A stretch of 64,000 nucleotides of DNA, taken from positions 1 to 64,000 of the forward strand of contig JANQJZ010000048.1 of the NCBI GenBank assembly GCA_028281365.1, in the 5' to 3' direction. The stretch comes from Gammaproteobacteria bacterium (lineage in GTDB: Bacteria > Pseudomonadota > Gammaproteobacteria > Eutrophobiales > Eutrophobiaceae). How positions within the stretch are numbered: the first letter of the stretch is position 1; every line of letters starts with the position of its first letter. Both the position numbers and the translations under genes were made by a program. Shown here piece after piece: positions 1 to 64,000 of this stretch. The notes below the pieces were generated by a model. It saw only the letters and a list, made by a program, of their open reading frames with translations. It did not search any database and had not been told where the DNA came from.

Positions 1-210
1 TGTATTTCCAACAATGATTTGATCAGGTTGTGGCTTCAGGTGTTCTGCTTTGTAACCCGACATGACATCAATACCCAACTTCTCAAGTTGGGTGCTCATA
101 GGAGGATAAACATTTTCATCTGAACCCGTTACAGCGTGACCAAGTGTACGGGCAATCTGTGCAATCCCGCCCATAAATGTTCCACAAATACCCAGAATGT
201 GGATATGCAT
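1..210 (-). CDS. mpl: Mpl, murein tripeptide ligase (partial, N-terminal 70 residues)
   Basis: Recycles cell-wall tripeptide by ligating L-Ala-D-Glu-mesoDAP to UDP-MurNAc in the cytoplasm. The visible N terminus reads MHIHILGICGTFMGG, followed by LGHAVTGSD and VYPPMST, the nucleotide-binding Rossmann start typical of Mpl and distinct from MurC. The rest lies beyond the left edge. The start codon overlaps the stop of the upstream membrane-protein gene by one base (TAATG), so the two are probably translationally coupled. The family is clear from these motifs; only the C-terminal part is missing. Confidence 0.93.
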   Translation of the reverse strand, partial: MHIHILGICGTFMGGIAQIARTLGHAVTGSDENVYPPMSTQLEKLGIDVMSGYKAEHLKPQPDQIIVGNT

Positions 211-752
211 TAACTGACTTCCCCGGGAATCACGACAGCAGTCAGGCTAACGACAATCAGGATATAAGCGATCGAAAACATTAGTGCAGAAAATAAATTA
301 ACTTCTAATGCATGTCGTAATATATGTGCCATGATTAGAATATTCCAACATGCGAGTAAGGCCAGGAGCATCAAACCAAATCCCTGGCCTGACTGTGCTG
401 TTAATTCATTGCTGTCTCCTATGCCAATCATCAAATAGATAGGAAAAGCAATAATGCTAATTATGACTCCTGTGCCCGATAGTGCTGTTACTGTTTGTAT
501 CCAACGTGATGATTTGCCTTTTATTTGTAATAGTATTTGCGTAAAAATCATTATTAATAAAATTTCGAGTAAAGCTGCAAATATTGCTTTATCGACAGAT
601 TCTGTTAACAACACCAACACGACAGAGCAAATGCCATAAACCAGCAAACACAGTGTTAGTAAATTTTTTGATTCCGGGATATCTTGCGGACCTTTAATAA
701 ATCGACAAATATCGAAAAAAGCGAGGAAAATGATCTTGCTTGCAGCTAGCAT
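210..752 (-). CDS. Predicted inner-membrane protein, possibly Yip1-like, upstream of mpl
   Basis: A 180-residue protein with about five hydrophobic segments (around residues 32-50, 55-76, 90-111, 125-145 and 152-175) after an amphipathic N terminus containing FLAFFDICRFIKGPQDIP. The many membrane segments and this N-terminal motif recall Yip1-type small membrane proteins, but I do not recognise a characterised homologue. It ends in a TAATG overlap with mpl, so it is co-transcribed with a cell-wall recycling gene; whether it takes part in that process is unknown. Confidence 0.8.
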   Translation of the reverse strand: MLAASKIIFLAFFDICRFIKGPQDIPESKNLLTLCLLVYGICSVVLVLLTESVDKAIFAALLEILLIMIFTQILLQIKGKSSRWIQTVTALSGTGVIISIIAFPIYLMIGIGDSNELTAQSGQGFGLMLLALLACWNILIMAHILRHALEVNLFSALMFSIAYILIVVSLTAVVIPGEVS

Positions 753-856
753 AATTATTCAATAAATCCAAATATGATTATTTTTCCGACCACATACTAC
801 AGGAATTAAGATGCGGATGACGAATGATAATTTTGTAAAACAAACAGGTATTTAAG

Positions 857-871
857 ATAGAAAATATCTAT
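857..871. promoter_or_regulatory. Candidate OxyR half-site upstream of dps
   Basis: ATAG, seven bases, CTAT: the spacing of one OxyR tetranucleotide pair, about 80 bases before the dps start. dps is OxyR-controlled in several proteobacteria. The expected second half-site further downstream is only weakly matched in this very AT-rich stretch, so a chance match is possible. Confidence 0.25.
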
Positions 872-951
872 TAATATTATTAATTTAATTAGTTTTAACT
901 TTTTCTTTTTAATGGTTAAAATAGATAAAAACTTATCACCGGAGAACCATT

Positions 952-1425
952 ATGGAAATTAATATTGGTATTACTGAAGAACAGCGAGAAAAAATCGCTG
1001 AGGGATTATCCAGATTATTAGCTGATAGTTATACACTTTATCTAAAGACACATAACTTTCACTGGAACGTCACAGGTCCAATGTTTACAACATTACATAC
1101 TCTATTTGAAACACACTATACAGAGTTGGCAATGGCTGTAGACGAGATTGCCGAGAGGATACGCGCATTAGGTATGCCCGCACCGGGTTCTTACAAACAA
1201 TTTGCCGAATTGTCTGCAATTGAGGAAGAAACTGGTACACCCAATGCCGAAGATATGATCAAACAACTTATCGAGGGACAGCAAACTGTAGTAAGAACCG
1301 CACGTTCAGTTTTTCCTTTAGTTGATGAAGCGAATGATGAACCTTCTGCAGACCTGCTGACACAACGCATGCAAATTCATGAAAAGAATGCATGGATGTT
1401 AAGGAGCTTATTGGAAAATTCCTGA
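952..1425 (+). CDS. dps: Dps-family ferroxidase / DNA-protection protein
   Basis: A 157-residue four-helix ferritin-like protein that forms dodecamers, oxidises Fe(II) with peroxide, stores iron and can shield DNA. The inter-subunit ferroxidase ligands are visible: H37 (FHWNV), H49, D64 and E68, with the same spacings (12, 15, 4) as in E. coli Dps. The short N terminus lacks the lysine-rich DNA-binding tail of E. coli Dps, so direct DNA binding may be weak. GGAG lies seven bases before the ATG. It is a single gene flanked by divergent and convergent neighbours; the AT-rich upstream region has a possible OxyR half-site. Confidence 0.93.
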
Positions 1426-1430
1426 TACAG

Positions 1431-2582
1431 TTATAAACGACTACGAAAGGATTTGTAGTCGTGTTGTTTAATTAATTTATAATTTTCATTTCCATCAAAC
1501 AAATAAGTAGAGGGTAAATTAATACCATTAAACATATTTGCCTTAACCTGCATATAAGCTCCAACATTTTCAAAAACAATTCGACTTCCTATTTCAAGTG
1601 GTTCATCAAAAAAATAATCACCAAATAGATCTCCGCTTAAACAACTACAACCAACCAGATGATAATTGTATCCTCCCTGTTTAACAGCGTTCATTACTTT
1701 TGGTTGATACTGATATTCAAAAACTTCCGGCATGTGATTAACAGTTGTATCAAGAACGGCGAGAGTTTTATTTTTATATTCTATTAAATCAATAACACTT
1801 GAAACCAGATGGCCTGCATTTCCGGTAATTGCCTTTCCAGGCTCAAAATAAACTATCAGGTTATTATTATTTACTAACTGATTTACTGTTTCTTCTAATG
1901 GCGTTAAATCAGATTGATTATTAAACAGATATCCTCCTCCCAGGTTTATCCATTTCAACTCAAGCCTGTATTGAGATAAGTTCGACATAACATGTTCGAT
2001 ACTTATTTTAAGATCATTAAAATCTACAGATTCACAATTATTATGGATATGCACACCTTCAACTGACTTCCAATCAAGTTTCTGTCGCGTGTTAGCTTCT
2101 GCCAGTTGTTGAAGTGTGACGCCTAATTTTGAATCAGGACGACATGGATCGTAACGTTTGTCCTTAACAAACGATAGTTCAGGGTTTATACGAATCCCAC
2201 AACTCGCTTTTTTATTTATCTTATCTGCAAAATGTTTCCACTGGTTTATAGAGTTTAAGGTAATAAAATCACATAACCCGATTAATCTGTCCCATTCATC
2301 ATTACGATATCCGGGGGTTGCAATATGAATAGTTTGATCTTCGTCAAGTAATTCCTTTGCAAGTAACACTTCAAACAGAGAACTACAGGAAAATCCGGAG
2401 ACTCCTGGTTTGATACATGCCATTACATCGAACATACATGCCGATTTCATAGAATAAAGTGATATTAAACCGGTATTGGTTTTCAGCTGTTCCAAGCAAT
2501 CGAGTACTTTTGAAATTATCGATTGGTCATAGACATAAGACGGGGTTATTAAATCCTGGTTATGGAAAATTGAATCATTCAT
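1431..2582 (-). CDS. nspC: Carboxynorspermidine/carboxyspermidine decarboxylase, NspC-like
   Basis: A fold-III PLP decarboxylase of 383 residues, expected to convert carboxy(nor)spermidine to (nor)spermidine. Visible motifs are the PLP lysine K46 in LYSMKSA, FSCSSLFE, RINPE, HIHNNCES, the phosphate-binding LGGGY, EPGKA, and the C-terminal catalytic segment GCSCLSGD followed by ENVGAYM. These match NspC rather than LysA or SpeA. The usual partner, carboxynorspermidine dehydrogenase, is not adjacent; the gene faces dps tail to tail with only a few bases between them. The lysine motif (MKS) differs from the more usual LKA/LKC, suggesting a divergent clade, so the exact substrate is inferred. Confidence 0.85.
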   Translation of the reverse strand: MNDSIFHNQDLITPSYVYDQSIISKVLDCLEQLKTNTGLISLYSMKSACMFDVMACIKPGVSGFSCSSLFEVLLAKELLDEDQTIHIATPGYRNDEWDRLIGLCDFITLNSINQWKHFADKINKKASCGIRINPELSFVKDKRYDPCRPDSKLGVTLQQLAEANTRQKLDWKSVEGVHIHNNCESVDFNDLKISIEHVMSNLSQYRLELKWINLGGGYLFNNQSDLTPLEETVNQLVNNNNLIVYFEPGKAITGNAGHLVSSVIDLIEYKNKTLAVLDTTVNHMPEVFEYQYQPKVMNAVKQGGYNYHLVGCSCLSGDLFGDYFFDEPLEIGSRIVFENVGAYMQVKANMFNGINLPSTYLFDGNENYKLIKQHDYKSFRSRL

Positions 2583-2641
2583 GTTATCGTAGTTCTTATA
2601 TATATATTATGAGAAGAATCAGCAAATAGAGGTTCGTTTAA

Positions 2642-3025
2642 ATGAGTTACAAATTTACTATATTTATTTCAACTTTATTCTTTTGTTTCAGCATTAATGT
2701 AATGGCGGAATACAAAACTACCGGCGAAATGACCAGGGAAGAATATCAAAAGGTTTCAGAAGCGTCAGCTGAATATAATACATGTCTTAATGAATTTGCC
2801 ATGTCTCAATTGGAAAAACAAACTGACCCACGTGTTATTGCTGATCACTCCATGAAGCAATGTGCATATATACTGGAAGATTTGCATAATTTTTTGTTGA
2901 CGGGTAACTACGCACCAGAGCCTACAACCCGCTTTGTCAGTAGTATCAGCAATCGAAGTGCTAACAAACTATTATCAAACTTGATGATGTTTATGGCCAC
3001 CCGGGAACAGACACCACAAAAATAA
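2642..3025 (+). CDS. Small exported protein of unknown function
   Basis: 127 residues starting with a clear Sec signal peptide (about residues 1-22, hydrophobic core then NVMAE), giving a mature protein of about 105 residues with two cysteines (near 48 and 73) that could form a disulfide in the periplasm. The rest looks helical and polar. I do not recognise the family. It is divergent from the NspC-like gene and convergent with rppH. Confidence 0.7.
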   Translation: MSYKFTIFISTLFFCFSINVMAEYKTTGEMTREEYQKVSEASAEYNTCLNEFAMSQLEKQTDPRVIADHSMKQCAYILEDLHNFLLTGNYAPEPTTRFVSSISNRSANKLLSNLMMFMATREQTPQK

Positions 3026-3051
3026 ATTATCGGTTAATTTCCGGGCTATGA

Positions 3052-3531
3052 TTAAAACCGGGTATTATAATAGGGAGCCAATTGATTCAGGGCTTGTTGG
3101 TATACTTTTCGTTTAAAAGAAACAACTTCATCTATTGGATACCAGAAATCAACCCACTTCCATAAATCAAATTCAGGATCGCTTGAGTAACCAAGATTCA
3201 CGTGACTTTCGTCAACCACAAGCTTTAACAGGTACCAGATTTGTTTCTGGCCAATACATATCGGGTATGTATTGTGACGAATAAAACGCTTCGGTAACCA
3301 GTATCGAAGCCAATCATCAGTTGATCCTATGACTTCAACATGGTGTGGTTCTAAGCCTGTTTCTTCCTTAAGCTCACGATACATAGCAGATTCAACTTCC
3401 TCGTCCTGCTTAATCCCGCCTTGAGGAAATTGCCATGCATTCATACCACAACGACGGCCCCAAAAAACCTGACCATCGTTATTCAATAATATGATACCTA
3501 CATTTGCCCTGAATCCATCTGAATCAATCAT
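3052..3531 (-). CDS. rppH: RppH, RNA 5'-pyrophosphohydrolase
   Basis: A Nudix hydrolase of 159 residues that removes pyrophosphate from 5'-triphosphate mRNAs and so triggers RNase E-dependent decay. The full Nudix box spans G38 to L60 (GGI...REL.EETGL). The N terminus ([24 protein letters not shown]) and the tryptophan-rich segment WKWVDFWYP are diagnostic of RppH/NudH. An HAD-IB phosphatase follows on the other strand, a pairing also known from Pseudomonas. Confidence 0.96.
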
Positions 3532-3907
3532 GCCTTGTTCACCTGAAAATATTGCCTGATTTTCTAATAATCGAACAAAACAAGCAAACCTTCAGAAAAC
3601 ATTTGCCTTCTATCTATTAATTCCAGGCTCGTATATTGTGCGAGTTGGCGAGATGATAACGTAGGACTGGTGCGTTATGCGCGTGCTCGCGACCGCAATC
3701 ATAGCCATAGCTCTGGCGAAGGGAGCACGTGCGGGCATAACGTGCCAAAACAAGTTAGCATTCGTCAAACAATTGTATGCAAATAAACTTTCTTTTGATT
3801 CGCTATAACACTTAAAAAGATAAAGTCACTAGTCTAATAATTTAGTGGACTCGCGCAATATGCGGGCTAAACTAGCCGCTTTTCATCAAACAGGAAAGTC
3901 ATTAAAA
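3532..3907. other. Intergenic region with one structured element
   Basis: A 376-base gap between divergent rppH and the HAD phosphatase. It holds the GC-rich hairpin element described separately (3669-3746); the rest is AT-rich and should contain both promoters. No convincing coding sequence is seen. Confidence 0.6.
3669..3746. repeat. GC-rich hairpin element, palindromic-repeat type
   Basis: Two long arms, GGTGCGTTATGCGCGTGCTC at the left and GAGCACGTGC...GCATAACGTGCC at the right, are complementary with small bulges, and the loop contains an inner hairpin (GCCA...TGGC). Its base composition contrasts with the AT-rich surroundings. The GGTGCGTTATGC core resembles dispersed palindromic intergenic repeats known from many proteobacteria. 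It could also be transcribed as a structured RNA. I saw no second full copy in this window. Confidence 0.55.
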
Positions 3908-4558
3908 GTGAAGCTGGCAATTTTTGACCTCGATAACACGCTAATCGCTGGCGATAGTGATTGTCTATGGGGTGAATTTCTTAGTGAACACGGCCATGTA
4001 GACTCAGCCGCATATCGAGCTGAACATGATCAATATTATCAGGATTATCTTGATGGCCAGCTGGACATTAATGCGTTTCTTCACTTCCAGTTAAAACCAC
4101 TTGCTGAAAATGATGTGGATAAACTTGAACAATGGCGAAAAGAATATCTTGCAGAAAAAATTAAACCGATAATTTTACCCAAAGCCATTGAGCTCGTAGA
4201 AGAACACCGTCAACAAGATCATGAATTATTGATTATTACTGCAACTAATCGTTTTCTTACTGAGCCAATTGCAAAAGAATTTAGTATTGATAACCTGATT
4301 GCCTGCGAGCCGGAAATAATTAATGGACAATACACTGGTCGTACAGTTGGTACCCCATCCTATGCACATGGAAAAGTAAAACGTTTCCATGAATGGTTAA
4401 ACAATAAAAAGTCTCCGGATGAAAGTTGGTTCTATAGCGATTCACACAACGATATCCCTTTATTACGCGAGGTCGATCACGCCATTGCCGTTGATCCGGA
4501 TGAATCCTTAAAAGAAGAAGCAGAAAAAACAGGCTGGCCGATTATCAGTTTAAGATAG
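3908..4558 (+). CDS. HAD-IB family phosphatase (SerB/CicA-like)
   Basis: A haloacid-dehalogenase phosphatase of about 216 residues. Motif I is DLDNT with the nucleophile at residue 7; motif II is IITATN; motif IV is SDSHNDIPLL. The helical cap between motifs I and II is that of subfamily IB. Such enzymes act on phosphoserine, histidinol phosphate or similar small phosphates; the substrate cannot be read from the sequence. I choose the GTG at 3908 (VKLAIFDLDNT, preceded by AGGAAA at ten bases) because homologues begin just before motif I; an open frame extends upstream to a GTG at 3845 and an ATG at 3860. Confidence 0.85.
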   Translation: MKLAIFDLDNTLIAGDSDCLWGEFLSEHGHVDSAAYRAEHDQYYQDYLDGQLDINAFLHFQLKPLAENDVDKLEQWRKEYLAEKIKPIILPKAIELVEEHRQQDHELLIITATNRFLTEPIAKEFSIDNLIACEPEIINGQYTGRTVGTPSYAHGKVKRFHEWLNNKKSPDESWFYSDSHNDIPLLREVDHAIAVDPDESLKEEAEKTGWPIISLR

Positions 4559-4584
4559 GAAAATACTATACACATCAATTGCTA

Positions 4585-4729
4585 TTAGGTACTTATTATT
4601 AATTAGGATTTTTTCGTGAGTGTAAGGCAATGCAGCGCGCAGAACCGGAGTGTATAGATAATACATGAGGATTCGAGCACTGCATTAACGCAGCAATCGC
4701 GGAAAAAGACAATTAAGAATAGTGCCTAA
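4585..4729. mobile_element. MITE-like element with terminal inverted repeats
   Basis: About 145 bases bounded by imperfect inverted repeats: TTAGGTACTTATT...TTAATT at the left matches the complement of AATTAAGAATAGTGCCTAA at the right. The inside has further self-complementarity (GCAATGCAGCG with ACTGCATTAACGCAGC) and no coding capacity. The right terminus contains the stop codon of mdh. The structure fits a non-autonomous miniature transposable element; no matching transposase is in the window. Confidence 0.55.
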
Positions 4730-5703
4730 AGGATATTGGCGACAGCGTCTCTTTCTTCTTCCAGCTCTTTTTGTGTCGCATCCAGTTTAGATTGACTAAA
4801 TTCATCGATTTCTAATCCCTGTACTATTGAGTAGTCGCCATCTTTACAGGTGCAAGGAAAAGAAAACATTAAACCTTCCGGTATACCATAACTGCCATCA
4901 CTCGGAACACCCATACTGACCCAATCATCATCAGGCGTGCCTAAAACCCAATCACGAATATGATCGATAGCACCATTGGCAGCAGACGCAGCACTGGAAG
5001 CACCACGTGCATCGATAATCTCGGCACCACGTTTCGCGACACGAGGAATATATTCATCCTTGTACCAATTAAAATCGACCATATCTTTTGCTGACTTTCC
5101 AGCAATGGTGGTATTAGTTAAATCGGGATACTGGGTTGTCGAGTGATTACCCCAGATCGTCATTTTTTTTATGTCACTGACTGCTGAATCTGTCTTGGCA
5201 GCAAGTTGCGCTAATGCACGATTATGATCGAGTCGTGTCATCGCAGTAAAATTTCTTCGGTTCAAATCAGGTGCACTTAACATCGCCGTATGTGCATTGG
5301 TATTTGCCGGATTACCGACAACCAGAACTTTTACATCACGACTGGCATTTTCATTCAGGGCCTGTCCCTGAACCTTAAAAATACCACCATTCGCTTCCAG
5401 TAGATCACTACGTTCCATTCCCGGGCCACGAGGTTTTGCACCAACTAATAAGGCATAATCGACATCTTTAAATGCAGTACTGGCATCATCTGCCAAAACA
5501 AAACCGGCTGCGAGTGGAAAAGCACAATCGTCTATCTCCATAACGACACCTTCCAGTGCCTTCATTGCCGGTGTGATCTCCAACAGTTGTAAGATTACAG
5601 GTTGATCAGGTCCCAACATTTGACCAGATGCGATTCTGAATAAAAGTGAATAACCAATTTGACCTGCTGCCCCGGTAACAGCAACACGAACAGGGGATTT
5701 CAT
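4726..5703 (-). CDS. mdh: Malate dehydrogenase (NAD-dependent, type 2)
   Basis: Oxidises malate to oxaloacetate in the TCA cycle; 325 residues, typical of the MDH type 2 family. Visible are the NAD-binding [10 protein letters not shown] near residue 11, the substrate-binding MERSDLL loop, [16 protein letters not shown], and the catalytic histidine in [12 protein letters not shown]. It lies directly downstream of gltA on the same strand. The last codons and the TAG stop run into the inverted repeat of the MITE-like element, so the native C terminus may have been slightly altered. Confidence 0.96.
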
Positions 5704-5744
5704 TTTTACAAGTTCTCCTTAATAATTTTATTTATCAGTATGTT

Positions 5745-7040
5745 TTAACCACGTTTTTCTATAGGGATATAGTCACGTGTTTCTGAACCAATGTAGAGTT
5801 GTCTCGGACGTCCAATCTTGAAATCAGGATCCTCCATCATTTCTAACCATTGCGCTATCCAACCTGCTGATCTTGCCAGGGCAAACATCACGGTATACAT
5901 CGGTGTCGGGATACCCAGTGCCTTAAGAATAATACCTGAATAGAAATCAACGTTTGGATAGAGTTTACGTTCAATAAAGTAGTCATCCTTCAGTGCAATC
6001 TCTTCCAGTTGCATCGCAATCTCAAATGTTGGTTGATCGACTGTATCGATCGCTTCGAGTAAATCATGACAAACCTGTCTGATGATCGTCGCACGCGGAT
6101 CATAATTTTTGTACACACGATGACCAAAGCCCATCAATCTGAACGAATCGTCTTTATCTTTAGCTCGTGCAATAAATTTTGGAATATTGTCAGCAGATTC
6201 AATCTGAGCCAACATTCTTAATACCGCCTCGTTGGCACCGCCATGCGCACGACCCCATAGAGTGACAACACCCGCAGCAATACAGGCAAATGGATTAGCT
6301 TCAGCGCTGCCCGCCAGGCGAACTGTTGATGTCGAAGCATTTTGTTCATGGTCTGCATGCAATATAAGCATCAGGTTTAATGCACGTACGGCAACAGGAT
6401 CGGGAATATATTCCCGCATTGGAACCGAGAACATCATATTCAGGAAGTTTTCGACGTAGCCCAAATCATCACGGGAATAGACAAACGGGTGACCCATTGC
6501 ATAGTTGTAGCAGTGTGCTGCCAAAATCGGCATCTTGGCAATAACCCGAATAGCGGTTAAATCACGATCTTCAGGATCGTTTATATCCATTGCCTCGTGA
6601 TAATAAGAGGATAGCGCACCGGTAACACCGATCAGCATCGACATCGGATGTGCATCATAACGATAACCGGTATAAAACCGTTCCAGATGTTCATGCACCA
6701 TATTGCGCTTATTTAAATTTAAACGAAATTGATCAAACCCAGATTGAGTCGGGAGTTCTCCATATAACAACAGATAACATACTTCGAGGTAAGAACTGTT
6801 TTCGGCCAATTGTTCAATTGGATAACCACGGTGAAGTAATATGCCCTTTTCACCATCCAGATAAGTGATTGCACTCCTGCAAGATGCTGTTGTTACAAAA
6901 CCCGGATCGAAAGTAAACATACCGAGTTCCTTGTAAAGTGTTTTGGTATCGATGACCGGAGCACCATATACCCCTGTAAGAATTGGACACTCTATCTCTT
7001 TGCCGGTGCGATTATCGGTAATTGTGACCGTATCAGCCAT
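5745..7040 (-). CDS. gltA: Citrate synthase (type II)
   Basis: Condenses acetyl-CoA with oxaloacetate. About 431 residues, the length of the hexameric, NADH-sensitive type II enzymes. Visible are [12 protein letters not shown], the catalytic histidines in [11 protein letters not shown] and [14 protein letters not shown], and the catalytic aspartate in YPNVDFYSG. The start at 7040 (MADTVTITD) is preferred because GGGAGAA sits just upstream and family members begin there; an open frame extends 29 codons further to 7127. It is divergent from sucA and followed by mdh. Confidence 0.96.
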
Positions 7041-7350
7041 TAAACTTCTCCCTAACTTTTGTCTTATATTTATTGTTGTGATTTGAAAAATGGCATAAGC
7101 ATACAGCCCTTTATGGCATTGCAGCAAGGCCAGTTAAACCAGTTCGGTCTGGTTTATGCATAAAATTAGCAACAAGTAAATGAAAAATAGTCTAAAGTTA
7201 TAGGAATTATTTTCAGGAAATCTTATAGTTAGATGTAATATCTAGATTAATTCAGCCAATTATTACAGTACGATGAATTTTTTTTTCAAAATTCTCGTCA
7301 TATTGACTCAAACTGGTAACAAACATAATAAGAAAATGAAGGAATAGCCC

Positions 7351-10203
7351 ATGAAAAACACGGTTCCATCGTGCTTATATAGTGGAAATGCATGGTTTGT
7401 TGAAGAGTTATATGAATCATATTTAAATAAGCCGGAAAGTATTGATCCTGAGTGGCGTGATTACTTTGATTCACTCCAGGATGGAACATCAACCAAGGAT
7501 GTCCCGCATGCGCCTATCCAACAGGCCTATGCAAATGCTGCAAAACATCGTTCTCAAGGACTTACTGTCCAGGCTCCGGCAGCAGATGCTATCTCCCATC
7601 AAAAACAGGCCGCTGTTCTTCGTTTGATCAATGCACACCGTTTTAATGGTCATCGCCAGGCCAATCTTGATCCGTTAAAACAATATCAACGTCCGGAAAT
7701 GCAGGAATTGGAGCCGGCATTTCACGGATTAACTGAAGAAGATATGGATAGTACTTTTAATACGGGTTCATTATTTGCACCTGATGAAATCACATTACGT
7801 GAAATTATCCACATTATAAAAACCACTTACTGTGGTTGTATTGGTGCCGAATACATGCACATCAATGAAACCGAACAAAAACGGTGGCTACAAAAACGAC
7901 TGGAAGAACCTTTATCAACTCCGGATTACGATAACGAAAAACGTATTCGAATTCTGGATCGCGTTATCGACTCTAATGCACTGGAAGAGTATCTACACAA
8001 AAAATACGTTGGCCAAAAAAGATTTTCACTCGAAGGCGGTGAATCATTGATCCCTGCGCTTGATGAAATTGTCCAGTCGGGCGGTATGCAGGATATTAAA
8101 GAGATTGTTATTGGTATGGCACACCGTGGTCGATTAAATGTCCTGGTCAATATCATAGGTAAAAAACCCAGTGAATTATTTGATGAGTTTGAAGGTAAAA
8201 CAATTGATACCTTAACAGGCTCCGGTGACGTGAAATATCACATGGGATATTCTTCTGATATAAGTACGCCCGGTGGCAGTGTTCACCTGACGATGGCCTT
8301 TAACCCGTCTCACCTTGAGATTATCGATCCCGTCGTTGAAGGATCGGTCCGAGCAAGACAGGACAGGCGTGCTGACTTTGCACATAATGAAGTACTACCC
8401 ATATTAATCCATGGTGACGCCGCTTTTGCCGGCCAGGGTGTCATAATGGAAACCTTTAATCTCTCACAAACGCGTGGCTATACCACGGGTGGGACAGTAC
8501 ATATCATCGTTAACAACCAGATTGGTTTTACCACAAGTGATCCTCTTGATTCGCGCTCATCACTTTACTGTACCGATGTCGCGAAGATGGTCCAGGCACC
8601 TATTTTCCATGTGAATGGCGATAATCCTGAAGCTGTTGTCTTTGCAACCAAGATAGCACTTGATTTCAGGATGGAATTTAACAAAGACGTTGTTATCGAC
8701 ATGGTCTGTTTTCGTAAGCATGGCCACAGCGAAGCAGACGAACCGATGGCCACGCAACCCATCATGTATCAACAAGTCAGAAAACATCCAGGTGTACGAA
8801 AGCTACATACTGATAAATTAATTGCCGAAGGCATTATTACCCAGGAAGGAGCTGATGCCATCGCGAATGAATATATTGATTCATTGGAAAGCAATATGGG
8901 TGTTGCCGGTGCGCATGCCGAACACTCCAATCCGAAATTTTTGATCGATTATTCACGTTTTACCGGAACCGAATGGACACACGACACCGACACGACAATT
9001 AGTGAAAGTTCTGTCTCTAAATTAACGGAAGCCATAACAACTATTCCTGATGAATTCGAATTAAACCCTGCGGTTGATAAAATTATTGAATCACGCAAGA
9101 AAATGGGCACTGGTGAAATGTTAATGGATTGGGGCTATGCGGAAACGATGGCCTATGCATCACTGATAGACGCCGGTTATCCCATACGTATCTCCGGACA
9201 AGACAGTGGCAGGGGTACCTTTTTTCATCGACATGCAGTAATCCATAATATGAAAGACGGTAGAACACACTTACCACTACAGCATATCAAGCAGGGACAA
9301 CCGAGTTTTCTGGTTATCAACTCGACCCTTTCAGAAGAAGCCGTGCTTGCTTATGAATATGGATATAGTAGTGCAGAACCGAATTCTCTGGTGTTATGGG
9401 AAGCGCAGTTTGGTGACTTTGCCAATGGTGCACAGGTTGTCTTTGATCAGTTTATCAGTTCTTGTGAAGCCAAGTGGGGACGCTATTGCGGTTTAATCGT
9501 TTTCTTACCGCATAGTTATGATGGACAGGGTCCTGAACACTCATCAGCAAGACTAGAGCGCTATCTGCAACTTTGTGCCGAACAAAATATGCAGGTTTGT
9601 TTCCCCAGCACTGCAGCACAGATGTTTCATATGTTACGCCGACAAATTTTACGTCCTTATCGTAAACCACTTATTATAATGAGTCCTAAAAGTTTATTGA
9701 GGAGAAAGTTGTCCACATCACCGGTTGATGAATTGATTAACGGACGTTTTCAGACTGTCATCGATGAAATTGATGAACTGGATAAAGAAGGAATAACAAG
9801 ATTACTGGTATGCAGTGGCAAAGTTTATTTTGATCTCCTTGAACAACGTCGTGAAAACAATATTACGAATATCGCTATTATGCGGGTTGAGCAACTGTTT
9901 CCATTTCCAAGAGATGAAGTAAAAGCTATAGTCCATTCTTACCCTAACCTTAAAGAAGTCGTTTGGGTCCAGGAAGAACCAAAAAACCAGGGTAGCTGGT
10001 ATTACATGCAATCAAGAGGAACCATGATAGGTTGCCTGAGTGATCATCATACCTTTGGTTACGCCGGACGTTTCTATTCCGCATCGCCGGCGACTGGATT
10101 GATGCCAATACATCTTGCCCAACAAAAAGAATTGGTCTCAGATGCATTACAACTTGATAAACTTGAAGTAACGACCCATAAGAAACGTAGTACTGCTAAT
10201 TAA
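7351..10203 (+). CDS. sucA: 2-oxoglutarate dehydrogenase E1 component
   Basis: The thiamine-diphosphate decarboxylase subunit of the 2-oxoglutarate dehydrogenase complex; 950 residues, full length. Visible are the N-terminal FVEELYESYLNKPESID segment that tethers E1 to E2, GMAHRGRLNVL, the GDAAFAGQG substrate region, a ThDP-binding GHSEADEP segment, and the C-terminal transketolase-like domain (GRGTFFHRHAV, QPSFLVINSTLSEEA, WEAQFGDFANGAQ). AAGGAA precedes the ATG. It starts a sucA-sucB-lpdA operon and shares a 310-base divergent promoter region with gltA. Confidence 0.97.
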   Translation: MKNTVPSCLYSGNAWFVEELYESYLNKPESIDPEWRDYFDSLQDGTSTKDVPHAPIQQAYANAAKHRSQGLTVQAPAADAISHQKQAAVLRLINAHRFNGHRQANLDPLKQYQRPEMQELEPAFHGLTEEDMDSTFNTGSLFAPDEITLREIIHIIKTTYCGCIGAEYMHINETEQKRWLQKRLEEPLSTPDYDNEKRIRILDRVIDSNALEEYLHKKYVGQKRFSLEGGESLIPALDEIVQSGGMQDIKEIVIGMAHRGRLNVLVNIIGKKPSELFDEFEGKTIDTLTGSGDVKYHMGYSSDISTPGGSVHLTMAFNPSHLEIIDPVVEGSVRARQDRRADFAHNEVLPILIHGDAAFAGQGVIMETFNLSQTRGYTTGGTVHIIVNNQIGFTTSDPLDSRSSLYCTDVAKMVQAPIFHVNGDNPEAVVFATKIALDFRMEFNKDVVIDMVCFRKHGHSEADEPMATQPIMYQQVRKHPGVRKLHTDKLIAEGIITQEGADAIANEYIDSLESNMGVAGAHAEHSNPKFLIDYSRFTGTEWTHDTDTTISESSVSKLTEAITTIPDEFELNPAVDKIIESRKKMGTGEMLMDWGYAETMAYASLIDAGYPIRISGQDSGRGTFFHRHAVIHNMKDGRTHLPLQHIKQGQPSFLVINSTLSEEAVLAYEYGYSSAEPNSLVLWEAQFGDFANGAQVVFDQFISSCEAKWGRYCGLIVFLPHSYDGQGPEHSSARLERYLQLCAEQNMQVCFPSTAAQMFHMLRRQILRPYRKPLIIMSPKSLLRRKLSTSPVDELINGRFQTVIDEIDELDKEGITRLLVCSGKVYFDLLEQRRENNITNIAIMRVEQLFPFPRDEVKAIVHSYPNLKEVVWVQEEPKNQGSWYYMQSRGTMIGCLSDHHTFGYAGRFYSASPATGLMPIHLAQQKELVSDALQLDKLEVTTHKKRSTAN

Positions 10204-10218
10204 ATTAAGGAGAAGATC

Positions 10219-11538
10219 GTGCTGGTTGATATTAAAGTCCCTGTATTAGCGGAATCAGTTGCTGAAGCAACATTAATGACCTGGCAGAAACGTACAGGAG
10301 ATTCGGTAAAACGCGGTGATAACCTGATTGATATTGAAACCGACAAGGTCACTCTTGAGGTCTCTGCATTAAATGATGGCGTGATTTCTGAAATTCTAAA
10401 AGAAGATGGCGAGATCGTGCAAAGTGATGAAGTAATAGCACGAATTGATACAGAAGCAACTGCAGAAACAGCCGCACCGGAAAATCCGGAAGCAGCACCG
10501 GAACAACAATCACTCCCGGAAATGGATACCAAAGCTGAAGAAATAGCGGAGCAAGATTTACCTAAATTAAGTCCTGCGGTCAGGAACCTGTTAGAAGAAC
10601 ATCAACTGGATGCAGGCGAGATAATAGCTAAATCGGATCGTATCACTAAAGAAGATGTACTTCGTCATATTGAAGGAAAGGCACCGATTCAGGCAACTGC
10701 ACCTTCAGAAGATAAAGCTGCCGAACCAGCTCCACCTGCAAGTGCTCCGGAACCAAGCCCGGCGCCTGCAAAAACGGAATCGAACAAAAACCTGACTGAA
10801 TCTGTCGCGGTACCTGTTTTAACCAGTAGTACAGGTAACAGGCCGGAAGAAAAAGTCCCGATGACACGTTTGCGCAAACGTGCAGCCGAGCGGTTACTCA
10901 ATGCACAACATGAAAATGCAATACTGACGACCTTTAATGAAGTCAATATGCAGCCTGTTATGGATATCAGAAGTAAATACAAAGACGAGTTTGAAAAAAC
11001 ACACGGTATTAAACTGGGCTTTATGTCATTCTTTACCCGGGCTGCGGTTGAAGCATTAAAAAAATTCCCGGTAATTAATGCATCAGTTGATGGTGATAAC
11101 ATCCTTTACCACGGTTACTTTGATATCGGTATTGCTGTTAGCTCTCCTCGTGGACTTGTTGTTCCTATTGTGCGTAATGCGGACATGCTGCCGTTAGCAG
11201 AGATAGAAGCACAAATACGTTCCTATGGTGAAAAAGCCCGTGATGGTAAATTAACGATTGATGATTTAACCGGTGGGACATTTACCATCACCAATGGTGG
11301 TGTTTTTGGATCATTATTGTCTACACCAATAATTAATCCACCACAAAGTGCGATATTAGGTATGCATGCGATAAATCAAAGACCAATGGCTGAGAATGGT
11401 GAAGTTGTAATCAGACCGATGATGTATCTGGCATTGTCCTATGATCATCGCATTATTGATGGTCGTGAAGCTGTACAATTCCTGGTTTCAATTAAACAAC
11501 AACTGGAAGATCCGTCTCGACTTCTATTACAGCTTTAA
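10219..11538 (+). CDS. sucB: Dihydrolipoyl succinyltransferase, E2 of the 2-oxoglutarate dehydrogenase complex
   Basis: 439 residues. The N-terminal lipoyl domain has its lipoylated lysine at K43 (ETDKVTLEV); a Pro/Ala/Glu-rich linker follows (about 85-105), then the E1/E3-binding domain ([11 protein letters not shown]), a second Pro/Ala linker and the catalytic CoA acyltransferase domain with [12 protein letters not shown]. It starts with GTG, with AAGGAGA six bases upstream, 15 bases after sucA, so it is translated from the same operon. Confidence 0.97.
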
Positions 11539-11541
11539 CTG

Positions 11542-11627
11542 AACGTGAAAAGTGAAGTGTGAAATGTATCTGAATTTCAAAAATAGGGCTTTGAATATCG
11601 TTTCACCTTTCACGTTTAACATTTCAC
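11542..11627. repeat. GTGAAA-type inverted repeat between sucB and lpdA
   Basis: The left arm AACGTGAAAAGTGAA and the complement of the right arm (TTTCACCTTTCACGTT) agree at all but one position, and GTGAAATG recurs beside each arm. This can form a long hairpin within the suc operon. It looks like a dispersed intergenic repeat; there is no T-run to make it an intrinsic terminator. Confidence 0.5.
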
Positions 11628-11686
11628 AGTGAAAGACAACTAAAGTTTTTTTACGAGAAATTATATAAATATTTCAGGTATCCTAA

Positions 11687-13114
<1,428 letters not shown>

Positions 13115-13140
13115 AAAAAAGACACATCCTTGTGTTAAGT

Positions 13141-13178
13141 ATTTAGTGTTTTACAAGAGGAGGTTAAATACACTAAAT
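13141..13178. other. Inverted repeat downstream of lpdA
   Basis: ATTTAGTGT (13141-13149) and ACACTAAAT (13170-13178) form a perfect nine-base stem around a 20-base loop containing GAGGAGG. There is no clear T-run, so a role as terminator of the suc operon is only possible. Confidence 0.35.
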
Positions 13179-13299
13179 GGAGATTTATTTATTTATTTCA
13201 CTAGAAATTGAATCTCTAGCTACATCCCAAGTTATTTTCCTAATACGCCATAAGATAGAATCCACACATTTAGTTTACAATAGTAATTTTGTTGATATA

Positions 13300-13320
13300 T
13301 TGTTTCAAATAAAGAAACAA
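13300..13320. promoter_or_regulatory. Palindrome just upstream of the LysR-type regulator gene
   Basis: TTGTTTC, seven AT-rich bases, GAAACAA: perfect seven-base arms ending 15 bases before the regulator's ATG. LysR-type proteins often repress their own gene from such sites, so this is a reasonable autoregulatory operator candidate, though operators of LysR proteins usually contain T-N11-A and binding is not shown. Confidence 0.4.
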
Positions 13321-13335
13321 TAGTGGTATTAATCA

Positions 13336-14247
13336 ATGGACAAAATTATGGGAATGCGGGTTTTTTCTGCGGTTGCCAGACATGGGAGTTTCTCTGAAGC
13401 TGCAAAAAAATTATCGATCTCTAAAGCCATGGCTTCAAAACATGTGCTTAATCTGGAAAACTCGCTTGGTGTCAGATTATTCAACCGTACAACCAGGAAA
13501 CTTAATCTCACCGAAGTCGGTCATGCCTATTTCGACAAGGTAGATTCCATCCTGACAGATATTGACGAAACTGAATCAGCAATTAGCCAACTAAACTCTG
13601 AACCAAAAGGAAAGTTGAAGATAATGGCGCAACCTTCATTCGGTGCATTTCATTTATCGCGTGCGGTTTCTCTGTATCTCAATAAATACCCGGATGTAAC
13701 TACAGAGATTGAATTGAGTAATCGCTTGCCGGACCTTGTCGAGGATGGAATCGATCTCGCGTTTTACGTCGGTGAGCTGGGTGATTCAATGTTTATTGCA
13801 CGTAAAATCGCATCAGCGCGCAGAGTCGTCTGCGCTTCTCCACAATATTTAAAAGAGCACGGTATACCTAAAAATCCCGGGGATCTGGAACAACACAACT
13901 GTTTAATCTATTCACCGAGATCAAGTGTACAGGCGTGGGAATTCATCGATAAAGAAAAACGAAAATTAAACTGTAAGGTTTCCGGAGATATTCAGTGTAA
14001 TGACGGTGATGCACTTCGTATCGCTGCTATCCAGGGTTGTGGTATAACGCAATTGCCCACCTATATTGTCGGTCTTGATATACAATCCGGGCGTTTGAAT
14101 GCATTATTAGAAGACTATGAACCGGAGAGGCTACCTGTTTTTGCCATATATAGTCACCGTAAGTATCTGTCTGCAAAAATACAAACGTTTATCGATTTTA
14201 TGTATGAGCTTTATCAACCTGAAGCCTACTGGAATAAATGGACCTGA
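13336..14247 (+). CDS. LysR-family transcriptional regulator
   Basis: 303 residues with the classical N-terminal winged helix-turn-helix (VARHGSFSEAAKKLSISKAMASKHVLNLE split over about residues 12-40; FNRTTRKLNLTEVG follows) and a C-terminal type 2 periplasmic-fold effector domain (about 90-295). The phrase SISKAMASKHV and the VNLS-type pocket resemble the CrgA/DmlR-like subgroup. It lies between lpdA and the pha genes on the same strand; the target genes and inducer cannot be told. Confidence 0.9.
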   Translation: MDKIMGMRVFSAVARHGSFSEAAKKLSISKAMASKHVLNLENSLGVRLFNRTTRKLNLTEVGHAYFDKVDSILTDIDETESAISQLNSEPKGKLKIMAQPSFGAFHLSRAVSLYLNKYPDVTTEIELSNRLPDLVEDGIDLAFYVGELGDSMFIARKIASARRVVCASPQYLKEHGIPKNPGDLEQHNCLIYSPRSSVQAWEFIDKEKRKLNCKVSGDIQCNDGDALRIAAIQGCGITQLPTYIVGLDIQSGRLNALLEDYEPERLPVFAIYSHRKYLSAKIQTFIDFMYELYQPEAYWNKWT

Positions 14248-14319
14248 AATCAGGCCAAAATAAATAATATTTTAAAGGCTAGACATTCTTAATCGTGATC
14301 TGTTAGGATGCGCATCAAA

Positions 14320-14334
14320 TGTTGCACTGCAACA
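14320..14334. promoter_or_regulatory. Candidate PhaR operator upstream of phaA
   Basis: TGTTGCACTGCAACA, a palindrome with perfect seven-base arms around one central base, about 75 bases before phaA. A related sequence overlaps the phasin promoter. PhaR proteins of other bacteria bind TGC/GCA-rich palindromes at phasin and pha promoters, so this site is a good candidate for the PhaR encoded here. Confidence 0.55.
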
Positions 14335-14408
14335 AACAAGAAACACTTCTGTTGCTTTATGAAACAACAGGATATGACAAATAAACGGGATTAACGGAGG
14401 ATAGAAAA

Positions 14409-15590
14409 ATGGCAGATAACGTTGTAATCGTTGCTGCAGCACGTACAGCAATTGGAAATTTTGGGGGTTCTTTAGCTGGTATACCCGCCCATAAACTTGG
14501 TGCAACGGTAATTACAGATGTAATCAAACGCGCAGGCATCAAACCGGAACAAATTGATGAAGTTATCTTTGGTCAGGTTTTAACTGCCGGCACAGGTCAA
14601 AATCCGGCAAGACAAGCTGCAATCGAAGCGGGGCTTTCACATAGCGTGCCTTGTATGACTATCAATAAAGTCTGTGGCAGTGGTTTAAAGACTGTTCATC
14701 TTGCTGCTCAGGCAATCAAATGTGGCGACGCAGACATTATCATTGCCGGCGGACAGGAAAATATGAGTCTGTCTCCACATGTTCTACCTAAATCACGCAA
14801 CGGAACCAAAATGGGTGACTGGAAGATGCAGGATTCAATGATTGTTGATGGTCTATGGGATGCATTTAATAACTATCATATGGGCGTTACTGCAGAAAAC
14901 ATTGCAAAGAAATATGAAATCTCCCGTGAAGAACAGGATGAATTTGCTGCTGCTTCACAAAACAAGGCAGAAGCAGCAATCAATGCCGGCAAGTTCGATG
15001 AAGAAATTGTCCCGGTAGAAATTCCACAACGTAAAGGTGATCCAATCGTCTTCGATAAAGATGAATTTCCAAAGGCAGGTGTAACTGCTGATGGCATTGC
15101 AAAATTACGACCTGCTTTCGACAAGGAAGGCACTGTCACTGCTGCTAACGCATCCGGTTTAAATGACGGTGCTGCTGCAGTTCTGGTTATGTCTGAAGAT
15201 AAAGCCAAAGAATTGGGACTTGAGCCACTTGCAACAATAAAAGCATATTCAAGCGCCGGTGTTGATCCTGCGATCATGGGAACAGGCCCCATCCCGGCAA
15301 GTAAACTCTGTCTGGAAAAAGCGGGTTGGTCAGTCGATGACCTTGACTTGGTTGAGGCCAATGAGGCATTTGCTGCACAGGCTATTTCAGTAAACCGTGA
15401 TGTTGGTTGGGATACCGCTAAAGTTAATGTAAATGGTGGCGCAATTGCGATTGGTCATCCTATCGGTGCATCCGGCTGCCGCGTTCTGGTTACATTACTA
15501 CATGAAATGAAACGTAATGATGCGAAAAAAGGTCTTGCTACGCTCTGTATAGGTGGCGGACAAGGCGTCGCACTAGCCTTAGAGAGGTAA
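14409..15590 (+). CDS. phaA: Acetyl-CoA C-acetyltransferase (beta-ketothiolase)
   Basis: Condenses two acetyl-CoA to acetoacetyl-CoA, first step of polyhydroxybutyrate synthesis. 393 residues, the usual thiolase length. The acyl-carrying cysteine is C89 ([12 protein letters not shown]), the histidine is in [12 protein letters not shown] and the second cysteine in [16 protein letters not shown] precedes the ATG. phaB follows after six bases, so the two are co-translated; the biosynthetic role is inferred from that neighbour. Confidence 0.95.
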
Positions 15591-15596
15591 ACGATT

Positions 15597-16343
15597 ATGT
15601 CTGGAATAGAAGGTAAAGTAGCCCTGGTCACAGGTGGAACAGGTGGTATTGGTGCAGCGATCTGTATTGAATTAGCCAAGGCCGGTGCCAAAGTTGCAAC
15701 TAATTATCGAAACCAGGAAAAAGCTGAAAAGTGGCAAGCCGAAGTAAAAGAACAGGGATTTGGTATAAAGATCTACCAAGCTGATGTCTCTGATTATGGC
15801 GCTTGTGAAAAGATGGTTGCTAAAGTTACATCTGATTTAGGTCCTGTTGATATCCTGGTAAATAATGCCGGTATAACCAAAGATGGTATGTTCAAAAAAA
15901 TGACCAAGGATAAATGGGATGCGGTTATGAACATCAATCTGGACAGTCTGTTTAATGTCACCAAGCATGTAGTTGAAGGGATGACGGAACGTGGTTGGGG
16001 AAGGATCGTGAACATATCCTCAATTAATGGACAAAAAGGCCAACTCGGGCAGACAAATTATTCAACTTCCAAGGCTGGCATGCATGGCTTTACTATGTCA
16101 CTGGCTCAGGAAGTTGCCCGAAAAGGTGTGACAGTCAATACGGTTTCCCCCGGTTATATTGCGACAGAAATGGTCATGGCGGTCCCTGAGGATATACGTA
16201 ACCAGATCATTGCTGGTATCCCTGTTAATCGATTGGGTACGCCTGAAGAAATTGCCGCTTTAGTCGGCTTCCTGTGCTCAGAAAATGCAGGTTTCACTAC
16301 CGGTGCAGACTTTGCAATGAATGGCGGACAGCATATGATGTAG
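15597..16343 (+). CDS. phaB: Acetoacetyl-CoA reductase
   Basis: NADPH-dependent short-chain dehydrogenase of 248 residues that makes (R)-3-hydroxybutyryl-CoA, the monomer for the polymer. The cofactor motif TGGTGGIGAAI begins near residue 11, the NNAG motif is present, and the catalytic serine, tyrosine and lysine are in NISSINGQKGQ and YSTSKAG. NYRNQEKAEKW after the second strand fits PhaB rather than FabG. It sits six bases after phaA. Confidence 0.94.
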   Translation: MSGIEGKVALVTGGTGGIGAAICIELAKAGAKVATNYRNQEKAEKWQAEVKEQGFGIKIYQADVSDYGACEKMVAKVTSDLGPVDILVNNAGITKDGMFKKMTKDKWDAVMNINLDSLFNVTKHVVEGMTERGWGRIVNISSINGQKGQLGQTNYSTSKAGMHGFTMSLAQEVARKGVTVNTVSPGYIATEMVMAVPEDIRNQIIAGIPVNRLGTPEEIAALVGFLCSENAGFTTGADFAMNGGQHMM

Positions 16344-16411
16344 TGCTGTGGTTCGGCATTTAGCGTTATACTAGGTGCTGAACCAGTCCTGATTTTATGC
16401 TGGGAGAAAAA

Positions 16412-16891
16412 ATGGAAGACAAACGAATAATCAAGAAATACCCAAATCGTCGTCTTTACGACACGCAGGAAAGTAAATACATCACTCTTGAGGACATCAA
16501 GAAACTGGTACTGGCTAACGAAGAGTTCATCGTAAAGGATGTAAAATCCGAGGAAGACTTAACCAGAACCATCTTATTGCAAATTATCATCGAACAGGAA
16601 GATGATGGTGAGCCCTTGTTTTCAGCACAGGCACTGGCGCACATTATTCGTTTTTACGGTGATTCGGTACAATCCGTTGCCGGTGATTATTTACAAAAAA
16701 GCATCGACCTTTTTGTTTCTCAACAAAAACAATTACAGGAACAACTCCAATCTGCAGTATCTACCAACCCTCTAACAGCCATGGCTGAATTGACGGAAAA
16801 GAATCTGGAAACATGGAAATCCATGCAAGAGAGTTTTTTCAATGCCGCTATGAAATCTTCAACGATGGGTAGTGAAGACAAAGAAAAATAA
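16412..16891 (+). CDS. phaR: PhaR, polyhydroxyalkanoate synthesis repressor
   Basis: About 159 residues. The N-terminal PHB/PHA accumulation DNA-binding domain (RIIKKYPNRRLYDT, then YITLEDIKKLV) is unmistakable and is followed by the PHB accumulation regulatory domain. PhaR binds phasin promoters and is released when it adsorbs to nascent polymer granules. The ATG at 16412 is chosen because GGGAG lies six bases upstream; an in-frame ATG at 16397 lacks a ribosome site. It follows phaB by 68 bases and precedes the phasin gene. Confidence 0.95.
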   Translation: MEDKRIIKKYPNRRLYDTQESKYITLEDIKKLVLANEEFIVKDVKSEEDLTRTILLQIIIEQEDDGEPLFSAQALAHIIRFYGDSVQSVAGDYLQKSIDLFVSQQKQLQEQLQSAVSTNPLTAMAELTEKNLETWKSMQESFFNAAMKSSTMGSEDKEK

Positions 16892-16984
16892 TTTTTTTAC
16901 TGAAAACTGTTCAGGAAAAACTTTTTTTAGTTTTTATTCAATAAGTTACATAAATATATCAATTATTTTTCTTGTTCTAATTAG

Positions 16985-17013
16985 TTGACAAACCCCTATT
17001 TTCAGCTTATGCT
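16985..17013 (+). promoter_or_regulatory. Sigma-70 promoter of the phasin gene
   Basis: TTGACA (16985-16990), a 17-base spacer, and TATGCT (17008-17013): a near-consensus sigma-70 promoter 72 bases before the phasin start. The predicted start of transcription falls directly at the TGC/GCA-rich operator candidate. Confidence 0.7.
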
Positions 17014-17040
17014 GCATTGCAATATTGTTGCGCTGCACAA
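17011..17040. promoter_or_regulatory. Candidate PhaR operator at the phasin promoter
   Basis: Contains GCTGCATTGCAAT followed by TTGTTGCGCTGCACAA, two TGC/GCA-rich half-palindromic units; the second resembles the perfect palindrome upstream of phaA. Overlap with the end of the -10 box and the expected transcription start fits repression by PhaR in the absence of polymer. Confidence 0.55.
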
Positions 17041-17084
17041 TGACTAGCGCGAAATTTACAAAGCCCTTTACAGGAGAATGACAA

Positions 17085-17447
17085 ATGAACAAAGACATTG
17101 CTGAAAATTTAAACAAGTTTGGTAAAGCTTCATACGATGCAACCAAAGAGCTTTATGAGATCAATCTGAAAATCGCCGGCCAAATGTATGATCAACAGTT
17201 GGCTTTTTTCAATCTTTCTTTTGAATATGCAACAGCAACTATGGAATTAATTGGTAACTCAAAAGGTTACAACGATATCGTTTCCGGACAAACCGCACTA
17301 ATCAGTGATGCAAGTGAAAAGGTACAAGGTATTGCCAGAAACACTGTTGACATCATGAATGAATCAAAAGATGAAGTCAGTGCCTGGGTCGAAAAGGGTG
17401 TTGAAGATGCTGCTGCTATCGTCCCTTTTGCACAAAAGAGTGCTTAA
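17085..17447 (+). CDS. Phasin family protein
   Basis: A 120-residue, fully helical, amphipathic protein with the phasin-type pattern (LNKFGKASYDATKELYEINLKIAGQ, in two stretches from residue 9; later VQGIARNTVDIM). Phasins coat polyhydroxyalkanoate granules and control their size. Its own near-consensus promoter with a PhaR-like operator, and a strong terminator after it, indicate a separate, highly expressed transcript. Confidence 0.9.
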   Translation: MNKDIAENLNKFGKASYDATKELYEINLKIAGQMYDQQLAFFNLSFEYATATMELIGNSKGYNDIVSGQTALISDASEKVQGIARNTVDIMNESKDEVSAWVEKGVEDAAAIVPFAQKSA

Positions 17448-17498
17448 AACCTGTTTAGACACTAAAGAAAATTTTAAAAGAATTACCCCTGCTTAATT

Positions 17499-17535
17499 CC
17501 ACGGCTCTATTATAAATAGACCGTGGATTTTTTTA
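17499..17535 (+). terminator. Intrinsic terminator of the phasin gene
   Basis: CCACGG...TCTAT, loop, ATAGACCGTGG gives a strong stem (one bulge) ending at 17526, followed by a seven-base T-run. It separates the phasin transcript from convergent purF. Confidence 0.8.
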
Positions 17536-17540
17536 TTGGA

Positions 17541-19055
17541 TTAACGATTTTCAGTAAGATCTGTCAGTCCTTCATCTGCATTCTGTAATTGTTTGGCCGA
17601 ATCATTTCGTAAAGATTCGATTTGTGCAAGATAATCTGCACTGACATCTCCGGTAACATATTCGCCTGTAAAACAGGATGTATCAAAGTTTTCGATCTCT
17701 TCGTTTCCTTTTCTGGCTGAATTGATTAAATCTTCTATATCCTGATAGATTAACCAGTCGGCACCGATAATTTCTGCAACTTCTTCCACAGTACGATCAT
17801 AGGCAATTAACTCTGTTGCCGACGGCATATCAATACCATACACATTCGGATAACGAACCGGTGGTGCAGCAGAGGCAACATAGACTTTGTGTGCTCCAGC
17901 TTCCCGTGCCATTTGTACAATTTCTCTTGAAGTCGTGCCTCTGACAATAGAGTCATCGACCAATAACACATTTTTATCCTTGAACTCCAAATCAATAGCA
18001 TTCAATTTTTGTCGCACTGATTTTTTCCGAATATTTTGTCCCGGCATAATAAATGTACGAGGTATATATCGATTCTTAACAAAGCCTTCACGATATTTAA
18101 CACCAAGCTCATTGGCCAGAGGCAACGCTGCAGTTCGACTGGAGTCCGGTATCGGGATTACAACATCAATATCATGCTCCGGATAAACCCTTAGTATCTT
18201 TTGCGCAAGTAGTTCGCCCATTCGTAAACGTGCTTTATGTACGGAAATCCCGTCGATGATTGAATCTGGTCTTGCTAAATAAACATGCTCAAATATACAA
18301 GGACTATAGTTAGGCTTATCAACACAAAGTTGAGTATGCAGTTCTCCATCAACAGAAATGAATACCGCTTCACCAGGCTCTATATCTCTAAGTAATTCAA
18401 AATCAAGTGCATCGATAGCGACACTCTCGGAAGCAATGATAAATTCTGTACCTATATCGGTTTTACGCTCACCGAAAATAACAGGTCGTATACCATTAGG
18501 GTCACGAAAACCAAGTATCCCTACACCCGTTATCATGGCAACAGCTGCGTATCCACCTTTACATCGTTGATGTAATTTTTTTACTGCCTGAAAAATGTCA
18601 CTACTTTCTAATTCATTTCTATGTTTACCGATCGCATTTAATTCATGCGCCAGAATATTAAGTAATACTTCAGAATCAGAATTGGTGTTCAAATGTCGAA
18701 GATCATCACGCATCAAGTCTTCTTTCAGAACATCTGCATTTGTCAGATTGCCATTATGAGCGAGAGTAATTCCATACGGGGAGTTAACATAAAATGGTTG
18801 TGCCTCTGCAGAAGAAGAACAACCTGCAGTCGGGTAACGAATATGCCCAATACCCATATTACCTTTCAGGTTCAACATATGGCGGGTGTGGAATACATCC
18901 CTGACAAGGCCGTTATCTTTCCTTAAATACAGTTTGCTGCCATCACAAGTGACCATGCCTGCAGCATCCTGTCCGCGATGCTGTAATACTGTCAGGCCAT
19001 CATAGATAGCCTGGTTTACAGGATTTTTAGCAACTAATCCGATTATTCCACACAT
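17541..19055 (-). CDS. purF: Amidophosphoribosyltransferase
   Basis: First committed step of purine synthesis: PRPP plus glutamine to phosphoribosylamine. 504 residues. After removal of the initiator Met the N-terminal Cys2 (CGIIGLV) is the glutaminase nucleophile; the PRPP-binding loop is [14 protein letters not shown]. It ends the purF-distal part of a long minus-strand cluster, 15 bases downstream of cvpA, the same arrangement as in E. coli and Pseudomonas. Confidence 0.97.
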
Positions 19056-19070
19056 AAAACTGGCCTATGT

Positions 19071-19580
19071 TTAACTGTTCTCTTCAGGTGGTTCATATGA
19101 ATGATACTCTATAAACGATTCCGGTAAAAAACGTGTACTCCAGATACTAATTCGTTCAAACGGTTCAACCAGCTTTGACTCTTCCCACCAGGGCTCCTGG
19201 GGAAAAGCCGTAAAACCCGCCAAAAATATGATAACGGCAACAATCAACCCTCCAAGGCCCATACCAAAAAATAGACCTAATATTCGATCTGCTGCCGTTA
19301 GTCCTGTTCTACCCAGTAATTTAACAATGAAATAACTAATGCCACTCATTATTACCAAGCTTAAAATAAATAAGCCAATAAATGCCAGAATTATTCGCAA
19401 AATTGGCGTATCGACATGTCCCTCAAGAAGCGGGGCAAAATAAGGAACCAGCTTGATTGACAAGCCCAATGATATCGCCCAGGACAGCAGGGAAAATACG
19501 ATATTTAAAAACCCGTAAAACACACCCACAATTGTCGGCAATGCGATCAAACATAGAATAACGATATCAGCAGTAGACAT
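19071..19580 (-). CDS. cvpA: CvpA family inner-membrane protein
   Basis: 169 residues with four hydrophobic segments (about 4-24, 26-46, 62-85 and 102-126) and the family pattern ADIVILCLIALPTIVGVFYGF plus AADRILGLFFGMGLGG. CvpA is needed for colicin V production in E. coli and for envelope stress tolerance; its molecular activity is unsettled. It is placed directly before purF, as is typical. Confidence 0.93.
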   Translation of the reverse strand: MSTADIVILCLIALPTIVGVFYGFLNIVFSLLSWAISLGLSIKLVPYFAPLLEGHVDTPILRIILAFIGLFILSLVIMSGISYFIVKLLGRTGLTAADRILGLFFGMGLGGLIVAVIIFLAGFTAFPQEPWWEESKLVEPFERISIWSTRFLPESFIEYHSYEPPEENS

Positions 19581-19610
19581 GGAACCTGGACCTATAAAGA
19601 TATTCTGGGT

Positions 19611-20183
19611 TTATGGATAGCTCAATACCATTCCTTCCAAGTCCATTTTAGATTTAATATTTTTTAACAATTTATCTGCATCGGATCGCAATAATTCCGG
19701 CCCAACACGGACACGATATACTGTTTCTTTATCTTGTGTTATCGGCTCAACAAATGCTGGAAAACCGGATTTTTGCAACTTTAACTTAAGTTGATCGGCA
19801 TTAACTTTACTCGTAAAACTACCCAATTGAACTACCCAGGCTGTCAGTCCAACCTGCTTGTCTGCTGTTTTATTTGTAGAGATTGACTCGGGTTGTTGTT
19901 GAGTTTGCTCACCTGTTTTAACATCCTCAACTTGAGTATTTACTCCAGATTCGATATTGCTATCTGCTTCTACCCGGGTTTCAGAAATAACAGGATTTAT
20001 TTGTTCTGTTATAGGAACTAATTTTGATTCAAATTTTTCCGTTGGTCTTTCCGGTATATTCGTCTTCGTTATTGAACCCGTATCAACCGGGCCGGTTAAT
20101 ATCATCGGAATAAAAATAACCGCAATGATAACCAATACTGCAGCACCTACTAAACGTTCCTTTAACCGCTGATGCATCAACAT
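19611..20183 (-). CDS. dedD: DedD-like SPOR-domain membrane protein
   Basis: 190 residues: a short cytoplasmic start, one membrane span (about 12-32), a polar Gln/Thr/Glu-rich linker, and a C-terminal SPOR domain (about 112-188; VVQLGSF, ADQLKLKLQKSGF, YRVRVGPE). SPOR domains bind denuded septal peptidoglycan, so it should act in cell division at mid-cell. The gene overlaps the end of folC by seven bases, indicating translational coupling. Confidence 0.92.
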   Translation of the reverse strand: MLMHQRLKERLVGAAVLVIIAVIFIPMILTGPVDTGSITKTNIPERPTEKFESKLVPITEQINPVISETRVEADSNIESGVNTQVEDVKTGEQTQQQPESISTNKTADKQVGLTAWVVQLGSFTSKVNADQLKLKLQKSGFPAFVEPITQDKETVYRVRVGPELLRSDADKLLKNIKSKMDLEGMVLSYP

Positions 20184-21502
20184 TCCTGCTTCAAATAACG
20201 AAGCGCTGCGCCTACTGTTAGAAATGATCCTGTAATAATAATTCTGTCCCCGGGCATGGCACTTTTTTGAAGTTTATCCAATGCTTCGTTAACATTGATA
20301 AATGTTTGTATATTTTCATTTACTTTCAATTTATTAAGAATTGAAACCAATAAATCTGCTTCTGTTCCCCGCTCTTCCTGATTCAAACTGACAATATTCC
20401 AGCTATCTGCAACTTTGTTTAATATTTTGAGTACTTCCTGGTGATCTTTGTCTTTCAACATTCCTATCAATATATGTGTTTTACCAACACAGGGTATTTT
20501 ACTTAAGTTATTGACCAGTGCTCTGACAGATTGACGATTATGCGCAACATCAAGAATCTTTTGTATTTCGCCAGGAATAATTTGCATACGTCCATTTAAT
20601 CGAAAGTTATTAAATCCCTGTTTAATATTTTCCTCAGAAACAGGGTAATCATGTTTAATCTTTTCCAGGATCATCATGACACCTGCAGCATTCTGTAACT
20701 GAAAATCACTGTATTGCATGGGCCTGGGCAGATCATTAAATTCTGTCGTACTGGATTGCCATGACCATAGATCACGATGAATAGTAAAATTGTAATCACG
20801 ACCCGCTAAAAATAATGGCGTACCTAATGCATTCGCACAATCCAGTAAACTCTGCGGTGGCTTGGGATCTGAACAGATTGCCGGTGCCATGTTCCTGAAG
20901 ATACCGGCTTTTTCCCTGCCGATGCTTTCCCGGTTGTTACCTAACCATTGTTGATGATCCAAATCTATACTACTAATAAGTGCAACGTCAGCATCCAGCA
21001 CATTAACAGCATCCAGCCTGCCGCCTAATCCAACTTCAAGGATTGCCAGGTCAACCTTGTGTTGTCGAAACAAATCCAGTGCTGCAAGTGTGCCAAATTC
21101 AAAATAAGTTAACGATATATCTCCACGCGCTCTATCAATACGGTCGAAAGATTCACAAAGTTCCGTATCGGTAACTTCCTCACCACTAATGCAAATACGT
21201 TCGTTATAACGTAAAAGGTGCGGAGAAACATAGCGACCGGTTTTGTATCCTGCACTGCAAAGAATTTGATCAAGCATAATAACACTTGATCCTTTACCGT
21301 TAGTTCCAGCAACACTGATGACAGTATAGCCAGGTTTAAGTAAACCCATATTATCTGCAACACGGCGGCAACGCTCGAGACCAAGTTCAATAGCAGTGAA
21401 ATGTAAACTTTCCTGCCAACGTAACCATTTATTTAAATTATTAAAACGTAATTGACCTGGCTTCAATACCGGTTCTTTGATCGATTTTATCTTTTCGGAC
21501 AT
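20177..21502 (-). CDS. folC: FolC, dihydrofolate synthase / folylpolyglutamate synthase
   Basis: Adds glutamate to dihydropteroate and to folates. 441 residues. The ATP-binding P-loop is VAGTNGKGSSV, followed by GRYVSPHL, LEVGLGGRLDAVN (Mg and substrate site), DHQQWLG and a C-terminal Mur-ligase-type domain with DVAHN. It lies between accD (20 bases upstream) and dedD, the usual order. Confidence 0.96.
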   Translation of the reverse strand: MSEKIKSIKEPVLKPGQLRFNNLNKWLRWQESLHFTAIELGLERCRRVADNMGLLKPGYTVISVAGTNGKGSSVIMLDQILCSAGYKTGRYVSPHLLRYNERICISGEEVTDTELCESFDRIDRARGDISLTYFEFGTLAALDLFRQHKVDLAILEVGLGGRLDAVNVLDADVALISSIDLDHQQWLGNNRESIGREKAGIFRNMAPAICSDPKPPQSLLDCANALGTPLFLAGRDYNFTIHRDLWSWQSSTTEFNDLPRPMQYSDFQLQNAAGVMMILEKIKHDYPVSEENIKQGFNNFRLNGRMQIIPGEIQKILDVAHNRQSVRALVNNLSKIPCVGKTHILIGMLKDKDHQEVLKILNKVADSWNIVSLNQEERGTEADLLVSILNKLKVNENIQTFINVNEALDKLQKSAMPGDRIIITGSFLTVGAALRYLKQEC

Positions 21503-21522
21503 TGTTCGATATTGAATTATCG

Positions 21523-22386
21523 TTATGCGATCAGGGTTTGATGAGTTAACAATGAAATTATATTGGCGATCCGATCGCGTAATTCCCTGCGATCAATAAT
21601 TATATCTATATCTCCATGTTCTAATAAAAACTCACTTCGTTGGAAACCTTCCGGCAGAGTCTCTCTTACTGTCTGTTCTATAACACGAGGTCCGGCAAAT
21701 CCGATTAAAGCATTGGGTTCTGCAATATTAATATCACCCAGGCTGGCCAAACTGGCAGAAACACCACCCATAGTCGGATTAGTTAGTACAGAAATATAAG
21801 GCAAATTATTTTTACGAATTGATGAAATTGCTGCTGTCGTTTTTGCCATCTGCATCAATGAAAATAATGCTTCCTGCATTCTCGCTCCACCACTGGTAGA
21901 AAAACATATAAATGGAGTTTTTTGTTGAATAGCAGATTCAGCAGCAAGTACAAATCGTTCACCGACAACAGAACCCATTGAACCGCCCATAAAATCAAAC
22001 TCGAAAGCACAACATACCACAGGCATTCCTTTTAGCGTGCCACTTATGGCGACTAACGCATCATTTTCACCGGTTTGCTTTTGAGACTGATTTAACCTGT
22101 CTTTATAACGTTTGCTATCTTTAAACTTCAGGATATCAATTGGTTTTATGCTAGTACCAATCTCCTCCCTGTCGCCTTCATCGAGAAACCTTTCGAGTCG
22201 AATACGCGCAGTGATTCGCATATGATGATTACATTTTGGACAAACTTCCAGATTTCTATCCAGTTCAGCGCGATACAAAACTGCATTACATGCTTCACAT
22301 TTTGTCCACACCCCCTCTGGTACTGTGCGACGATTATTTCCATTAGTCTTGTTTCTGGAAGGAAGTATTTTTTTAAACCAACTCAT
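21523..22386 (-). CDS. accD: Acetyl-CoA carboxylase carboxyltransferase, beta subunit
   Basis: 287 residues. It forms the carboxyltransferase with AccA, giving malonyl-CoA for fatty acid synthesis. The N-terminal zinc ribbon uses C30, C33, C49 and C52; the crotonase-fold domain contains [10 protein letters not shown] and [11 protein letters not shown]-like [10 protein letters not shown]. Located in the trpA-accD-folC string, separated from trpA by 12 bases. Confidence 0.97.
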
Positions 22387-22398
22387 ATATTCGGGCCT

Positions 22399-23208
22399 TT
22401 AATCAATATTATCCAATGCTTCACGCAGTGAGCGTATAAACGCTGATACTTCCAGTTTCATTTTTTCCTTTTCATCTGCATGTTCTGCAATACGTTCAAC
22501 CAATGCACTGCCAATCACAACAGCATCGCTTATTTTACCAACTGCCCCGGCTATTTGTGGATCTTTAATACCGAAACCTACCCCTAATGGCAATGATGTT
22601 TTGCTACGAATTTGGTTCAGTTTTTCCGCAACCACATCCACATCGAGCCTGTCACTTCCGGTTACACCCTTTAATGAAACATAATAAAGAAACCCTGACG
22701 CAACTTCACAGATGCGATCAAGACGCCCATCATTCGTGGTCGGTGATAACAAATATATTTGATCCAGGCTTTTTGGTTTGAAAGCTTTATTTAAGTCTCC
22801 TGATTCTTCTGGTGGCAGATCGACGACTAAAACACCATCTACACCAGACTTATTGGCCTTATCAGCAAAATTCTCATACCCCATAATTTCGATAGGATTC
22901 AAATAACCCATCAAAATTACGGGCGTTGTATCGTCCTGTTGTCTAAATTCAGCCACCATCTTAAAAATGTCATCCGTATGTGTACCATTAGCTAATGCCC
23001 TTTCACTGGCGCGTTGTATAACAGGACCATCCGCCATTGGGTCTGAAAATGGGATGCCTAATTCAATAATATTTGCGCCTGCGCTAACCAAATCATGCAT
23101 TAATCCAACCGTTAAACCAGGATCCGGATCACCAGCTGTGATAAATGGGATAAGTGCTTTTTTATTATTATCTTGTAACGCACTAAAACAGGCTTGAATT
23201 CTACTCAT
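22399..23208 (-). CDS. trpA: Tryptophan synthase alpha chain
   Basis: Cleaves indole-3-glycerol phosphate to indole, passed through a tunnel to TrpB. 269 residues. The signature LGIPFSDPMADGP carries a catalytic acid; PFITAGDPD, VLVVDLPPEES and VGFGI are also visible. It is separated from trpB by a small extra gene, an unusual arrangement. Confidence 0.97.
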   Translation of the reverse strand: MSRIQACFSALQDNNKKALIPFITAGDPDPGLTVGLMHDLVSAGANIIELGIPFSDPMADGPVIQRASERALANGTHTDDIFKMVAEFRQQDDTTPVILMGYLNPIEIMGYENFADKANKSGVDGVLVVDLPPEESGDLNKAFKPKSLDQIYLLSPTTNDGRLDRICEVASGFLYYVSLKGVTGSDRLDVDVVAEKLNQIRSKTSLPLGVGFGIKDPQIAGAVGKISDAVVIGSALVERIAEHADEKEKMKLEVSAFIRSLREALDNID

Positions 23209-23273
23209 ATTAAATACTGATTAATTAATGACAGGAAAAAATAAATTTTGAAAAAGTGTTATTTAAAAAAAGC

Positions 23274-23465
23274 TTATTCTTTTAAGCCTAATTTTAGTTC
23301 TAATAATTCTATTGCCATATCCGGCACTTCTTTATGATTTTTAGATTCATTCGACAATAACCAATAATCCACTTCATCCCGCTTGACCTTGACCAATTCT
23401 GCTATCGTCATTCGATCGAGTTCTTTATCAGTCATTATTTCCATCAAACGTTCACGGTTATTCAT
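23274..23465 (-). CDS. Small protein within the trp operon, possible helix-turn-helix
   Basis: 63 residues between trpB and trpA, with AAGGA eight bases before the ATG, 17 bases after trpB. The segment LDRMTIAELVKVKRDEVDYW then VPDMAIELLELKLGL looks like a short Cro/XRE-type helix-turn-helix: a helix, a V-x3-V-x2-W recognition-helix pattern, and a closing helix. If so it could bind DNA and regulate the operon; that is inference. I do not recognise a characterised homologue. Confidence 0.65.
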   Translation of the reverse strand: MNNRERLMEIMTDKELDRMTIAELVKVKRDEVDYWLLSNESKNHKEVPDMAIELLELKLGLKE

Positions 23466-23482
23466 GTTAATTTTCCTTACTG

Positions 23483-24721
23483 TTAAAGCGTTATACCTTC
23501 GTGAGCAGCCACCGTGTGGATATCTTTATCACCCCGGCCGGACAAGTTGGCAATAATTATCGCATCTTTATCCATTTCAGGTGCAATTTTTGCCGTGTAT
23601 GCCAGGGCATGACTGGATTCCAGTGCAGGAATAATACCTTCAATCAAAGTCAGATCATGGAAGGCCTGCAAGGCTTCTTTATCGGTAACAGAGACGTAAC
23701 TGGCACGACCGCTATCTTTTAACCATGCATGTTCCGGCCCAACCCCGGGATAATCCAATCCAGCCGAAATTGAATGCGTTTCAATAATCTGGCCGTACTT
23801 ATCTTCCATAAGGTAAGTCCTGTTGCCATGCAATACACCAGGTTTGCCAGCATTTAATGGTGCCGCATGATGACCTGTTTCAATACCCTCTCCTGCGGCT
23901 TCAACACCGAAGATTGAAACCTGCTTATCATCAAGAAATGGATGGAATAATCCAATGGCATTTGATCCGCCGCCTACACATGCCACCAGGGTATCCGGTA
24001 ATCTTCCAGCTTGTTCCAGACACTGTTGTCGCGCTTCTCTTCCTACCACAGCGTTGAAATCTCTGACCATCGCCGGATAAGGATGCGGTCCGGCAACGGT
24101 ACCGATAATATAAAATGTATCATCGACATTAGTTACCCAGTCACGCATTGCTTCATTTAATGCATCTTTCAGGGTTTTTGAACCCGCTTCAACTGAGACA
24201 ACCTTCGCACCAAGCAATTTCATACGAAAAACATTGATCGCCTGCCGCTGTATATCTTCAGCACCCATATAAACAACACACTCCATCCCATAGCGGGCGG
24301 CTACAGTTGCCGATGCAACGCCATGTTGACCAGCTCCTGTTTCAGCAATGATTCGCTTTTTACCCATTCGTCGGGCTAATAAAGCCTGTCCCACAGTGTT
24401 GTTAATTTTATGTGCGCCGGTATGGTTTAAGTCCTCCCGTTTAAGATAGATTTGAGCGCCACCCAATTGCGCACTCCAGCGTTTGGCATGATAAAGTGGT
24501 GATGGTCGGCCAACATAATGTTTTAATTCGTTTTCAAACTCTGAAAGAAATTCCGGATTCTTTAAATATTGATTGTAGGCTTGCTCTAATTCATCCAGAG
24601 GTCCCATTAATGTTTCAGCGACAAACCTTCCACCATAGGGACCAAAATGCCCTCGATCATCCGGCATTTCTTTTAATGGCTCGTCTGTTGTAGAGTTAAT
24701 TTTATTCGTTACTTCCGACAT
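23483..24721 (-). CDS. trpB: Tryptophan synthase beta chain
   Basis: PLP enzyme of 412 residues joining indole and serine. PLP lysine is in [11 protein letters not shown], the phosphate site is GGGSNAIG, and EAAGEG and [10 protein letters not shown] are present. The N terminus is extended by about 20 polar residues compared with E. coli TrpB. Its start overlaps the end of trpF by 13 bases, so trpF-trpB are coupled. Confidence 0.97.
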
Positions 24722-25344
24722 TCATTCACTTCTTTAATAAAGTTAATTATCTTGTTTGGGTCCTTCTTGCCTTTTTCTATTTCAACACCACCACTCACAT
24801 CAACTGCATAAGGTTTAACCTTTGCTATGGCTTGTTTTACATTATTTATATTAAGTCCTCCAGCAAGAATAATCGGTTTAGTTAAATCTTTCGGTATCCT
24901 GTCCCAATCAAACGAAATACCGGTACCCCCGGGCGTATCTTTTACAAAAGTATCCAATAATAACGCCCTGGCCGACGCATAAGTCTTAATTTCTGAACCC
25001 AAATCAACATCACTACTCATTCTTATAGCCTTAATATACGGCCTGCCATATAAAGTACAAGCTTGTTCCATTTCCTGTCCATGGAATTGTAATGTATCTA
25101 TTGGAACCTGTTTTAGTATTTCTCTAATATAATTTTCATCCGCATCAACAAATAAACCTGTACAATTTATAAATGGTGGCACGCTATTTACTATGCGACT
25201 AGCTGTATCTATAGAAACATAACGTGGGCTTTTTTCATAAAAAACCAGGCCTATTGCATCTGCTCCAGCTTCAACTGCAACCATCGCATCTTCAAGACTG
25301 GTAATACCGCAAATCTTTACCCTGGTGCGACTAATATTATTCAT
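24709..25344 (-). CDS. trpF: Phosphoribosylanthranilate isomerase
   Basis: A TIM-barrel isomerase of 211 residues in tryptophan synthesis. Catalytic cysteine is in VKICGIT and the aspartate in LLLDTFVKD; phosphate-binding loops are LAGGL and DVSGGVE. Stand-alone rather than fused with TrpC, as usual outside enterics. It overlaps truA by four bases (ATGA) upstream and trpB downstream. Confidence 0.96.
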
Positions 25345-26135
25345 TGAATCGCTTCCATTTGTTCAAGCAACGTTTTCACTTTTGGTATGTTGAATCGCGC
25401 CGGATATTTAACATCAACCAGATACAAACCGTCTGGTTCTGCCGTGACTCCACCTGCTGTTCGATCTTTCGCATCCAATACTTCTTTTGCCCAGGAAATA
25501 TTTTCTCCGCCATATCCAATAGTCATTAATACACCAGCAATATTTCTTACCATATGATGTAAAAAGGCATTCGCACATATTGTAATTACAAACGTATCAC
25601 TCATTTTATTTATTGTCAGATTATACACGGTACGGATCGGGGATTTTGCCTGGCATGCTACTGCCCTATACGAAGTAAAATCATGTTCACCAACGAAACA
25701 ACTGGCAGCTGTTTTCATTTTTTCCAGATCGAGTGAACGACATTCCCAACTTGCTAATCCATTTAAAATGGCCGGTCGAGATCGGCGGTTAATAATAAGG
25801 TATTGATACGTTCTTTGTTCAGCACAAAACCGTGCATGAAAATCTTCTTCAACTTCCTTTGCCCAGGTTACGGCTATATTACCAGGGAGCTTGGTATTGG
25901 TACCTAATACCCAGCCGTGATCCTCTCTTTTTGCTGATGTTTCAAAATGCACAACTTGTTGAATTGCATGCACACCGGTATCAGTACGTCCAGCACATAC
26001 TACCGTGATTTCTTCATCAGCAATTTCGGACAAGGCCTGCTCTAGTGTTGCCTGAACAGTTATTGCATGATCCTGTTTCTGCCAACCGGAATAATCTTGT
26101 CCATTGTATTCAATTCCCAGTGCAATCTTCATCAT
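25341..26135 (-). CDS. truA: tRNA pseudouridine(38-40) synthase
   Basis: 264 residues. The catalytic aspartate is in CAGRTDTGVHA; YNGQDYSGWQ at the start and FLHHMVRNIAG near the C terminus are family hallmarks. It modifies U38-40 in the anticodon arm. Its position between fimV and trpF is conserved in many gammaproteobacteria. Confidence 0.96.
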   Translation of the reverse strand: MMKIALGIEYNGQDYSGWQKQDHAITVQATLEQALSEIADEEITVVCAGRTDTGVHAIQQVVHFETSAKREDHGWVLGTNTKLPGNIAVTWAKEVEEDFHARFCAEQRTYQYLIINRRSRPAILNGLASWECRSLDLEKMKTAASCFVGEHDFTSYRAVACQAKSPIRTVYNLTINKMSDTFVITICANAFLHHMVRNIAGVLMTIGYGGENISWAKEVLDAKDRTAGGVTAEPDGLYLVDVKYPARFNIPKVKTLLEQMEAIQ

Positions 26136-26213
26136 GACCGGTGATTGGATCGATATTGAAAGTTACGGAATGTTAAAAAAAGGCGAAATTAAAAACGAAC
26201 TCAAAAACTAAAA

Positions 26214-29200
26214 TCACACCTGTGCCAATAATTCTTCAGCTTGTTTCTTTTGTTCATCATTCCCTTCAACCATTACTTCGTCGAGTATTGTCTTTGCACT
26301 CTCTTTATCGCCAAGCTCGACATAAGCCTTGGCTAAATCAAGCTTGGTTGCAACTTCATCTTCGACGCTTTGTTCTTCAGGTTGAGCTGCCCTGGGAACA
26401 AATACAGTATGGTCTTCATCATCATCATCGTCTTCATCTTCAGATGGAAGTGCCATCTTTGGCATTTCTACAGTACCTTCAAGATCGATATCAGCTGCTG
26501 GCTGTTCATCAGTTGCCGGTTCTTCACTGTCAGCATCCATATTCAGATCGAAATCCAATTCAGCGCCATCCGTTGGTTCCTCTGACTCACCGGCTATATC
26601 AGGACTGACTTCAGGTTTGGAATCGGAATCCGTATCTAAAGATATTCCATCATCCGCTTCTGACATATCCAGTTCAATTCCACCTTCACTGGTTTCACCC
26701 ATATCCAGGTCGAGTGAAATTTCACTATCCTCTTTGGCCACACTATCTGCACCTGCATCCATATCCAGCGAAATTTCGTCGCCACCTTCTGCAGTAACAT
26801 CATCAGTTGCTTCACCCATATCAAAATCGAGAGATATTTCTCCATCGCCGGCACTATCGTCTCCGCTATCAGGTTGAACAGGTTCTTCATCACCTGTATC
26901 AAGCTCGATTTCACCGGCACCGGATTCATCTGTTACAACTTCCGACTCTGCTTCTGTATCAGTAGCGCTAGCTAAATCAAAATCAAGTACATTATCATCA
27001 TCAGCGGGTTCTGCCGCTGCTTCACTTTCGGGTTCAGTACCAACATCTAATAGTTCGTCACTATCAGCTCCCGCACTGGTGGCAGCAGTAACATCAAGTA
27101 AATCTTCTTCTGTATCCAGTTCAAGATCTGCAGCAGTAGTTACATCAAGCAGATCTTCACTATCAGCACTACCAGCTGACAGATCAAGCATGTCATCATC
27201 GGTACTTGCTTCGGTAGATTCAGCTGGCTCATCGGTCCCGGTAGCTGCAGTCACATCAAGTAGATCTTCTGCGCCAGTCCCTGCACCAGTACCTGAAATA
27301 TCAAGCATATCTTCGTCCGCACCTGGTTCAGGCAAGGCTTCAGAGTCTGCTTCAATTCCTACCGCTGCAGTAACATCAAGGATATCTTCACCTTCTTCAG
27401 AAGCCGTTAAATCAAGGGCACCATCATTGCTATCTGTTGCCGGTGTTTCGGCAGCTTCGGCACCTGTACCAATATCAAAATCCAGTCCTCCTTCATCACC
27501 ACCGCCGGACTCTTCATCAGCAGTTACATCAACAAATCCGCCGCCTGTTGTCTCTGCAGCGCCATCATCTTCATCATCGGCACCTTCTTCAAACAATGCA
27601 CGATTTGGAGACATCTCCTGCCACATTGCAACTGCCATACCCCAGTTTTCATCTGCCTCACCAAATTTATCATGCAAGACCTTTGCGATCTCCTCATACC
27701 CCTTCTTGTTACCTGATGTATAAAAGACTTCAAGCAACTTGGTATAGTATTCCGGATTCTCCGGATCATCATTGATGGCATTACGTACCATCTCTTCTGC
27801 TTGATCGAATTGTTCAAAAGCGAGATAGGTATTAACCTCTTGTAATGGATCTTCTTCAGCTTCTTCTTCATCAGGGGCCGCAGCTTCAGGAGCAATAAAT
27901 TGTGTTTTTTCTTCTTCTTCCTGCTCATCATCAGTATCAAGATCAAACTCAGGTGCTTCTTCTTCAGGCATTGCCGTTTCTGCTTCAGATTCTGATTCTG
28001 GCAGAGCAGTAACCGCTTCTGAATCAGGAGCTTCCCCGCCTGTATCACCCAGATCACCAGAATCGAAATCCGGAAATGCTTCAGCAGTCGGTGCATCAAT
28101 ATGCATTACTTCGGCGGGCTCTTTTTTAAACTTCAGTATTACAATCACAATTAGTAATAACAGGATAACGCCACCAACCGCCATACCGATGATTGGATTA
28201 CCAAGCAGCATTTCTTTAACCGGGCCAAGGTACTGATTAACCATACCCATAATGCCTGCATCTGCAGGAGCAGGTTCATCGATTACCTCAATGACCTCTT
28301 CAGGTTCTTCTTCTATAAGCTCTTCTTCTTCCGCAACGGGTTCTTCTTCAACGAGCTCTTCAGGCTCCTCTTCTATAACCTCTTCTTCTTCCGCAACCGG
28401 TTCTTCTTCTATAAGCTCTTCTTCTTCCGCAACCGGTTCTTCTTCAACAAGCTCTTCAGGCTCCTCTTCTATAACCTCTTCTTCTATAACCTCTTCTTCT
28501 TCCGCAACCGGTTCTTCTTCTATAACTTCTTCTGCTTCTGCGGCGGCATCACTTCTTGCCATTTGTTCCTGAAGAGCGGCAAGTTCATCATCCTTAAGTT
28601 CAAGTAAACGTTTTAAATCAGAAAGCAATGTTTCTGATTCCTGTAATCGATCTTTTAGTTCAATGTTTTCCTGGGTAAGTGCTTGTATCGTTTCATTCGC
28701 CAGGATCAAATCATTACCTGTACCTGAGTCCACACTAACTGCTTGTTCAGTAGTCTCGTCTGATTCATTGGCTGCAACGAGTTTTAATTCAGGATCAGAT
28801 TCAACAACCTCTTCTGCCTGACCTGTAACTTCTTCTTCATCTTCCGCCTCAACGGGCTCGGGAACTGAACTGACCTCAGGCCGCTCACTGACTGCTGTAG
28901 ATAAATTGTCCTTAATACTTCCCCACGCAGTATATTGTGATTGGACCTCTGCCAAAGCCTGGGCATTAGTCAGTGTCGTAAGCTCACTTTCATCTGGCAT
29001 ACGTAAGATCTGACCGCGCTTAAGCCCGTTTATATTCTGACCATTGAATGCCTCCGGGTTAGCCCTTAATAAGGCCAGCATCATTTGGTTAACACTAACC
29101 GAACTATCAGGACGCGTTGCTGAGGCAACAGACCAAAGGGTATCTGATCCAGTCGTTGGACCATAATCACCACCGGAATAATCTATTGCAGGTGAAGAGA

Positions 29201-29735
29201 CAGGTGTAACAGTCGAAGCGCTGTGCGCTTCGAAATCCTCGGCATAAACAACCTTATGTTCCGGATCATCGATGGTTGATGCGACATCATCAATCAATTC
29301 AACCTGATTTCTAAATTCTTCAGCACGTGCGCTTGAATCATATAATGGTGGATCGAGTAATACCGTATATTCGCGGTATAGACGACCTTTAGACCAACTT
29401 ACTTCAACCAGGAAATTTAGAAATGGTTCACGGATCGGTTCTGTACTAAACACACGAATATAATCAGGCCCACCATCAACCGAACGGCGTAACGCAAATC
29501 TTAAATTACCTAAAATAAAAGCCCGTTCAATCTTTGCCCGTGCAAATGCTTCGCTATCAGCAAGTGCAACATTAAGAGAATCCAGCTCGTCTGCAGTAGG
29601 TGATAATAATTCGATTCTTGCATCAAACGGCTCATTCAATGCTGAATTAAGATCTAGCCGTCCTAAGCCAAGTGCACTGGCAATAGATGGAACCAGTATC
29701 AGTAAAATGGCAAAGTGGAGTTTATGTCTCATCAT
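26214..29735 (-). CDS. fimV: FimV, polar peptidoglycan-binding hub protein
   Basis: 1173 residues. In order: signal peptide; FimV N-terminal domain (about 22-135, ending REPFLNFLVEVSW...VLLDPP); LysM-like peptidoglycan-binding domain (about 195-255); coiled coil (about 345-395); a Glu-rich repeat stretch (about 400-490, units of EEEPVAEEEE type); one membrane span (about 515-537); a long acidic cytoplasmic part with repeated DLLDVTAATG-like and ISLDFDMGE-like units; and the C-terminal FimV domain with a TPR-like helix pair ending AEELLAQV. FimV organises type IV pili, the type II secretion system and polar signalling. The internal repeats are far longer than the conserved parts and are probably variable between strains. 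Confidence 0.95.
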   Translation of the reverse strand: MMRHKLHFAILLILVPSIASALGLGRLDLNSALNEPFDARIELLSPTADELDSLNVALADSEAFARAKIERAFILGNLRFALRRSVDGGPDYIRVFSTEPIREPFLNFLVEVSWSKGRLYREYTVLLDPPLYDSSARAEEFRNQVELIDDVASTIDDPEHKVVYAEDFEAHSASTVTPVSSPAIDYSGGDYGPTTGSDTLWSVASATRPDSSVSVNQMMLALLRANPEAFNGQNINGLKRGQILRMPDESELTTLTNAQALAEVQSQYTAWGSIKDNLSTAVSERPEVSSVPEPVEAEDEEEVTGQAEEVVESDPELKLVAANESDETTEQAVSVDSGTGNDLILANETIQALTQENIELKDRLQESETLLSDLKRLLELKDDELAALQEQMARSDAAAEAEEVIEEEPVAEEEEVIEEEVIEEEPEELVEEEPVAEEEELIEEEPVAEEEEVIEEEPEELVEEEPVAEEEELIEEEPEEVIEVIDEPAPADAGIMGMVNQYLGPVKEMLLGNPIIGMAVGGVILLLLIVIVILKFKKEPAEVMHIDAPTAEAFPDFDSGDLGDTGGEAPDSEAVTALPESESEAETAMPEEEAPEFDLDTDDEQEEEEKTQFIAPEAAAPDEEEAEEDPLQEVNTYLAFEQFDQAEEMVRNAINDDPENPEYYTKLLEVFYTSGNKKGYEEIAKVLHDKFGEADENWGMAVAMWQEMSPNRALFEEGADDEDDGAAETTGGGFVDVTADEESGGGDEGGLDFDIGTGAEAAETPATDSNDGALDLTASEEGEDILDVTAAVGIEADSEALPEPGADEDMLDISGTGAGTGAEDLLDVTAATGTDEPAESTEASTDDDMLDLSAGSADSEDLLDVTTAADLELDTEEDLLDVTAATSAGADSDELLDVGTEPESEAAAEPADDDNVLDFDLASATDTEAESEVVTDESGAGEIELDTGDEEPVQPDSGDDSAGDGEISLDFDMGEATDDVTAEGGDEISLDMDAGADSVAKEDSEISLDLDMGETSEGGIELDMSEADDGISLDTDSDSKPEVSPDIAGESEEPTDGAELDFDLNMDADSEEPATDEQPAADIDLEGTVEMPKMALPSEDEDDDDDEDHTVFVPRAAQPEEQSVEDEVATKLDLAKAYVELGDKESAKTILDEVMVEGNDEQKKQAEELLAQV

Positions 29736-29753
29736 TACTCAGCTTCCTTGAAT

Positions 29754-30137
29754 TCAATTTTGCGGTGGATCAATCAGGAATGAATACTTACGAACGATAT
29801 GTCCATCAGACCAACCGATATCCAGTGTAAATTCTATAACCGGCTCACGAACTACATCACTGCTGGAGATCTTTAAATAGCTACCGGTATCGCTTTTTAC
29901 CAGCTCATATTTTAATTGATAGCGACTGACATTATTTTCAGCATTTTGAGTGAGTTCTATCTCAAGATGATCCAATTCATCCGGATTGTCCGTGATAATA
30001 TCAATCCGCACATCAAGTCTTTGATTTAAATAGGATTTTATATCTGCGTTAGATAACACCAGGGCATGACCAAAAGAACTATATAAGCCCAAACAAATGA
30101 CCACTATTAACCTTGAAATTGTTTTGTAGGTACCCAT
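29754..30137 (-). CDS. Stand-alone FimV N-terminal-domain protein
   Basis: 127 residues: a signal peptide (about 1-25) followed by one domain that aligns with the N-terminal domain of the adjacent FimV (LNQRLDVRIDI against LNEPFDARIEL; VREPVIEFTLDIGWSDG against IREPFLNFLVEVSWSKG; both end in DPP). It lacks the LysM, membrane and acidic parts. It sits 18 bases upstream of fimV and is probably co-transcribed. It looks like a tandem duplication reduced to one periplasmic domain; its role is unknown. Confidence 0.8.
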   Translation of the reverse strand: MGTYKTISRLIVVICLGLYSSFGHALVLSNADIKSYLNQRLDVRIDIITDNPDELDHLEIELTQNAENNVSRYQLKYELVKSDTGSYLKISSSDVVREPVIEFTLDIGWSDGHIVRKYSFLIDPPQN

Positions 30138-30293
30138 TAATTGCGCACTAAATTATTGTTTTATATGATTATTTTGACCCCAATAAGCGCCATCTTCAGC
30201 ACATTATAAAGCATAAAAACACGCATTATTTTCTCTGTTTTCGCCCAACACAGAACTTACGAATGTGCTTTATATATTACCGATAACTATAGT

Positions 30294-31319
30294 TTATAAG
30301 TAGTGTTTTACCAGAAATTCAGCAATTTGAACACTATTTAATGCGGCCCCTTTTCTGACATTGTCTGAAACTACCCACATATTCAATCCACGTGGATGTG
30401 AGATATCTTCTCGAATACGACCGACAAATACGGCATCCTCACCTGCAGCTTCTGAAACTGCTGTTGGATAACCACCATCCTCATGTTTATCAAGTACCGT
30501 CACGCCAGGCATGTTTTCCAGTAATTCCCGGGCAAATTCAAGTCCGATCTTCTCTTTTGTCTCGATATGTACTGCTTCAGAATGACCATAAAAGACCGGT
30601 ATCCTGACTGTTGTCGGGTTAACCAAAATTGAATTATCTTCAAAAATCTTTCGTGTTTCCCAAACCATTTTCATCTCTTCCTTGGTATAGCCATTTTCCT
30701 GAAAAGCATCGATATGCGGTAAAGCATTAAATGCAATTTGCTTTGGATAGACACTGCATTCTATATCTTTTGCATTTAATAAATTTGCCGTTTGTGTTGC
30801 CAGTTCTTCAATAGCTTCTTTACCTGTTCCAGATACCGCTTGATACGTACAAACATTAATTCGATCTATACCAACTGCATCATAGATTGGCTTTAGTGCC
30901 ACCAACATCTGTATTGTTGAGCAGTTTGGGTTAGCTATAATGCCTCTGTTTTTATAATCGGCAATAGCATGAGGATTTACTTCGGGTACCACTAAAGGAA
31001 TATCATCGTCGTACCGAAACTGTGATGTATTATCAACAACCACACAACCGGCCTCGGCAGCACGCGGGGCATGTATCTTCGAAACTGATGCACCAGGAGA
31101 AAATAACCCGATTTGCACATTACTAAAATCAAATGTTTCCAGGTCTTCAACAACGAGCTGCTTGTCTTTAAATGGAATTCGTTTACCGACCGATCGACTA
31201 CTGGCCAAGGCATAGACTTCAGCAACCGGAAAATCACGTTGTTCCAATATTGACAACATGGTTTCGCCAACGGCACCCGTTGCACCTGCTACAGCAACAT
31301 TAAATTTCTTCTCTTCCAT
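30294..31319 (-). CDS. asd: Aspartate-semialdehyde dehydrogenase
   Basis: 341 residues. Makes aspartate semialdehyde for lysine/DAP, threonine and methionine. NADP motif GATGAVGETML, catalytic cysteine in NPNCSTIQ, and the histidine region in PVFYGHSEAVHIET. It lies 29 bases after leuB, the conserved leuB-asd-fimV order. The small size matches the gram-positive-like/Pseudomonas-type Asd rather than the E. coli type. Confidence 0.96.
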   Translation of the reverse strand: MEEKKFNVAVAGATGAVGETMLSILEQRDFPVAEVYALASSRSVGKRIPFKDKQLVVEDLETFDFSNVQIGLFSPGASVSKIHAPRAAEAGCVVVDNTSQFRYDDDIPLVVPEVNPHAIADYKNRGIIANPNCSTIQMLVALKPIYDAVGIDRINVCTYQAVSGTGKEAIEELATQTANLLNAKDIECSVYPKQIAFNALPHIDAFQENGYTKEEMKMVWETRKIFEDNSILVNPTTVRIPVFYGHSEAVHIETKEKIGLEFARELLENMPGVTVLDKHEDGGYPTAVSEAAGEDAVFVGRIREDISHPRGLNMWVVSDNVRKGAALNSVQIAEFLVKHYL

Positions 31320-31348
31320 TTTTTCTACTCTAAAAACTAATAATATAA

Positions 31349-32434
31349 TTAAAATTGATTTGATAATGCCGTAACAACAGCATCACCCATTTCATTTGTG
31401 CCAACACAAGTCATACCATCTGCATGGATATCTTTTGTCCTTAATCCATCTGTTAATACCTGGTTTACGGCATTATCAATCTTGTCCGCAATTACATTTT
31501 CAGAAAGTGAATAACGCAACAACATGGACAAAGATAAAATTGTCGCCAATGGATTTGCAATATCCTGTCCCGCAATATCCGGTGCCGAGCCATGAATCGG
31601 TTCATACATTCCCTTACCGTCACTTGCTAAAGACGCTGATGGCAACATGCCTATAGAACCCGTTAACATCGAAGCAAGATCAGAGAGAATGTCGCCAAAC
31701 ATGTTCGTTGTTACAATGACATCAAATTGTTTTGGTTCACGCACCAATTGCATGGCAGCGTTATCTACATACATATGTTGTAACTCGACATCGGGATAAT
31801 CTTTGGCAAGTTCACTAATAACTTCGCGCCATAACTCGGTGGCTTCGAGTACGTTTGCCTTGTCCACTGAACAGACCCGCCCCTGACGTTTACTGGCAAC
31901 TTCGAATGCAATCCTAGCGATACGTTTTATTTCATTTTCACTATAGACCAGCGTATTAAATCCCTGACGTTGTCCATCATCAAGCTTCTTAATGCCTCTT
32001 GGTTGGCCAAAATAAATGCCGCCTGTTAGTTCCCTGACAATCATGATATCCAGGTTATTCACAACATCTGCCTTCAATGTAGACGCTGATGCCAACTGCG
32101 GAAATAAAACAGCAGGACGTAAATTGGCAAATAAATCCAGACCGGCGCGAATAGCCAGGAGCCCCCGTTCCGGTCGTAAGGGCCGGTCGATCTGCTCCCA
32201 TTTTGGACCGCCAACCGCACCCAATAATACAGCGGCAGATTCCCTGGCCCTGGCCAGGCTTGAATCTGGCAATGGTACTCCTTCAGCATCAACGGCACTG
32301 CCACCGATTAATCCATGTTCAAACTCAAGGTCCAGAGCCTGTTCATCGATTAAATAAGCAAGTATTTTCTCTGCCTGATTGATAATTTCCGGACCAATAC
32401 CATCACCCGGTAAGATTAAAATTTTTTTCGTCAC
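31349..32434 (-). CDS. leuB: 3-isopropylmalate dehydrogenase
   Basis: 361 residues, leucine biosynthesis. GDGIGPEI at the N terminus, [21 protein letters not shown] and the NAD-binding [13 protein letters not shown] are visible. leuC and leuD, which usually lie directly upstream in this neighbourhood, are absent here and replaced by a transporter gene. Confidence 0.97.
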
Positions 32435-32523
32435 GATCTAATTTTCCAGGGCCTTGCAGCATATCTTTTGCAAAGGGCGCAAAGCATACATCAAAATCAA
32501 CCCAGGTCGAACTATTGTTAAGG

Positions 32524-33420
32524 CTAATCCCGAGTATTGTCGCTTTTTAATACACTAATCAGACCAGCAGCGATAATAAGTACCCCGCCGAAATATTCAT
32601 TTTTTTGTACAATTTCATTTGTTAACAACGCCGCCGAGACAGCGCCGGCCACTACTTCCATCAAAAACAGGATCGATGAACGTTGGATCGGTAAATGTGT
32701 AACACCATATTGTGCCGTCCATGTCATAACAAACATAAAAGGAAAACCCAGTAAAAAAACCAATAGTCCGGATTGAATCGTGATTGGAGGCCTGGGAACT
32801 TCAACAATAAATAAACCTAACAAGGTAAGGACTATTACGCCTGCCCAGGCTGATCCCATTTTAAATTGTATAGGTACATTACCCGTCTTACGCACAACGA
32901 TATTGGTCATGGCAAAAGTCAGTCCTGAACTAATGGCAAACAGATCAGCGCGGCTCATTAACACCATATAATCCAGATCTGTTTGCCAGAGCATCAATAT
33001 TGCTCCCAACATCGCAATGATTAATGCTATTGCACTCGTTAATGTCAGGCGTTCACCTAATATAAAGATTGCCATCAGGATTGCCCATATCGGCGATAAA
33101 TAAAATAACAACAAGACCCTGACAACTTCGCCTTCCAACATAGCCAGAATAAATGCAAAATTTGTCCAACCTGCGAACAGACTAATCAGGGCATATTCAA
33201 TTTTATTTGCCAGAAATACCGAACGTTTCTGCCAACATGGAATAATGATGAAAAAAATTGCAGAACAATATAAAAGTAAGGCAGACCACAAACCGTGAAA
33301 ACCCATTGCCTCCAATAAACGAAGTGGATACCACAGCACGCCCCACAAGATAGCCGCAATGATGCACGAAATTGATGCTAAATATTGTGATCTCATTTGG
33401 GGAGATGAAGTCGATAGCAT
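32524..33420 (-). CDS. EamA/DMT-family exporter
   Basis: 298 residues with ten predicted membrane segments arranged as two EamA halves (about 12-135 and 153-290; the second repeat contains FLMEVVAGAVSAALLTNE). Such proteins export amino acids or other small metabolites; substrate unknown. It is divergent from dapC with 45 bases between the starts. Confidence 0.9.
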   Translation of the reverse strand: MLSTSSPQMRSQYLASISCIIAAILWGVLWYPLRLLEAMGFHGLWSALLLYCSAIFFIIIPCWQKRSVFLANKIEYALISLFAGWTNFAFILAMLEGEVVRVLLLFYLSPIWAILMAIFILGERLTLTSAIALIIAMLGAILMLWQTDLDYMVLMSRADLFAISSGLTFAMTNIVVRKTGNVPIQFKMGSAWAGVIVLTLLGLFIVEVPRPPITIQSGLLVFLLGFPFMFVMTWTAQYGVTHLPIQRSSILFLMEVVAGAVSAALLTNEIVQKNEYFGGVLIIAAGLISVLKSDNTRD

Positions 33421-33465
33421 ATACTTGGCCGTTTTCTGTACGTCATTAAATTAATTGTATTACTA

Positions 33466-34668
33466 ATGAATCCTGGTTTAGAAAATTTACACGCTTATCC
33501 TTTTGAAAAGTTGAACATGCTGCTTGAAGGATGCGTCGCCAATGCTGATAAAACAGCAATCAGTCTTGCTATTGGCGAACCGAAGCATCCGACACCGAAA
33601 TTCATACTGGATTCACTACATTCCAACCTGGACGATATTGCAATCTATCCTACCACACGCGGTGCTGATGAATTACGCCAGACTTTTAGTCAATGGTTAT
33701 GCCAACGATTTAATTTACCGGAAGGATCGATTAACCCGGAACGACATGTGCTACCGGTCAATGGTACCCGGGAAGCATTATTTGCAATCACACAAACACT
33801 AATTAATAGTGATAAGGAAAAACCTTTAGTTGCATTACCGAATCCCTTCTATCAAATCTATGAAGGGGCGGCATTACTTGCAGGAGCAGAACCCTATTAT
33901 CTTAACTGCACAAAAGAAAATAATTTTATCCCCAACCTTACATCCGTCCCTGATAATATCTGGCAACGATGCCAACTTATTTATCTTTGTTCTCCTGGTA
34001 ATCCTAGCGGTGCTATCATTGATGAAGAAACTGTCAAACAATTACTAAATCTGGCTGAACAATACGATTTTGTCATTGCTGCAGATGAATGCTATTCAGA
34101 AATATATTTCGATGAGACACAGCCACCACAAGGACTACTTGAATATGCAAATAAACTGGGCAATGAAAACTACAGGCGTTGTCTTGTATTTCATAGCCTG
34201 TCAAAACGGTCTAATGTACCTGGTTTGCGATCCGGTTTTGTCGCCGGGGATAGCGATCTGATCGATCTGTTTTTTCGTTATAGAACCTATCATGGTTGTG
34301 CCATGCCTGCACATACACAAAAAGCGAGTATTGCAGCCTGGCAAGACGAAACACATGTGATACAAAACAGAAAAAAATATAGGGAAAAATTCCAGCAAGT
34401 CTGTAAAGTATTAAGTCCGAGCCTGGATGTTGAACCGCCACCTGCAAGTTTTTATCTCTGGCCAGAGCTGCCTGGTTCGGACACAGATTTTGCAAGGGAA
34501 TTATATAAACACGAAAACATAAAAGTATTACCCGGTTCTTATTTATCGCGGGATAATAACGGTATCAATCCTGGTAAAGACCATGTGCGGATTGCACTGG
34601 TTGCGGAACTTGAAGAATGCATCGATGCTGCAAACAGAATTAACACATTTATTAAAAAATCATACTGA
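33466..34668 (+). CDS. dapC: Succinyldiaminopimelate transaminase
   Basis: A fold-I PLP aminotransferase of 400 residues in the succinylase branch of lysine/DAP synthesis. Visible: NPGLENLHAYPFEKL (typical DapC start), SLAIGEPKHPTP, LCSPGNPSGA, AADECYSEIYFD, and the PLP lysine in SLSKRSNVPGLRSGF. dapD follows after 12 bases, which supports the assignment. Confidence 0.94.
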   Translation: MNPGLENLHAYPFEKLNMLLEGCVANADKTAISLAIGEPKHPTPKFILDSLHSNLDDIAIYPTTRGADELRQTFSQWLCQRFNLPEGSINPERHVLPVNGTREALFAITQTLINSDKEKPLVALPNPFYQIYEGAALLAGAEPYYLNCTKENNFIPNLTSVPDNIWQRCQLIYLCSPGNPSGAIIDEETVKQLLNLAEQYDFVIAADECYSEIYFDETQPPQGLLEYANKLGNENYRRCLVFHSLSKRSNVPGLRSGFVAGDSDLIDLFFRYRTYHGCAMPAHTQKASIAAWQDETHVIQNRKKYREKFQQVCKVLSPSLDVEPPPASFYLWPELPGSDTDFARELYKHENIKVLPGSYLSRDNNGINPGKDHVRIALVAELEECIDAANRINTFIKKSY

Positions 34669-34680
34669 TTAGGAATATCC

Positions 34681-35502
34681 ATGAGTGAATTAGAGAAATT
34701 AATTACTGAACAATTTGATAACCGGGCCGAGCTCGAAAAAAATGACCCCAGCAAGGAACTTAAGGACGCTGTGGAAGAATGTATCTGGAAACTGGACAGT
34801 GGTCAGGCAAGGATTGCAGAAAAGATTGATGGCGAATGGGTCGTGCATCAATGGTTAAAAAAAGCCGTGTTGCTTTCTTTCATTATTGATAAAAACATCG
34901 TTATACAGGGTGGCCACACAAATTATTTTGACAAGATTCCAAACAAATTTTACGGCTATACCAAAACCAATTTCATCGAAACCGGTGCGCGTGTCGTCCC
35001 CACTGCAACTGTAAGACGTGGCAGTTACATTGGCCAGAACGTCGTGTTAATGCCCAGTTTTGTCAATATCGGTGCCTATGTAGATAACGGCACAATGGTT
35101 GATACCTGGGCTACGGTCGGGTCATGTGCCCAGATCGGAAAAAATGTTCATCTGTCTGGCGGTGTCGGTATCGGCGGAGTACTGGAGCCATTACAGGCCA
35201 ACCCAACGATTATTGAAGACAACTGTTTTATCGGTGCCCGTTCAGAAGTTGTCGAAGGTGTCATCGTTGGCGAAGGTTCTGTTATTTCAATGGGTGTTTA
35301 CATCGGCCAAAGTACACGTATCTATAACCGTGATACAGATGAGATCAGTTATGGTTATGTTCCCCCCGGATCGGTAGTCGTTTCCGGAAACTTACCCTCT
35401 AATGATGGCAAATACAGCTTGTATTGCGCCGTTATTGTTAAAACTGTGGATGAGAAAACAAGAAGTAAGGTTGGTATCAACGAAATTCTTCGAGATCTCT
35501 AA
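34681..35502 (+). CDS. dapD: 2,3,4,5-tetrahydropyridine-2,6-dicarboxylate N-succinyltransferase
   Basis: 273 residues: N-terminal helical domain, then a left-handed beta-helix built of hexapeptide repeats (about 100-220; [22 protein letters not shown] in part). [16 protein letters not shown] and [13 protein letters not shown] are diagnostic. It supplies the substrate of DapC in DAP synthesis for cell wall and lysine. Confidence 0.97.
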
Positions 35503-35508
35503 AAAGGT

Positions 35509-35865
35509 ATGTCATCAAAAACTGTTACGCTTTACGGTATAAAAAATTGCGACACAGTTAAAAAAGCACGGCAATGGCTAGACAAACAGGCCGTGCCTTA
35601 TAGCTTCCATGATTTTCGTAAAGACGGCATAAACAAAACATTGGTTAATGATTTTCTAAAACAGATCGATATGGAAATATTAATTAATAAACGTGGGACC
35701 AGTTGGCGAAAATTAACGGATAAGGAAAAGGACATTAAAACAAAAAACCAGGCTGTTAAAATAATGCTTGAACATCCTACCGTAATTAAACGGCCTGTAT
35801 TACTAAAAAATAAAAAATATTATATCGGTTTTAATGATGAGTTGTATAAGTCTATAAAATTCTAG
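35509..35865 (+). CDS. ArsC/Spx-family protein (YffB-like)
   Basis: 118 residues, thioredoxin-like fold: YGIKNCDTVKKARQWL near the start with a single cysteine in the CxxC position, FHDFRKDG and RPVLLKNKKYYIGF. It belongs to the arsenate-reductase-like YffB group, which is very often next to dapD/dapE, but shows no established arsenate reductase role. Six bases after dapD, so probably co-transcribed. Confidence 0.9.
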   Translation: MSSKTVTLYGIKNCDTVKKARQWLDKQAVPYSFHDFRKDGINKTLVNDFLKQIDMEILINKRGTSWRKLTDKEKDIKTKNQAVKIMLEHPTVIKRPVLLKNKKYYIGFNDELYKSIKF

Positions 35866-35880
35866 TTTGCCTGCTTTTTT

Positions 35881-37809
35881 CTAGTCACATTTATCAGTCA
35901 AAATCTTTTTCAATTGAATATCAGACGCAATATCCTTTTTACCCTTGAATATCTTACATGCGGCATCAATATCATTTTTCAAAATATAGGTTTTAACAAG
36001 GTTGATATTTGCAAATTGATAATCCTTTCTTATATTTAGTGCCTTGTTAAAATGTATAACCGCAGAATCATAGTTACCCTGTTTTGCATCAATGATTCCA
36101 ATCTGGACAAAGGCATCCGCCAGCGAAGGATCATATTTAATCGACTTGTAAAAATGCGCCCTGGCTAATTTAAATTCATTTAATACACCGTAAATTTCAG
36201 CAATATTATAATGTGTAGGCGAATAATCCGGGACCAGGGAAATCGATTTCTTATATGAATTTATTGCATCATTATATTTTCCATCTAATGATAAGGTATG
36301 CGCCATATTATAATGTAGTAAAAAATTATCAGGTGTAATATGAGATGCAATTGTATAATGCTCAATCGCATTATCTAAATCACCAATCTTTTTTAAAGCA
36401 TTAGCAAAATTAATATGCGCATTCGCATGGTCAGGTTTTAATCTTATAGCATGTTTAAAATGAATAAGTGATTCCTCAACCCGACCTGTTTTAGATAACT
36501 CTGTTGCAAGATTATAATGTGCACGATAACTGGCCTGGTTTTTATTAATTACATCCCGCCACATTACCTCTGCACTTTTCCAGGTTTCATTCCTTATATG
36601 AGTACCCATACCGAGTAGAAAAATAATCAACATGCATACGATATAAGTAGTATTTTTGTAGTTAATTAATGCATTGATTAATAAATAAGCACTTGCTATT
36701 GCTAAACCTGTCATTGGAAGATAAAGACGATGCTCAAAAATTATCTCCAACGGAATTAATGTAGATTCAATCGATAAGTGTAGATAAAACCATATTATGC
36801 AAAATGAAATCAGCCTGTATTTCCTTGCATATAGAATGGCAATACCTAATACCAAAATATGAAAAATAATGGCAATCGCTGTCGTTACCGGATCAAATAA
36901 TGAAGATGAGATTGGAAACTCGTGAATTAAATTCAGCCGCGAAGGTAAAGGCAAAATAAATAAACCAAGGTAAAATACGATGACTCTCGACTGTGTTAAT
37001 AATCGTTCATACATTGTAAAATCGCGCGCGTTATACCCCTCCTGAATAGTTGTAATTGGTGAACCACCCAAGTAAAAATAAGCACTGGCTACAATTAATA
37101 GCACTGCAAATAACATGAATGGAAGATTTTGTTTTAACCAACTCCATTCAAGATTCCGGAAAAAATACCATTCAAACATTAAAATTGTAATTGGTAATAA
37201 GACAGCAATCTCTTTACAACCGAGGGAAAGGAACCACGAAAATATTGCCGTAACATATAAAACTATTTTCAGCCATTTCGTTCCATCTATTTGCCTGGCA
37301 ACAATGTAGACGCATAATGACAACAAATAGAAAAGTGTCGCCATACTATTCATTCTTTGAACAATATAGGTAACAGATTGAGTTTGAATGGGGTGGGCTA
37401 TAAAAATACTGGCAGCAAAAGCAGCAATTAAAAAAACTGGCGAGAAGACCCTGTCATCTTTAACCGGGTGCCGTTGAAGTATTAATCGTGTTAAAAAGTA
37501 AACCAGTATTCCATTAATAAAATGTATCAGGATATTGACTACGTGGTATGAGTAAACGTTTAACTTATCGAAATAAAAATTTATTGCAAAACTGATATTT
37601 GCAATTGGCCGTGTTGGTAATCTGGCTTCAGCTACTACATTGCGTAATGTATTAAATTTTAAATCTGAAATATGTATGGCTTCGACGTGTGAAATATTTT
37701 TTTCATCATCGAAAATAAAAGGAACATTCAGACTATTTGCATAGATAGAAACTACTATAACGAAAAGGAATAAAAAAAGACCAACATGAAGTTTGGTGTT
37801 AACACTCAA
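35881..37809 (-). CDS. Polytopic membrane protein with C-terminal TPRs (GT-C/TMTC-like)
   Basis: 642 residues: about ten membrane segments (roughly 8-400) followed by at least six tetratricopeptide repeats (roughly 425-635, e.g. ALKKIGDLDNAIEHYTIAS). The first periplasmic loop contains an Asp-Asp pair (FIFDDEKN, residues 34-35), as in GT-C glycosyltransferases and the TMTC O-mannosyltransferases, with ...FEHRLYLPMTG further on. A role in glycosylating proteins or envelope polymers is inferred. It lies 37 bases downstream of fur on the same strand. Confidence 0.85.
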   Translation of the reverse strand: MSVNTKLHVGLFLFLFVIVVSIYANSLNVPFIFDDEKNISHVEAIHISDLKFNTLRNVVAEARLPTRPIANISFAINFYFDKLNVYSYHVVNILIHFINGILVYFLTRLILQRHPVKDDRVFSPVFLIAAFAASIFIAHPIQTQSVTYIVQRMNSMATLFYLLSLCVYIVARQIDGTKWLKIVLYVTAIFSWFLSLGCKEIAVLLPITILMFEWYFFRNLEWSWLKQNLPFMLFAVLLIVASAYFYLGGSPITTIQEGYNARDFTMYERLLTQSRVIVFYLGLFILPLPSRLNLIHEFPISSSLFDPVTTAIAIIFHILVLGIAILYARKYRLISFCIIWFYLHLSIESTLIPLEIIFEHRLYLPMTGLAIASAYLLINALINYKNTTYIVCMLIIFLLGMGTHIRNETWKSAEVMWRDVINKNQASYRAHYNLATELSKTGRVEESLIHFKHAIRLKPDHANAHINFANALKKIGDLDNAIEHYTIASHITPDNFLLHYNMAHTLSLDGKYNDAINSYKKSISLVPDYSPTHYNIAEIYGVLNEFKLARAHFYKSIKYDPSLADAFVQIGIIDAKQGNYDSAVIHFNKALNIRKDYQFANINLVKTYILKNDIDAACKIFKGKKDIASDIQLKKILTDKCD

Positions 37810-37846
37810 GTTAATATTTTATAAAAACAGGTTAAAGTATTATTAA

Positions 37847-38245
37847 TTATTTTGGTTTGACATAAAGTACCAGACTATGCTCGACTAATTCATAACCATG
37901 TTTTTCTGCAATCTCTTTTTGCAAACGTTCAATCTCTTCATTCTGAAATTCAATTACTTCACCTGTGTTTAAACAAACCATATGATCATGATGTACACCA
38001 CGATCCAGTTCAAAAACCGAATGGCCGGAATCAAAATGATGTCGAATAACCAGACCCGCTGCTTCAAATTGTGTTAGTACCCGATATACAGTCGCCAAAC
38101 CAACTTCTTCATCATGCTCCAATAATGTTTTGTAAACATCTTCAGCACTCATATGGCGCTCACTGGATTCTTCCAGTATTTGTAAAATGCGAATCCTGGG
38201 TAGTGTTGCTTTAAGTCCGGCTTTTTTTAAGTCAATGGCTTCCAA
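37847..38245 (-). CDS. fur: Ferric uptake regulator
   Basis: About 133 residues. Winged-helix domain (LKKAGLKATLPRIRILQIL, EEVGLATVYRVLTQFEAAGLV), then the dimerisation domain with metal ligands HHFDSGHSVFE and VHHDHMVC. The second zinc-binding CxxC is incomplete (CLNTGEVIEF), as in several gammaproteobacterial Fur proteins. I choose the TTG at 38245 because GGAGG sits five bases upstream and the protein then starts like other Fur sequences; the open frame continues to 38317 without homology. It is divergent from bamE, as is common. Confidence 0.94.
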   Translation of the reverse strand: MEAIDLKKAGLKATLPRIRILQILEESSERHMSAEDVYKTLLEHDEEVGLATVYRVLTQFEAAGLVIRHHFDSGHSVFELDRGVHHDHMVCLNTGEVIEFQNEEIERLQKEIAEKHGYELVEHSLVLYVKPK

Positions 38246-38406
38246 TGTGACCTCCAGCAATAATATGTAGATAATGAAAGGGTTGCCGAAATTGCTGAAA
38301 AAGTATACTTGATACAAAAATAAATGTCGTTGAGGAAATTGGCAACAACAGTTATCCTGCCCCGTCCCGAAAATGACTATAATAGATTCTAAATAGACTA
38401 TAACAC

Positions 38407-38874
38407 ATGAATAAATCAGTAGTTTTTATCTTTATCGCGTTGATGCTAACTGCGTGTAGCCGTAGTTACGATGGTGGTTATAACCTTCCCCTGCTCTATA
38501 AAATTGATATCCAGCAGGGGAACGTCATCGAACAGGAAATGATTGATAAACTCAAACCCGGCATGGATAAAAACCAGGTCAAATTCATTATGGGGACACC
38601 GGTATTAATCGATCCATTTCATAATGACCGCTGGGAATATATTTACAGTTTTCAAAAAGGAGGCAATGTAAGAGAACAGCGTCATATTACCCTGCACTTT
38701 GAAGAAGAAAAACTGGCTTATATTTCAGGCGATATAGAAGTATCCAACCTGCCCCGAAAACAAAACGATATTGTCACAGAAGAAGAGGCGATCGTCGTTC
38801 CTGAAAAAGAAAAAGAAGAAAAAGGGATATTCAGTCGTATGCTGGATGCGATAAACCCGCTGGATGATGAATAA
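38407..38874 (+). CDS. bamE: BamE, outer-membrane assembly lipoprotein
   Basis: 155 residues with a lipoprotein signal (LMLTAC, lipidated C17). The core IEQEMIDKLKPGMDKNQVKFIMGTP and the following WEYIYSF belong to BamE/SmpA; it is part of the BAM complex that folds outer-membrane beta-barrels. The charged C-terminal tail is longer than in E. coli. Convergent with ratB, but an AT-rich insert separates them. Confidence 0.95.
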   Translation: MNKSVVFIFIALMLTACSRSYDGGYNLPLLYKIDIQQGNVIEQEMIDKLKPGMDKNQVKFIMGTPVLIDPFHNDRWEYIYSFQKGGNVREQRHITLHFEEEKLAYISGDIEVSNLPRKQNDIVTEEEAIVVPEKEKEEKGIFSRMLDAINPLDDE

Positions 38875-38972
38875 ATCTTAAATTCAAAATTTTAAGGGCT
38901 CTGACCCCTTTAACTTTTTACCCCTTTAACTTTTAACTACCTTACCCCTTTAACTACCTTCCTTTAACTCAT

Positions 38973-39284
38973 TCAGATCAGAAATGCCTGTACTAAATAA
39001 TATACAATGATAATTAATAAATACAAAAATAAAAATAGATGTACGAAAAAATACTCTTTTGCTAGTTTTTTAATCTCTTTATATACATCATCATCAAAAT
39101 CATTGTTTTTATAAAAAAAAGGAACCCTAAATAAAAAAAGTTTATCTGAAAAATTCAACTTTAGATCACGATTTTTTATGATTTTATCTACCCTATACTG
39201 ATGTATTACTGTATAAACAATAATTATCGCTATAAATATGTGAAATATATATGGAAATAAAATTATTTCTTCAAATAATTTCAT
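38973..39284 (-). CDS. Small two-span membrane protein of the insert
   Basis: 103 residues, AGGAAT seven bases before the ATG. Two hydrophobic segments (about 7-26 and 78-101) flank a charged central part rich in Lys and Asp. No recognisable family. Its very AT-rich composition differs from neighbours, consistent with horizontal origin together with the flanking inverted repeats. Confidence 0.5.
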   Translation of the reverse strand: MKLFEEIILFPYIFHIFIAIIIVYTVIHQYRVDKIIKNRDLKLNFSDKLFLFRVPFFYKNNDFDDDVYKEIKKLAKEYFFVHLFLFLYLLIIIVYYLVQAFLI

Positions 39285-39307
39285 AAATTAATTCCTATTA
39301 ATAGTAA

Positions 39308-39413
39308 TTAAAATGGAGATAAAGTCCCACATACAGCCCCAGCAACTAAAATCACAGCGCCATATGCAAAACCTTGTGCAGTTGTTTGTGCTATTAACAA
39401 TTTTAAGGGGTCA
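39308..39413 (-). pseudogene. Possible remnant of a small hydrophobic protein
   Basis: The frame reads LKLLIAQTTAQGFAYGAVIL then VAGAVCGTLSPF and a stop, a hydrophobic stretch typical of a membrane segment. Upstream it runs into the inverted repeat and the out-of-frame end of ratB, so no proper start remains. It may be the tail of a second gene carried by the insert, or chance. Confidence 0.2.
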
Positions 39414-39425
39414 GAGCCCTTTAAT

Positions 39426-39713
39426 CTATTTTTTAGTTGCACGGCGGCGGCGTGCTTCTTTTGGGTCAACTTGTAACGGTCGATATATCTCCACGCGATC
39501 ACCATCTTCCAGGATGTAATCCGGATTTTGTATTTTGCTGTACACACCAACTTTATTAACGTTTAGATCTATTTCGGGATACAGGGATAAAACATCTGAC
39601 TTCCTGATTGCATCTTCAATACTGCTTCCTGTTGGAACCTCGAGTTTTACAACATGCTGACTTTCAGGGTTAATGTAGACGAGTTCGATCTGAATCGTTT
39701 CATTTTGTGCCAT
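39426..39713 (-). CDS. ratB: RatB/RnfH, UPF0125 ubiquitin-like protein
   Basis: 95 residues of beta-grasp type: IQIELVYINPESQHVVKLEVP, in parts, then GSSIEDAI and YRPLQVDPKEARRRRA. The terminal PLxxDPKxxRRxRA is diagnostic. Function is not settled. Its start overlaps the end of ratA by 14 bases, so they are translationally coupled. Confidence 0.92.
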   Translation of the reverse strand: MAQNETIQIELVYINPESQHVVKLEVPTGSSIEDAIRKSDVLSLYPEIDLNVNKVGVYSKIQNPDYILEDGDRVEIYRPLQVDPKEARRRRATKK

Positions 39714-40140
39714 AGATCATCCGGGCGCGTTCAACAAAGGCATCAACCAATGAATCAATTATTTTCTGAAATGCTGTACCTAGCGTGTGTTTAACCAACT
39801 TGTTCTTGAATTCAAAATTCATATCCAGCATTACTGAACAGCCGCCATTATTATTTTCCTTAAACTGCCAGTGACCACTTAATTCCTTAAACGGTCCTTT
39901 CACAAGGTTCATGGATATTGAACTATTCGGTTCCATCGTATTGGCTGTTGTAAAAGTTTGTTTAATCTTGCCTACCGCGATTGAAACAGACGCCGTCAAT
40001 GCATTGTCATTGTTTTCCAATACATTCGTTGCGGTACACCAGGGAAGGAAATCCGGATACGACTCAATATCATTGACCAATGAATACATTTGATTAGCAC
40101 TATACTCAACAGTGGCTTGTTTATTAATGTGTGTCACCAC
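39700..40140 (-). CDS. ratA: RatA/Coq10-like START-domain protein
   Basis: 146 residues, SRPBCC/START fold: VEYSANQMYSLVNDIESYPDFLPWC at the start (in parts), LVKGPFKELSGHW, and a C-terminal amphipathic helix AFVERARMIYG. Homologues either bind ubiquinone (Coq10) or, in E. coli, act on the ribosome (RatA). Which applies here is unknown. Conserved position near smpB and bamE. Confidence 0.93.
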   Translation of the reverse strand: MVTHINKQATVEYSANQMYSLVNDIESYPDFLPWCTATNVLENNDNALTASVSIAVGKIKQTFTTANTMEPNSSISMNLVKGPFKELSGHWQFKENNNGGCSVMLDMNFEFKNKLVKHTLGTAFQKIIDSLVDAFVERARMIYGTK

Positions 40141-40151
40141 AACAACCCTGT

Positions 40152-41564
40152 TTAATTAACCAGTCCTATTAACTTGAACAAACCGATGGCATTCAGGAAA
40201 ATAATTATCACACCGAATGGTGCAATATAACGTACAGCAAAACGCCAGGATTGATACAACAAACTATCGCCCAATCCGAGTTCATCAATCGTTGATTTAC
40301 GCGCCATTAACCATGCAGTAAATATGGCAATCAATAAACCACCTATTGGCAACATGACATTCGAGGTCAAAATATCGAAGATATCAAACATACCGTTCTC
40401 TTTAACCACTCCGGCAAACTCAAACGAGAAGGCCCAGTAATTAAATGATAATACGGTAATCAAACCCAATAACCAGCCAATTACGCCGGCTAATGCCGTC
40501 GCCTTGACACGAGACATGTTTTTGTTTTCAACCAGCCAGGTTACTGCAGGTTCCAGTAAAGAAATGGCGGAGGTCCATGCAGCAAACATCAATAAGACAA
40601 AAAACAAAGTACCGAAAAAAGTACCGAACGGCATCTGCCCAAAGGCAATCGGTAGTGACATAAAGATTAAACCCGGGCCACCTCCAGGTTCTAATCCATA
40701 GGTAAACACGATTGGAAAAATGGCGATACCGGCAAGCATAGCCACAGTCGTATCCGCGATTGCAATCGTAAAACTATTGAATGTGATCGATGATCGTTGT
40801 GACAGATACGATCCATAGATCATGATCGCACCCATACCGATACTTAAACTAAAAAAAGCCTGTCCAAGAGCGGGTAATAAAATATCGGCAAAAAAGTTTT
40901 TTTCAGCAAGCTGTTCAAAATTCGGCACAAATAAATAATTAATGCCATCCATAAACTTTTCCGTACTCATCGCATAGCCAACCATGACCAGTAACAGGAT
41001 GAACAGTGCCGGCATTAAAAATCGTACTGCCTGTTCCAGACCGCTTTTTACCCCACGCGAAACAACGATCACTGTCATCAACATGAAAGTGGTATGCCAG
41101 GCAAGTAGTTTTTCCGGATCGGAAATGAGTTCGACAAAGATCTTTTTAGAATACGTCGCATCAGCATCAATAAACAGACCGGAACCGGTCCTGAAGATAT
41201 AGGCCACGGTCCAGCCCGCTATAACACTATAATAAGAAAGGATAATAAAACCGGCAGCTACGCCCATCCAACCCAGCAAGCTCCAGTACCGGCTAAGCCC
41301 CTCTTCTTCTGCCAATGCATACATTGTATTAATGGGGCTTTGACGACCCCGACGTCCGACCAGGATTTCAGCCATTAAAATAGGAATACCGACCATCAAT
41401 ACGCAGATCAGGTAGACCAGAACAAAGGCAGCACCGCCATTTTCACCAGTTAAATAGGGAAATCGCCAGATATTACCTAAACCAACAGCAGAGCCGGTTG
41501 CAGCAAGGATAAAGGCCCAACGGGAGGACCACTGACCATGAATTGAGGAACGTTTTGCAGACAT
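40152..41564 (-). CDS. Sodium-dependent transporter, SNF/NSS family
   Basis: 470 residues with about 11-12 membrane segments. The first segment carries the sodium and substrate signature SAVGLGNIWRFPYLTGENGG; unwound-helix glycine motifs are in the sixth (FFSLSIGMGAIMIYGSYL). Bacterial members import amino acids with Na+. It sits between ratA and smpB, which are adjacent in E. coli, so it is an addition to the conserved cluster. Confidence 0.93.
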   Translation of the reverse strand: MSAKRSSIHGQWSSRWAFILAATGSAVGLGNIWRFPYLTGENGGAAFVLVYLICVLMVGIPILMAEILVGRRGRQSPINTMYALAEEEGLSRYWSLLGWMGVAAGFIILSYYSVIAGWTVAYIFRTGSGLFIDADATYSKKIFVELISDPEKLLAWHTTFMLMTVIVVSRGVKSGLEQAVRFLMPALFILLLVMVGYAMSTEKFMDGINYLFVPNFEQLAEKNFFADILLPALGQAFFSLSIGMGAIMIYGSYLSQRSSITFNSFTIAIADTTVAMLAGIAIFPIVFTYGLEPGGGPGLIFMSLPIAFGQMPFGTFFGTLFFVLLMFAAWTSAISLLEPAVTWLVENKNMSRVKATALAGVIGWLLGLITVLSFNYWAFSFEFAGVVKENGMFDIFDILTSNVMLPIGGLLIAIFTAWLMARKSTIDELGLGDSLLYQSWRFAVRYIAPFGVIIIFLNAIGLFKLIGLVN

Positions 41565-41816
41565 TTTTAGCTCATTTTTAGGTTTATTGTCCGTGAATTT
41601 ACATCGTCCGACAAGCTTGCCCCGCCAAGCTATTTTGTTTCAGCCTGCAAAAAAGTAAAAGGTATTAACCCTGACGACAACAGCTTTTGTAAGAACTTTA
41701 TAAACTTCGTCAATGCACAACTGGAAAAATAAACTCAGGCTGAACACGTTTAAACATAGTTGCCTTCAACTCATCAGCCACTCCGATATAGACCATTACA
41801 GAATGCATAGTCCTGT

Positions 41817-41822
41817 TATAAT
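41817..41822 (+). promoter_or_regulatory. -10 box of smpB
   Basis: TATAAT 33 bases before the smpB ATG, with a weak ATTACA about 16 bases upstream as a possible -35 element. Confidence 0.4.
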
Positions 41823-41855
41823 CCGCCGGATTATTGATCGGGACACGATATATTA

Positions 41856-42326
41856 ATGAGTAAAAACAAACCGGCTGGCGGAGGCAAAACTATCGCGCTC
41901 AATAAAAAGGCCCGTCATGATTATTTTATTGAAGAGCGTTATGAAGCTGGCATCTCCCTGCAGGGTTGGGAGGTCAAGAGCTTGCGTGCGGGTAAAGTCC
42001 AGATCATCGATAGTTATATCCTGCTAAAGGACAGCGAAGCCTACTTGTTTGGTGCCCTGATTACGCCATTACCTACCGCATCTACCCACACTAATCCCGA
42101 CCCACAACGCACACGAAAACTGCTATTGCACAGGGCGGAGTTAAATAAACTTATTGGTGCCGTTGAACGCAAAGGCTTTGCGCTGATACCAACAGCACTG
42201 TATTGGAAAAACAGTAAGGTCAAACTTGAGATTGGCATCGCCCGCGGCAAGAAGTCACATGATAAGCGCGAAACAGAAAAAGAACGCGACTGGCAACGGC
42301 AAAAAGCCAGGTTGATGAGACACTAG
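41856..42326 (+). CDS. smpB: SmpB, tmRNA-binding protein
   Basis: 156 residues, OB-fold. Binds tmRNA and brings it into stalled ribosomes for trans-translation. Visible: [32 protein letters not shown] (each in parts), and the basic C-terminal tail ending [15 protein letters not shown] that mimics mRNA. Its partner ssrA lies about 760 bases downstream with two small ORFs in between. Confidence 0.97.
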
Positions 42327-42466
42327 TTCAGGACAATTAGTTTTATTAGTTTTACTGATAAATCAAATCATTTTTTTTCATATTTTCACCAGGAACAATC
42401 CCTGACCACTCCTGTCATATCGAGCACAACTTTTTAATTTATGATTACATACAGGAGAAAGAAAAG

Positions 42467-42694
42467 ATGAAAGAAGCATTTTTAGCGGGATTATTGGCAA
42501 TGAGTGCAAATGCAGATAACAATGACATTAATATTAAACAGGTTGTAACACCTTTAAGTGTTGGATCTGAAAGCGAACAGCATACATTGCTACGCCAAAC
42601 GTATCATTATGCTGATTTTTCACTAACAGCGGATGGTACCAAAGCAGGTAAACCACACATTGTTCGTCACCTATTAAGCCCAACCGGAAGCTAA
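42467..42694 (+). CDS. Small hypothetical protein between smpB and ssrA
   Basis: 75 residues, AGGAGAAAG ahead of the ATG. A short hydrophobic start (FLAGLLAMSANA) could be a weak signal sequence with cleavage after ANA, followed by a polar part. No family recognised. The good ribosome site and the similar small ORF after it suggest a real gene. Confidence 0.5.
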   Translation: MKEAFLAGLLAMSANADNNDINIKQVVTPLSVGSESEQHTLLRQTYHYADFSLTADGTKAGKPHIVRHLLSPTGS

Positions 42695-42701
42695 GCTGTT
42701 T

Positions 42702-42723
42702 GGAGTGGGCGTAAGCCCACTCC
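42702..42723. other. Perfect nine-base-pair hairpin
   Basis: GGAGTGGGC, loop GTAA, GCCCACTCC, just after the small ORF. It has no T-run. The GTGGGC...GCCCAC theme occurs in dispersed intergenic palindromes; it may also stabilise the 3' end of the transcript. Confidence 0.5.
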
Positions 42724-42870
42724 TGATATTAATCGTACTAATCTCCAGCCATTATTTTTTTCAATCATCGTTATTAAAAAATTTCATCCCTGCAAACAGG
42801 AACCCGGTTTTTTCGTTCATTGTCCAATACATTATTTAACTGAACCCGAATTTAAACCCGGAGAAATAAC

Positions 42871-42996
42871 ATGATTGAATTCTTTTTAAACAGGCTGTTT
42901 GCCGAGACTTCGCTTGTTTGTGAAAGTAATGGGTCAAACCAAAATGACACAGACGACGAAGATACCACCATACCGCCTTATGAAGATACCCAATAA
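42871..42996 (+). CDS. Very small hypothetical protein upstream of ssrA
   Basis: 41 residues, CGGAGAAA seven bases before the ATG. Hydrophobic start (MIEFFLNRLFAETSLVC) and an acidic, Asp/Asn/Thr-rich tail ending PPYEDTQ. Too short for confident family assignment. Architecture (Met-x-Glu-x-Phe-Leu start, polar tail, strong ribosome site) resembles the preceding small ORF. Confidence 0.4.
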   Translation: MIEFFLNRLFAETSLVCESNGSNQNDTDDEDTTIPPYEDTQ

Positions 42997-43057
42997 TTGG
43001 CTGTACACTCTTTAAAAATCTGTCCCGGCATCAATATATAAAGGTAGATGAATAGTC

Positions 43058-43063
43058 TATAAT
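43058..43063 (+). promoter_or_regulatory. -10 box of ssrA
   Basis: TATAAT 27 bases before the mature 5' end of tmRNA; the -35 region is poorly conserved (AT-rich). Confidence 0.4.
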
Positions 43064-43089
43064 TTACCCTTCTTCAGGAAATCGATTTC

Positions 43090-43452
43090 GGGGGCGTACT
43101 GGCTTCGACGTGGATACGAAACCTGAGGGGCATGCCGAGGCGCAGATTACCTCGTAAACACAACTGCAAATTTAATAGTTGCCAACGAAGACAACTACGC
43201 ACTAGCTGCTTAATAACCAGTCATAGTGCCGTCTGCCTACTGTAGTGCTTGTGCTCGGTAGAACAGGCGTCGACTCACACAAGACCGCGATGAAGCTTGT
43301 CCGAGGTAGATTCGTTAAACTTTAATCGGAATCGCTGTTTGTTTTCCCTGCCGTTCGGGTAGCACTCAGTTAAATTTAAAGAGTCGGCTAAGCATGTAGA
43401 TCCGATGGCAGAGGATTTGCGGACGCGGGTTCAATTCCCGCCGCCTCCACCA
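43090..43452 (+). ncRNA. ssrA: tmRNA
   Basis: One-piece transfer-messenger RNA of about 363 bases. The acceptor stem pairs GGGGGCG at the 5' end with CGCCTCC before the terminal ACCA; CTGGCTTCGACG and GGTTCAATTCC (T arm) are the standard tRNA-like parts. The reading frame for the tag starts at 43181 and encodes ANEDNYALAA followed by TAA TAA. It rescues stalled ribosomes together with SmpB. Its 3' end is a frequent phage/island integration site, and an accessory region follows immediately. Confidence 0.97.
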
Positions 43453-43461
43453 AAAATATAA

Positions 43462-43491
43462 AACCTCCTATACGGAGGTTTTTTATTTTTT
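43462..43491. terminator. Intrinsic terminator of ssrA
   Basis: AACCTCC, loop TATAC, GGAGGTT, then TTTTATTTTTT. A-rich sequence on the other side lets it work for the minus strand too. Confidence 0.85.
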
Positions 43492-43567
43492 ACGGCCGGG
43501 ATTGAGCCCTTGTAGCGGGCCGCATAAATGGATTAGCGGTACGATTACATGGATGTAATCGGTAGAG

Positions 43568-43656
43568 TCGAGTCTGGAAGTGCGCAGCCTGCCCTTGGGT
43601 ACAGAGACCGAGAAAACGTCGGGAAGTGCGTAGCCTGCCCTTGGGTACACGTTTTC
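43568..43656. repeat. Tandem structured repeat: conserved loop, different stems
   Basis: Two 28-base units (43576-43603 and 43622-43649) differ at one position; each reads GGAAGTGCG, C or T, AGCCTGCCC, TTGGGTACA. The second is enclosed by a perfect eight-base stem, GAAAACGT and ACGTTTTC (43612-43619 with 43649-43656); the first is flanked by only weakly complementary TCGAGTCT and AGAGACCGA. The period is 46 bases. Function unknown. Confidence 0.6.
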
Positions 43657-43679
43657 GAAAAAGTAAAATCAACCTAGGA

Positions 43680-43822
43680 ATTTAAATGGAGGTAAATTAT
43701 AGATGACCGGGAGCGACCAGCAAAGGACGTGCGCGGTAGAAAATGCAGGAGCATATTTTCGAGGATGTTATACGCTAACTAGAGATTTAAACGGAGGTTA
43801 ATTTATGGATGGCCGGGAGCGA
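43680..43822. repeat. Direct repeat pair before the accessory operon
   Basis: Copies at 43680-43716 and 43785-43822 share ATTTAAAYGGAGGT, an AATT-containing middle and the end GATGRCCGGGAGCGA with a few substitutions. The roughly 68 bases between them are unrelated. Such spaced repeats at a tmRNA 3' flank could be attachment-site remnants. Confidence 0.45.
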
Positions 43823-43860
43823 ACCCGCCTATGTATGAAAATTAATTTTATAAATATCCA

Positions 43861-44514
43861 CTATAGTCTAATTATCGACTCTATTATTACTAATAATATT
43901 ATAAATATAATGAGTGAAATTCGATATTTACACATAAAAATTTTGATTTTAAAAAATGAACCTTTGACTTCATAGATAATTTCACTAATTGTTGAATATT
44001 TATCATGTAAACATACACAAGAATTTTCAACTTTATTTACAGTTTCAGTTAATTCACTAAGAAATTCATTAATTATTGTGTGTCTTTCATTACGATTTTT
44101 AATATGTGCGTTTTCAATATTCAATGTTAATCTAAATTTTAATTTTGAAATATCCTCTGTACTTAAAACATTTAATTCATAATCTTTTAATATTTTCGCA
44201 TACAACTCTATATTTGAAAGATCGTATAAAAATTTACGTAATTGAATTCTATTCTTTTGTTTTTTATTGATTTTGCTTGTTATTTCTTCTGGTTTAGTTA
44301 TTGATACTTCATTCCAAAATTTATAACCATCTTCACCAAGTTTCTTTAGAAGGTTAATTATTTTACTATGCAGATCCTTTTTTTCTACTCGAAAAAGGAT
44401 TCGGTTTGAATTCCAAATAAAAATTAACCACCCAAAAATAATTAAAGAAGGAATTATATTTGATGAAATAAGTTTATATGTTGAGCAAAATCCATTTATT
44501 AATAAATCTAACAT
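43861..44514 (-). CDS. Membrane protein with two terminal spans and a helical core; candidate effector
   Basis: 217 residues, third gene of the accessory operon. A membrane segment near the N terminus (about 18-36), a long charged helical/coiled-coil region (about 45-190, rich in Lys, Glu and Asn), and a second span at the very C terminus (about 197-215). No catalytic motif is visible and I recognise no family. It starts six bases after the DUF4325 gene, so it is translated from the same message. Together with a GHKL/STAS sensor pair this topology fits a membrane-acting effector, which is inference. Confidence 0.7.
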   Translation of the reverse strand: MLDLLINGFCSTYKLISSNIIPSLIIFGWLIFIWNSNRILFRVEKKDLHSKIINLLKKLGEDGYKFWNEVSITKPEEITSKINKKQKNRIQLRKFLYDLSNIELYAKILKDYELNVLSTEDISKLKFRLTLNIENAHIKNRNERHTIINEFLSELTETVNKVENSCVCLHDKYSTISEIIYEVKGSFFKIKIFMCKYRISLIIFIILLVIIESIIRL

Positions 44515-44520
44515 TTCCTT

Positions 44521-44871
44521 TTATTCTGATTCTATTAAAGGAATATCTCTTTCAATACCATATGCAGCGTTATCTACGACATATTTATAATCTTCAAGGT
44601 AGGACTTAAGTTCATGTTTAAACGTAACTTTTGCAAGTAGCTCTTTTTTATTCATATAACCTCTTCTAATAATGCCACCAAAAGTTTCTTCAATAAAAGA
44701 AGGGCCACATAACACATCTTCAAAATCGACAATTACGTACTCGAAGTCATTCAAAGCAGGCATAATAAAGTCTTCTCTAAATCTTTGCCCATTGTCAGGA
44801 CCATCTCTTGGATCTCTTCCGTAAGGATCTGTAGAAAAGTCACTCTTTACATTTATTTTTTTTGTCATCAT
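44521..44871 (-). CDS. STAS-like (DUF4325) domain protein
   Basis: 116 residues. The core VIVDFEDVLCGPSFIEETFGG (in two parts, about 46-66) is the strand-turn-helix of the STAS-like DUF4325 family; the N-terminal 30 residues are charged and possibly disordered. STAS domains are classical partners of GHKL ATPases in anti-sigma/anti-anti-sigma switches. It starts three bases after the GHKL gene. Biochemical role unproven. Confidence 0.8.
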   Translation of the reverse strand: MMTKKINVKSDFSTDPYGRDPRDGPDNGQRFREDFIMPALNDFEYVIVDFEDVLCGPSFIEETFGGIIRRGYMNKKELLAKVTFKHELKSYLEDYKYVVDNAAYGIERDIPLIESE

Positions 44872-44874
44872 TTC

Positions 44875-45933
44875 TTATTTGCGTTCTGTACTGCTGGGAA
44901 GTGAAATATTCCATTGTATAAGAGTACCATTAATAGAGTGTTTCGAGTCGTACATAGTTTCAGATTTTTTGTTTACACTGACATTATCATAAAGATAAGT
45001 TCCTTTATTACTGAATATCCATAGTAAACCTTGAGGGTTATTTTTTGCAAATCTCATAATTCTATCAAGACCGGTTCCTCTGCCACTACCTTCCTGTTCA
45101 TAACGTGATCTTCTAAACTCTGTTGCTGCTTTAATCATAGCACAGTCATTCCCTAACGGTAGAAATTCTGAAACTATTCCTCTCACTTTTTCATAACCTG
45201 ATTGCTTTGGTAATGTGACAGGAATTCCATGGCCTAAATCATATAGTGCAATATGAATTTGATCATTAATTTGATGCCCAAGTACCCACCATCTTTCACC
45301 AAATAACCTTAAAAATTTATCTTCAAAATCCTCGTAAGCATGATTAGTAATGTTTAATAAAGCTTCATGAATTGCTTGATACACAACATTTCTTTTTTCT
45401 AAATCCGCTTCTAGCTCACCAGAGTAAAATGTTTTATCCATATCAGTAACAACTTTATTGACAGAATGACCTGCATCATGCGCAACACCAGTTCTAATTG
45501 GAAGTAAATTTGGAATCGTAATTGCTTCATCAGATATATCTACATCTTCTCTCAAAAAACCTAATGAACTTAATAACTCGTTATGTAAAGGATCTTTTAC
45601 GTTTATGTATCTAAATCTAACACCTTTATTAAACTGCTTAATTACCGAAACTGTAGAATGTAAACACAAAGTTGCAGCTGCTGTAATACTTGTTGTATTA
45701 ACAAAATTAAGTATTATCAAATCAACATCATGTGAATTAAAACTTTTAATTTTATTAATAAACCGAAGTGTTTTATCAGCACTTTTTCTGTTATAGAGCG
45801 AGAAATCAACAGGTGCTAGAAAAGAATGGCTACGTATTATATTTTTTTTATGCTTTGCTTTTTTACTTCTCTTTTGTTCATTCCTTTGTTGTCTAATTAC
45901 CCATTCTTGTACATCAGGATTAATTTTTTTCAT
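44875..45933 (-). CDS. STAS-like region fused to a GHKL (histidine-kinase-type) ATPase domain
   Basis: 352 residues, first gene of the operon. A basic N terminus (residues 11-30, many Lys/Arg) is followed by a STAS-like stretch (about 65-128; VDLIILNFVNT...SLGF) and a GHKL ATPase domain: N box E190-x3-N194 (HEALLNITNHAY), G1 box D232-x-G234-x-G236 (YDLGHGIP), and G2 box GSGRGTGL (282-289). There is no dimerisation/phosphoacceptor histidine domain or receiver, so it is closer to SpoIIAB/RsbW-like kinases than to two-component sensors. Strongly AT-rich compared with the core genome. It lies in a region downstream of ssrA, suggesting acquisition. Confidence 0.82.
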   Translation of the reverse strand: MKKINPDVQEWVIRQQRNEQKRSKKAKHKKNIIRSHSFLAPVDFSLYNRKSADKTLRFINKIKSFNSHDVDLIILNFVNTTSITAAATLCLHSTVSVIKQFNKGVRFRYINVKDPLHNELLSSLGFLREDVDISDEAITIPNLLPIRTGVAHDAGHSVNKVVTDMDKTFYSGELEADLEKRNVVYQAIHEALLNITNHAYEDFEDKFLRLFGERWWVLGHQINDQIHIALYDLGHGIPVTLPKQSGYEKVRGIVSEFLPLGNDCAMIKAATEFRRSRYEQEGSGRGTGLDRIMRFAKNNPQGLLWIFSNKGTYLYDNVSVNKKSETMYDSKHSINGTLIQWNISLPSSTERK

Positions 45934-46047
45934 TTAAATATCCATATTTATCAGCACAATTTATATATTCATATACTGTATTATGAAACATATTATCAAT
46001 GATTTTAATATTTATATTAAATAAAATTCAGAATGAATCGTATTTCT

Positions 46048-46884
46048 TTAAATTTCAGAAATAATCACTTTAAACTCATCCTTATATTTATTAATTTCGC
46101 GTTTTAAATAGCGACTTTGCTCATCTGTTCGTGCATTTACAACCTTCGCGATAACTAATTTAATTTGTTCTGTATTATGGTCGAGATAGGCATGGTATTT
46201 TTCCGTCCTTATTTTATCTCTTTCTTTATACGCATCATTAAACTGTTGCTGCCAACCCGGTTCACGATTTAATAATTGCTCTAATGTTGCATACCACTGT
46301 TGTCGTTCTTCGAGCCAGGCCTGATCAAATCGTTTAAAGGATCGTGTTGCTGATTTAATAATGTCTTCCTGTTCATCAGTTAATGGCCCCAAAAATCGAC
46401 CCAGATTATCACTAAGTCTTTCAGCGCTATCGTTTGAATATTCTTCGTCGCTGCGACTCAGGTATTCTTCTTCATTTTCCTTTTGTTTCTCCCACAGATT
46501 CATTATTAAAGCTTCAACCTGCTCCTGAGATAAATCTTCAGTTGTTGTAATAAATAGTTGAATAAATTTATCATCGACCCGGCCTAGTGCGTCCAGTACC
46601 TGCTCAGTCCAATCATCAACAATCTTGGCATCGACTGGTTTTTCAATGTCCGTTTCAATTTGATCCAGGAATTCGATATAACGACTTAACTCTTCATTAC
46701 GATGCCAACTTAGGACCGTATTCAGATTTTTATCAAAATTTACCTGTTGTTCACGATCCAGCTCGACGAAGTCATCAACATACCAATTGATTAATGTATC
46801 CAGTCGATTATAAAAAAATGACTGGCTACAGCCGACGATTAATAGAATGAATAAAAATGGGGCAAAAAATTTAATGTGCATCAA
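46048..46884 (-). CDS. DUF6279-type lipoprotein
   Basis: 278 residues with a lipobox (LLIVGC, lipidated cysteine near residue 19), then FFYNRLDTLINWYVDDFVELDREQQ-type sequence and an all-helical, very charged body (many Glu, Gln, Arg). This start and composition match the DUF6279 lipoproteins found in gammaproteobacteria; no activity is known. Single gene, divergent from the FHA gene. Confidence 0.85.
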   Translation of the reverse strand: MMHIKFFAPFLFILLIVGCSQSFFYNRLDTLINWYVDDFVELDREQQVNFDKNLNTVLSWHRNEELSRYIEFLDQIETDIEKPVDAKIVDDWTEQVLDALGRVDDKFIQLFITTTEDLSQEQVEALIMNLWEKQKENEEEYLSRSDEEYSNDSAERLSDNLGRFLGPLTDEQEDIIKSATRSFKRFDQAWLEERQQWYATLEQLLNREPGWQQQFNDAYKERDKIRTEKYHAYLDHNTEQIKLVIAKVVNARTDEQSRYLKREINKYKDEFKVIISEI

Positions 46885-47065
46885 TGTCTAATTTTTTTAG
46901 TTTTCAATATGAGAATTAATTCACAATAGAGTTCAAAAATATGGTGTTTTTTTATAATTTTGGTTTGATATTTCATCGACATAGCTGAATTACTGCCTAT
47001 ACTTAACTATATATCTTGAGAAATTTAGTTATAGATGAACCTCTCCGTTTTTCAATTCTTTTCCT

Positions 47066-47923
47066 ATGCTCAATAAAATCTTCAACAAACCATTGGAACT
47101 AAAAATTGGTGACCAGACACTCCAGTTTAATTCTGTTGCCGAGATTGTATTTTGTCTGGAAGGCAGGACATCTGTTTCTTCTACCAAGCTGGCTGAATTA
47201 CTCAAAATGCCGATTGATCAGTTAGAAGAGCAACAAAAAAAGATTGAGGAGATTAATAAATCTCTTCTAACGATGCTTAATGAGATTATTGATAAGCCGG
47301 ATAATATTGATCGTTCCATGCGTGAACTGGATACCCAGATTTTTTCACAAGATCACGGTTGGCGGGAAATCATACAGGCATTAAATAAAGTAGAAGGAGG
47401 TATCAACGATATTCGTACAGCTGTTTTAACAAAATATATGAAGTATTTGTCGACAGCTGAAGACACCGTTAAACATATCTGCGAAGAAAAGAAACGCTAT
47501 GCCAGGGATCTTGTTAAAGATGTCCCGGAAGACCTGGATGCAACCTGGGCCATCAGCCAACTGCGTAAAGATGCCAAAAAAGAAATTCCCACGGATGATA
47601 ACTTTAAACAACTCCCTAAAAACCAGAAAGTATCCGTTAACCTGTCTCCCGGTGAAAAGATTGATATACGTTTGGCATCTTACCCCTGCCAACTTGCCGC
47701 GATGAATGACAGTATTAATTTTATCGATAACAATGGCACAACAAGCTTAATGAAGGGACAAAATACTATCGGCAGGAGTGTGAAATGTTCTGTACAGATT
47801 GATCCGAATCAAAGACATGTATCAAGAAGACATCTGCATGTTTTAGTCACCGATGGACATATACTTCAATTAACGGATACTTCTTCGGAAGGGACGTTTA
47901 TTAACTCTGATTTTATTACATAG
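47066..47923 (+). CDS. FHA-domain protein
   Basis: 285 residues. The N-terminal two thirds are helical without recognised motifs (QLEEQQKKIEEINKSL, coiled-coil-like). The C-terminal forkhead-associated domain (about 215-283) has IGRS, SRRHLHV and SSEGTFIN, the residues that read phosphothreonine. No cognate kinase is nearby. The two exported paired proteins follow after a 417-base gap. Confidence 0.85.
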   Translation: MLNKIFNKPLELKIGDQTLQFNSVAEIVFCLEGRTSVSSTKLAELLKMPIDQLEEQQKKIEEINKSLLTMLNEIIDKPDNIDRSMRELDTQIFSQDHGWREIIQALNKVEGGINDIRTAVLTKYMKYLSTAEDTVKHICEEKKRYARDLVKDVPEDLDATWAISQLRKDAKKEIPTDDNFKQLPKNQKVSVNLSPGEKIDIRLASYPCQLAAMNDSINFIDNNGTTSLMKGQNTIGRSVKCSVQIDPNQRHVSRRHLHVLVTDGHILQLTDTSSEGTFINSDFIT

Positions 47924-48043
47924 TGCAAAAATTAACTCACTCCACATATTATAGACTCAATTTCGCAAAATCCCTGATATACCAGCGAATTAGCTGCCCC
48001 ACCCCTTTGAAATACCGTATGTCATTGAATAATAAAGTATTTG

Positions 48044-48123
48044 ATTGTCAAGCCGATATGCCGGTTAAGGCCGATTTCGGATAGTTACCGTGTTTGTAAC
48101 AGGTTCGAAATTGAACCCTTTTT
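48044..48123 (+). ncRNA. Candidate structured RNA ending in an intrinsic terminator
   Basis: Consecutive stems: GCC...GGC around 48052-48070, CCG ATTT CGG at 48071-48080, GTTAC/GTAAC at 48084-48100, and GGTTC/GAACC at 48102-48117 followed by CTTTTT. It could be the end of the FHA transcript, a small RNA, or an attenuator for the downstream pair. I could not match it to a known riboswitch. Confidence 0.35.
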
Positions 48124-48247
48124 ACATTGAATACGAAGACTTAGCTACTAAACTTTAATAATAGAAAGTGCAAGAGTCGATATGCAGATGACTCAATAAG
48201 AGCACTTAACAGAAGTAAGGCGATTTTGAGGTGTTTGTTAATAAAGT

Positions 48248-48279
48248 GGATTGATTCGAGAAAGAACCCGGTTCAATCC
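48248..48279 (+). promoter_or_regulatory. Leader hairpin before the first paired exported protein gene
   Basis: GGATTGA (48248-48254) and TCAATCC (48273-48279) form a perfect seven-base stem with an 18-base loop about 60 bases ahead of the start codon. It could affect mRNA stability or translation. Confidence 0.3.
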
Positions 48280-48340
48280 GTAGTTGGAACTTAAAAATTT
48301 ATATTGATGATTGTTAACCTGGTTATATGGAGAGTCTATA

Positions 48341-49360
48341 ATGAATAACAAACTTGCAGCTAAACGTGAATATGAAAGCAACGAACCCTCAAACTGGATA
48401 GAAAGGGTTGCCGAAGCTTTTCTTAATAACAAGATCAAAAGTAATCTTAAATCAGCTACCAAGGTACATCCTTGTATTATTAATAATCAGCGTGTGTTGG
48501 TGTATGAACATGGCCTGCAGGAAAAAAATCCTGAAGCCTATCAACAGCTAAAGACATATGCTGATAAAAATAGTTTTGGCATTAAAGAAGATCAACGTGT
48601 TACCGGTGACAAACCGGTCAAGTTTGAACGACGATTGGCAGAAAGTTTACCGATGTTATTTCTTGCAAGTGGTATCTTTATGTCCGGCAATACCAACGCT
48701 GGCGATATCCCCATGCCGGGTTCTGATTCCGATATTAAGGTAATGTCTGATGTCGAAGTAACCGCTGAATATGACAGAAATGATCGTGCTTATACCCAGC
48801 AGAATGGTAAACGTTTTATTACTAATCCTTATGGTGAAACCGAATCTATCCTTGCAGTCGCGGCACAAACCAAGGCCCAGGGTGAACTAAAACGTGTTAG
48901 TACGCGTGGCATTAAGATGCCTTCGGGTTACGTTGGTGGATTTATTAATAAATACGAACATACCTTTGCTAATGGCCAGACCTTTAGTTATTACGAAGGT
49001 GAAGGCTTTGGTGCCCTTGGTTATCATGCAGATGAAGGAAAAGTTATTCTTGATGTACTTGCCGGTGGTGGTGCGTTCTCTTCGCCAAAACTTTGGGGAC
49101 CGTATGATCAATTACTTGGTGACAAGGACAATTCTTCCATGCATCTGATGATGGGTGACGGTAGCAAGGATGGTATGGGGTTATTAAAAGCATCTTATGC
49201 GATCGGTTACACCGCTGTCATGGCTGAAGAAGATTATGCAACCTTAGGTAATGCCTATAGTGGTGCTGTCCAGGACACGATGCAGCAACTTGTTGCCAGT
49301 GGTGCTACAGGTGATATAAATGTAGCTTCTACCGAAGATATTAGCGGAGACAAGATTTAA
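48341..49360 (+). CDS. Exported protein with an N-terminal module shared with its neighbour
   Basis: 339 residues. Residues about 17-88 (NWIERVAEAF, VHPCIINNQRVLVYEHGL, KEDQRV) match the start of the next protein. A hydrophobic stretch at 102-116 then NTNAG looks like a delayed signal sequence or membrane anchor. The following about 220 residues are Gly- and aromatic-rich (KYEHTFANGQTFSYYEGEGF, in parts) and unlike any family I recognise. ATG at 48341 is preferred, with GGAGAG nine bases upstream; an open frame reaches back to 48311. Confidence 0.75.
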   Translation: MNNKLAAKREYESNEPSNWIERVAEAFLNNKIKSNLKSATKVHPCIINNQRVLVYEHGLQEKNPEAYQQLKTYADKNSFGIKEDQRVTGDKPVKFERRLAESLPMLFLASGIFMSGNTNAGDIPMPGSDSDIKVMSDVEVTAEYDRNDRAYTQQNGKRFITNPYGETESILAVAAQTKAQGELKRVSTRGIKMPSGYVGGFINKYEHTFANGQTFSYYEGEGFGALGYHADEGKVILDVLAGGGAFSSPKLWGPYDQLLGDKDNSSMHLMMGDGSKDGMGLLKASYAIGYTAVMAEEDYATLGNAYSGAVQDTMQQLVASGATGDINVASTEDISGDKI

Positions 49361-49408
49361 TTTTTTAGTCATTAAATTTGTTTTCGTCGAATATGATATC
49401 GTACAGCT

Positions 49409-50296
49409 ATGGTCAAAGATACCGACGCCCTTGATAATCTGAAGCGTATCGAGGCACAAAAACAACCTGGAAACTGGGTGGATCGCATTGTTAACTCAAT
49501 GCGATCCAAAAAGAAACGGGCCATGGTTCACCCTTGCGTTATCGATGGCCATCGAACTCTCGTCTATGAACGTGGATTAGCAGAGACTGATCCCCACTCG
49601 TTCCAACTGCTGGTTGAATATGCTGACGCATATGGTTATCTGCTGAAAGAAGACCAACGTGCTGACTTCCTCGAAGGTGTTAAACGAGTTAGAAATAAAA
49701 GTTGTGCGAATGTTATCTCTATCATGGTTCTAACGGCTGGTCTTATGTCACAAACGGCTTATGCCATCGATGATGATGATCATGACCATGCAGCACATAT
49801 TGATCCGGATATTACACAGAACAGAATCGAAACGGGTTATGATTTTAATCTCGATAGTTTTAAGACCCAGGATGAACTGGCAGCAGGATTATTGACCTGG
49901 ATTAATCAACATTCTTCTTTTGATTACAACATCGACAAGGTTCCGAAGATTAAAAAGGTATCGGCGCACCAGATTGCTAAAGTGGCATTCGGTGGTGAAT
50001 TACCTAAAGCAATTAATCCCGAAAGCCTGCAGATTTTTGGTTTGTATAACTTCAATGAGGAAACTGTTTACCTGCTTGATTCAATTGATCTGGAAACAAA
50101 CGAAGGCAAAGCGATCCTGCTACATGAGTTAGTCCATTTTCTGCAATACCAGACCGGTATTGATAAAGATGCGAAATGCAAGAATGAACTGGAATCGTTG
50201 GCTTACGTTCTGGAAGCGAAGTTTCTGGACGCCCATCACCATGATCATAACATCAGTATGAGCCATATCTGGAAAGTCAGCCAATGTAAAGTTTAA
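49409..50296 (+). CDS. Exported putative zinc metallopeptidase with shared N-terminal module
   Basis: 295 residues. The module at about 21-85 (NWVDRIVNSM, VHPCVIDGHRTLVYERGL, KEDQRA) is followed by a hydrophobic segment (100-113) and TAYA, a good signal-peptidase site after A119. The exported part starts with a His/Asp-rich patch (DDDDHDHAAH) and contains a zincin motif H239-E240-LV-H243 (LLHELVHFLQYQTG) with a possible third ligand Glu at 260-262. It resembles the uncharacterised DUF6647 metallopeptidase-like proteins. It ends with another His cluster (HHHDH). Located 48 bases after its partner. Confidence 0.78.
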   Translation: MVKDTDALDNLKRIEAQKQPGNWVDRIVNSMRSKKKRAMVHPCVIDGHRTLVYERGLAETDPHSFQLLVEYADAYGYLLKEDQRADFLEGVKRVRNKSCANVISIMVLTAGLMSQTAYAIDDDDHDHAAHIDPDITQNRIETGYDFNLDSFKTQDELAAGLLTWINQHSSFDYNIDKVPKIKKVSAHQIAKVAFGGELPKAINPESLQIFGLYNFNEETVYLLDSIDLETNEGKAILLHELVHFLQYQTGIDKDAKCKNELESLAYVLEAKFLDAHHHDHNISMSHIWKVSQCKV

Positions 50297-50400
50297 AAAA
50301 GCCGACCTATTTCCTGATTTAAGCCGAGGGCAATTAAGCAATTCTACGATCAGGACGCTGTTGTAAAAGATATATTAAAAATCTGATGAATGTCTGTGTA

Positions 50401-50904
50401 TCAAGTTGATTGAGAGAGTGAAATTTCTGCAAGGAGTCCTGTAGTCTGACGTAAACGTAAACTGATTATTTGTGCAATACGCCAGAGTAGTTTCACGGCA
50501 AGATTACTATTTTCCTTAACCAATTTGTCAAAATCATTACGTGTAATCATTAGAACTTTTGAATCTTTAGATGCAATAGCAGATGCAGAAAGAGGTCTGC
50601 CATCAATAATTGCCATTTCGCCAATGGTGCCACCGGCTATTACATCGGCAATTTTCAAGAACTCACTGGGAGAAGTTTCTTTAAATATTGCCACTTCACC
50701 TTCTGCAATAAAACACAAGGAAGCATCTGTACTACCTTCAGTAAAAATATTTGAACCCGCTTCAGCAGAGTATACCTTGACCCAATTAGCCAGGTTCTCT
50801 GCATCAGTATCTTCCAGGTCAGAAAAAAATTGTGTTTTTTTAATATAACCTTTTACTGTGTCAAATGACGCCGTCCCTTCACTGACTAGTTTCATCTCGG
50901 CCAT
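50401..50904 (-). CDS. Cyclic-nucleotide-binding-domain protein
   Basis: About 167 residues with one Crp-like cNMP-binding domain (GSNIFTEGSTDASLCFIAEGEVAIF, in parts; GGTIGEMAIIDGRPLSASA is the phosphate-binding cassette) and no helix-turn-helix, so it is not a transcription factor by itself. The Arg in GRPLSAS fits cAMP/cGMP binding. ATG at 50904 has AGGTGA seven bases upstream; a GTG three codons earlier is open. Partner unknown. Confidence 0.85.
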   Translation of the reverse strand: MAEMKLVSEGTASFDTVKGYIKKTQFFSDLEDTDAENLANWVKVYSAEAGSNIFTEGSTDASLCFIAEGEVAIFKETSPSEFLKIADVIAGGTIGEMAIIDGRPLSASAIASKDSKVLMITRNDFDKLVKENSNLAVKLLWRIAQIISLRLRQTTGLLAEISLSQST

Positions 50905-51031
50905 GTTTATCACCTTTAATTGTTTTTATAATAATATAGTGACCATCCATGTCGTGTTTTAACTACATTTTTATAATTGTTTATTTTTAATGATAGTGAT
51001 ACATGCCAATGATGACAACATCATTACTATT

Positions 51032-51475
51032 CTAATTTAAAGGCATACAACGTTTAGGCAACAAGTCCTTACCAAGATCACTGCGGCAAACCCAATCCAG
51101 CTTATTGTCTACGACAACAGGCTTTAACATTACTTTCCTGTCATTTATATCCTGCTTAACATTGATATGTGGCTTATTCATGAAGATAACTGTTATAACT
51201 CCTGGTTCATCCTTACTGACCTCCACCTGTTTAACTAAAGACTTGCTAAAATCCAGGGGTTCCAGTTTTAATTCCCGTTCTACAGCAACAGAATCGGGTA
51301 GTGTTCCTTTCTCATTCCAGTATTTTATTACTGCTATTTTATATTTTAATACGAGTGATAATCCTTGAAGCACTTTTGCCTGATCAGTTAAATCAATCTT
51401 TTTCTCCGAAGTAAAAATAAAATTCCAGGAAAGAAGAATAACAGCCAATATTAATACAATTAGTGTTTTGTACAT
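51032..51475 (-). CDS. Pilin-domain protein without a prepilin cleavage site
   Basis: 147 residues: an N-terminal membrane segment (about 4-22) and a C-terminal part that follows the type IV pilin pattern (VITVIFMNKPHINV, LKPVV, LDWVCRS...LLPKRCMPL, with the terminal cysteine pair about 129 and 143 forming the pilin D-loop). The prepilin GF-T-L-I-E processing motif is missing, so it would be a membrane-anchored, non-polymerising pilin-like protein. Eight or so bases downstream of the HugZ-like gene. Confidence 0.7.
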   Translation of the reverse strand: MYKTLIVLILAVILLSWNFIFTSEKKIDLTDQAKVLQGLSLVLKYKIAVIKYWNEKGTLPDSVAVERELKLEPLDFSKSLVKQVEVSKDEPGVITVIFMNKPHINVKQDINDRKVMLKPVVVDNKLDWVCRSDLGKDLLPKRCMPLN

Positions 51476-51484
51476 TTTTAAAAA

Positions 51485-52207
51485 TTACTCATTAATTGTT
51501 TGTTTAGCCATATCAACTAATGCCTTTCTGACTTCACCGGTATTTGTTACAGGTTTCTCAAAATTTATACGATATATTCTTTCACCAATACGTAAATTAA
51601 ATCCCTCACTATCGACACCAATCATTTCAGGAGTTAGTGTTTCAGCATAATTTATAGTATTCAATTCGCAATAATGTTTGATCGCCTCCGTATGATCAGC
51701 GTTCATATGATCCAGCATTTGTTTTTCAGTTTCAAAATAAAATGGATTTATTTTGATGAAATCCTGCTTTTCAATCCAGTGAATCTGTCCGAAACCACCA
51801 ATGAAACGGATACGTACCGGTTTAATAATATAAAAATTAAAATCATGCGTTTTATGATAATCGCGTGATTGAGGAAAAAAATTATAGTAGCGATTAACAG
51901 GATCTATATTATTCACATCCAGTTTCTCAGCATCACCAATGTAGGTTACTCTACCAACTGTTTGCCAATCACCAGCGTGTTCTTCTGTAGCAATTAACGA
52001 AACCCTGGGGTCCGCCAGGATATTTTTCGAATGCTGTGCAATGCTGCTGATTAAAATAACCGGCATGCCGCTTTTATCAAGACAATACGGAACTATGGAA
52101 CCAAATGGATAACCCGGTACATCAACAGAATGTGTACTTAAAACACCCTGATAATTGGCGAGTAATAAATCTCTGGCTTGTTTTGCAGCATTTTGTCTTT
52201 TTGCCAT
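51485..52207 (-). CDS. HugZ-like pyridoxamine-phosphate-oxidase-fold protein
   Basis: 240 residues: an N-terminal split-barrel flavin/haem-binding domain (GVLSTHSVDVPGYPFGS, SSIAQHSKNI, RVSLIA, RVTYIGD) and a C-terminal DUF2470 domain (MLDHMNADHTEAIKHYC, VDSEGFNLRIG). Members of this family bind or degrade haem (HugZ) or act in iron acquisition. The HMNADH motif is diagnostic. Haem oxygenase activity is possible but not shown. Confidence 0.88.
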   Translation of the reverse strand: MAKRQNAAKQARDLLLANYQGVLSTHSVDVPGYPFGSIVPYCLDKSGMPVILISSIAQHSKNILADPRVSLIATEEHAGDWQTVGRVTYIGDAEKLDVNNIDPVNRYYNFFPQSRDYHKTHDFNFYIIKPVRIRFIGGFGQIHWIEKQDFIKINPFYFETEKQMLDHMNADHTEAIKHYCELNTINYAETLTPEMIGVDSEGFNLRIGERIYRINFEKPVTNTGEVRKALVDMAKQTINE

Positions 52208-52294
52208 AGCAGGATGTTATCAGAATTAACTGATATTGATATGTTCATCAGAACAACATAATAATATTACCGTGTTAATGTAGAATAGCGTTTT

Positions 52295-53710
52295 ATGGGA
52301 CAGGAAATAACATCCAGCCAATTCTCTGCGAATGACTTCAATACTTTTTCCAATATTCTGGAAGAAGAAACACGAAGTTTGGCCAGTCTATTTAAAAGTG
52401 ATGCCTTCTTTAATACAGAATATATTGGCGGTTTTGAAATCGAAACAATACTGGTTAGTCATTCGGGATTACCCGTTCCTGCTAATCAGACTTTTCTTGC
52501 TAATATGAATAGTCCGCTGGTTGTACATGAACTTGCCGCTTTCAATATTGAACTAAACAGTACACCAGTATCATTGCAGGAATTTGCACTGAGTACTATG
52601 GAAGTTCAATTAAAATCTACCTGGGATAAATGCCGCAGCATCGCGCAGGAATTATCTTTGGAGATAATGATGGTTGGAATTTTACCCAGTATCAAGGAAC
52701 AGCACCTGACTTTAGCAAACATGTCCAAGCTCAACCGTTACCAGGCCCTGAATCAGCAGGTTATAAAAATGCGTGATGGCAAACCAATTCAATTACATAT
52801 CGATGGAAAGGAATCAATCCGGGCAAAACATCATAATGTAATGATTGAATCAGCCTGTACGTCACTGCAACTTCATCTACAGGCGCCAATCGAGAAAGCT
52901 GTTGATATTTATAATGCTTCAATAATGGTTTCAGCACCAATAGTCGCTGCGACAGCTAATTCACCCTATTTTTTTGGACATGACCTTTGGGATGAAACAC
53001 GTATACCTTTATTTGAACAGTCCGTTGAACTCGGTGACAAGGATTATCGGCGGGTTACCTTTGGTAGTGCTTATTGTAATGAGTCGCTGTTTGAATGTTT
53101 TAAAGAAAACCTGGATCATTATCCGGTGCTTGTACCATTAACAAACACAGAGGAAAAAAAATACCTCGATTGTCTCCGCTTTCATAATGGAACAATCTGG
53201 CGCTGGAACCGGCCATTGATCGGTATTGATGAAGACAATAATCCACATATCAGGATTGAACACCGGGTCATTCCATCCGGACCAACAGTGATTGATAGTA
53301 TTGCAAACGCTGCGTTATATTTTGGACTGGTTAACAAAATCTCCGGGCAAATTACTCCTTACATGGAAGATCTAAGTTTCGAAAATGCGAGATCTAATTT
53401 TTACAATTGCGCTAAACATGGCTTGTCTGCAGAAATTAATTGGCCAAATAAGGATATTACCCCGGTCAGGGACCTACTACTTGAAGAATTGATACCTTTG
53501 GCAAGGTCCGGATTACAACATCTTAATATCGCAGCAGAAGATATCGATCTATATCTATCCATTATTGAACATCGCGTAGATACAGGCCAAAACGGAACTA
53601 AATGGCAACGAGAATGGATCAATAAAAACGGTAAAGACATGAATTATTTAACCCGCTGTTACCTGGAGCAACAAAACTCGGGTTGCCCCGTACATGAATG
53701 GACATTATAA
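52295..53710 (+). CDS. GCS2-family carboxylate-amine ligase (glutamate-cysteine ligase-like)
   Basis: 471 residues. The N-terminal GGFEIE (E48, E50) aligns with the ATP/Mg-binding start of the GCS2 family; IQLHLQAPIEKAVDIYNASIM (in parts), SPYFFG, and RIEHRVIPSGPT belong to the active site. It probably joins an amino acid or small amine to a carboxylate. It is directly adjacent to an M14-type hydrolase gene (stop codon and next start are contiguous), so the two act together. It is not clearly the classical GshA; it could be linked to ergothioneine-type thiol chemistry, since egtD lies further down. Confidence 0.82.
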   Translation: MGQEITSSQFSANDFNTFSNILEEETRSLASLFKSDAFFNTEYIGGFEIETILVSHSGLPVPANQTFLANMNSPLVVHELAAFNIELNSTPVSLQEFALSTMEVQLKSTWDKCRSIAQELSLEIMMVGILPSIKEQHLTLANMSKLNRYQALNQQVIKMRDGKPIQLHIDGKESIRAKHHNVMIESACTSLQLHLQAPIEKAVDIYNASIMVSAPIVAATANSPYFFGHDLWDETRIPLFEQSVELGDKDYRRVTFGSAYCNESLFECFKENLDHYPVLVPLTNTEEKKYLDCLRFHNGTIWRWNRPLIGIDEDNNPHIRIEHRVIPSGPTVIDSIANAALYFGLVNKISGQITPYMEDLSFENARSNFYNCAKHGLSAEINWPNKDITPVRDLLLEELIPLARSGLQHLNIAAEDIDLYLSIIEHRVDTGQNGTKWQREWINKNGKDMNYLTRCYLEQQNSGCPVHEWTL

Positions 53711-54751
53711 GTGTTAAACATTGTTGAAAAATTTGATGATGAAATTCTGGGTTTACCGGCACATCGTTTACATGAAAAATTATCCGGACCAACCTTACTC
53801 CATCTGAAAGGAAAAAAAGAACCCTGTCTTTTCCTGTCAGCATTGTTACATGGTAATGAAAATAGTGGTTGGGAGGTTGTTAAAAACATTCTACTCAAAT
53901 ATAAAACACAACAATTACCTCGCACCTTATCGATTTTTATCGGTAATGTTAAAGCGGCGCGCTATAAAAAGCGCAGACTTGAAAATCAGCTTGACTTCAA
54001 TCGTACCTGGTGCCGGGGTGAGGCAGATGAAAATAAAATGATGTCGTCTATCATCGAACATATGAGAAAACGGAAAGTTTTTGCCAGTATTGACATTCAT
54101 AATAACAATGGTCTGAACCCGCACTATGGTTGCATAAATAAACTTGATAAACCTTTTCTAAAACTTGCAAAAGAATTTTCAAGTATGGTGATTTATTTTA
54201 TCCGCCCTTTCGGTGTCCAAAGTCTGGCATTCTCGGATTTTTGCCCGGCAATCACGCTCGAAACAGGATTGCCTGGAGACGAATACGGAATTAATTTGAC
54301 AACAAAGTTTGTTGATCATGTACTCAATATGACTTCACTTGACACAAATGAAGATGTAGATAAAGAGATTGATCTTTATCATACAATCGGTGTTATAAAA
54401 TTGCCTGGTTCATACGACTTTAGTTTTGATGGAAAGAAAGCGGATATCCAGTTCATAAAAGGTATTGAAGGTGTTAATTTTATTGAAATCAGCAGTGACA
54501 CACTACTATGCCGCTTAAAACGCAATATTGATAGACCTCTAATTGCAATGGACGAAGAAGGGAAAGATATTTTTGATGTCTTCTTTACAATTAAGGAGGA
54601 TGGTCTATACACAAAAAAAGCAATAATGCCCGCCATGTTGACCACAGATATAAATATTGTTCGCCAGGATTGTCTTGGCTATTTAATGGAGCATTACGAC
54701 ATTAAGCGCGGTGAAAAAACCACGGATAGTAATTCAGCATTATGGAAATAA
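53711..54751 (+). CDS. M14-family zinc hydrolase (aspartoacylase/AstE-like)
   Basis: 346 residues. Zinc ligands H47 and E50 (LLHGNENSG) and H130 (SIDIHNNNG), substrate arginine in DFNRTW, and catalytic E184 (ITLETGLPGD) are all in place. The C-terminal beta domain (about 225-340) is as in succinylglutamate desuccinylases/aspartoacylases. It starts with GTG directly after the stop of the GCS2 gene, indicating strict coupling. It would hydrolyse an amide such as that formed by its partner. Confidence 0.85.
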   Translation: MLNIVEKFDDEILGLPAHRLHEKLSGPTLLHLKGKKEPCLFLSALLHGNENSGWEVVKNILLKYKTQQLPRTLSIFIGNVKAARYKKRRLENQLDFNRTWCRGEADENKMMSSIIEHMRKRKVFASIDIHNNNGLNPHYGCINKLDKPFLKLAKEFSSMVIYFIRPFGVQSLAFSDFCPAITLETGLPGDEYGINLTTKFVDHVLNMTSLDTNEDVDKEIDLYHTIGVIKLPGSYDFSFDGKKADIQFIKGIEGVNFIEISSDTLLCRLKRNIDRPLIAMDEEGKDIFDVFFTIKEDGLYTKKAIMPAMLTTDINIVRQDCLGYLMEHYDIKRGEKTTDSNSALWK

Positions 54752-54825
54752 AATACTTTGTAATATAGACATTTATTTAAGTAGTGCCTATAACAATGTC
54801 TAGTTAAAAACTTGTTAGCGTTAAA

Positions 54826-55683
54826 ATGAAATCAATCAAGCTGGGCAATACGATAATCGAGGCTAACCGTGTCGGTCTTGGTGCTATGCCTTTGTCCCTG
54901 GAAAACCGGCCTGATGAAATGGCTGCCATGGAAGTTATCCGGACTTTCATTGAAGGGGGCGGGAATTTTATCGATACCGCTAATGTATATTGTATCGATG
55001 ATACTGATGTGGGACACAATGAAAAACTGATCGCAAAAACTCTTAATTGCTTAAATAACACTACAAATATTATTGTCGCCACTAAAGGCGGCCTAAGGAG
55101 ACCAAAAGGAGCATGGACAGTTGATGCCAGTCCGTCATGGTTAAGACAGTCCTGTGATAAAAGTCTGGTTGATCTGGATTGTGATTCTATCTTTTTGTAT
55201 CAGTTACATGCCCCTGATCCTGATATACCGATCACGGAATCTATTGTCGAGTTAGCACAACTAAAAGAGGAAGGAAAAATCCTCCATATTGGTTTATCCA
55301 ATGTTGATGTTGAGCAAATAAAACTGGCTTTATCAGTTACCGATATTGTTTCTGTTCAAAACAGATGTAATCTGTTTGAAAAAAAGTCATTTGAAAATGG
55401 TGTTGTTGAATTTTGTGAACTTAATGAAATAACATTCATTGCACATAGTCCTGTTGGCGGGCATTTTCAACACCAGCAACGGAATCAAAATCTATTATTA
55501 AATAAAACTGCTGAAAAATATCAGGCATCAACTTATCAGATAATGCTTGCATGGTTATTAAATAAAAGTCCAAACATTCTTGTAATCCCCGGGGCATCGA
55601 AAATTACAAGTATCACGGATAGCCTTAAAGCAGAAAACCTGGAAATCAATGAAACAGACATGCAGTTACTCGGAAGAATTTAA
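54826..55683 (+). CDS. Aldo/keto reductase
   Basis: 285 residues, (beta/alpha)8 barrel. The catalytic tetrad is visible: D in NFIDTANVY, Y in the same motif, K in VATKGG and H in YQLHAPDPD. The C-terminal NADPH-binding part has VIPGASKITSI. It lies 74 bases after the M14 gene on the same strand; substrate unknown. Confidence 0.9.
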   Translation: MKSIKLGNTIIEANRVGLGAMPLSLENRPDEMAAMEVIRTFIEGGGNFIDTANVYCIDDTDVGHNEKLIAKTLNCLNNTTNIIVATKGGLRRPKGAWTVDASPSWLRQSCDKSLVDLDCDSIFLYQLHAPDPDIPITESIVELAQLKEEGKILHIGLSNVDVEQIKLALSVTDIVSVQNRCNLFEKKSFENGVVEFCELNEITFIAHSPVGGHFQHQQRNQNLLLNKTAEKYQASTYQIMLAWLLNKSPNILVIPGASKITSITDSLKAENLEINETDMQLLGRI

Positions 55684-55688
55684 ATAGC

Positions 55689-56798
55689 CTATAAAAGATC
55701 AGAAAACGGCTTATATAAAGTATTCATATCCAGCGATTCTGCAACAGGCTTATAAATAATATATCCTTTATAGGTATTCAATCCTTTTGCAAACTCATTG
55801 TCATTCTCTAAGGCTGTTATTCCTTCATTAGCAAGCTTTATTACATAAGGTAATGTTGCATGGGTTAATGCAAATGTTGCTGTTCTGGGATAAGCCCCCG
55901 GCATATTACTAACGCAATAATGGATGACATCATGCTTAATAAATATTGGATCTGAATGTGATGTCGCACGGGAAGTCTCTACACAGCCACCCTGATCGAT
56001 CGCAACATCAACAATAACAGAGCCTGCTTGCATTGTTTTTATCATTTCTTCTGTAACCAGATAGGGTGCTTTAGCACCGGGTAGCAGTACAGCACCAATC
56101 AATAAGTCTGTGTCAATAATATGTTCTGCAATATTATCCGGTGTTGATTGTATAAACTGGATATTGTCTGAGTGAGATTTTTCCTGTTCTATAAATTTAT
56201 TTTCATCAAGTCCCATAATAAAAACATTGGCGCCAAGACCATCCGCAGTAATGGCTGCATGTTGTCCTACAATACCATTCCCAATAACCATTACCTTGCC
56301 ATGGCGCTCTCCAAGTACCCGGCCTAATTGTATCCCCTTCCCCCGATTGAATTTTGTCAGATAATAAGCGCCCACTGTCGCTGCCATATTACCGGCTATA
56401 GCACTCATAGGCGCAAGTAACGGAAATCTCCCGTTAGTATCCTCAACTGTTTCGTAAGCTATGGCCGTTGTTCCCGCATTGATCAAAGCTCTGGTGAGAG
56501 TCTCGGGAACACCGGCAAGATGAAGATAGGTAAATAGAATATTGCCCTTAAAGTATGAAAATTCCTGTTCCAGGGGTTCTTTAATCTTGATAACTAAATC
56601 AGCAGCCCAGGCTTCCTGAGTTGATACAATATTAACACCCAGGTTTTCATATTCCTGATTGCTAAATCCGGCGCCTGAACCGCCATTATTTTCCAACAAT
56701 ACGGTATGCCCGGATGAAATTAATGTTTTCGCACCTTCAGGTGTTAAAGCAACCCGATTTTCCTGATCCTTGATTTCCTTAACAACACCAATTTTCAT
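55689..56798 (-). CDS. ald: Alanine dehydrogenase
   Basis: 369 residues. Interconverts alanine and pyruvate with NAD. MKIGVVKEIKDQENRVALTPEG at the start (in parts), the substrate-binding KIKEP, YLHLAG, NAD-binding VIGNGIVGQHAA, and VDVAIDQGGC are all diagnostic. Convergent with the aldo/keto reductase. Confidence 0.96.
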   Translation of the reverse strand: MKIGVVKEIKDQENRVALTPEGAKTLISSGHTVLLENNGGSGAGFSNQEYENLGVNIVSTQEAWAADLVIKIKEPLEQEFSYFKGNILFTYLHLAGVPETLTRALINAGTTAIAYETVEDTNGRFPLLAPMSAIAGNMAATVGAYYLTKFNRGKGIQLGRVLGERHGKVMVIGNGIVGQHAAITADGLGANVFIMGLDENKFIEQEKSHSDNIQFIQSTPDNIAEHIIDTDLLIGAVLLPGAKAPYLVTEEMIKTMQAGSVIVDVAIDQGGCVETSRATSHSDPIFIKHDVIHYCVSNMPGAYPRTATFALTHATLPYVIKLANEGITALENDNEFAKGLNTYKGYIIYKPVAESLDMNTLYKPFSDLL

Positions 56799-56881
56799 AT
56801 CTGTTTATCCCCTAAATTAAATAGTTCTTAAAACTATTAGACAGATAATAATTACTATGTTCTTTTTCTAAATGACAAAAA

Positions 56882-59800
56882 TTATTGGTAAATCCATTCT
56901 CGCCAACCCTGTAACAATGGAAAATACAAACCTAATTTTATATCCTCTTCCCCAAACTGTTTCATAATACCACCGTATTTTTCCAGTTGGTCCTGATAAC
57001 GCTGTTGTTGTTGATCAAGAAAGGCCTCGATGTCGGGACCTTCATGTGGACTGGTTTTATAATCGATTATCCAGCGAATACCTTCTCCATCGATAAAAGT
57101 CCTGTCCAAAACTACATTAATGAGTTTATTTTTATAGAGCCCACTAACAGGGTATTCATTGCGTTGCTGTTTGTGCTTTCCGGAAAGAATCCATTGCCCA
57201 CGTTTATCATCAAGCATATTGGTTAAAGCATTTACAACATGATTGATTGCATCTGGTCGTTCCTCATCCAGAACACCCAATTGTTTTAATGAAAGATCAA
57301 ACCAGTCCCGGGATGAAATTATCCTGTTATGGTCCCATTTGTTAACGCCCTCTTCAGCGATAATCTGGATTAGGTTATGTACCACTAAACCAATATGTTT
57401 AATGGTTTCTCCTGCCCATTCAAATTCAATGTTATTTTGCTCCTGTTCCAACTCGCGGCTTATTGTATTCTGCCATTTAACAACAGAAGGCGCTTCAGGC
57501 AGGTCCCATTCGTCTGATAATCGCCTGGTTTCCTGATTGATAACAATTTTCGAATCTATATATTCGCTACTTATATCGTCAGGTAAAGATTTCTCATATC
57601 TATCTTTTTCCACCGGCCATAAGTGGCTTAATAAAGACCGCTTCTGTGGCGCACAATTTACTTGCCCTTTGTTTTCATATACCGATACATGACCAAGTAT
57701 ATGCAAGGAATGTTTGGCCCGTGTCGTAGCGACATAAAGCAAGCGGGCATCCTCAAATGATTGTTTGTGTTTATCATTATTATTTATGTAGTCATAAATT
57801 GCCGCCTGATGGCTACCTGCTTCCCGTATCGGAGCAAGTATTAATTCTTCCCGTTGTTTTCGCTGACGTAATAACCAGACTAATAATTCCCCCTGACTTG
57901 AACGTGGAGACCTGCCAACACCCGGTAAGATGACATGATCAAACTCAAGGCCTTTGGCTTTATGAATTGTCATAACCTGAACCGGGTTATCATCTGTTTT
58001 ATACGGAACTGCATATAATTGTTTTACCTGTTCATCGAGTTCCTGCATATCCTCAATTGTTCCTCCCTGGTCCAACTGTCCCAATAACCGGAAAAAAGAT
58101 TCACAATTTTCTATTTCAGTCTCATTATTTAACGTTGCCGGACCACCTAATCGATACCAGAGTGATTCAATTGCAATACGAACAGGATAGCGTTGTCGAT
58201 CATTTATTGTCTCCTTAAAAACCGAGATGAATTTTTCCAGTCGTATTCTTTGTTTTTCTTCAAGTTGTGTTATTAAATTGTCATTATTAATACAATCCCA
58301 GATAGTTTTATCCTGATGTTCATTACTAAATAGATACAAGGAAGATATTGTCATGCCACACCAGGGAGCACGAAGACAGGACAACCAGGCAATTCTATCG
58401 GCCGGTTGTAAATATGCCCTGGTCAGTGATAGTAAATCCTGTATCTCCGGTTGAGTGCCAAGGCCTTCAATGTCGATTGCCTCAAAGCTTATATCTGCTT
58501 TTCTTAATGCGGGTACTATTTCATTTAAGTGAGAACGACTACGCACCAATATTGCGATACGTTGATCCGGATATTTACTTTTCAATTCCTTAATAAACTT
58601 TATAGTCTGGCTGGCCTCTTTTTGATCAGAACGACCATAGAGTGGATAAACTACGACATTATTTGGAGTAGTTGCTTCATTATTTGCGATGGTTTCGTTA
58701 AAGGAAACAGCACCCGTTACAATATCATCATTTTCCGGCAGAATTTTTTGAAAACTATCGTTAATCCACCTGACTATAGATTCCTCGGATCGAAAATTAA
58801 CTTTCAGGCGTAATGGCACAAGAGGAACATTGCCTAAACATTGTTCATGAAATGTTTTTATAAACACCCCTACCTCAGCTTCACGGAAACGATAGATTGA
58901 TTGCATTGGATCGCCCACCAGAAACAAACTGCGGTTATCACCCAATGACCACTCACGTGTTAAACATTGCAACAAGCGATATTGATTCACAGAGATGTCC
59001 TGATACTCATCAACCAATATATGTTTAATCTGGTAATCAAGTGTAGCCGCCAAATCTGTTGGATCATCATCAGTTCCCAGGGCCATGATTGCAGATCGGG
59101 CAATGCCAATAAAATCTATTTTATTTCGTTCTGCAAAGACAAGCTGTAATTGTAATGCTGCAAGTTTAAGTAGCTCGGACAAGGCCTGAACAATCTGCCA
59201 TTCAGCATCAGTATAATTTGCTGGTGGACATTGACTGATTTTTATCAAATCATCTTGTAAACCATCAACTTTTTGCAACTCGGTAATTAATCCAAGAATC
59301 TGTTTTTTACGACTGGCACGTTCCTCTTCCTCCAGTTTGTTTCCACCAGCAGGGGGGAAACCATTTTTAACAGTAAATTGTTTACGCCATGTGCCACTTT
59401 TAGTTAATAAAAGTTCACTAATGCCACGCCAATATTGAAGATCTGAAATAGTTGAGGTTGGTAAAGATTCCAGATCAATACAGCATGTAATCGGGTTGTC
59501 AGAATTATTTTGCAGCAGGTGTTTTGCAGCATAATTAATTAATGCAACCAGATCATCAGAAAACTCAACAGGAAATCTTTTTTCAATAATAACGAGTTCT
59601 TCTTCAATAAGGTTTTTCAACGACTCCTCCATATCGTTGCGATTATGTTTTTGCATGACATAGGGCAGCCACTGATCACGCTTTGCCAACATATCCATGA
59701 TCAACTTTCTTATGCGTGGAAGGTCATTATCAAGATGTAATACCAGGGCAGCAATCGAATCAGACCAGCCTTTACCACTTTCCAGTTCTGCCAATGTATT

Positions 59801-60265
59801 TATTGCTGCCTGTTTATATAGTGATTCGGGCTCTTCCACTGTTTCCGGCAAACTACCCAATCTGGACATTAATGGCATTTGTCTGGTTAAAGAACTACAC
59901 AATGAATCTATTGTTTGTATCTGTAACCTTTCGGGGTTCTCGGTTATTTGCCAGCCTAACTCCTCATCACGCTTTAATACTTTCTTTGCCAAATCATCAA
60001 TAGTTTTATGGTATTCAGTTTCAGCCTCGCTGGATGCTATACCTTCCAAAGCAGCAAGTATTCGGCTCTGCATTTCTGCTGCAGCCTTGCGTGTGAATGT
60101 AATGGCGATTATCTCCTCTGGAGAATCGACTAACGATAATAATTTTAAATAGCGTTGGATTAATAAGCCGGTTTTTCCGGATCCGGCCGGCGCCTGAACA
60201 ATATAGGAATGTTCGGGACTGAGGGCCTGTTCGCGCTCACTGTGATCACTGACAAAATCAGGCAT
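56882..60265 (-). CDS. addA: AddA-like UvrD helicase/nuclease
   Basis: About 1127 residues. SF1A helicase: Walker A APAGSGKTGLL near the start, VDEYQDIS, LFLVGDPMQSIYRFR, and MTIHKAKGLEFDHVI, then a C-terminal RecB-like nuclease domain (WIIDYKTSPH). Processes double-strand breaks together with AddB. ATG at 60265 (MPDFVSD) is chosen because AGAGGA lies eight bases ahead and it overlaps the end of addB by eight bases; an open frame reaches 60340. Together with addB it substitutes for RecBCD. Confidence 0.9.
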   Translation of the reverse strand: MPDFVSDHSEREQALSPEHSYIVQAPAGSGKTGLLIQRYLKLLSLVDSPEEIIAITFTRKAAAEMQSRILAALEGIASSEAETEYHKTIDDLAKKVLKRDEELGWQITENPERLQIQTIDSLCSSLTRQMPLMSRLGSLPETVEEPESLYKQAAINTLAELESGKGWSDSIAALVLHLDNDLPRIRKLIMDMLAKRDQWLPYVMQKHNRNDMEESLKNLIEEELVIIEKRFPVEFSDDLVALINYAAKHLLQNNSDNPITCCIDLESLPTSTISDLQYWRGISELLLTKSGTWRKQFTVKNGFPPAGGNKLEEEERASRKKQILGLITELQKVDGLQDDLIKISQCPPANYTDAEWQIVQALSELLKLAALQLQLVFAERNKIDFIGIARSAIMALGTDDDPTDLAATLDYQIKHILVDEYQDISVNQYRLLQCLTREWSLGDNRSLFLVGDPMQSIYRFREAEVGVFIKTFHEQCLGNVPLVPLRLKVNFRSEESIVRWINDSFQKILPENDDIVTGAVSFNETIANNEATTPNNVVVYPLYGRSDQKEASQTIKFIKELKSKYPDQRIAILVRSRSHLNEIVPALRKADISFEAIDIEGLGTQPEIQDLLSLTRAYLQPADRIAWLSCLRAPWCGMTISSLYLFSNEHQDKTIWDCINNDNLITQLEEKQRIRLEKFISVFKETINDRQRYPVRIAIESLWYRLGGPATLNNETEIENCESFFRLLGQLDQGGTIEDMQELDEQVKQLYAVPYKTDDNPVQVMTIHKAKGLEFDHVILPGVGRSPRSSQGELLVWLLRQRKQREELILAPIREAGSHQAAIYDYINNNDKHKQSFEDARLLYVATTRAKHSLHILGHVSVYENKGQVNCAPQKRSLLSHLWPVEKDRYEKSLPDDISSEYIDSKIVINQETRRLSDEWDLPEAPSVVKWQNTISRELEQEQNNIEFEWAGETIKHIGLVVHNLIQIIAEEGVNKWDHNRIISSRDWFDLSLKQLGVLDEERPDAINHVVNALTNMLDDKRGQWILSGKHKQQRNEYPVSGLYKNKLINVVLDRTFIDGEGIRWIIDYKTSPHEGPDIEAFLDQQQQRYQDQLEKYGGIMKQFGEEDIKLGLYFPLLQGWREWIYQ

Positions 60266-62921
60266 CCTGTGGATCCTCTCGATTAATGTCATCCGGATTT
60301 TCAATTCGATCATAAACCCGACACAAAGAATGCAGATCACAATAACGGCAAGCCGTTACGGTGGGGTCAACATTAATATCTCCTTTACAAAAATTTTCAG
60401 CCAGTTTTGTTAATATATTTCGCCATATTTTAATTTGTTCATTCCACTTAATACTGTTATTTGTTTTAATCGCTGGCAGAAGATTTTCTTCTTCTGAATA
60501 TCCAACATAACCTAATTTACCTCTTTTTAAACTTGCAAATGCCAATGCAACAATTTTCTGTTCACTTGTTACTGCATATAAAGGTAATTGTGGGTCTTTC
60601 GGGTTTTCACTATCCCAATCACGTACACTTATTTGTCCCGTTTTATAATCAATGATGACAAAACGACCATCATCTAATTCATCAATTCGATCAACACGAA
60701 GTTGTAAGTTAATACCTGAAAACTTTATTTCCTTTTTTTTCTCTGTTGCAACAACTTTAAATTGATCTCTTTGCCGTTCTATGGATAACCAGTCCGATAA
60801 TAATCTTTGCAAACGTTTTTTTTCCAATTCAGTAAATCTGTCGGTGAATGTTTCCGGTTGATACAGAGCCTGCTGTTTTATCGCGTCATCAATAACAGAA
60901 ACAATTAAAGATTGAATTTCAGCATCTGATTTATAATGCAAATTTTCAGAATCTTTTAATCTTTGCCATAAATATTGTAATGATCGATGTGCAAGGTTTC
61001 CTCTCTCCATCGCATTTAAACCTATATCTATGTTTTGTAATGACTGTGCATGAAGGCGGTGACGGGCAAATGCCTTGAAAGAACATGCTGCCTGGTCCTT
61101 GAATAACAAGCTGCCTCCCTTAACCTCTTTAGCAACAGAAGCTGCAGGATTTTCAAGATCAATGAATTTTTCAATCCTGGCTGAAGAAAAAATAGTACTT
61201 ATAAACTTTGGATATATATCCAGGTAATTATTTTTGTCCCTGTCAATAGATTTAATGAGTGGGCTTGGACGACACTCTTTATCACTTTCCTGTCTTGTAT
61301 AGCTGAATACAACATGTTTCGATGATTCAATTAATTGCTGTGTCATTTTCCTTGCTTTTTCATATTGTAATTCAGCACTGGAACCGGGAACGTTATAATC
61401 TTTAAGACAAGACCGGGGTATAAACGGATTTGTAATTTTTTTCTCCGGCCATGCATCATCTTGCATACCTAAAACCCATAAACAATCAAACTGCATACCT
61501 GCTGCACCGGTCAAGCCTAATATCTGGACCGGAGTTTCTTCTGTCTCGGGTTGAAACCTTGAATCAGATAATATTCGGTTCAATTGATATATTGCGGTCT
61601 GAAAATTAACCGGACCACTGACGACACTACTCAGGCTACCTAATTGTGACAATGCAGCCTGCCAGGCATTTACCGTTTGGTGTTCATCACTGGTAAGGCT
61701 TCGTTCACCCGGCCAACCAAATAATTTCAGCCATTCAGAAAAAATAACAATCCACTCATTTAAAGTATGTTGTTTGGCATGGCTTAGAACGGAAAGCTCA
61801 AATGATTTCAATAACTCAATAAACTCATCACAACGTGCAAATTCATGACAACGTTCAGAATGGATCCAATACAGTGCTTTAAAACCGATTTTCTGTTCGC
61901 CAAATTGGCGTAAAAGATAATAAAATTGTGCCCGCTTTGAATACTCTTCATTTGACCCTTTGATAAAAGGCGAATGCAATAACTTGTCAAATGTATTTAT
62001 ATCAACAGAACGTGTACCCAGCATTAGCAAATTTATTGCTGTTTGAACGAGTGGATAAGCTGATAATGGCTGGCCAATAGAAATGGAATATAAATTTTGA
62101 TTTGTATACGTTGATATGTTGCCTGTATCTGGCATAAAGACAGACCGAAAACCATGATCTATATCTTCACGAATTGAGTTTAAATTGAGAGATACGATTC
62201 CTATACTGGCCGATGGATTTTGTTCAAGCTGTTTTCTGGCCCACGCTGCAGCTGCATATAATTCCTTTTTCTGTTCAATATACTCGTTTTTAACAGCCTT
62301 TATATTATGATCATCAAATTCATACACGATTACTTTTACAGCTGACTCTTTCAGCGATTGAATTAAATTTATCTGCTGTGTGGTTAGATAATCAAACCCA
62401 TAGAAAACAATCTTTGAATTTTTTAATTTATCAGCTTCTATTTCATTAACTAAAATATCAGGCAAACTCGCTTCATCAGTTAAACCCTCTTTTTGTTTAC
62501 GTTCTTCATAACTATTTACCCAGTTTTTAAATGCCATTGCATCTTCACCAGGATAAACCCCCTTTGGAAAAATAGGGATGCACCATTCTTTACAAACCTG
62601 GTAGCTATGTGCTACCTGCCTGGCAGTTGCCGTAATATGTAATAGCTTGTCTTTATCGGGAGAACTTTTAATGATTTCCTGCAATATCCATAGTTGCTGG
62701 GCCGGGTTTAATAAGATTTGTATACTGTCAAGGTCAGATAAAGACTTATAATTTCGTTTACACCATCCAGACCAGGGTAAAATATCCGGTGTTTCCCAGG
62801 CCCTTTTGTCATTGGCAATATTTTTCTTTGCAAATTGATAACGGAGATGACGAGCGAGACGTTGTGTTGGTGTAATCAGGCTAGCACCTTCAGATAGCCA
62901 TTGAAAAACCCTGTCATCCAA
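60258..62921 (-). CDS. addB: AddB-like PD-(D/E)XK nuclease
   Basis: 887 residues. Helicase-like fold without an intact Walker A at the N terminus (LITPTQRLARHLRYQF), C-terminal nuclease with VDRIDELDDGRFVIIDYKTG (in parts) and an iron-sulfur cluster made by one cysteine in ACSFKAF and three in ACRYCDLHSLC. This is the gammaproteobacterial type often called 'probable DNA repair protein'. It precedes addA with an eight-base overlap. Confidence 0.88.
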   Translation of the reverse strand: MDDRVFQWLSEGASLITPTQRLARHLRYQFAKKNIANDKRAWETPDILPWSGWCKRNYKSLSDLDSIQILLNPAQQLWILQEIIKSSPDKDKLLHITATARQVAHSYQVCKEWCIPIFPKGVYPGEDAMAFKNWVNSYEERKQKEGLTDEASLPDILVNEIEADKLKNSKIVFYGFDYLTTQQINLIQSLKESAVKVIVYEFDDHNIKAVKNEYIEQKKELYAAAAWARKQLEQNPSASIGIVSLNLNSIREDIDHGFRSVFMPDTGNISTYTNQNLYSISIGQPLSAYPLVQTAINLLMLGTRSVDINTFDKLLHSPFIKGSNEEYSKRAQFYYLLRQFGEQKIGFKALYWIHSERCHEFARCDEFIELLKSFELSVLSHAKQHTLNEWIVIFSEWLKLFGWPGERSLTSDEHQTVNAWQAALSQLGSLSSVVSGPVNFQTAIYQLNRILSDSRFQPETEETPVQILGLTGAAGMQFDCLWVLGMQDDAWPEKKITNPFIPRSCLKDYNVPGSSAELQYEKARKMTQQLIESSKHVVFSYTRQESDKECRPSPLIKSIDRDKNNYLDIYPKFISTIFSSARIEKFIDLENPAASVAKEVKGGSLLFKDQAACSFKAFARHRLHAQSLQNIDIGLNAMERGNLAHRSLQYLWQRLKDSENLHYKSDAEIQSLIVSVIDDAIKQQALYQPETFTDRFTELEKKRLQRLLSDWLSIERQRDQFKVVATEKKKEIKFSGINLQLRVDRIDELDDGRFVIIDYKTGQISVRDWDSENPKDPQLPLYAVTSEQKIVALAFASLKRGKLGYVGYSEEENLLPAIKTNNSIKWNEQIKIWRNILTKLAENFCKGDINVDPTVTACRYCDLHSLCRVYDRIENPDDINREDPQDA

Positions 62922-63057
62922 AATTACGCCACCTTATTATTATGAATTATCGAACTTCTCTGTAATTAACAAGTCACACTGGCATTATATACTGTCGATG
63001 TTAACCTTGTGAGCTACGTAGAAGAATAAATTTCTCAACAAGGAATCAAGAATAATA

Positions 63058-64000
63058 ATGCAAGTCAGTTATCAAGAAAGACAAGCTGGTGAGATTGCCT
63101 GTACAACAGTCATGCCGACACGTCCGGTCCCGGGCATGGTTGAGGATATAAGGGAATCCTTGCTGAAACAGCCCAGAAGCATTTCTCCCAAATACTTCTA
63201 TGATGAGCGCGGCTCTGAGCTTTTTGATCAAATATGTTCAACGCCGGAATATTATCCGACGCGCACAGAAAACAATATATTAGACAGATACGCCAAAAAG
63301 ATAATAGACAAAACCCGTCCGGACCAGATCCTCGAACTTGGAAGCGGCTATTCTACAAAAACCCGACACCTGTTTGATGCCTGTGAGTTCGTCAATCACA
63401 ATTGTGGTTATGCGCCGTTTGATGTCTGTGAAGAAGTACTTATTGATTCAGCTGTAAAACTTACTGAAGAATATCAATGGCTGGAACTAAATCCGTTACT
63501 GGGTGATTATCACGCCGGTCTCGGCAACCTGCCATTAATTCATGCCAATCGATTATTTGTTTTTCTCGGTAGTACGATCGGTAATTTTGAAGAAAATAAT
63601 GCTCTTAAATTTATTGCTGAATTAAGCAATATCATGAAACCAGGTGATTACCTGTTACTAGGTGCAGATCGGGTTAAAGAGAACAAGGTATTGCATGCCG
63701 CTTACAATGATGCAGAAGGTATTACTGCCGAATTTAACCTCAATGTCTTACGCGTAATTAACCGGGAACTGGATGCAAATTTCAACCTTGATGAATTTAC
63801 GCACTCAGCTTCATTTAATACAACAAAGAACAGAATTGAAATGCGACTAATTTCAAATATGAACCAGGATGTTGAAATAAATGAAATGAATGAATCGATT
63901 CATTTTGAACAAGGTGACGATATCCTGACTGAAATCAGTCAAAAATATACATATGAAGGTATTGAAGGCATGCTTGCAGCAGCCAATTTAACCACTATTG
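63058..64000 (+). CDS. egtD: EgtD, L-histidine N-alpha-methyltransferase (partial)
   Basis: The first 314 residues are in the window. Trimethylates histidine to hercynine, the first step of ergothioneine synthesis. YFYDERGSELFDQI and TPEYYPTRTE (substrate-binding), the SAM-binding LELGSGYSTKTR, FDVCEEVL and FLGSTIGNF are the hallmarks. AAGGA lies upstream at about 12 bases. The C terminus and any egtB partner lie beyond the right edge. Divergent from addB. Confidence 0.94.
   Translation, partial: MQVSYQERQAGEIACTTVMPTRPVPGMVEDIRESLLKQPRSISPKYFYDERGSELFDQICSTPEYYPTRTENNILDRYAKKIIDKTRPDQILELGSGYSTKTRHLFDACEFVNHNCGYAPFDVCEEVLIDSAVKLTEEYQWLELNPLLGDYHAGLGNLPLIHANRLFVFLGSTIGNFEENNALKFIAELSNIMKPGDYLLLGADRVKENKVLHAAYNDAEGITAEFNLNVLRVINRELDANFNLDEFTHSASFNTTKNRIEMRLISNMNQDVEINEMNESIHFEQGDDILTEISQKYTYEGIEGMLAAANLTTI

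Follow-up and report, generated by a model that had tools for sequence, protein, structure and literature searches.

Two adjacent genes in the window, the 64,000-nucleotide stretch of gammaproteobacterial DNA analyzed here, encode proteins (A and B) in which a small domain of the cytoplasmic type precedes a normal export signal, an arrangement that is rarely seen. Judged by its sequence, the module shared by A and B belongs, as a divergent member, to the DUF3579 family (Pfam PF12112; NMR structure 2l9d), and it probably controls how A, B and like proteins leave the cell interior. The same leader is found in other genomes on a third passenger (C) that is unrelated to either.

Signal peptides are usually viewed as short and largely passive. 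The conserved pre-signal domain, found on passengers with no relation to each other, suggests that a Sec signal can be fitted with a regulatory domain in bacteria, and it provides a first lead for the widespread DUF3579 family. The idea is directly testable, as the same genome encodes a paralogue of A that lacks the module and is a ready-made control.

The gene pair and its DUF3579-like module

The genes for A and B lie on the + strand with 48 bases between them (Table 1). The two proteins align only at the N-terminus, over ~110 residues (37% identity in a 109-residue alignment, E=5e-19 in a single BLASTP comparison), and the mature parts are unrelated (profile-profile probability 0.3%). After the module, both proteins have a basic linker of ~15 residues, a hydrophobic segment, an A-x-A site and then an exported part of their own. 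These comparisons confirm what the sequence-only reading had described, namely a related N-terminal module ahead of a signal-like segment and unrelated exported parts, and the HExxH zincin site that it had noticed in one protein is the HELVH of P0002. Within the module, conservation is strongest in a core of ~45 residues (VHPC...KEDQR), and the NW..R helix that lies ahead of this core is missing in some relatives.

Table 1. Features of the gene pair, in window coordinates
Feature	Position	Strand	Basis
Protein A gene (P0001, 339 aa)	48341..49360	+	ORF; GGAGAG upstream of ATG; 12 full-length orthologues
DUF3579-like module of A (residues 15-86; NWIER, VHPC, KEDQR)	48383..48598	+	Pfam PF12112 E=9.5e-8, above cut-off; PDB 2l9d E=2.5e-4
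Basic linker of A (residues 87-101, with FERR)	48599..48643	+	Alignment and charge count
Signal-peptide hydrophobic and c-region of A, SLPMLFLASGIFMSGNTNA, predicted cut TNA|GD	48644..48700	+	Site check; module-less paralogue with ordinary signal peptide here
Predicted exported part of A	48701..49357	+	Outside the module: no Pfam, NCBIfam or PDB match
Protein B gene (P0002, 295 aa)	49409..50296	+	ORF; 18-member family
DUF3579-like module of B (residues 19-84; NWVDR, VHPC, KEDQR)	49463..49660	+	PF12112: 25.8 bits in genome scan (above cut-off), 24.0 in protein scan
Basic linker of B (residues 85-99, ADFLEGVKRVRNKSC)	49661..49705	+	Kept in all B members
Signal-peptide hydrophobic and c-region of B, ANVISIMVLTAGLMSQTAYA, predicted cut AYA|ID	49706..49765	+	A-x-A type site in 20/20 B members
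Predicted exported part of B, zincin-like, DUF6647-related, two invariant cysteines	49766..50293	+	18/18 members match PF20352, E<=0.1; C257 and C293 invariant
HELVH zinc-site motif of B (residues 239-243)	50123..50137	+	Sequence

The P0001 module exceeds the Pfam gathering cut-off for DUF3579 (32.8 vs 25 bits) and the P0002 module is borderline against the same cut-off, at 24.0 bits in the protein scan and 25.8 bits in the genome scan, which argues that the match is not due to chance. All of the 30 relatives that were scanned (12 of A and 18 of B) match DUF3579, and 2l9d, an uncharacterized protein of solved structure, was matched at E=4.5e-11 over 64 residues by a module profile that includes four standalone members. 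The leaders resemble DUF3579 in having an NW..R helix, a beta hairpin with P..I-G-..L, a helix and a last strand. They differ from the known members, which are standalone proteins of ~100 residues with no hydrophobic segment, in forming a separate group with HPC and KED.R. The AF2 models of the A and B families agree on a beta-beta-alpha-beta core, although these are low-confidence models (pLDDT about 64-77 in the core; mean pLDDT 51 and 46, with poor quality outside of the core), and a Foldseek search of the models against the PDB gave no match at E<=0.001. In the literature library that was searched, no paper naming DUF3579 or 2l9d was found. The sequence-only reading had not recognized the module as DUF3579.

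The sequence-only reading had asked whether other proteins in the genome carry the module ahead of a hydrophobic segment, and whether it is seen only inside ordinary cytoplasmic proteins. The second case does not hold, and in other genomes the carriers of the pre-signal module include passenger C. In the window's own genome a profile scan found only the copies in A and B. The genome scan also found no standalone DUF3579 protein. A third weak match in this genome (contig C76) was dismissed as chance; it lies in a region with cytochrome-oxidase-like and AAA-like ORFs.

The export signal and the three passengers

In every one of the 44 A, B and C proteins, which are not independent of each other, an A-x-A type site follows 9-20 residues after the hydrophobic peak begins. 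The sites were called by the (-3,-1) rule, which a shuffled segment satisfies about 42% of the time per protein, so the weight of this evidence lies in the consistent position across families and not in single proteins. The features of a Sec signal (a basic n-region, a hydrophobic core of 7-15 residues, and small residues at -3 and -1) are found in the same 44 proteins. The hydrophobic core is 13-15 residues long, with 13 uncharged residues in most C members, and the linker that precedes it has a net positive charge in nearly all A, B and C proteins. The A homologues of two outlying families (G318/G208 and G196/G403) have a weak hydrophobic segment with K or Q in it.

The decisive natural control is the module-less paralogue of A in the window's own genome (contig C68, L229:2389-3024), which has 50% identity to A over 188 mature residues, lies just downstream of a tRNA-Phe gene, and starts MSNFYIFVLYFLTSSAIVFA|AD, a plain signal peptide with no module. 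Because this ordinary signal peptide is at the equivalent place, the hydrophobic segment of A is best read as a signal peptide and not as part of a globular fold, in agreement with the earlier description of it as signal-like. The paralogue also shows that the A-type fold does not require the module for its export; a second module-less homologue of the mature part of A was found in another genome (G169). Two other routes to export were considered and rejected. An internal start with an ordinary short signal was rejected, as the stretch ahead of the core has no conserved Met that would give a basic n-region, and purifying selection acts on the module. The Tat motif S/T-R-R-x-F-L-K is absent; in the window's B no RR precedes the core, and A has FERRLAE without F-L-K.

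The mature part of A has no match in Pfam, NCBIfam or the PDB and no zinc motif, and PDB sequence searches with the mature parts returned nothing credible. B and C, two of the three passengers, are zincin-like. P0002 falls just under the gathering cut-off for the putative metallopeptidases of DUF6647 (PF20352; 22.4 vs 24.1 bits), and among the 18 members of the B family, all of which match at E<=0.1, the best match is 4.4e-8. Homologues of the exported part of B that resemble DUF6647 occur elsewhere without the leader, and there is one in the window's genome. This small DUF6647/SprT-like zincin (contig C9, L103:1450-1851) has HEMVH, no leader or obvious signal, and a cysteine pattern like that of B. 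Passenger C is a HELLH zincin-like protein with four invariant cysteines that is unrelated to A and B. It has the HELLH zincin motif in common with Peptidase M91 (PF14891), but the likeness is very weak (one of 11 members, E=0.014, cut-off not reached) and C differs in its leader and its four invariant cysteines. PADLOC and PHROGs gave nothing informative, and a plasmid search gave one short match that covers the zinc-site region only.

Leader modules, standalone modules and the role of the leader

Standalone module proteins of ~100-150 residues occur in many gammaproteobacteria. In several of the families sampled (L062, L063, L068, L108-L135) their genes lie between gluQ-like and dksA-like genes, names that were assigned by sequence inspection. 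A hydrophobic stretch after the module is present in none of 100 standalone DUF3579 proteins vs 44 of 44 A, B and C leaders. In an unrooted tree built from the module columns alone, a short alignment, one branch splits 49 leader modules from 97 standalone modules (support 99/90, and 100% of 200 bootstrap trees). The leader may have had a single origin, which is compatible with this tree. An earlier tree that included 12 linker residues required 2 changes, owing to a C gene, truncated at a contig end, that had been labelled standalone. The two groups also differ in signature residues. The leader-typical H is found in 45/49 leaders vs 5/97 standalone modules, the G in 45/49 vs 20/97, and the C in 47/49 vs 45/97, and the KED.R end is a further signature of the leaders. 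The W and R that are present in 97/97 standalone modules are missing in many leaders, and both are missing in the short B leaders.

Rough pN/pS ratios (synonymous sites are near saturation) were determined among orthologues. For the 45-residue module core they are 0.16 in A, 0.22 in B and 0.12 in C, near those of the mature enzyme core (0.14, 0.13 and 0.12), and the values are well above those of the module in the N-terminal tails (0.37-0.57) and in the linkers behind the predicted cut (0.30-0.36). By these ratios purifying selection acts on the leader module as it does on the mature enzymes, and the module is probably functional. Since three unrelated passengers share the leader, its role should lie in export or regulation common to the passengers and not in the activity of any one of them; a passenger-independent, export-related role is plausible.

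The reading that we favor, which we consider about evenly balanced between right and wrong, is that of an extended, domain-sized export leader in which a DUF3579 n-region is joined to a Sec signal, controls export, and remains cytoplasmic after cleavage. The divergent DUF3579 domain (about 65-90 residues, with the beta-beta-alpha-beta core) would be made first and stay in the cytoplasm, and the basic linker and short hydrophobic segment, together a normal Sec signal peptide, would insert N-in. Signal peptidase I would then cut after A-x-A and free the passenger into the periplasm (in B and C a zinc-protease-like protein), where its paired cysteines could form disulfides. The leader of ~100-120 residues would be left tethered to the membrane, facing the cytoplasm, until it is cleared. 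The domain would most likely set the timing or targeting of export, either through binding to a factor of the cytoplasm or the translocon, or by holding back the nascent chain until the site is ready. A broader proposal is a class of bacterial export leaders in which a pre-signal domain from a cytoplasmic family moves among unrelated secreted enzymes, marks or times them for a shared export or folding pathway, and leaves a membrane-tethered remnant each time; it is put forward tentatively and is less likely than not. Of the earlier suggestion that the module is a targeting or retention tag on substrates of a common route, what stands is that a conserved module precedes the signal sequence and is common to otherwise unrelated exported proteins. 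Retention fares less well, since the A-x-A sites and the cores of 13-15 residues argue for cleavage and the passenger should therefore be released. A dedicated common route is only an inference, as no partner protein was found and the conserved neighbors are not obviously related.

The proteins could instead be uncleaved type II membrane proteins that are permanently anchored by the hydrophobic segment. The module would then serve in the cytoplasm as a sensor or interaction domain and the passenger in the periplasm as an effector or sensor, a layout of the FecR anti-sigma kind. The positively charged linker fits the positive-inside rule, and conservation of a cytoplasmic domain is most readily understood if the domain is still attached. 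However, the cores are short for an anchor, most clearly in C, the A-x-A type site is invariably present, the hydrophobic part is conserved but the linker just behind the site varies, and the C68 paralogue has an ordinary signal peptide at the same place; we regard an anchor as unlikely. It is more doubtful that the leader remnant is itself the product, with each export event leaving one DUF3579-like domain on the membrane that either sends a cytoplasmic signal (a stoichiometric reporter of export) or supplies DUF3579 function. The module is conserved nearly as strongly as the enzyme core and the window's genome has no standalone copy, both of which would suit such a product. Most genomes of the C-bearing family f124, as well as G018 and G029, also keep a standalone copy, though, and the loss in leaders of the W and R that are invariant in standalone modules does not fit a simple replacement.

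That two of the three passengers are zincin-like would suit an intramolecular inhibitor or chaperone that holds zinc proteases inactive in the cytoplasm until export, but the same leader signature residues are found on three unrelated passengers, including A with no zinc motif, and DUF6647-like proteins exist without a leader, also in the window's genome. This role is quite improbable. Slightly less probable still is a functionless fusion, in which a DUF3579 gene was joined in frame to the front of genes for secreted proteins and its product is put up with as a long n-region. Export evidently tolerates the module, and a module-less homologue exists, yet the strong purifying selection on the module, the leader-specific H, C, G, KED and R, and the sharing of the leader by three passengers in several families make a neutral fusion the rival most clearly disfavored by the data.

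Removable leaders derived from a domain are known from RiPP precursors, in which an enzyme-derived or standalone-family domain (Nif11-like or nitrile-hydratase-like) is reused at the N-terminus. These leaders are not signal peptides and head short modified peptides, whereas the passengers here are exported proteins of 170-250 residues behind a Sec-type signal. The nearest functional precedent for a domain-sized export leader is the ESPR, the extended signal peptide region of type V secretion proteins (PF13018; PMC8151025), a conserved N-terminal extension that precedes a signal-peptide-like part, is removed with it, and is common to different passengers. It has been proposed that the ESPR slows inner-membrane transport and prevents periplasmic misfolding (PMC8151025), and a two-domain layout has been described for signals of this type (PMC2805444). 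The resemblance is one of layout and not of homology. The ESPR has ~25 residues and occurs on autotransporters and TpsA proteins, whereas the leader here is a domain of 65-90 residues with standalone relatives. No PF13018 match was obtained for P0001 and P0002 (up to E=1) or for the three families A, B and C (up to E=0.1), and Pfam scans of the same proteins and families found no autotransporter or TpsA domain.

Distribution and genomic neighbors

The module precedes a long exported part in 18 of the 53 genomes sampled from the window's order, a count of long open frames that includes one degenerate case, and A and B are adjacent in 8 genomes. Variants of A were found in families f120, f157 and f145. 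Passenger C has the same leader in 11 of 40 genomes of family f124 (one gene is cut by a contig end), and a distant C occurs in family f53 (G104). In family f71, C is preceded by a degenerate leader that lacks HPC but has the basic stretch, together with a plain signal. Matches in named records come from unclassified MAGs of Gammaproteobacteria or Proteobacteria (JABFGI010000008.1, JANQNX010000014.1 and JADZEE010000091.1).

No recognizable partner gene lies near A and B, and most of the neighbors there are housekeeping genes with no relation to the pair. In 8 loci a small conserved gene (c3) is located upstream of A; it is missing from that place in the window. The neighbors of the C genes vary and include DUF5062 in some cases. 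An FHA-domain protein is encoded just upstream of A (47066-47923), and two further genomes in which A occurs but B does not (L038 and L040) have a homologue of it close to A. Downstream of the pair, a glutamate-cysteine-ligase-like gene is directly followed by an aspartoacylase-like gene (52295-54751), and this order is kept beside A and B in several genomes. Distant homologues of A (L180, L181 and L182) are arranged head to head with a gene for a DUF815 AAA ATPase in two different families. Additionally, a small STAS-like (DUF4325) protein and a larger protein with no Pfam match at E<=0.001 are encoded side by side on the - strand at 44521-45933, and an uncharacterized membrane-like protein (43861-44514) adjoins this pair.
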